21,701 nt of DNA from a virus: the IMG/VR virus record IMGVR_UViG_3300029319_000516, positions 2,063 to 23,763 of that record; one strand, written 5' to 3'. Positions 1 to 21,701 of the stretch are shown here, one piece after another (the first letter of the stretch is position 1; every line of letters begins with the position of its first letter). Made by a program: the position numbers and the translations under genes. The notes beneath the pieces are model-generated. The model saw only the letters and a list, made by a program, of their open reading frames with translations. It was not told the DNA's origin and made no database searches.

Positions 1-3000
1 ATATTGTTTACAATGGCTACCTCTGCTTCACTTAGCTCAAGTTCTTTTTCATTAAACTCAGCCTCATCCATAGGCTTTTTGATAACGTCTTCACGTGTTT
101 GCCCTGGGACTTCGCCAGAAGGTAAGCTTTCAAACAGTTCTTGTCTTGCACGTAACGTCTTGGCTTCTGCATCAAAAGGTGCGTACTTGATTTCCCAGTT
201 TGCTGGATTTGAGTTAGGCCCACCCTTTTGACCGATAATAGCTTCTATGCCTTTGCCTTCGCTGATTTGTTTTTGGCTAATCATACGAACGTCAGCAGCA
301 TTGTTCTTTGAGCGAACAATTAGTTTTTTACCAGCACTTGTTGTTGGTACGTCTACAGTTGCTGAAGGCTCTTCAGGTACACCAGCACCTTTCTTTTGAA
401 GTGCTTTTACAGTTCTAATAAACTTGTCTGTATCTCCGTCAGCCTGTAAATCAGCAACAAGCTTCTGAACAACCTCGTTAGTAATTGTTGGTGTTTCGTC
501 TGTAGGCTGTTTTACTTTCTTTGTTGATTTCTTGCCGATGTTCACACCACGTGTTTTCATCAGGTATTCGTAACTTACAAAGCTTCTCTTTGTTACGCCG
601 TCTGCAAACAAAGTAGTGCCAGCTTTTACACGAACCTTTCTTCCATCTGGGCCTATAGCTGTTTCGCCACCAGAAATATACTTAACAACATCTGGCCCTT
701 TGCCAGATGTTGCTTTGATAATAGCTTCTTCTTTTGCAAACTCGTTTGGTTTTACATTTACTGAACTCTTACGAAGCATAGCTTGGATACGTCCACGTGT
801 ATCTCTACCAGCAGTTTCGTAAATGCTTTTATTGTCGATAGACTTTTGAACAGAACGAACGAGTGATTCAGTCTGTGTTTCAGGATTATCTCTTGCGTTG
901 AGAACTTGTCTCTCTGCAAGTATCTGTGCTGTTTCTTTTGAAAACTCAGGGTTACCCTCTTTAGGGTCTCGAATCTTTCTAACGAGTTGACGTATTTTTT
1001 TGAGTTCTGTCTGTGTAAAAGTTTTATCGCCTGTAGCCATACCGCTTTTGCTGAACTCATCAAACAATGCCAAGATGTCGTCTGGGTCAGACTTGTAAGC
1101 AGCTTTGTCCTGGGACATAACCCTAATCAAAGCTCTAAGACTATTCTCGTCTACGTCAATGTCATTGCCAATGTTTGCAAGTAGCGCATCCAAATCCCTT
1201 TGCACTTGTTGTGCGTAAGACGATGGTGGGTTGTTCTTTGCAGCATTGATTGCTTTGTTTACTTGTCGTTTTGTAATACGACCAGAAGCAGATGCCTCCG
1301 CTGCTGGAATATCTTTCGGGTCAAGACCAGCTGCTAGAGCCCTACCTCGTGACTCGCTATCAATAATAATTTCGTCTGTCTTAGCTTCTGGCTCTTTTGT
1401 AACTGTAGTTTCATTTGGTTCAGGTTTGCTTGAGTCCATCATTTCTGTGAACGCTTTTCTGTCCCTAGCCAATGATGCGCTTGCTGTTACCTCGCCAACA
1501 GTGTCTCGTGTAAACTTGCCATCCCTACCAACAGAAATTTTCCCAGCTGCAAAGTCAGCTTCAAACTGTTCTTGGGTGTATTCTTCGTTAAACCTTGATT
1601 GTATTTTTGTTTTCTGCGCTTCGTTTCTGAAGGGCATGTCATCAAATTTAACTTCGACAGTAGCTGTAACAGTCTCGTCTGCTGGTACAGTCTCGGTTGC
1701 AGTAGCGTCAGCCTCTGGAGCCGTACCTTCTGTACGTCCTTCGGGCGCTGCTTCTGTGGTTGTAGTGCCTTCTCCAGTAGCCTCAGTGGTTGTTGCTTCT
1801 GTTTCTACTGGGGTTGCGTCAGCAGTTTCGCTTGGCTTTGCTCTATACTGCTCAAGAATCTCGTTGATTTCAGATAGATTGAGACCGCCCTTTGTTGCTC
1901 GTCTAAACTTTGAGTAGTTTCTTTCAAAGATTGCACGACGCTTCTGAGCTTGAGCCCTCAAGTTAGGATTGTTTGAGGCTTCAAGCTTGCTAATTTCTAT
2001 TTGTTCTGCTTTTAGGTTTTCACCAAACTCTCTAAGTGCAGCTAGTTCATTTAGGTTTACTTCTGTTTCTGCAACAACGTCTGGGTCTACGCCGTCGTCT
2101 AGCTGACTATCAAGTAGGTCTTGCTCTTCTTTGTAAAAAGTTTTGATTTGATTGATTTTCTCATCAATCTCAGCTGTAGGTGACTCTGTGGTTGTTGTTG
2201 TTTCTGTTGTTTCTGGTGGGCCAAGGAAGGCATCAGTATCTTTTGACGCTTCAACAAGTTCATCAAAACCAGTAACACCACGTGCTGCTACAGTGTCTGC
2301 AATTTGCTGGCCTGTAAGACCTTTGCTTGTGAGTTCGTCTACTTGTGCTGCTGTTCTATTGACTCCACGTCTTGCGCCAATAAACGCTGGTACTGGGCCA
2401 AGAACACCGCCACCAATAATTCCACCAGTAGCACCGCCAATAACTGCGTCTTTTGCAACTCGACCAAGACTTACTTCGTCTTCCAAGCCAAGCTGTACAT
2501 CTCTGATTTGATTTGCTGTGCTGATTACGCCTTCTGCAAGCGCACCGATTCCAGCCTCTTGAACACCAGCAGTAATAATACCAGACTTAAGTCCAGCTTT
2601 TGTTGCCTCTCTTCCCGTTGCGCCAGCTAGATACGCTGCTTTAGCTACATTCGCAGCTTTGCCGTACGCACCAACAACTGGGATAAGGTTTACTGGGTCA
2701 AGAATAATGGCTTTTGCAATGTCAGGCGCAGCAGAAGCAAAGCCTCGTCCACCTTCTTGCCAAAACATTGGAAGCTGACGCCATGCTTGCTCAAGACGTT
2801 TTGCTCTTGCTCGTGTTTCTTTGTTTTCGCCAGCAGTATAGGTAGCACCAATCACCGCACCAGCAGTGTTAAGGTCTCGCCAAGTGGCGTCTTCGTAAAA
2901 CTCGTCTAGGTATTCTTGGTCTGTAGAATAATACTTTCCGTAGTCTGCGTAGTATTTACGCAAGTCTGTAAGAAATCGTGGGTCTTTTGTGATTTGGTCG

Positions 3001-3086
3001 GGGGATACGTTAAGGTATCCTACGTCTGTTGCACCCTCTTCTTGTGGTGCAAATGATATGCCGTCATAGTTTGTTTGGTTTGCCAT
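1..3086 (-). CDS. Very large internal virion (ejection-type) protein, C-terminus beyond window
   Basis: I translated this frame codon by codon from the ATG at 3086 to the window edge; 1028 codons are open with no stop, so the gene is cut at its 3' end. The N-terminal region has FWQEGGRGF (residues about 109-117) followed by LDPVNLIPVVG (about 129-139), an arrangement I associate with giant virion proteins of marine podoviruses. Residues 209-240 are hydrophobic and glycine-rich (GGATGGIIGGGV at 217-228). Thr/Glu/Ala-rich linkers lie near residues 288-308, 409-468 and 549-568, separating charged helical stretches. I see no transglycosylase, peptidase or other catalytic motif in the visible part; one could lie beyond the edge. 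Its size and place after three other virion proteins fit a T7 gp16-like role in DNA ejection, which is inference. The start has GGAG 7-8 bases upstream. Confidence 0.8.
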   Translation of the reverse strand, partial: MANQTNYDGISFAPQEEGATDVGYLNVSPDQITKDPRFLTDLRKYYADYGKYYSTDQEYLDEFYEDATWRDLNTAGAVIGATYTAGENKETRARAKRLEQAWRQLPMFWQEGGRGFASAAPDIAKAIILDPVNLIPVVGAYGKAANVAKAAYLAGATGREATKAGLKSGIITAGVQEAGIGALAEGVISTANQIRDVQLGLEDEVSLGRVAKDAVIGGATGGIIGGGVLGPVPAFIGARRGVNRTAAQVDELTSKGLTGQQIADTVAARGVTGFDELVEASKDTDAFLGPPETTETTTTTESPTAEIDEKINQIKTFYKEEQDLLDSQLDDGVDPDVVAETEVNLNELAALREFGENLKAEQIEISKLEASNNPNLRAQAQKRRAIFERNYSKFRRATKGGLNLSEINEILEQYRAKPSETADATPVETEATTTEATGEGTTTTEAAPEGRTEGTAPEADATATETVPADETVTATVEVKFDDMPFRNEAQKTKIQSRFNEEYTQEQFEADFAAGKISVGRDGKFTRDTVGEVTASASLARDRKAFTEMMDSSKPEPNETTVTKEPEAKTDEIIIDSESRGRALAAGLDPKDIPAAEASASGRITKRQVNKAINAAKNNPPSSYAQQVQRDLDALLANIGNDIDVDENSLRALIRVMSQDKAAYKSDPDDILALFDEFSKSGMATGDKTFTQTELKKIRQLVRKIRDPKEGNPEFSKETAQILAERQVLNARDNPETQTESLVRSVQKSIDNKSIYETAGRDTRGRIQAMLRKSSVNVKPNEFAKEEAIIKATSGKGPDVVKYISGGETAIGPDGRKVRVKAGTTLFADGVTKRSFVSYEYLMKTRGVNIGKKSTKKVKQPTDETPTITNEVVQKLVADLQADGDTDKFIRTVKALQKKGAGVPEEPSATVDVPTTSAGKKLIVRSKNNAADVRMISQKQISEGKGIEAIIGQKGGPNSNPANWEIKYAPFDAEAKTLRARQELFESLPSGEVPGQTREDVIKKPMDEAEFNEKELELSEAEVAIVNN

Positions 3087-3132
3087 TCGGTACTCCAGTT
3101 ATCCGATAGGTTTAATTTATATTATTGCTGTA

Positions 3133-3146
3133 TTACAGTCGTCCTA
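3133..3146 (-). other. Short motif shared with other intergenic gaps
   Basis: The 57-base gap before the giant virion gene begins, on the minus strand, with TAGGACGACTGTAATACAG, whose first three bases are the stop codon of the preceding gene. It is followed by an AT-rich run. The 9-mer CGACTGTAA recurs in the gap before the capsid gene, and TAGGACGAC recurs just after the capsid gene. CTGTAATACAG is an 11-base dyad. It could be a phage promoter, an operator or an RNA processing site, or chance; the sequence alone does not decide. Confidence 0.25.
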
Positions 3147-5243
3147 TAAGTCATCCCCGTTGTTGTTTCGTGTTATCCATTGAGAATAATACGTGTTGTA
3201 GTATGTTTTAATAAAGCTTACAGGGTCATTCTGAAACTGCTGATATTGCCCTTGGTCAAGCTTATTAATCATGTCGTTTTTCAAGTTGCTAACTCTCAAG
3301 AAGTCTTGAATCATAAGCCTTGCTGGGCCACTAGGTACAGCATTTGGAACATTGCCAATGTTGTTACGTCTAGTTCTCTTTTCTTGGCCAGAAAGATTAT
3401 CAACCAATGTCGGGCCAGTTGGTGTAACTTGTACTTGTCTTTCGGCAATAGCAATCTGTTCTGTGATTTGCTCCATCAAAGCATTTTTCTCAGAATTAAT
3501 GCCATTCTGCCATCCCTGTACAGCCGTTCTATCCCAACCAGGGGTTCCAGCAGTAATCCACCTATCTGCACCTTGAGAATATCTAAATGCAGTTCTAAAG
3601 CTTTCAGCAGTAACTTGCTGTAATTGATTAAGACCAGCAGCAACACCTCTAAGGGCTCTAAGTTTTTTAGCTGGGTCAGTCTCTTGTAATGCACTGGTTA
3701 GTGCAGCTTTAGCTTCGTCAAACTTCTTAGTGTATTGTGTCTTCTCGTTAGTGAACCAGTTATCAAAAGTCTGGTCTCCGTCAAAATCGCCTGTTTGTTT
3801 TCTAACAAGGTCTTGTGTGTACTCATTAGCTTGTTGAATCGTTGTTACGCCACGTGAGTTCTCAAGGATTGAGTTTGCACCAGCAAGCAAGGCGTTGTAA
3901 TCAGTGCCTTCATCTTTGCCAACTCTTTTAAAATAGTCAGACAACAATGATAATGTATATGAATTACTTAGGTCATATTTCTTCGCTAGCTCGGCTGCAA
4001 CAGCGGGTGCAGCAGTAGCTTCCCCAGAAGTTGCTGGGTTAATTTGACCTTTTTTACCACCTGTAAAAAAGTTGAAAGCAGAGTCTTGGCTTCTCTGTAG
4101 AACCAATGCTGGTACGCCAGCCACACGTTCGTCTGCTTTTGCTTTCTTTTCGTTGTGTATACCGTCTTGGTTGTACTGAGCTTCTATTGTTAGACCATCA
4201 ATAATGGTATCAAAGGTATCCATTATGGCTTTTTTCTCGGTTTCACCAAGAGTTGTATAATTATCTAAAAGATACTTCTCCATAAACTTTTTGGCTGAAT
4301 CAATGTCGCCTCTTGCAATAGCCACTTTGACTTGAGGCACTTGTTGAACATCATTAGCGAACGCAATCTTAACTTTTTGCGTTCTTTCAGCTAGCTCGTA
4401 GTCTCTGTCTTCTTTAATTTTCTTTGCAATTCTAGCGGATTCCGTTTTCATTTCGGCGACAGCTTTGTTTACTTCATCTGCACTTACTCCGAAGTTTGTT
4501 ACATCTGTTTTGAAAGATTCTAATGCTTTATCAACATCGCCTCCACGCTCCATAATTGGTTGAATTTGGGCAAGAAGGTCTTTCTTTTTGTTGTATAGAT
4601 ACTCAGCGCTTTCTCTCGATAGCTGTGTTTTTACACGCTGAACAACGCTATTAATCAAAAACTTAGGAACACCAAGGGCTTTGGCTGCATCTTCCACATT
4701 GACCTGTCCATCAGTTGTACGAATATAATCTACAACTTTAGGAACCAAACTAATCGTTCTGTCTTCTCTTACTTTTCTAATTCTGTCTGGTGTAAGTATC
4801 TCACTAAAATCAACACCACTTTGTAATTCTACATCTTTTAAAAAGTTTTTGTATTCGTCAGAAAAAACATTATCTCCACGCTCGTTTTCTGTAAAAATAT
4901 CTCCTGTAAAACCACGAGCTAAATCATCACCCATGCCAAGCTGTGTGTTGAATAGATTTAATTTGCTTGTAGCAGCAGCCCTTGCGTCTGCATCTTTCTT
5001 GGCTTGCAGTGCTTCAGCATTACGCTGACCAATAATATTCAAGACGTCTGCACTAGGCATACCGCCAGCAAGATAGTTTCTGCCAGCAGCAGCTTGGTCT
5101 ACAAAAGACTGCATTTCCATAGGCGAAGCGTATGGGTTTGACTGCCTAAATTCGTTAAAAGCTTTAGCCAACTCAAGACGTCTACGTTCGTCTGAGTTCA
5201 TTTGCTTGTTATAGCCAGTCCCGAATCCTACAAAATCTACCAT
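3144..5243 (-). CDS. Putative internal virion protein, 699 residues
   Basis: This is a large, mostly alpha-helical protein rich in Lys, Glu, Ala and Gln, with no signal peptide or membrane segment. I do not recognise a named family. The N-terminus (MVDFVGFGTGYNKQMNSDER) is followed by an Ala-rich helical region. Residues about 167-206, including VNVEDAAKALGVPKFLINSV, read like a helix-turn-helix or winged-helix fold; this is a pattern impression only. The rest is long amphipathic helix with a short Gly/Ala/Pro-rich break near residues 400-420. It sits between two other large virion-type proteins, starts 8 bases after the upstream stop and has GGTAGGG before the ATG. By position it would correspond to a T7 gp15-like internal core protein, but that equivalence is inferred from gene order, not from sequence. 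Confidence 0.7.
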   Translation of the reverse strand: MVDFVGFGTGYNKQMNSDERRRLELAKAFNEFRQSNPYASPMEMQSFVDQAAAGRNYLAGGMPSADVLNIIGQRNAEALQAKKDADARAAATSKLNLFNTQLGMGDDLARGFTGDIFTENERGDNVFSDEYKNFLKDVELQSGVDFSEILTPDRIRKVREDRTISLVPKVVDYIRTTDGQVNVEDAAKALGVPKFLINSVVQRVKTQLSRESAEYLYNKKKDLLAQIQPIMERGGDVDKALESFKTDVTNFGVSADEVNKAVAEMKTESARIAKKIKEDRDYELAERTQKVKIAFANDVQQVPQVKVAIARGDIDSAKKFMEKYLLDNYTTLGETEKKAIMDTFDTIIDGLTIEAQYNQDGIHNEKKAKADERVAGVPALVLQRSQDSAFNFFTGGKKGQINPATSGEATAAPAVAAELAKKYDLSNSYTLSLLSDYFKRVGKDEGTDYNALLAGANSILENSRGVTTIQQANEYTQDLVRKQTGDFDGDQTFDNWFTNEKTQYTKKFDEAKAALTSALQETDPAKKLRALRGVAAGLNQLQQVTAESFRTAFRYSQGADRWITAGTPGWDRTAVQGWQNGINSEKNALMEQITEQIAIAERQVQVTPTGPTLVDNLSGQEKRTRRNNIGNVPNAVPSGPARLMIQDFLRVSNLKNDMINKLDQGQYQQFQNDPVSFIKTYYNTYYSQWITRNNNGDDL

Positions 5244-5251
5244 TCCCTACC

Positions 5252-6793
5252 TCAACTACCTACCAGGTTATTAAAAAATTTATTAAATGATTGGTCTATG
5301 CTGTAGAACAGACCGTCATTTTGTTTTACTCCACTGCCTGGGATTACTTTGCCGTCTGCATCATACTGATACTTCATTCCACCAGCTTGTGATTGGTCGT
5401 TTACAAACTGACCAAAAGACTGACCAAAGTTTTGACCAGCTGTTGTTGCTCTGTTTTGCATGTTCTGAGCATACGAACCAAGCTGGCTCATCATCTGGTT
5501 ACCTATACTTGCAGCGTTACCAAGATAGTTTGAGCTGTCGAGATTGATTGCTGCTGGGTTGAATATGCCAGACTTGACATTAAAGCCTTGGTTAGTAGCC
5601 AAGCTTGTAGGTCTTGAGTAATTAGCCAACCCTGATGTCATCAATGATGGGTTGTTATATATGGCACTGCCAATCGCAACAGGAGCCCTAAAGTCATTAG
5701 CACTGCTAATGTTTCTGTTTATGATTGATGACGGTATCATCCGTGCGTAGTTGTATCCAGACAAAGCGGATGGTGCGCTTGGAAGATTAGCTAGTTGCTG
5801 TAGTCCTGTGCCAGCTATACCAGCAGTCTCTGCAAGCAACTTGCTTCTTGCATCCATAATGTTGCCTACGTTTCTACCGAAGACTTGCTCTCTTCCAGAG
5901 ATGTACTTGAGAGCATCATCATAAGCTGAGTCTCTGGCTTTTGAATATTCGTTCGCAAGACGTGCTGCAATGTCACCACGAACCGATGTGCCTTTTGTGC
6001 TTTCATCCATGCCCTGACGTATAAGACCAGCCTCGCCTACAGAAGCTACCGCTTCTGCTGCTCGGTCTACGTCTGCGATGTTTTGTTCTACTCGCTTGTC
6101 TATTTCTTTTTGTATGTCTCCTTCAGATATGGCTGCTGGAATAGGGACGTAACCAAGCTGCGAAGCAGTTTGGTTTACAGCACCTTGTAGTCCAAGTATC
6201 TGATTTAGTATCTGGTCACGAATAGCCATACCTTCAGCACGTTCGAGACGTGCTTGGTCTTGTGCATCAAGAGCCATGTTTACAAGGAAGTCACGCTCTA
6301 TCTGGGCTGTAGCTCTGTCCTGTAAGAAACGTCTTAGCTCTTCATCACGTTCACCAGCTGCGGTTGCTCTTGCTAACTCAAGTTGTTGTATAGCAAAAGC
6401 TCGCTCTTGCTCACTAATGTCCTGTCCTTTGAGCAGTTGCTCTAGTCTAAATGTAGAAAGACGTGCAGCTTCTTTGTCTTGAAGAATCTGACGTTCAATA
6501 TCTTCTTGTCTTTCTTTCAGCAAAGCCCTTTTAAAGTTGTCTAACTCGGACATTTGGAACTCACGTTCCTGTCCAGCAAGCCTCCTGTTAAGAGCTTCTA
6601 TCTGTTGTAGGTATTGATTTTGTTCTCTGCGTTCTCTACGAGCATCTTGAGCCAGCAAAAAGTTTGCGTTCTGAAACTGTTGCTGTTGTTGCATCTGCTG
6701 CATCTGCAAAGACCTTGCAGCTGCTGCGTCCTTTGATGCTTGGTTTGCTGCGTATAAGTTACCAGCTAATCCTAATATTGCGCTAAATGCCAT
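5252..6793 (-). CDS. Putative internal virion protein with hydrophobic N-terminus, 513 residues
   Basis: The protein opens with a short apolar helix (MAFSAILGLAGNLYAANQA), then a Gln/Met-rich stretch around residues 28-45, then a long charged coiled coil to about residue 180, full of heptad-like Glu/Arg/Leu/Gln. The second half is Ser/Asn/Ala/Gly-rich and less helical, ending in Phe/Asn-rich sequence. A small N-terminal membrane-active helix followed by helical rods is the architecture of T7 gp14-type ejection proteins that enter the cell envelope; the role is inferred from this and from neighbours. No enzymatic motif is visible. It begins 12 bases after the upstream stop, with AGGGG as a plausible ribosome binding site. 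Confidence 0.72.
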   Translation of the reverse strand: MAFSAILGLAGNLYAANQASKDAAAARSLQMQQMQQQQQFQNANFLLAQDARRERREQNQYLQQIEALNRRLAGQEREFQMSELDNFKRALLKERQEDIERQILQDKEAARLSTFRLEQLLKGQDISEQERAFAIQQLELARATAAGERDEELRRFLQDRATAQIERDFLVNMALDAQDQARLERAEGMAIRDQILNQILGLQGAVNQTASQLGYVPIPAAISEGDIQKEIDKRVEQNIADVDRAAEAVASVGEAGLIRQGMDESTKGTSVRGDIAARLANEYSKARDSAYDDALKYISGREQVFGRNVGNIMDARSKLLAETAGIAGTGLQQLANLPSAPSALSGYNYARMIPSSIINRNISSANDFRAPVAIGSAIYNNPSLMTSGLANYSRPTSLATNQGFNVKSGIFNPAAINLDSSNYLGNAASIGNQMMSQLGSYAQNMQNRATTAGQNFGQSFGQFVNDQSQAGGMKYQYDADGKVIPGSGVKQNDGLFYSIDQSFNKFFNNLVGS

Positions 6794-6805
6794 TTACTAA
6801 CGCCC

Positions 6806-8680
6806 CTATACACTTATAACCCCTAAGTTTTGACTAAACGCTGAAGGCAAGTTTGCTAATGCTGCCAACTCTTCTTCGTCGCCACCTTGAGCCAATAGAT
6901 TTAAATATTGCTCTAGGGTTATTGGGTCTATCTGAGCGAAGTTCTGAAACTCAGGAACACCTGATGCCCCTATTGTTGCAAGTAAGTCTTGCTGTGCTTG
7001 TCCTGACCTAGCAGCAACGGCTTCTGCATCTGTTTCTAGTCTCTGCTTTTCAGATTGTAACCTTTGTTCAGCTGCTGCAATTTCATCCAATGCTTGCTGT
7101 GCGTTAAATAAATCCACCTGTGCTTTTTGTTCATCGAAAGCTGCTTGAGAACCAGTTAAGTCATCAAGCCCATAGAAAGATGCGTTGTTAATGTCTTCAA
7201 CAAGCTGTTGCGCTGCTGTCTCAATCTCTGAACGCTTGGCTGCTAAGTCTGCAAGACGAGCATCTACTTGTTCGAGGCCCGCAGTAATCTCACCACCTAT
7301 GTTGCCAACTCTGCCACCAGAGAACTTAGCAAGCTCTTGCTGAAGTTTTTGTAAATCTGTTTGTCTGCCAGTTATAGCGTCTTCGTCTGATAGAGCAATG
7401 TCGCCAATACCTGTGCCAGCTGTTTGTACCCTTGAAAGAATATCGTCTAGTGCGGTTTGTCTTTCGCCCTGTAAACCAGCCAACGCAGTTTCTGCGTCTG
7501 TAATAGCGCCTGTAGCTCCTGAGAAATCAAATGGTAATTCGGATGAGAACCCAGCAATTTCATTTTTAAGGTCACGTATTTGGTCATCAATACTGTCTAG
7601 GATGGCAGCGCTAAACATATTGCCACCTTCGGCAGCTTGCTCAACGTTACCAGCTTGAGATAAGAAGTTTGCTTTTGCGTTTTCTAAACGTGCAAGCTCT
7701 GCAACTCTTTCGCTTTGTAGGTCTTTAACGTCGCCTAGAACGTCTTGTAGTTCGCCTAGCTGGTTGCCAAAGTTAAAGCCAAGCTCTGAAGAGAATCTTC
7801 CAGCCTGTCTTTGCCTGTCTTCGATGTCATCAATAAGAGATTCAATGCCAGCTTCGTCTGCGATTCCCAGATTATCGAGCCTGTCAAAGTAGCTATCGAC
7901 GTCAGTATAAAGTGTGTCACCAAATGTGCTGATTCTATCAAGCTCTGTTTGTCTTTGACCTTTAAGGTCTGCAAGACCAGCGGTTAGTGTGTCGTATTGG
8001 TTTTGGAAGTTAGAGAAACCCCCTGGCATAAACTGACCCATGATGTCAGACGAAAATCCTTGCTTTTGCAAGTTAAGGTCTGACAACTGTTTCTCTAGCT
8101 GGTTCATAGATGCAAGGTCTGCAATTCCTAGCTGACCCAATGTAACGCCCATGCCACCTAAACCTTGGTTCAAGCTTTGACCAAAGTCTGTAATACGTTG
8201 TTCTTCTGCTGCTCTGTCTGCTTTTAACTGGTTAAGAGTGTCAGCAAGACTGCTGATGTTTGATGAGAGAGTATCATAATCAGTTGTAGAAAATTTAGTT
8301 AGGTCTGGGATATTCGTAATGCCAATAGGCCCATACTCTGAGCCGACGGATGACTCGAATATTGGCTTGTCTATATCTGTATCAAGGTTGCCCAAAGCAG
8401 TAGCGAGGTCACTTATTTGTGGGGAGTACACATCAAAGATGTTCTCGTTTACATCTGTCGTCGTGGGGTCATCATACAAGTCAGATATGCCCGTGCCAGA
8501 AAGCGCACTCGAAAGAGTGTTATATTGGCTCTGAAGACCGCCAAGTGCCGTGTTAAATGTATCTACGGCAGTGTTGTAAGCTTGAGCTTGCTCGCCGTAT
8601 TTCTTTTCTGTTTCTTCCCTGATTGCTTTCTTTTCAGCTGTGTAATCAGGTGGTGCTGGTGGATTTCCGCCTTTAGACAT
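6806..8680 (-). CDS. Coiled-coil virion protein with tandem repeats of about 82 residues, 624 residues
   Basis: The N-terminus (MSKGGNPPAPPDYTAEKKAI) is Pro-rich, and the rest is almost entirely helical, rich in Leu, Asp, Gln, Glu and Ala. From residue about 135 to 500 the chain is built of four to five degenerate repeats: a helix ending in an (A/G/S)xR motif (Arg at 156, 243, 325, 407 and 483), a short loop, a second Leu/Asp-rich helix, then a (G/R)FSS(D/E)-type turn (Phe at 209, 296, 378 and, as FSGG, 453). Spacing is 75-87 residues throughout. The C-terminal 60 residues are acidic with LAxLANLPSAF. I do not recognise a named family; a rod-like internal virion or tail-core role is inferred from the downstream virion genes. 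A strong ribosome binding site (GGGAGG) precedes the start, 5 bases after the upstream stop. Confidence 0.75.
   Translation of the reverse strand: MSKGGNPPAPPDYTAEKKAIREETEKKYGEQAQAYNTAVDTFNTALGGLQSQYNTLSSALSGTGISDLYDDPTTTDVNENIFDVYSPQISDLATALGNLDTDIDKPIFESSVGSEYGPIGITNIPDLTKFSTTDYDTLSSNISSLADTLNQLKADRAAEEQRITDFGQSLNQGLGGMGVTLGQLGIADLASMNQLEKQLSDLNLQKQGFSSDIMGQFMPGGFSNFQNQYDTLTAGLADLKGQRQTELDRISTFGDTLYTDVDSYFDRLDNLGIADEAGIESLIDDIEDRQRQAGRFSSELGFNFGNQLGELQDVLGDVKDLQSERVAELARLENAKANFLSQAGNVEQAAEGGNMFSAAILDSIDDQIRDLKNEIAGFSSELPFDFSGATGAITDAETALAGLQGERQTALDDILSRVQTAGTGIGDIALSDEDAITGRQTDLQKLQQELAKFSGGRVGNIGGEITAGLEQVDARLADLAAKRSEIETAAQQLVEDINNASFYGLDDLTGSQAAFDEQKAQVDLFNAQQALDEIAAAEQRLQSEKQRLETDAEAVAARSGQAQQDLLATIGASGVPEFQNFAQIDPITLEQYLNLLAQGGDEEELAALANLPSAFSQNLGVISV
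7181..8278 (-). repeat. Protein-level tandem repeat region, 4-5 units of about 246 bases
   Basis: This stretch encodes residues about 135-500 of the 624-residue virion protein. The repeat is visible in protein (recurring LxxLxxxRxxEL, LGIAD/IALSDED, GFSSEL/RFSSEL/KFSGG) but the DNA has diverged, so it is an old duplication rather than a recent slippage product. Unit starts are near residues 135, 229, 308, 391 and 463. Confidence 0.6.
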
Positions 8681-8685
8681 TTTTT

Positions 8686-9114
8686 TTAGGCCTCCCTCTT
8701 TTGCGTTTTATACCATCTTTCGGATTCTTCTTTGAGGATACCGTAGACGACTCCATCTTCGCTGCCGTGATAGTTACGTAGTCGTCCTTCTTCCTTGAAA
8801 CCAAGCGCCTCAAGAAGTCTACGAGATTTTTTATTTGATTCTTTAGCCAACGCAGACATCCTAATACAACCGCAAGTAACCCACGTATAGTGGAAGAGAA
8901 TACGGAGTATACGCTTTTGCCACATACGAGCATTGGTCGATACAACACTGACGTGAATATCGTTTTTAGTCCACTCGCTAAAGATGACTGCACCGATAAG
9001 TTTGTCGTTGAGTTCAAATCCAAAACATTGAGGGCTGTTCCAAGTAATCCCTTCAAGGTGCTTACTAGCCCATTTTGAAATTCTTTCATTATCATGCGTT
9101 ATTACCTTTATCAT
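8686..9114 (-). CDS. GNAT-like N-acetyltransferase protein
   Basis: At 142 residues this has the layout of a single GNAT (Gcn5-related acetyltransferase) domain. The N-terminal part (ISKWASKHL) leads to beta strands FGFELNDKLIGAVIF and IHVSVVS. The C-terminal half has the well-preserved motif-B block NKKSRRLLEALGFKEEGRLR followed by a final strand (GVVYGILKEE). The acetyl-CoA loop, usually Q/RxxGxG/A, is not recognisable: the corresponding segment is NARMWQKRILRIL. It may therefore be a divergent or non-acetylating member. GNAT-like genes recur among phage structural genes, but substrate and role are unknown to me. It follows the fibre gene by 5 bases with a weak ribosome binding site, suggesting translation coupled to that gene. 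Confidence 0.75.
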   Translation of the reverse strand: MIKVITHDNERISKWASKHLEGITWNSPQCFGFELNDKLIGAVIFSEWTKNDIHVSVVSTNARMWQKRILRILFHYTWVTCGCIRMSALAKESNKKSRRLLEALGFKEEGRLRNYHGSEDGVVYGILKEESERWYKTQKREA

Positions 9115-9119
9115 ACATA

Positions 9120-10682
9120 TTAACTCGCAATCACACTTACAGCCATAGTTACTTCGAGTACACTTGCCGAAGAGTTATTGGTTACAATAAATTCTATTTT
9201 CTTTGATGCGGTAGAAGCATCTATTTCAATCGGTGTTCCCAACGCTGTTTCAGAAGGTGTGGAGCTAGCACTTAGTGTGCTACCCAAACCAACGCCATCT
9301 ACAGATATTTGCACACTACAAGTACCTGACGTGGTTCTGATTGCGATGCCGTCTATTCTAATCTTTTGTTTAAATATTCTTTTTACGCCGAACGTTGTGT
9401 TTGTAGGCGTTGCTACTTCAGTAAAGAAACTGTCAGTAGAAAGAACGGTAGGAAGTTGTGTGGAAGGCAACCTACCAGTTGAGTCGAGAGACGCCACACC
9501 GTTTGCTGCACCTTTCTGAGTTACTGGAACAACGGAGGAAAGGTCGACTGTTCCATACTCAAGAGCCGTCCCTGTACCATTTACCTTCACAAACTGACTT
9601 GCGTTAGCTGATGTAAAGGTCGGGAGAGATGATTCAGGAGACGTCTTTAAAAACTGCGTACCATCAAAAAACTTCAGCTGATTTGGTGTTTGTGATGTAT
9701 CAAGAAACAAATCACCAGTTGCTGGGCTTGTTGGAGTGGAGCTAGACACTGTAAGTTTAGCTTTTGCAGTAAGGGCTGCTGACAAACCATTTACTTTTGC
9801 TTGTTCAATGGCGTTGTTGTCTATTTTAATTTTAGCTAGTTGTATTAGACCACTGTCTGTGTGAACAAAGTCTTGCTCAAACATTTGACCTGTAACAGCT
9901 TGAACAGATGTGTTCTCAACTGTAATAATTGTTACAGTGTTTCCTGATGCAACAGCTGAGTTGAACGTCACAGTATTTGTTGTTGCAGATGTGGTGTAGT
10001 CATTTGCACCACCTTCACGCATTAAAATACCGTTTTTATAAACTTGTAGTCTTGATGTTGAGTCGTGAACAAAAGCAAACACAGCTTGGCTGCCTGTTGT
10101 TACAGTGTCCGTTCTTGTAAATCCTGTTATAGCTGTTGACCTAATCTTGTAGATAGAAACAACATCAGCATTAGCTAAAGCACTGTTAAATGTCACCGCA
10201 CCATTGCTACTAGAACCAGCAGTTGGGCTGCTAGTGTAATCAAATGATGAGCCTGTTCTTTTCAGGATGCCGTTTACATATACAAGAAGTTCGTCTGTAG
10301 CTGCGTGAGCATAGTCAATAACTGTTGTTGTAGTGCCTGATATAACAGTGTCTTGCCTTGAGTGAATGATTGGAGCCCCAATCTCACCAACAGTTGCACC
10401 CGCTGCACCCCGTAATTCTGCTGCCGAAACAAGTGTTATATACCCAGTTGTGTCATCTGCGTATGTTCCGACTCTGTATTGGATGTCGCCACTTGCGTCT
10501 TTTCTAAACTCGATTGGGCCTTGCCATTCCCCTGTGCTACTAAAAATTGTTTGTAGCAATTCACCGAGAGTATTATCGCCTAGTTCTGCTGCATTTAAGT
10601 AGCGAAATAAATTCTCAAATTCTGTATTAATGTTTCCAGAAGAGCCGTAGTTCTGCGGAAACTGTTGTCTAATTCTTGCCAT
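9120..10682 (-). CDS. Tail fibre protein with repeated beta domains, 520 residues
   Basis: The N-terminal ~100 residues are probably the tail-binding part (RQQFPQNYGSSGNINTEF, then a short helical segment). Residues about 112-180 and 193-256 are two copies of a domain with the signature LxVYxNGIxxxxG..xDYT...VTFNSA, typical of fibre-shaft domains related to the T7 gp17 family. Residues about 310-410 contain phrases frequent in phage fibres (TGDLFLDTS, QLKFFDG, GVASLDSTGRLPSTQLP). The last 80 residues form an all-beta domain (RIDGIAIRT to the end) likely to be the distal tip. It overlaps the nozzle gene by one base (TAATG), so the fibre is expressed with the nozzle it may attach to. Receptor and partner cannot be read from sequence. 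Confidence 0.85.
   Translation of the reverse strand: MARIRQQFPQNYGSSGNINTEFENLFRYLNAAELGDNTLGELLQTIFSSTGEWQGPIEFRKDASGDIQYRVGTYADDTTGYITLVSAAELRGAAGATVGEIGAPIIHSRQDTVISGTTTTVIDYAHAATDELLVYVNGILKRTGSSFDYTSSPTAGSSSNGAVTFNSALANADVVSIYKIRSTAITGFTRTDTVTTGSQAVFAFVHDSTSRLQVYKNGILMREGGANDYTTSATTNTVTFNSAVASGNTVTIITVENTSVQAVTGQMFEQDFVHTDSGLIQLAKIKIDNNAIEQAKVNGLSAALTAKAKLTVSSSTPTSPATGDLFLDTSQTPNQLKFFDGTQFLKTSPESSLPTFTSANASQFVKVNGTGTALEYGTVDLSSVVPVTQKGAANGVASLDSTGRLPSTQLPTVLSTDSFFTEVATPTNTTFGVKRIFKQKIRIDGIAIRTTSGTCSVQISVDGVGLGSTLSASSTPSETALGTPIEIDASTASKKIEFIVTNNSSASVLEVTMAVSVIAS
9915..10349 (-). repeat. Two tandem fibre-shaft domains (protein level)
   Basis: Residues about 112-180 and 193-256 of the fibre protein align with each other: YVNGILKRTGSSFDYT with YKNGILMREGGANDYT, and VTFNSALANADVVSI with VTFNSAVASGNTVTI. 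A looser third relative lies in the 155-residue protein encoded at 18863-19330 (VSVNGVTQAPDVAYTVSGS). The DNA copies are diverged. Confidence 0.7.
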
Positions 10683-12193
10683 TATGTCCTCACTACTACT
10701 GCAAAACCAATAAGTCTAAGCAATCCGTCACCCCCTTCAGTTTTAAACTTATACTGGGCTGCTCTGTACCTATGTTGCCATTTTCTTTCATATTGCCTTG
10801 ATAATGGCACATCTTGAAAGTAGTTGTCGTCCGATGTGTCGTCTACTTCCATAAACATTGTGCCAATAAGCCTTCCTTTGTCGTCTTGAGCTTCTACAGA
10901 TACCTTTCCCTTGCCAGCCATCTGCAAAATTATGCTCGATGTTTCTTTTGTATCCTCTAAACTACCATGCCAAAGAAGGGGTGTCGTCACTGTTAGTTCA
11001 GGAGTGATAGAATTATCTTTAATCTCTTCTACCTTCAATACTTCAAAAACACCACCAGTCGTACCAAACAAAAGCTTTCCATTGAGAAATGCGCCACACC
11101 TAGAGTTTAAGAATGTGCCTGTACTAAACTTTGGTTGTGGCTGACCACCTTCTGGGTTCATGGCTAGAGTCAATCTAGTACACAAAAACCCTCCAGCTTG
11201 TGGGAAAAACAGGTGGTATTGAGCCGTGTCTTGGTCAAATACTGCACTAATTTGCTCTGGGTCTTCTACAGACTCAAATAGCTCTCTGTATAAAATATCA
11301 ATCTTGTCTGAGAGGCTATAAGAGTAAACAAGAATCCCGTTGTCTTCTGAACGTTTAATGGAATGTATGCCAGACCTTGAGCAGAACAACAGGTCTGTGC
11401 CAGCATTTACAATGCTGTTGTGAGATGCACAACCAATGTTGATGTTCGCATTATCATCAACAAGCCAGTTATCTATGCTTGGGTCTATCTTAAATATGAT
11501 AGCTCGGTCAGCAGTAAATACTGCTAATCTGTTTTGCTCAAAAGAACCAAGGCCAGTTATCTGGTCAGCTGTTCCGAGCAAGTTTGCAATATCTATAAAC
11601 CCAGCTCGCAAAACGTTTGTTGATGCTGGGTCTTCGTCTTCAGGAAAAATCTCGTCTTGGTCTACACGACTTAGGTGTACTTGTGTTTCTCTTCCTGGGA
11701 TTCCAGCAATCACAAGACGTCTTTGCACAGACGTAAGAAACCCTGGTTGTAAGTTGTTTATTGCTGGTGATTGGTTTCTTGTAAAGTTTACACCGTCATA
11801 TCGGTACATTGGTCTTGCTCTTGCAGCTAGCTGAACCGATTGATTGAATACTGTAGTGGAAACTATTGCTGCTGTTGGGTGTACGTCTAGTAGTTCGTGG
11901 TCTCTATCAGATTTAAAGTTAAGACCAGAACCTGTTTGCTCTACCCACAAAGCTTCGTCTTTACCAAAAAAACGAATGTGGTTTACTTTGAACTCACCTT
12001 TTCTAAATACAGTTGATGGGTCACGAACTATTTGCCCACGCCAGTCTGCCGTGCCGTTGATAATCTGGTTAAGGTGTTGTTCCTTACCAGTATCTAAAGA
12101 GGTTACGTCACGAGAGGTATCAAGACCTTGAAAGTTCTCGTAAGCAAATACCTTGGTTTTTACCCCACTTGGAGACTTGATAGTGCTGGACAT
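10682..12193 (-). CDS. Tail nozzle / P22 gp10-like stabilisation protein, 503 residues
   Basis: The length and composition fit the P22 gp10-like nozzle (phage stabilisation) family: an N-terminal FQGLDTSRDVTSLD segment, a set of beta-rich blades with repeated LVIAGIPG, LAVFTADRAIIF, DLLFCSRSGIHSI and GKLLFGTTGGVFEV phrases suggesting a propeller, and a beta-rich C-terminal domain (GKGKVSVEAQDDKGRLIGT, then AAQYKFKTEGG). Such proteins form the hexameric tube under the adaptor and close the channel of short-tailed phages. It begins on the last base of the adaptor stop codon and ends on the first base of the fibre start codon (both TAATG), so adaptor, nozzle and fibre are translationally linked. 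The family call rests on pattern and gene order. Confidence 0.8.
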   Translation of the reverse strand: MSSTIKSPSGVKTKVFAYENFQGLDTSRDVTSLDTGKEQHLNQIINGTADWRGQIVRDPSTVFRKGEFKVNHIRFFGKDEALWVEQTGSGLNFKSDRDHELLDVHPTAAIVSTTVFNQSVQLAARARPMYRYDGVNFTRNQSPAINNLQPGFLTSVQRRLVIAGIPGRETQVHLSRVDQDEIFPEDEDPASTNVLRAGFIDIANLLGTADQITGLGSFEQNRLAVFTADRAIIFKIDPSIDNWLVDDNANINIGCASHNSIVNAGTDLLFCSRSGIHSIKRSEDNGILVYSYSLSDKIDILYRELFESVEDPEQISAVFDQDTAQYHLFFPQAGGFLCTRLTLAMNPEGGQPQPKFSTGTFLNSRCGAFLNGKLLFGTTGGVFEVLKVEEIKDNSITPELTVTTPLLWHGSLEDTKETSSIILQMAGKGKVSVEAQDDKGRLIGTMFMEVDDTSDDNYFQDVPLSRQYERKWQHRYRAAQYKFKTEGGDGLLRLIGFAVVVRT

Positions 12194-12732
12194 TAATAGC
12201 TAACCGTTCCATTTACTGTATTTGTTTTTCCTTTATTGATGTTTCCCTTGTTTGTGCCGTCATCCACAACAGTCATACGTATCTTTGTATTACCATTCTT
12301 TTGTCTCCACAACTGCCTGTTAAGAGTTGTGTTGTATGTCGGCAAGTACACAGACACTTTCTCACTGCCTTGTTGTAAAGCATAGTGATAAAGCAGTCCT
12401 TGAACTATAATGATGTCGTCAATCTCACGCACGTCTTGCAAAGATTCATAGTAATCTATGCCGTTCACTGTTGTTGTAGTGGTTGTTGTCGTGCCAGATG
12501 TTGTGGTTGTGGTTGTCGATGGTGCGTATGGGTGCATACGTATATCGTCAATAACCATGTTTGCAAACTCAAGGAACATCAAACCCACATCCCCATCTAA
12601 TGTTCCAGGGCTAAAATCGCCGTAACGTCTTAGCGCCTGAAATATTAGACTCTCAAGGGGAGAATTTTTCTCACGTATGTGAGGATTAGTGTTACTTGTT
12701 TCAGTAGTAGTATCAGTTGTAACTGTTGGCAT
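12193..12732 (-). CDS. Head-tail adaptor (connector) protein with Thr tract, 179 residues
   Basis: Helical N-terminal half (SPLESLIFQALRRYGDF, then MFLEFANMVIDDIRMHPY), a Thr-rich insert at residues 73-88, then YESLQDVREIDDIIIVQGLL and YHYALQQGSEKVSVYLPTYN with the helix LNRQLWRQKNG. This helical-bundle layout and its position between the capsid gene and the nozzle fit the adaptor ring that binds the portal and receives the nozzle, as in P22 gp4 or the SU10 adaptor. The C-terminal 35 residues are polar, Asn/Gly/Thr/Lys-rich and may form the extended arm seen in such proteins. One-base stop/start overlaps (TAATG) join it to the genes on both sides. Function is inferred from context and fold pattern. 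Confidence 0.7.
   Translation of the reverse strand: MPTVTTDTTTETSNTNPHIREKNSPLESLIFQALRRYGDFSPGTLDGDVGLMFLEFANMVIDDIRMHPYAPSTTTTTTSGTTTTTTTTVNGIDYYESLQDVREIDDIIIVQGLLYHYALQQGSEKVSVYLPTYNTTLNRQLWRQKNGNTKIRMTVVDDGTNKGNINKGKTNTVNGTVSY
12469..12516 (-). repeat. Threonine-codon microsatellite
   Basis: ACA/ACC/ACG/ACT codons repeat here on the minus strand, encoding fourteen Thr residues interrupted once by Ser-Gly (residues 73-88 of the adaptor). Codons are mixed, so the tract seems maintained at protein level rather than being a pure slippage run. Confidence 0.75.
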
Positions 12733-13034
12733 TATTCTACAGCCTTCCTACGTACCCTTCCATTCATAATAAAGTGGTCTTTCTCAAACCTAGCAACGTC
12801 ATCTGACATTACTTTCCATTCTAAATGATTGTCTGAGTATCGTCTAATTGAACGCAAGCCAGCTACATCAAACATGCTTGGCTCTGGTTGTCTGCTTTCA
12901 AACCACACTATTGTTGGTTCAGCTTTTTTTGGCTTTTCTTCCTGAACAAAAGCCTCGTTTACATCTGGCGTAGACGGGTCATCAGCCTTGTAATGACCTT
13001 TCTTTGTTCGGGCTCTAACTTTTTTCTCTGTCAT
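12732..13034 (-). CDS. Small basic protein between capsid and adaptor genes, 100 residues
   Basis: I start this gene at MTEKKVRARTKKGHYKADD (ATG at 13032-13034), preceded by AGAGGTG at good spacing. The same frame stays open 18 codons further upstream, but that extension lies across the hairpin of the capsid-gene terminator, so I reject it. The N-terminal 20 residues are strongly basic, the middle is acidic and Pro-rich (VQEEKPKKAEPT), and the C-terminal half has a compact pattern (FDVAGLRSIRRYSDNHLEW) ending in RVRRKAVE. I do not recognise a family. Its place between capsid and adaptor genes suggests a head-completion or capsid-associated protein. It overlaps the adaptor start by one base (TAATG). 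Confidence 0.65.
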   Translation of the reverse strand: MTEKKVRARTKKGHYKADDPSTPDVNEAFVQEEKPKKAEPTIVWFESRQPEPSMFDVAGLRSIRRYSDNHLEWKVMSDDVARFEKDHFIMNGRVRRKAVE

Positions 13035-13048
13035 ATTCACCTCTTGAT

Positions 13049-13079
13049 AAAAGTAAGGGGGCATTATTGCCCCCTTACT
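13049..13079 (-). terminator. Intrinsic terminator after the major capsid gene
   Basis: Positions 13052-13062 pair perfectly with 13069-13079 (11 bp, five consecutive G-C plus another G-C at the loop, 6-base loop). On the minus strand the stem is followed directly by TTTATC, its last stem base also being T, giving UUUUAUC. It lies 32 bases past the capsid stop. No T run follows on the plus strand, so it works for leftward transcription only. It probably sets the high capsid-to-tail transcript ratio, with partial read-through into the adaptor operon. Confidence 0.8.
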
Positions 13080-13110
13080 ATGCCTCAATCGAACTGTAAG
13101 GTCGTCCTAA

Positions 13111-14304
13111 TTAGTTCTTCCTTGCAGTCCAGCCTTTAACGTACGCATGTACTTTGTCTTGCAAGAGTTCCAAACCACATTCGGTTAGGTACTCGTGCTT
13201 GACGCTATCTGCGTCAACGGCTTGCCTGTTTTCTAGCAACTGAGTATCACGTCCTTCAAGGTAACGATATACCAAGTACGGGAAGTCAATGATAACCATA
13301 GCAGTCTTCATGTGTGGAAGCTGACGGAACTGCGGATGCAAGTGTACCATCAAGTCTCCAGCAAATGTAGCATACCTAGTTAGGTTGACTCCGTAAGCAC
13401 CTTCAACAGCTGTTGGCTGCCATCTGTCCTTACCATACTGCTGCAAGTGGTTCGCTACTGTTTCACCAACAAAAGCAATCTTTTGTTTTGAACCAAACTT
13501 AAACACTGTGTTGATAAGAAGAGAGTCGAAACCATCTTCAGTCATTGTTCCAGCATTACTACCACCATAAGTGGCGTTCTGTGTCGCAATGTCTACAACA
13601 TTGGTTAAGCTGTTCAATAGACCGCCAGTAAACCTTGTTGGCTGTGCAGTTGAACCGTTAGCTTCGTGCTTGTTACCAAAGAACATAGCTCGCTCGATGT
13701 CAGACATGTGGAGCTTGAGTGCCTTGGTCATAGCCTCGTCTAACTTATCACCAGTTCGTAGGTATGTGCTTTGCAAAGTATTTGATACTTGGAAAGCAGT
13801 CCTAAAAATCTGAGTGAAGTTTGAGACTACTGAAGCGTCGAAGCTGATTGCAGTTGGTGAGGTGTCACCTTCAGCCGCTGCAAATCCAGCGATAAACAAG
13901 ATTGCATTATCTGCAATTTGATGCGCTGTACCACCAATGTTTCTGGTCACAGTAAGGGTAGTGCCAGTAGTATCAGCAGTAGCGTGCATCACTTCGCTTG
14001 TTTCACTGTTGACAATGATTGCGCCTTTTACAGCGAATTTATTGTCGTCAGCTGCATCGATTGTAATTGATGTTGTTGATGTTGAAGCAACAGCACCATT
14101 CACTTTCAATGTACGCTCTGGTAGTTCGTCCCTAAAGTTTTTATACTCTGGGTCGTCTGTTGGCTCTGATGAACCCATTGCAAGCAATGCGTTCAGTGGA
14201 GCGTTACCGTTTGGTTCCAACAACGTGAAAAGCTCACGGTAATTTTTCGGGCGGAAATCAGATGTAAACTCTCCTGTTCCCCGCAATCCTTGTATTGCTG
14301 CCAT
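13111..14304 (-). CDS. Major capsid protein (DUF5309 / HK97-fold type), 397 residues
   Basis: The N-terminal helix region (FRPKNYRELFTLLEPNGNAP) is followed by an inserted beta domain at about residues 62-150 (VNGAVASTSTTSITI ... TTLTVTRNIGGTAH). The capsid core has VSNTLQSTYLRTGDKLDEAM, DIERAMFFG and QKIAFVGETVANHLQQYG, and the signature C-terminal block YRYLEGRDTQLLENRQAVDA then HEYLTECGLELLQDKVHAYV. These are the hallmarks I know from the DUF5309 capsid proteins, which adopt the HK97 fold. It has the strongest ribosome binding site in the window (AAGGAGG, 7 bases before ATG), is preceded by a 149-base gap and followed by a terminator, as expected for the most abundant virion protein. A scaffolding gene lies just upstream. 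Confidence 0.92.
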   Translation of the reverse strand: MAAIQGLRGTGEFTSDFRPKNYRELFTLLEPNGNAPLNALLAMGSSEPTDDPEYKNFRDELPERTLKVNGAVASTSTTSITIDAADDNKFAVKGAIIVNSETSEVMHATADTTGTTLTVTRNIGGTAHQIADNAILFIAGFAAAEGDTSPTAISFDASVVSNFTQIFRTAFQVSNTLQSTYLRTGDKLDEAMTKALKLHMSDIERAMFFGNKHEANGSTAQPTRFTGGLLNSLTNVVDIATQNATYGGSNAGTMTEDGFDSLLINTVFKFGSKQKIAFVGETVANHLQQYGKDRWQPTAVEGAYGVNLTRYATFAGDLMVHLHPQFRQLPHMKTAMVIIDFPYLVYRYLEGRDTQLLENRQAVDADSVKHEYLTECGLELLQDKVHAYVKGWTARKN

Positions 14305-14453
14305 AATTTACCTCCTTATAGCATTAGTTACGGTTTTTTTACAGTCGAGTCGTTACGGAAATTAACCATCGCATAAACTCTAAAACACACTGGGCCTCGG
14401 CGCAGTTTATGTGTTATTCGTATGATATGTTATAAACCATGTACTTGTCATCC
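14305..14453 (-). promoter_or_regulatory. Intergenic leader before the capsid gene
   Basis: This is the largest gap in the window. On the minus strand it holds a weak hairpin with a T-rich tail (14381-14405), an A-rich stretch, the segment CGTAACGACTCGACTGTAAA (14339-14358) and the capsid ribosome binding site. ACGACTC resembles the core of T7-type promoters, but one extra base and no GGG start are seen. A promoter for the capsid gene is expected here from the layout; its exact position is not established. Confidence 0.4.
14381..14405 (-). terminator. Weak terminator-like hairpin upstream of the capsid gene
   Basis: On the minus strand CTGCGC-CGAG-GCCCAG (14390-14405) forms a short stem with one C/C mismatch, followed by TGTGTTTTA. 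A longer flanking pair (ATAAACT with AGTTTAT) encloses the region. The stem is short, so termination would be partial at best. Confidence 0.35.
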
Positions 14454-14654
14454 CTATAAATCATAATCTCCAATTTTAGGGCATCTAAACCTTTTAGATT
14501 TGTACATAGGGTAGCCTTTGTGAACTTTCCTTGATATTTCGTACGCACGTCTTTTGCACATCTCCTCTGTCTTGTACGGGCCGTATTGGTCTTCCAGTAC
14601 GATACAATACTCAGGGTTCATTAAGTGACATATTGTCACAAATGCTTTGTACAA
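14454..14654 (-). CDS. Small Cys-containing protein with non-ATG start, 66 residues
   Basis: The frame encodes CIVLEDQYGPYKTEEMCKRR and a C-terminal PMYKSKRFRCPKIG; Cys at residues 9, 17, 33 and 58 resembles a small family I associate with marine phages (ED-x-x-GPY-x-T-x-x-x-C). Function is unknown. The only codon that keeps nearly full length is TTG at 14654; GTG at 14639 (residue 6) and ATG at 14621 (residue 12) are alternatives. None has a clear ribosome binding site. The TTG lies one codon after the scaffold stop, in the same frame, so translation may come from termination-reinitiation or stop-codon read-through. No signal peptide is evident. Confidence 0.6.
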   Translation of the reverse strand: MYKAFVTICHLMNPEYCIVLEDQYGPYKTEEMCKRRAYEISRKVHKGYPMYKSKRFRCPKIGDYDL

Positions 14655-14657
14655 ATA

Positions 14658-15713
14658 TTAGCTCATTCGTTTAGACATGGTCTTGTTAATCAAGTTATCC
14701 AAAGTAGAGCCAGCTTCTGCTGGTGCATTTGTCGGAGTTGCTGCTGGTGTTTGACCTAGCGAGCCCGTAAATGCCTGTCGCCTTTCAGCGATAGCCTTCA
14801 TTCTCTCCATCTCTGGACTGTTCATGCTGTTTTTGAAATCTTGCATGACCTTAATAGTCATTTGGGGGTCAACAAAATCTTCCATAGTAAAGCCACGTTC
14901 TGCTGCAAATATCATAAAGTCATTGGCAGCTGTGTCGGGTAAACCCAATGCTTGTTGTACTTTGTCGATATTGTTAGCAATCTGTTGCTGTACAGCCTGT
15001 ACGGTTTGTGCTTGTGAGTTGGCAACTTGGTTCCTTGCTGCGTCTGCGACGCCCTGTGAGTTAGCCAATACACCACGTAGTAACTGTGATAGCTGGTTGA
15101 TTTGTTGTTGCATAGCTTGCATGCCTTGATTGCCTTGGGCTCCAGACATCATCATCTCTTTGTACCCAGGTGGCAGTGAAGCTGCGTTTTCTTCTTCCCA
15201 CTTTTTAAGACTTGCCTCCATGTCTCCAGACTTGACTGCTGCATCTTTCTCATAAACACCTGGCTTATCGCCCTGTGTGTTGCCCATTGTGGGATTTGAT
15301 TCTTCGCTTTTAGCTAGGTTGCTAAGAATCTGAGCAACTTCTTTTGTATTCGCCCCAGGGTTTTTGCGCATGTACTGCTCAATAACATCCATAACAGGCT
15401 TATACTTTGCGTTCTTAAAATTAAGAGCGCTATACCTCTCAAACGTTGACTTGATTTGTTGAGGTGTAAGCTTTCGCTTTGTCTTCGGGTCACTTCCATC
15501 GCCAAACTCAATCTCATAGATGATTGCTTCAGCGGTCATCTTGTCACCTTCAGTTTCGGGACTGCCTTTCTCAGCTGCTTTGCCTTCGTTGCTGTCCTCT
15601 TTTTTCTTCTCAGGGGCTGGTGTTTGCGTCTGAGTAGGGGTAACGCCCATTTGGTTTGAGGCCAGTCTGTCTACAGCAGCCATAGCGTCTTGGGGGTTTT
15701 GCGGTGTCGCCAT
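14658..15713 (-). CDS. Capsid scaffolding protein, 351 residues
   Basis: Position just upstream of the capsid gene, a highly charged low-complexity N-terminus (KKKEDSNEGKAAEKGSPETE at about residues 36-55), a central Gln/Ala-rich coiled coil (about residues 197-265, with QQINQLSQLLRG and AVQQQIANNIDKVQQALG) and a basic C-terminal tail ending in LINKTMSKRMS are the usual design of phage scaffolding proteins. These bind the inner face of capsid subunits through a basic C-terminal helix and leave after assembly. There is no sign of a fused protease. It starts with GGAG 8 bases before ATG, after a 44-base gap holding a small hairpin. Its TAA stop is followed in frame by the next small gene. Confidence 0.82.
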   Translation of the reverse strand: MATPQNPQDAMAAVDRLASNQMGVTPTQTQTPAPEKKKEDSNEGKAAEKGSPETEGDKMTAEAIIYEIEFGDGSDPKTKRKLTPQQIKSTFERYSALNFKNAKYKPVMDVIEQYMRKNPGANTKEVAQILSNLAKSEESNPTMGNTQGDKPGVYEKDAAVKSGDMEASLKKWEEENAASLPPGYKEMMMSGAQGNQGMQAMQQQINQLSQLLRGVLANSQGVADAARNQVANSQAQTVQAVQQQIANNIDKVQQALGLPDTAANDFMIFAAERGFTMEDFVDPQMTIKVMQDFKNSMNSPEMERMKAIAERRQAFTGSLGQTPAATPTNAPAEAGSTLDNLINKTMSKRMS

Positions 15714-15729
15714 TTTATTTCTCCGTTCT

Positions 15730-15745
15730 CCCAGCCGAAGCGGGG
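15730..15745 (-). other. Hairpin with UUCG tetraloop before the scaffolding gene
   Basis: The minus strand reads CCCCGC-TTCG-GCTGGG: a short stem with one mismatch capped by the very stable C(UUCG)G tetraloop, ending 10 bases before the GGAG of the scaffold gene. No T tract follows, so it is not an intrinsic terminator; an mRNA-stability, processing or translation-control role is possible. Confidence 0.45.
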
Positions 15746-15757
15746 GGTTTGTTTAAA

Positions 15758-16039
15758 TTATTGCTCATTATTGCCTGTATTCTTGTTTCTGTCGTCCATA
15801 TCAGACAGTGCAATCTCCGACTCCAGCTTTGATTGCAGACGTACAGGTAATTCGAGCATCCTCTTAGCAGCCCATATAGAGCCACGTCTGAAGTTTATTT
15901 CTGTCAAATCCATGTTTGCTGACTCAGCAATAGACATGGCAGACGCCAGAATCTCGTCATTCATTACATCTAAAAGAACTGCCCAACCCTTTGAACCTGT
16001 AAGCTCTTTTATCGCTTTGAGCTTTGCTTGTGGGGTCAT
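15758..16039 (-). CDS. Helical protein of unknown function, 93 residues
   Basis: A soluble, mainly helical protein: KLKAIKELTGSKGWAVLLDV, then an Ala/Met/Ser-rich helix (ILASAMSIAESANMD), then RRGSIWAAKRMLELPVRLQS, and a polar Asp/Asn-rich tail. No family recognised. Its ATG overlaps the TGA of the upstream 47-residue gene (ATGA), so it is probably translated by coupling. Its place just before the scaffold gene suggests a head-assembly accessory, without direct evidence. Confidence 0.65.
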   Translation of the reverse strand: MTPQAKLKAIKELTGSKGWAVLLDVMNDEILASAMSIAESANMDLTEINFRRGSIWAAKRMLELPVRLQSKLESEIALSDMDDRNKNTGNNEQ

Positions 16040-16179
16040 TTAGTTCTTTTAATCTTCTTACTCTTTCGTACAACTGCCTTGCCAGCCATTACAGACCCGT
16101 GACCTTTTTTGTTCACAGTCCTGTTGATAGCAGCATCTTTAGGATTGTACGATTCAATCTTTCCTTCTTTGCTTGCCAT
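16036..16179 (-). CDS. Small basic protein, 47 residues
   Basis: I read this frame by hand: MASKEGKIESYNPKDAAINR, then a Lys/Gly/Val-rich middle and the end VVRKSKKIKRTK before TGA. About a third of the residues are Lys or Arg. The start overlaps the upstream stop by one base (TAATG) and its stop overlaps the next start (ATGA), which strongly supports a real gene despite the length. The basic tail could bind nucleic acid or an acidic virion partner; function is unknown. Confidence 0.65.
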   Translation of the reverse strand: MASKEGKIESYNPKDAAINRTVNKKGHGSVMAGKAVVRKSKKIKRTK

Positions 16180-16418
16180 TATCGCCCTCTCTTTTCAATT
16201 AATCTGTCAATCTTAGAATCTAGTGCATCTAATCTATCTATAACTCTATTTATATCAGATTCCATTTCTTTTTTCGTCACATATTCTTTTGCAATTTCTT
16301 CTCGTGTCTTGTTAAGAAGAATTGACAAACGATTGATTTCATTAGACCTCTCACGTAAAAAATACCCGACTAAACCAAGTATTAACGTTAGAACTCCATT
16401 CCATACCATTAACTCCAT
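16179..16418 (-). CDS. Small membrane-anchored coiled-coil protein, 79 residues
   Basis: One apolar segment (WNGVLTLILGLVGYFL, about residues 6-21) is followed by a charged coiled coil to the end (RSNEINRLSILLNKTREEIA, then INRVIDRLDALDSKIDRLIE). This N-terminal membrane helix plus amphipathic rod fits a small holin-like or i-spanin-like lysis protein, but it is short for an inner spanin and no outer-spanin lipobox is seen nearby; it could also be a virion membrane-contact factor. AAGGGTG precedes the ATG, and the stop overlaps the next start by one base. Confidence 0.6.
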   Translation of the reverse strand: MELMVWNGVLTLILGLVGYFLRERSNEINRLSILLNKTREEIAKEYVTKKEMESDINRVIDRLDALDSKIDRLIEKRGR

Positions 16419-16427
16419 GTTGCACCC

Positions 16428-16811
16428 TTATGGCTTTGTAGGCCATTTTACTTTCTCCAGACTATCGTATGTTTTTGTAATGTCACGTAAATCCTGACGA
16501 TACTTCTTTTGTGCATCTGTCATTGTAAGGTCAGAGCTTGCCCACCAGTCTGTTTCTGCAAGCCTCATGTTTCGTTCTGCACGTAAAAGCTTCATGGGCT
16601 CTGCTGCTACCAGCTTGTCCTTTTCTGCCTTTACCTCGTCCCAAGTAACACCAAAGTCTTTTGGGTCGGTGCTTTCTATGGCGGTTCCGTTTTCGTCTGC
16701 GCCAGTTATTTTTACAAACATCTTCTCGAACTCAGCTTTAGATGTAGGCTCGCCACGCATTGCCCATTCTTCGATTCCGAGAGACGCTAGTGCTTGTGCT
16801 ATGTCAGTCAT
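16428..16811 (-). CDS. Phage tail assembly chaperone-like protein (Phage_tail_APC type), 127 residues
   Basis: The C-terminal block LRAERNMRLAETDWWASSDL followed by MTDAQKKYRQDLRDIT is the recognisable signature of the Phage_tail_APC family (RAERNxxLxxTDWW...YRQxLRD). The N-terminal ~70 residues are acidic and mixed (FEKMFVKITGADENGTAIES, DFGVTWDEVKAEKDKLV). In phages with such genes this protein usually sits next to fibre genes and is thought to help fold or attach fibres; here it directly follows the array of small appendage proteins. It has an excellent ribosome binding site (AAAGGAGG). Confidence 0.8.
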   Translation of the reverse strand: MTDIAQALASLGIEEWAMRGEPTSKAEFEKMFVKITGADENGTAIESTDPKDFGVTWDEVKAEKDKLVAAEPMKLLRAERNMRLAETDWWASSDLTMTDAQKKYRQDLRDITKTYDSLEKVKWPTKP

Positions 16812-16822
16812 ATTGCCTCCTT

Positions 16823-17341
16823 TTAAGCTTTAAATTCAATAAGTGTAATCCCACCACCAGAGGTGCTTCCGTAATGGTTAATAAAACTTCCGTTCCATAT
16901 TAGGGATTGAACTGTGTAAGTCACAACTCCTGTTGTGTTTGGCGAATCTACGCCACCAAGATATATTGGTGTATCATGTTCATTATCTGCATTTCTAACT
17001 TGCATAGTTTCTACATTACTAGCGCTGTTCCAAACAAGAGTTTGAGTACTGCCAATAATTCTTGCCAATCTGATACCACCCCTGATTGGGCTACCGCTAC
17101 CAGAAATACGGACATGACCACTAACTGCAAAGTATATCTTGCTGCTTGAAGAGGTTGGAGTAATGTCAAGAGTGTGAGCAGTATTTGTCCAGCTCTGTGT
17201 AGTGTTCTGAGTCTGAGCGACTCCACCAGTATGTACTAACTGAATAACAGACCCATTTATCATATTCGTGTGGTCTAAAGCTGGTAACCCAGCATTTGTG
17301 ACTGAAGATATTGCTGCGTTATTTAGTTTTGTTAATGCCAT
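16823..17341 (-). CDS. Small beta-rich appendage protein, array member 4, 172 residues
   Basis: The protein begins with MALTKLNNAAISSVTNAGLP and goes on to SVIQLVHTGG, LDITPTSSSSKIYFAVSGHV, a GIRLARIIGSTQTLV segment and a C-terminal GGGITLIEFKA. The order (V/I)IQ(V/L)V, then ITP...SK(I/V), then RLxR, then a final apolar strand, is shared with the proteins at 18338-18862 and 17862-18341, so they are paralogues. The composition (Ser/Thr/Asn/Gly, alternating strands, no Lys-rich helices) fits a compact beta-sandwich adhesin tip. It overlaps the upstream stop by one base (TAATG). Confidence 0.7.
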   Translation of the reverse strand: MALTKLNNAAISSVTNAGLPALDHTNMINGSVIQLVHTGGVAQTQNTTQSWTNTAHTLDITPTSSSSKIYFAVSGHVRISGSGSPIRGGIRLARIIGSTQTLVWNSASNVETMQVRNADNEHDTPIYLGGVDSPNTTGVVTYTVQSLIWNGSFINHYGSTSGGGITLIEFKA

Positions 17342-17865
17342 TAAGAATTTTCCCCCAACTTAGTGAAGCCAACATAAATTTTGCTAGCAGTTGCTGGATT
17401 TGCAGACTGTATTTGAAATCTAAGTTTTACGTTACTGGTGCTGTTTACGTCCATAAGATAAAAAGCCATTGCAGATATTTGTGGGTCAGACGATGTGCGG
17501 TTGCCTCCCGTTGCTGCTGGCCCGTCAGAAAAATTAGCACCACCGTCTGTAGAAATTTGACTTACTACAGCGACGTGACCGTCATTGCCGTTGTGGACAA
17601 AAAATGCGTGGTAATCAAGTCTCCATATTCCTGTGTTTGGGAATGTAAAGACACCAGAAGACTCGGACATTCCAGCGCCAAAATTTGCAGCGTTTGGTTC
17701 ATTTGATACAGCCCATCCTGAAGTAATCAATGAAGTGCCTGAACCTCCTTGAGTATTATTATTTTCCCAAAAGTATACGTCTAATGATTTTAAACCCAAG
17801 TCTGATGTTGAAGGCGTGTTGCCATTCGCTAACTTGATTGCATCAACTTTAATTACTGAACTCAT
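17341..17865 (-). CDS. Small beta-rich appendage protein, C1q-like, array member 3, 174 residues
   Basis: The start SSVIKVDAIKLANGNTPSTS is of the short attachment type common at the front of marine phage fibre proteins. The body contains SSGVFTFPNTGIWRLDYHAF, a pattern (GxFTFPxTGxYxxxxxxxF) frequent in C1q/TNF-like jelly-roll domains, followed by further strands and a C-terminal SKIYVGFTKLG. It is less similar to its three neighbours than they are to each other. A trimeric receptor-binding tip is the likely role, by fold analogy. It overlaps its upstream neighbour by four bases (ATGA) and the next gene by one. Confidence 0.68.
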   Translation of the reverse strand: MSSVIKVDAIKLANGNTPSTSDLGLKSLDVYFWENNNTQGGSGTSLITSGWAVSNEPNAANFGAGMSESSGVFTFPNTGIWRLDYHAFFVHNGNDGHVAVVSQISTDGGANFSDGPAATGGNRTSSDPQISAMAFYLMDVNSTSNVKLRFQIQSANPATASKIYVGFTKLGENS

Positions 17866-18341
17866 TGTGCAATCTCCATTAAAAGCATTGTAGATATAGA
17901 GTTGTCATGCTGGTAGTACAAATCAGCAGAACTGTCGGTTAATCTACCTTGAGTTTTATAAGTTGTTTCGTTTGTTGTACTAGGACTATCCAGTACATCA
18001 AAAGTTGCAAACGTACCCCTTCTATGGTCAGTACTCATGCCAGCAATAATATTGTTCGCTTGTTGAGCTATTTCGGTTGAACCCCTCATTAATCTTGTAA
18101 GAGCGACTCGTTCAGCTGTAGTTGTAGTTCTAAAAGTAAAATATTGTTTTACCATTACCAACACTTTGCTATTTGAATATTTTGGCGTTATAGCGCAAGT
18201 CAAATTTGTATCAGTAAAAGTTGTTCCGCCTTGTGAAAACTGTGTAGTAGAATCGTTTTGAACAACCTGAATTATGTGACCAGGGCTGTGAACAACTGTT
18301 CCCAAGTTAGGCTTGAGATTGTCTACGAATAACGTACTCAT
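17862..18341 (-). CDS. Small beta-rich appendage protein, array member 2, 159 residues
   Basis: I start at MSTLFVDNLKPNLGTVVHSP (ATG at 18339-18341), which has GAGGAG upstream and overlaps the previous stop by four bases (ATGA); a start 16 codons further upstream would overlap the previous gene by 52 bases and gives an unlikely N-terminus (MSILWWGISN). Then follow GHIIQVVQND, CAITPKYSNSKVLVMVKQYF, RVALTRLMRGSTEIA and a terminal TMLLMEIAQ. The motifs align with members 1 and 4. A virion adhesin or decoration role is inferred from composition and neighbours. Confidence 0.7.
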   Translation of the reverse strand: MSTLFVDNLKPNLGTVVHSPGHIIQVVQNDSTTQFSQGGTTFTDTNLTCAITPKYSNSKVLVMVKQYFTFRTTTTAERVALTRLMRGSTEIAQQANNIIAGMSTDHRRGTFATFDVLDSPSTTNETTYKTQGRLTDSSADLYYQHDNSISTMLLMEIAQ

Positions 18342-18862
18342 TGCCCAATCTCCTCTAAAATTAGAAATGCCCCACCATAAAATTGACATTGTCCAGTGTT
18401 AGCCCTTATCTGTATTGTAAAAGTTGTGGCTGAAGTAGTGTTAGGTGAATGAATCCAAATAAAACCAGCTGGAACTGGAATATGATTATTTACAGCACTT
18501 GTTCTATATTGTAGGTACTGGCCTGTCCCACTATCTTGAGAGCCATTATAATCAGAAAGACCACTGCCATCACGCACTAATCTGAATCTATTGTTAACAG
18601 AAGAACCAGTATGGTTTGAATAATAGACTCCATTAAATGTTATTTTAATTTTACTGGTTGCAAATTGCGGAGTGATTGTTTGAGATATTAAATCAGTGTA
18701 ACTCCCAGTAGTAAAACTTGTAGAGCTTGATGATTGTGCTTCAACAACTTGAATAACATGACCAGGAGCATGCAAAGTTTGCCCACTACCAATCAAAATT
18801 TTATTGGCGTTGCCACCAGACGTTGGGCCTTTGATTGTTTGTACTGTTAGCTCTGATGCCAT
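18338..18862 (-). CDS. Small beta-rich appendage protein, array member 1, 174 residues
   Basis: The N-terminus MASELTVQTIKGPTSGGNAN is again a short attachment-type peptide, followed by GHVIQVVEAQSSSSTSFTTG, ISQTITPQFATSKIKITFNG, RFRLVRDGSGLSDYNGSQDS and a terminal GGAFLILEEIGQ. The PGH(V/I)IQVV block is nearly identical to that of member 2, while the remainder has diverged, as expected for a conserved stem with a variable binding part. The ATG follows the upstream TAG with no gap, so its ribosome binding site lies inside the upstream gene. Confidence 0.7.
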   Translation of the reverse strand: MASELTVQTIKGPTSGGNANKILIGSGQTLHAPGHVIQVVEAQSSSSTSFTTGSYTDLISQTITPQFATSKIKITFNGVYYSNHTGSSVNNRFRLVRDGSGLSDYNGSQDSGTGQYLQYRTSAVNNHIPVPAGFIWIHSPNTTSATTFTIQIRANTGQCQFYGGAFLILEEIGQ

Positions 18863-19330
18863 CTATACCACCGTAAATGTCCCATTAATTGTTAATGGTT
18901 GCGTAATTGTTATTGGCCCAGCAACAAAAGCGTTCTGATTGGCTGCAACTGTTACCGAGTTATTTAAAGAGTTTATATTAGTTCGTATGGGTGTGTCGTC
19001 CAAGACGAGAGTCGAGGCAAGTTTTGCTGGGGTTACCGTGCCGTCTGCAACTGTGCCAGCGTTGAAGACGTCGCCCATTCCTACAATGTAATCAACTACG
19101 TCTGTGCCAAGAACTAGGTTTGCTGTGAATGTAATTGTTGAGCCTGACACTGTGTACGCTACGTCTGGGGCTTGCGTTACACCATTTACCGAAACGATAA
19201 GACGAGTGCTGCTGCCTGGGTCGTATGCTGCACCGTTGAATAAGAGGCTGTAAGATGCACCACCGTTTGGGGTGATGTTGTCTAGTTTTTTGAAATCTGA
19301 ACTTAGGGGCTCACGTCCTATGTATGGCAT
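18863..19330 (-). CDS. Fibre-type protein, 155 residues
   Basis: It opens with MPYIGREPLSSDFKKLDNIT, a tail-attachment-like start, then a beta domain (STRLIVSVNGVTQAPDVAYT, GSTITFTANLVLGTDVVDYI) related to the repeated shaft domains of the fibre at 9120-10682. The end (VTVAANQNAFVAGPITITQP, then LTINGTFTVV) is a phrase that closes many marine phage fibre proteins. At 155 residues it is a short, complete fibre or a connector carrying other adhesins. It overlaps the upstream stop by one base (TAATG). Confidence 0.78.
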   Translation of the reverse strand: MPYIGREPLSSDFKKLDNITPNGGASYSLLFNGAAYDPGSSTRLIVSVNGVTQAPDVAYTVSGSTITFTANLVLGTDVVDYIVGMGDVFNAGTVADGTVTPAKLASTLVLDDTPIRTNINSLNNSVTVAANQNAFVAGPITITQPLTINGTFTVV

Positions 19331-19503
19331 TAGTCAGCCTCCTCTATTGTTAGTTTGCCTTCTTCTACTTGTTTTAAAATCTCTGCATAGTGTATGTTGC
19401 TCTCATCCATTGGAACAGTTACGTTTTGACCATCTATAGTCGCACGGATTGAAGATTTTACACCCTCTGGATTACTATTATATTTAGCATTTTTAATATC
19501 CAT
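19330..19503 (-). CDS. Small tail-associated protein, 57 residues
   Basis: I start at MDIKNAKYNSNPEGVKSSIR (ATG at 19501-19503), one base after the upstream stop and with GGAG seven bases upstream; an in-frame start 8 codons earlier (MILIRSYK) overlaps the previous gene and lacks that site. The sequence continues with IDGQNVTVPMDESNIHYAEI and ends in KQVEEGKLTIEEAD. Short proteins of this style (a 'DGxxxxVPxDxxNxxYxxIxxxVxxGxLxIxxAD' pattern) are common beside phage fibre genes. Their role is not established; a fibre-assembly helper is a guess. Confidence 0.7.
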   Translation of the reverse strand: MDIKNAKYNSNPEGVKSSIRATIDGQNVTVPMDESNIHYAEILKQVEEGKLTIEEAD

Positions 19504-19504
19504 T

Positions 19505-20617
19505 TTATAACTCCGAATTAAAATCAAAACTAAGTTGGTTGGTGTTAGTACCCATATCTATATACGCACCGTCACCACCGCCACCGCCAGATGTACTTAG
19601 AACCCTAAACCTAAAACCATCATTATTGATAAATTCTTCTACAATATCACTACTGTTAGCATTGTGTGTAGCGTCTACAGCCCCTCCAAAAACAACTTGG
19701 ATTGCTCCAGTTGTGCTGTTTCCCCCATACGTTGTAATGCTAGGGGATGCTCTCATTGTGGTTGTAAAACGGTGTCCAGCTGTAAAGTGACTATTTCTTA
19801 TCATACCAAGTAAAATACCCTCATCACCACCATCTCGTCCAAAATCTTGAAAATAGCGTTGGCAAAGCGCAAGCTCTTCTCCAAAGCTTCGATGCTCAAA
19901 GTCCGTGGCGGTGTCGCCTATTTCCATTTGAACTCCTGTGATTTGCCACGTTGCTCCAGAAGTTGTGGCAAGAGCCGTGGAAGCCCCAGTAACCATGCTC
20001 TTAGAGCTACCTGAACTATTCGAGGAACCCCATGTCGTGCCTTGTGCTGTACGAGCAGCAGCAACTGAACCAAACCCCCAATATATTGTAACAGCAGCAG
20101 TATTATTAGTATTAAATGTTCCCGCAGTAGGTGCTTCTATCTTAATTTTTTTGTGTTCCCAAGTGTTGGCAGAACTAATTGTATACAACTTTCCAATATC
20201 AAAAGCATTTGGTGAGTCTGCCAAAATAAGAGGAAAATCCCCTGTTTGATTTGACTTTACCCAAAAAGAAATAGTGCAACTTTTAGCTGTTGATGAGCCC
20301 CAATTAAGATGAGCCATATTCTGCCCTTCTATTCTTTGCAGAAAAGCAGAGGCATTTGTGCCTGTAAGAGTGTGTGCGCTATTTCTAACCATTTTAAATG
20401 ATTTATAGTGACCTGTAGGCGCATCACTTTCTTGAGTTTGAGTAGAGTTATCTGGATATCCACCAAACCGACTAAGAGCAAACCTATCCAACAGGTAATT
20501 ATCAGTCGTGGGTGTAGTGCCTGTAACACCCCTCTGCGAAATTTTCATAGCACCATTGATGACAAGATTTCTGCGTCCAAGGTTGCCTTGTGGCCCTATG
20601 ATTTTACTTCTTGGCAT
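19505..20617 (-). CDS. Tail fibre / receptor-binding-type protein, 370 residues
   Basis: RRNLVINGAMKISQRG near the N-terminus and ELALCQRYFQDFG near residue 250 are two hallmarks of a widespread phage fibre family ('NLxINGxMxxxQRG ... LxxCQRYF'). Between them lies a beta-rich region (SCTISFWVKSNQTGDFPLIL, WQITGVQMEIGDTATDFEHR) of the carbohydrate-binding jelly-roll sort. The C-terminal ~110 residues are strand-rich and Gly/Thr/Asn-rich (FRVLSTSGGGGGDGAYIDMG), probably the tip. It overlaps the end of the upstream small gene by 14 bases, with GGAGG upstream of the ATG at long spacing. Binding to host surface glycan is family-level inference. Confidence 0.82.
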   Translation of the reverse strand: MPRSKIIGPQGNLGRRNLVINGAMKISQRGVTGTTPTTDNYLLDRFALSRFGGYPDNSTQTQESDAPTGHYKSFKMVRNSAHTLTGTNASAFLQRIEGQNMAHLNWGSSTAKSCTISFWVKSNQTGDFPLILADSPNAFDIGKLYTISSANTWEHKKIKIEAPTAGTFNTNNTAAVTIYWGFGSVAAARTAQGTTWGSSNSSGSSKSMVTGASTALATTSGATWQITGVQMEIGDTATDFEHRSFGEELALCQRYFQDFGRDGGDEGILLGMIRNSHFTAGHRFTTTMRASPSITTYGGNSTTGAIQVVFGGAVDATHNANSSDIVEEFINNDGFRFRVLSTSGGGGGDGAYIDMGTNTNQLSFDFNSEL

Positions 20618-20858
20618 TTTTTAAAAAATCCTCCTCAAACTTACTATCTTTGACATCAACTGGGTCTGTTTCAGAAGTCTTTTCATTTAGGGTATACCCC
20701 TCTTGAACAACCCAGGGGATAATTATTGCATCAGCCGTAGCCTCATCGGGTACTGTATGCGTATGTTTTACGTCATCACTTTCTAAAAGCTCTACAGTGT
20801 ACGTTTCATCTTTGTTCTTTGTTTTCTTGCCAAAAAAATTGTTTTTATAACTTTTCAT
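20604..20858 (-). CDS. Small acidic protein of unknown function, 84 residues
   Basis: The first 17 residues are Lys/Asn-rich (MKSYKNNFFGKKTKNKD); the rest is acidic, with YTVELLESDDVKHTHTVPDE and IIIPWVVQEGYTLNE, and a charged helical end (SKFEEDFLKNAKK). No family recognised. Its ATG shares a base with the stop of the upstream fibre gene (TAATG) and its own end overlaps the next fibre gene by 14 bases, so it is locked inside the fibre operon. A fibre-assembly or attachment factor is possible, but not shown. Confidence 0.6.
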   Translation of the reverse strand: MKSYKNNFFGKKTKNKDETYTVELLESDDVKHTHTVPDEATADAIIIPWVVQEGYTLNEKTSETDPVDVKDSKFEEDFLKNAKK

Positions 20859-21701
20859 TATGACACCCCTACATAACTTCCAATATCACCAGGGCTGCTG
20901 TGACCAACTAGATACACAGTAAAATTATTTGCAGTTGGGTTGTTACTTCCTATGCCTCGGATAAGTAAAGAGTGAACAACACCCATATTGTAAGTACCGC
21001 CATTATGGTTGCCGTGGCCTTCAATCCTACAATATATCCCAGCGTCAGTACCTGTTCTAGTAGATGTTGAAAATCTAATTCCTGGGGTACTTGTCCATCC
21101 ATAATACGAGCCGTTGTGATAAGAGCTGTCAAAGTTCTTGTGTCTGTATATATGAGTCCTTGCAGTACCGTGGTCATTATACATATAACATGCGCCATGA
21201 TGACCAGCTGAACCAGCTGCGTGTGATGTTGACGACCAAAGAAAATACTCAAAACCACTTGGTCTTGAATAAGACCCTCCGCCTAGTCTTATAAAAACGT
21301 AGGAATATCGGTTAAAGCCCGCCTCAACTTGGAAATGAACATCTCTGCTTATTGTAGCTTGACTGCTAGAGCCTGTGCCAGCACCAGTAAAATGAACTTC
21401 CCTTCGAACATGCCCATCATCTACAGTATTGTCCGTTGTTGAGCCACCTATTCGATTATATTGAATTAACTTACCGCTATGTCTTAACCTTAGATTAAGG
21501 TCTGGAGCATTTCCTGGGCCTGTGCCTCTTTCTTTTGTGTAAAAATCAAGGTCTGTTCCAGCTGTTGAACCAGAGTGGTCTTCGGCTGCTGTTGCAACGA
21601 TTTTTGCTTCCGCTGCTGATAAACTATCTGTACCGTTATTTACTCCACTCCAACCAATACCACCTAATGTATTTGTAGTAGACGGGTTGCTACCTGGGTC
21701 A
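20858..21701 (-). CDS. Fibre-type structural protein, N-terminus beyond window
   Basis: I translated this frame back from the stop to the right edge and found it open for 281 codons, so only the C-terminal part is present. It is Gly/Ser/Thr/Asn-rich and strand-rich. Features include AEAKIVATAAEDHSGSTAGT then LDFYTKERGTG and NLRLRHSGKLIQYN, a pattern frequent in the shaft/tip junction of phage fibres; VRREVHFTGAGTGSSSQ; and a Tyr/His-rich stretch (YMYNDHGTARTHIYRHKNF, then GHGNHNGGTYNMG). Several of the His residues are closely spaced and could bind metal. It is probably a main fibre or spike. The stop overlaps the next start by one base. Confidence 0.75.
   Translation of the reverse strand, partial: DPGSNPSTTNTLGGIGWSGVNNGTDSLSAAEAKIVATAAEDHSGSTAGTDLDFYTKERGTGPGNAPDLNLRLRHSGKLIQYNRIGGSTTDNTVDDGHVRREVHFTGAGTGSSSQATISRDVHFQVEAGFNRYSYVFIRLGGGSYSRPSGFEYFLWSSTSHAAGSAGHHGACYMYNDHGTARTHIYRHKNFDSSYHNGSYYGWTSTPGIRFSTSTRTGTDAGIYCRIEGHGNHNGGTYNMGVVHSLLIRGIGSNNPTANNFTVYLVGHSSPGDIGSYVGVS

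Follow-up and report, generated by a model that had tools for sequence, protein, structure and literature searches.

Four small tandem head genes with position-specific N-terminal tags in an uncultured virus: candidate receptor-binding heads of one fibre-like appendage

How phages of abundant marine bacteria recognise their hosts is poorly known, and the genes concerned are mostly annotated as hypothetical. A 21.7-kb stretch (hereafter the window) of a 23.8-kb uncultured virus record raises this question in compact form: why do four small genes for beta-rich proteins stand in a row behind a fibre-anchor-like gene, and what would give each product its place? The major capsid gene of the window is 77% DNA-identical to its counterpart in Roseobacter phage CRP-810 (described in PMC11288001), and a megablast search of the phage collection returned no other match to the window.

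Gene layout and head families

The cassette comprises the following genes:

18863-19330, minus strand: E155, the "hub", 155 aa, fibre-anchor-like; C-terminal end ...ITQPLTINGTFTVV
18338-18862, minus strand: A, slot 1 head, 174 aa, matching phrog_6942
17862-18341, minus strand: B, slot 2 head, 159 aa, homologous to A and D
17341-17865, minus strand: C, slot 3 head, 174 aa, putatively a divergent C1q-like protein
16823-17341, minus strand: D, slot 4 head, 172 aa, homologous to A and B
16428-16811, minus strand: fibre/tail assembly (chaperone-like) gene, 127 aa, PF16778 and phrog_4912, closing the cassette

An earlier annotation from the letters alone (the sequence-only reading) had placed four head-to-tail genes here, and we confirmed this placement; successive genes overlap by 4, 4 and 1 bases. 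The ORF list starts B at 18389; an ATG at 18341 overlaps the stop of A. The hub stop is followed by the start of A with a gap of 0, as also in close arrays, and 11 bases separate D from the assembly gene. The hub matches a tail fiber N-terminus (phrog_18673, E 5.8e-27). Consistent with the fibre chaperone that the same reading had expected after the array, the assembly gene belongs to Phage_tail_APC (PF16778, E 1.5e-11, 44.4 bits against a cut-off of 26.6) and matches phrog_4912, tail fiber assembly (E 5.4e-14). The further count of at least three larger fibres stood in part: the product of 19505-20617 (370 aa) clearly matches a tail fibre (phrog_4492, E 5.2e-50), that of 9120-10682 (520 aa) does so less strongly (E 3.1e-9 to phrog_1446, minor tail protein; E 3.2e-5 to phrog_14726, tail fiber), and the third, a 280-aa incomplete gene at the window end, had no match in the phrog search.

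Elsewhere in the window, a long frame for a GNAT acetyltransferase (142 aa, phrog_4470) overlaps a second long frame of its strand (positions 8673-9114); this second frame codes for 140 aa and ends in KRKRGRPKK, which we take to be AT-hook-like. G+C content is 38-41% in the head genes versus 45-46% in the hub, assembly, scaffold and capsid genes, and close relatives show a similar trend.

How are the four heads related? A search with A in its own contig recovers both B (E 9.9e-9) and D (E 7.2e-8), and iterated profiles started from A, B or D converge on 111, 112 and 111 ORFs, with 111 common to all; the ORF set of a C profile overlaps this set by only 8. At the sequence level A, B and D have motifs in common beyond chance, including the three blocks named in the sequence-only reading (VIQVV/IIQVV/VIQLV; ITPQFATSK/ITPKYSNSK/ITPTSSSSK; RLVR/RLMR/RLAR), and the FTFPNTG pattern reported for the remaining gene is present in C. 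For profiles we aligned 70 of 82 distinct candidates of A/B/D type (alignment A1) and 20 of 31 slot-3-like ones (A2). In phrog_6942 ("tail fiber protein"), the C-terminal part is hit by A (E 1.1e-8), B (E 6.5e-10) and D (E 3e-7), as well as by 39 of the 70 aligned relatives; B also hits genes annotated as fibres in phages that include P-SSP7, HMO-2011 and MEP402. In the solved 658-aa orf22 (9efk), the last 173 residues are matched by the profile of the 70 relatives (E 2.3e-18); 9efk is absent among the 50 VIA matches listed for A, which is uninformative either way.

In the predicted model of A (pLDDT 82.6), the first 34 residues are without secondary structure and the body resembles the TNF-like lectins PLTL and BC2L-CN (Foldseek E 8.6e-6), with a VIA Z of 14.0 and an rmsd of 2.0 over 123 residues against PLTL. 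A, the one A/B/D member modelled, falls within the TNF jelly rolls by this comparison. Its identity to TNF-like lectins is just 14-17%, and a PDB sequence search at a cut-off of E 1 returned no TNF-like lectin. A TNF-like lectin fold is thus a prediction from the model of A; B and D would share it by homology. The sequence-only reading had let its case hang on A, B and D not having unrelated folds: the three are related at the sequence level, and the structural comparison covers A.

The slot 3 head appears to be of another kind. A PDB search with the profile of the 20 slot-3-like relatives hits C1q chains, and 10 of these 20, the window's C not among them, match Pfam C1q (PF00386). C alone gave no match to a C1q model in Pfam at E up to 1; its body is matched by a profile of the other bodies at E 0.0045. 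Its model is poor (pLDDT 64.7), with C1q heads as the best Foldseek matches and VIA Z up to 11.8. These comparisons point to a divergent C1q-like head, and on the models A and C would both fall in the wider TNF/C1q jelly-roll class. The proposal of related beta-rich heads is upheld to this extent, with a modelled TNF-like lectin fold for A and a C1q-like one for C. That the A/B/D bodies are akin in sequence to C1q-type bodies was considered and rejected, as only the tags align: between the two families the N-terminal 33 columns align (E 4.7e-6, probability 86%) and the bodies do not, so an alike tag fronts two head families.

Relatives of the cassette

Loci were found by scans with the capsid gene (best 80 of 139), A (33) and the hub (19); C alone found no relative in viral contigs, nor did tblastn of A in annotated phages. 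In the closest group the order is hub, A-type, A-type, C1q-type and A-type head (C1q-type in L123), assembly gene and a 79-aa gene. In a second group the hub is 72-77% identical and slot 3 holds an A-type head with the same kind of tag (L127, L129, L131). In L130 (5870-6943), a single 357-aa open frame spans slots 3 and 4 and has the slot-4 tag in its middle, which reflects either a natural fusion or a sequence error. Among the 33 of the best 80 capsid-anchored loci that extend at least 4.6 kb upstream, four carry four heads (two of these, L023 and L042, in another layout), four carry one and 25 carry none; the cassette is thus optional in the phage family of the window. The region fetched from CRP-810 had no match to the head profiles.

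The same cassette is present in a cultured pelagiphage of another phage group and host, Lederberg EXVC029P (MT647605.1; L133 7173-9624 and L134 1-553). Here the hub (gp2), four tagged heads (gp1, MSKIEV; gp71, MGKLKV; gp70, MTSIIKVDQIQ; gp69, MALTRL) and a gene related to the assembly gene (gp68, E 5.8e-12) follow in the same order. All six are annotated "hypothetical protein", and the excerpted text of the genome announcement (PMC7892664) is silent on them.

Other arrangements were also seen. Longer proteins near several arrays bear a C1q-type head, some behind a hub-like anchor. In other phages (L100, L102, L103), at least two hub-plus-head cassettes follow one another, and the order of slot-2-like and slot-3-like tags is reversed. 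In L070 (393-3404), a hub-like gene is followed by genes with SxLxxD-type starts whose bodies match neither head profile and are possibly further kinds of head.

Conserved tags and exchanged bodies

The tags of the window are:

18791-18862, minus strand: slot 1 tag, 24 codons, MASELTVQTIKGPTSGGNANKILI
18276-18341, minus strand: slot 2 tag, 22 codons, MSTLFVDNLKPNLGTVVHSPGH
17833-17865, minus strand: slot 3 tag, 11 codons, MSSVIKVDAIK
17282-17341, minus strand: slot 4 tag, 20 codons, MALTKLNNAAISSVTNAGLP, of which MALTKLN alone is common to all 8 close arrays

In 8 distinct close arrays, mean pairwise identity at slots 1-4 is 93, 77, 93 and 72% for the tags (first 11-24 residues scored) and 29, 29, 25 and 26% for the bodies, while tags of different slots are on average 24% identical (12 arrays). 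Near-duplicates were left out of the identity comparison (L090/L091/L119/L120 of L089; L096/L097/L098/L125 of L009; L092/L118/L126 of L088; L122/L132 of L123; L124 of L012; L128 of L127). In L121 and L123 the slot 4 tag is reduced to MALTKLN. We then asked how well tag and body each identify the slot, using 24 chosen arrays (75 genes) and excluding pairs alike in tag and body (normalised score over 0.7). The nearest tag lay in the same slot for 75 of 75 genes (2000 shuffles: mean 0.31, max 0.55) and the nearest body for 48% (null 0.30, p 0.005). Short conserved starts before divergent bodies, as the sequence-only reading had supposed, find support in these statistics. Free exchange of heads between slots was considered and is not supported, as the bodies keep a weak slot signal.

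The tags are under purifying selection: mean dN is 0.03-0.15 and mean dS 0.40-0.98 (slot 1: 0.03 and 0.47; 28 codons, 6 arrays), which indicates that they are kept as protein and are not merely recent copies.

Bodies, in contrast, change between close relatives, one at a time. L009 and L121 share head 3 alone (98%), L012 and L088 head 2 alone (91%), and L009 and L012 head 4 alone (83%), their remaining heads being 17-40% identical; the window and L099 have only head 2 in common (54%). In five pairs profiled along the DNA, identity is 0.23-0.57 in unshared bodies and 0.93-0.96 in the hub and assembly gene; over the first 33 nt of the head genes it is mostly over 90% (range 0.64-1.00, 20 comparisons), and it drops within or just past the tags. 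Bodies also occur behind other tags: a head body of L116 is 85% identical to an L129 body behind a different tag, and the D body is 58% identical over 137 aa to an L104 head behind another tag. Of 57 body pairs with at least 38% identity over more than 90 residues, the tags of 31 are at most 45% identical, and many of these 31 are near-copies from one group. The slot 3 tag carries a C1q-like head in the closest group and an A/B/D-type head in L127, L129 and L131, and slot 4 of L123 has a C1q-type head behind MALTKLN; the head family thus switches while the tag stays. These alignments indicate that heads are replaced singly and that one tag can carry either head family, in line with the modular exchange first proposed. 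The slot-3 tag of the window has the MSSVIKVDAI of its own group and then, in the next 15 residues, KLANGNTPSTSDLGL as in the second group; it looks hybrid, suggesting an exchange junction inside the tag. Point-mutation hypervariability is an unlikely source of head diversity, since bodies differ at ~70-75% of sites and the hub does not.

A candidate rack of heads and its counterparts

What might the tags be for? The hub is 94-98% identical among 6 close arrays, and over 17 chosen arrays distances between hub C-termini follow those between tags (rho 0.80, Mantel p 0.0005), whereas hub and body distances do not agree (rho -0.15). The assembly gene, taken as a control, also correlates with the tags (0.54-0.60), less than the hub does and with less left once the hub is accounted for: partial rho is 0.73 and 0.79 for hub and tag versus 0.37 and 0.23 for assembly gene and tag (slots 1 and 2; 18 chosen arrays, L128 kept beside L127). 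The tags co-diverge with the hub. This correlation supports hub-tag contact without proving it and is linkage-prone: joint inheritance of hub and tags with swapping of bodies could explain much of it.

We consider it likely that the cassette encodes four receptor-binding heads for one fibre-like appendage, addressed by their tags to sites on the hub. Each head would be a jelly-roll, very likely a trimer, with its binding surface, probably for sugars, in the fast-changing body. The first 7-24 residues would form an address, distinct for each position, that seats the head at one set place on a conserved partner protein, with the C-terminal part of the 155-aa hub as the most likely candidate, while the hub N-terminal domain, which also occurs in larger fibres, would anchor the assembly to the virion and the Phage_tail_APC protein would aid folding or assembly of the heads. 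Because the tag rather than the body would fix position, recombination in or near a tag could change a single head, even to the other family, and leave the other heads undisturbed. We propose more tentatively that this is a four-position rack, in which addresses of about ten residues in fixed order seat two jelly-roll families on one hub, and that it is in circulation among marine phages whose hosts belong to different groups (Roseobacter-phage relatives and a SAR11 phage).

Alternatively, the tags could be orthogonal trimerisation seeds that prevent mixing of co-translated heads, which would then attach to the virion in some other way. Mixing would be a real problem with three of four heads homologous and overlapping genes, and the low identity between slots (24%) suits such a function. 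Yet any orthogonal set would do for this purpose, and phages with different heads retain the same kinds of tag in an unchanged order; moreover, the tags track the hub, and in the fused slots 3 and 4 of L130 tag 4 is internal. We find this explanation unlikely. It is quite improbable that these proteins decorate the capsid or neck rather than serve as tail-fibre heads: the cassette adjoins scaffold and major capsid genes in close relatives, but the domain matches a tail-fibre C-terminus (phrog_6942) and the fibre genes of P-SSP7, HMO-2011 and MEP402, and the array is preceded by a fibre-anchor-like gene and followed by a fibre-assembly gene. Least probable of all is that the tags are conserved merely as homology arms for recombination or gene conversion, which would suit the drop in DNA identity at the tags but not their many silent differences beside few amino-acid changes, a pattern that needs selection at the protein level.

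If the tag-addressed arrangement is true, receptor-binding heads in uncultured marine phages could be found and ordered through a sequence rule given by the tags, changes of attachment by single heads between near-identical phages would be explained, and the tags would amount to a very short docking code of natural origin. The cassette of Lederberg makes the claim testable on an isolate.

In our literature search, we came across no prior account of small slot-tagged heads in marine phages or of TNF-like lectin heads in phages, a result that does not prove their absence. Several known systems share parts of the arrangement. The lectins BC2L-CN and PLTL (PMC12914763) have the fold predicted for A (Z 14.0). 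By sequence, phrog_6942 and orf22 (9efk) contain the same domain, which there ends a long protein and here is a separate short one. A precedent for an N-terminal peptide that binds a TNF/C1q-fold protein may exist in Bacillus spores, with ExsF and the F-Anchor peptide (title of 9h3d). Fibre-chaperone modules of marine Alteromonas phages are known to pass between distant phages (PMC10579305). In pelagiphage-like genomes, C1q-like genes for host recognition vary near the tail fibres, within the metaviromic islands of marine phages; the account given there is of variable C1q proteins and C-termini of fibres, in contrast to the ordered, slot-tagged array found here (PMC3909814).

On our best reading, the cassette would be a miniature counterpart of the branched four-tailspike complexes of Ackermannviridae. 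In phage CBA120, TSP1-4 are four receptor-binding proteins (RBPs) with position-specific conserved N-termini and diverse C-termini, and in this family the same C-terminal module can occur on different TSP types (PMC8432352; further sources on the four tailspikes are PMC8825819 and PMC11414711). At the sequence level, the heads described here likewise combine position-specific N-termini with exchangeable C-termini, their RBP function being putative. They start with tags of 7-24 residues and have no N-terminal XD (T4 gp10-like) domains, so the array may work like the Ackermannviridae complex and is not classed as a member. Ackermannviridae anchors are whole XD domains on large tailspikes, whereas here proteins of 152-217 aa would pair an address of ~7-24 residues with a TNF/C1q jelly-roll; the likeness proposed is one of logic.
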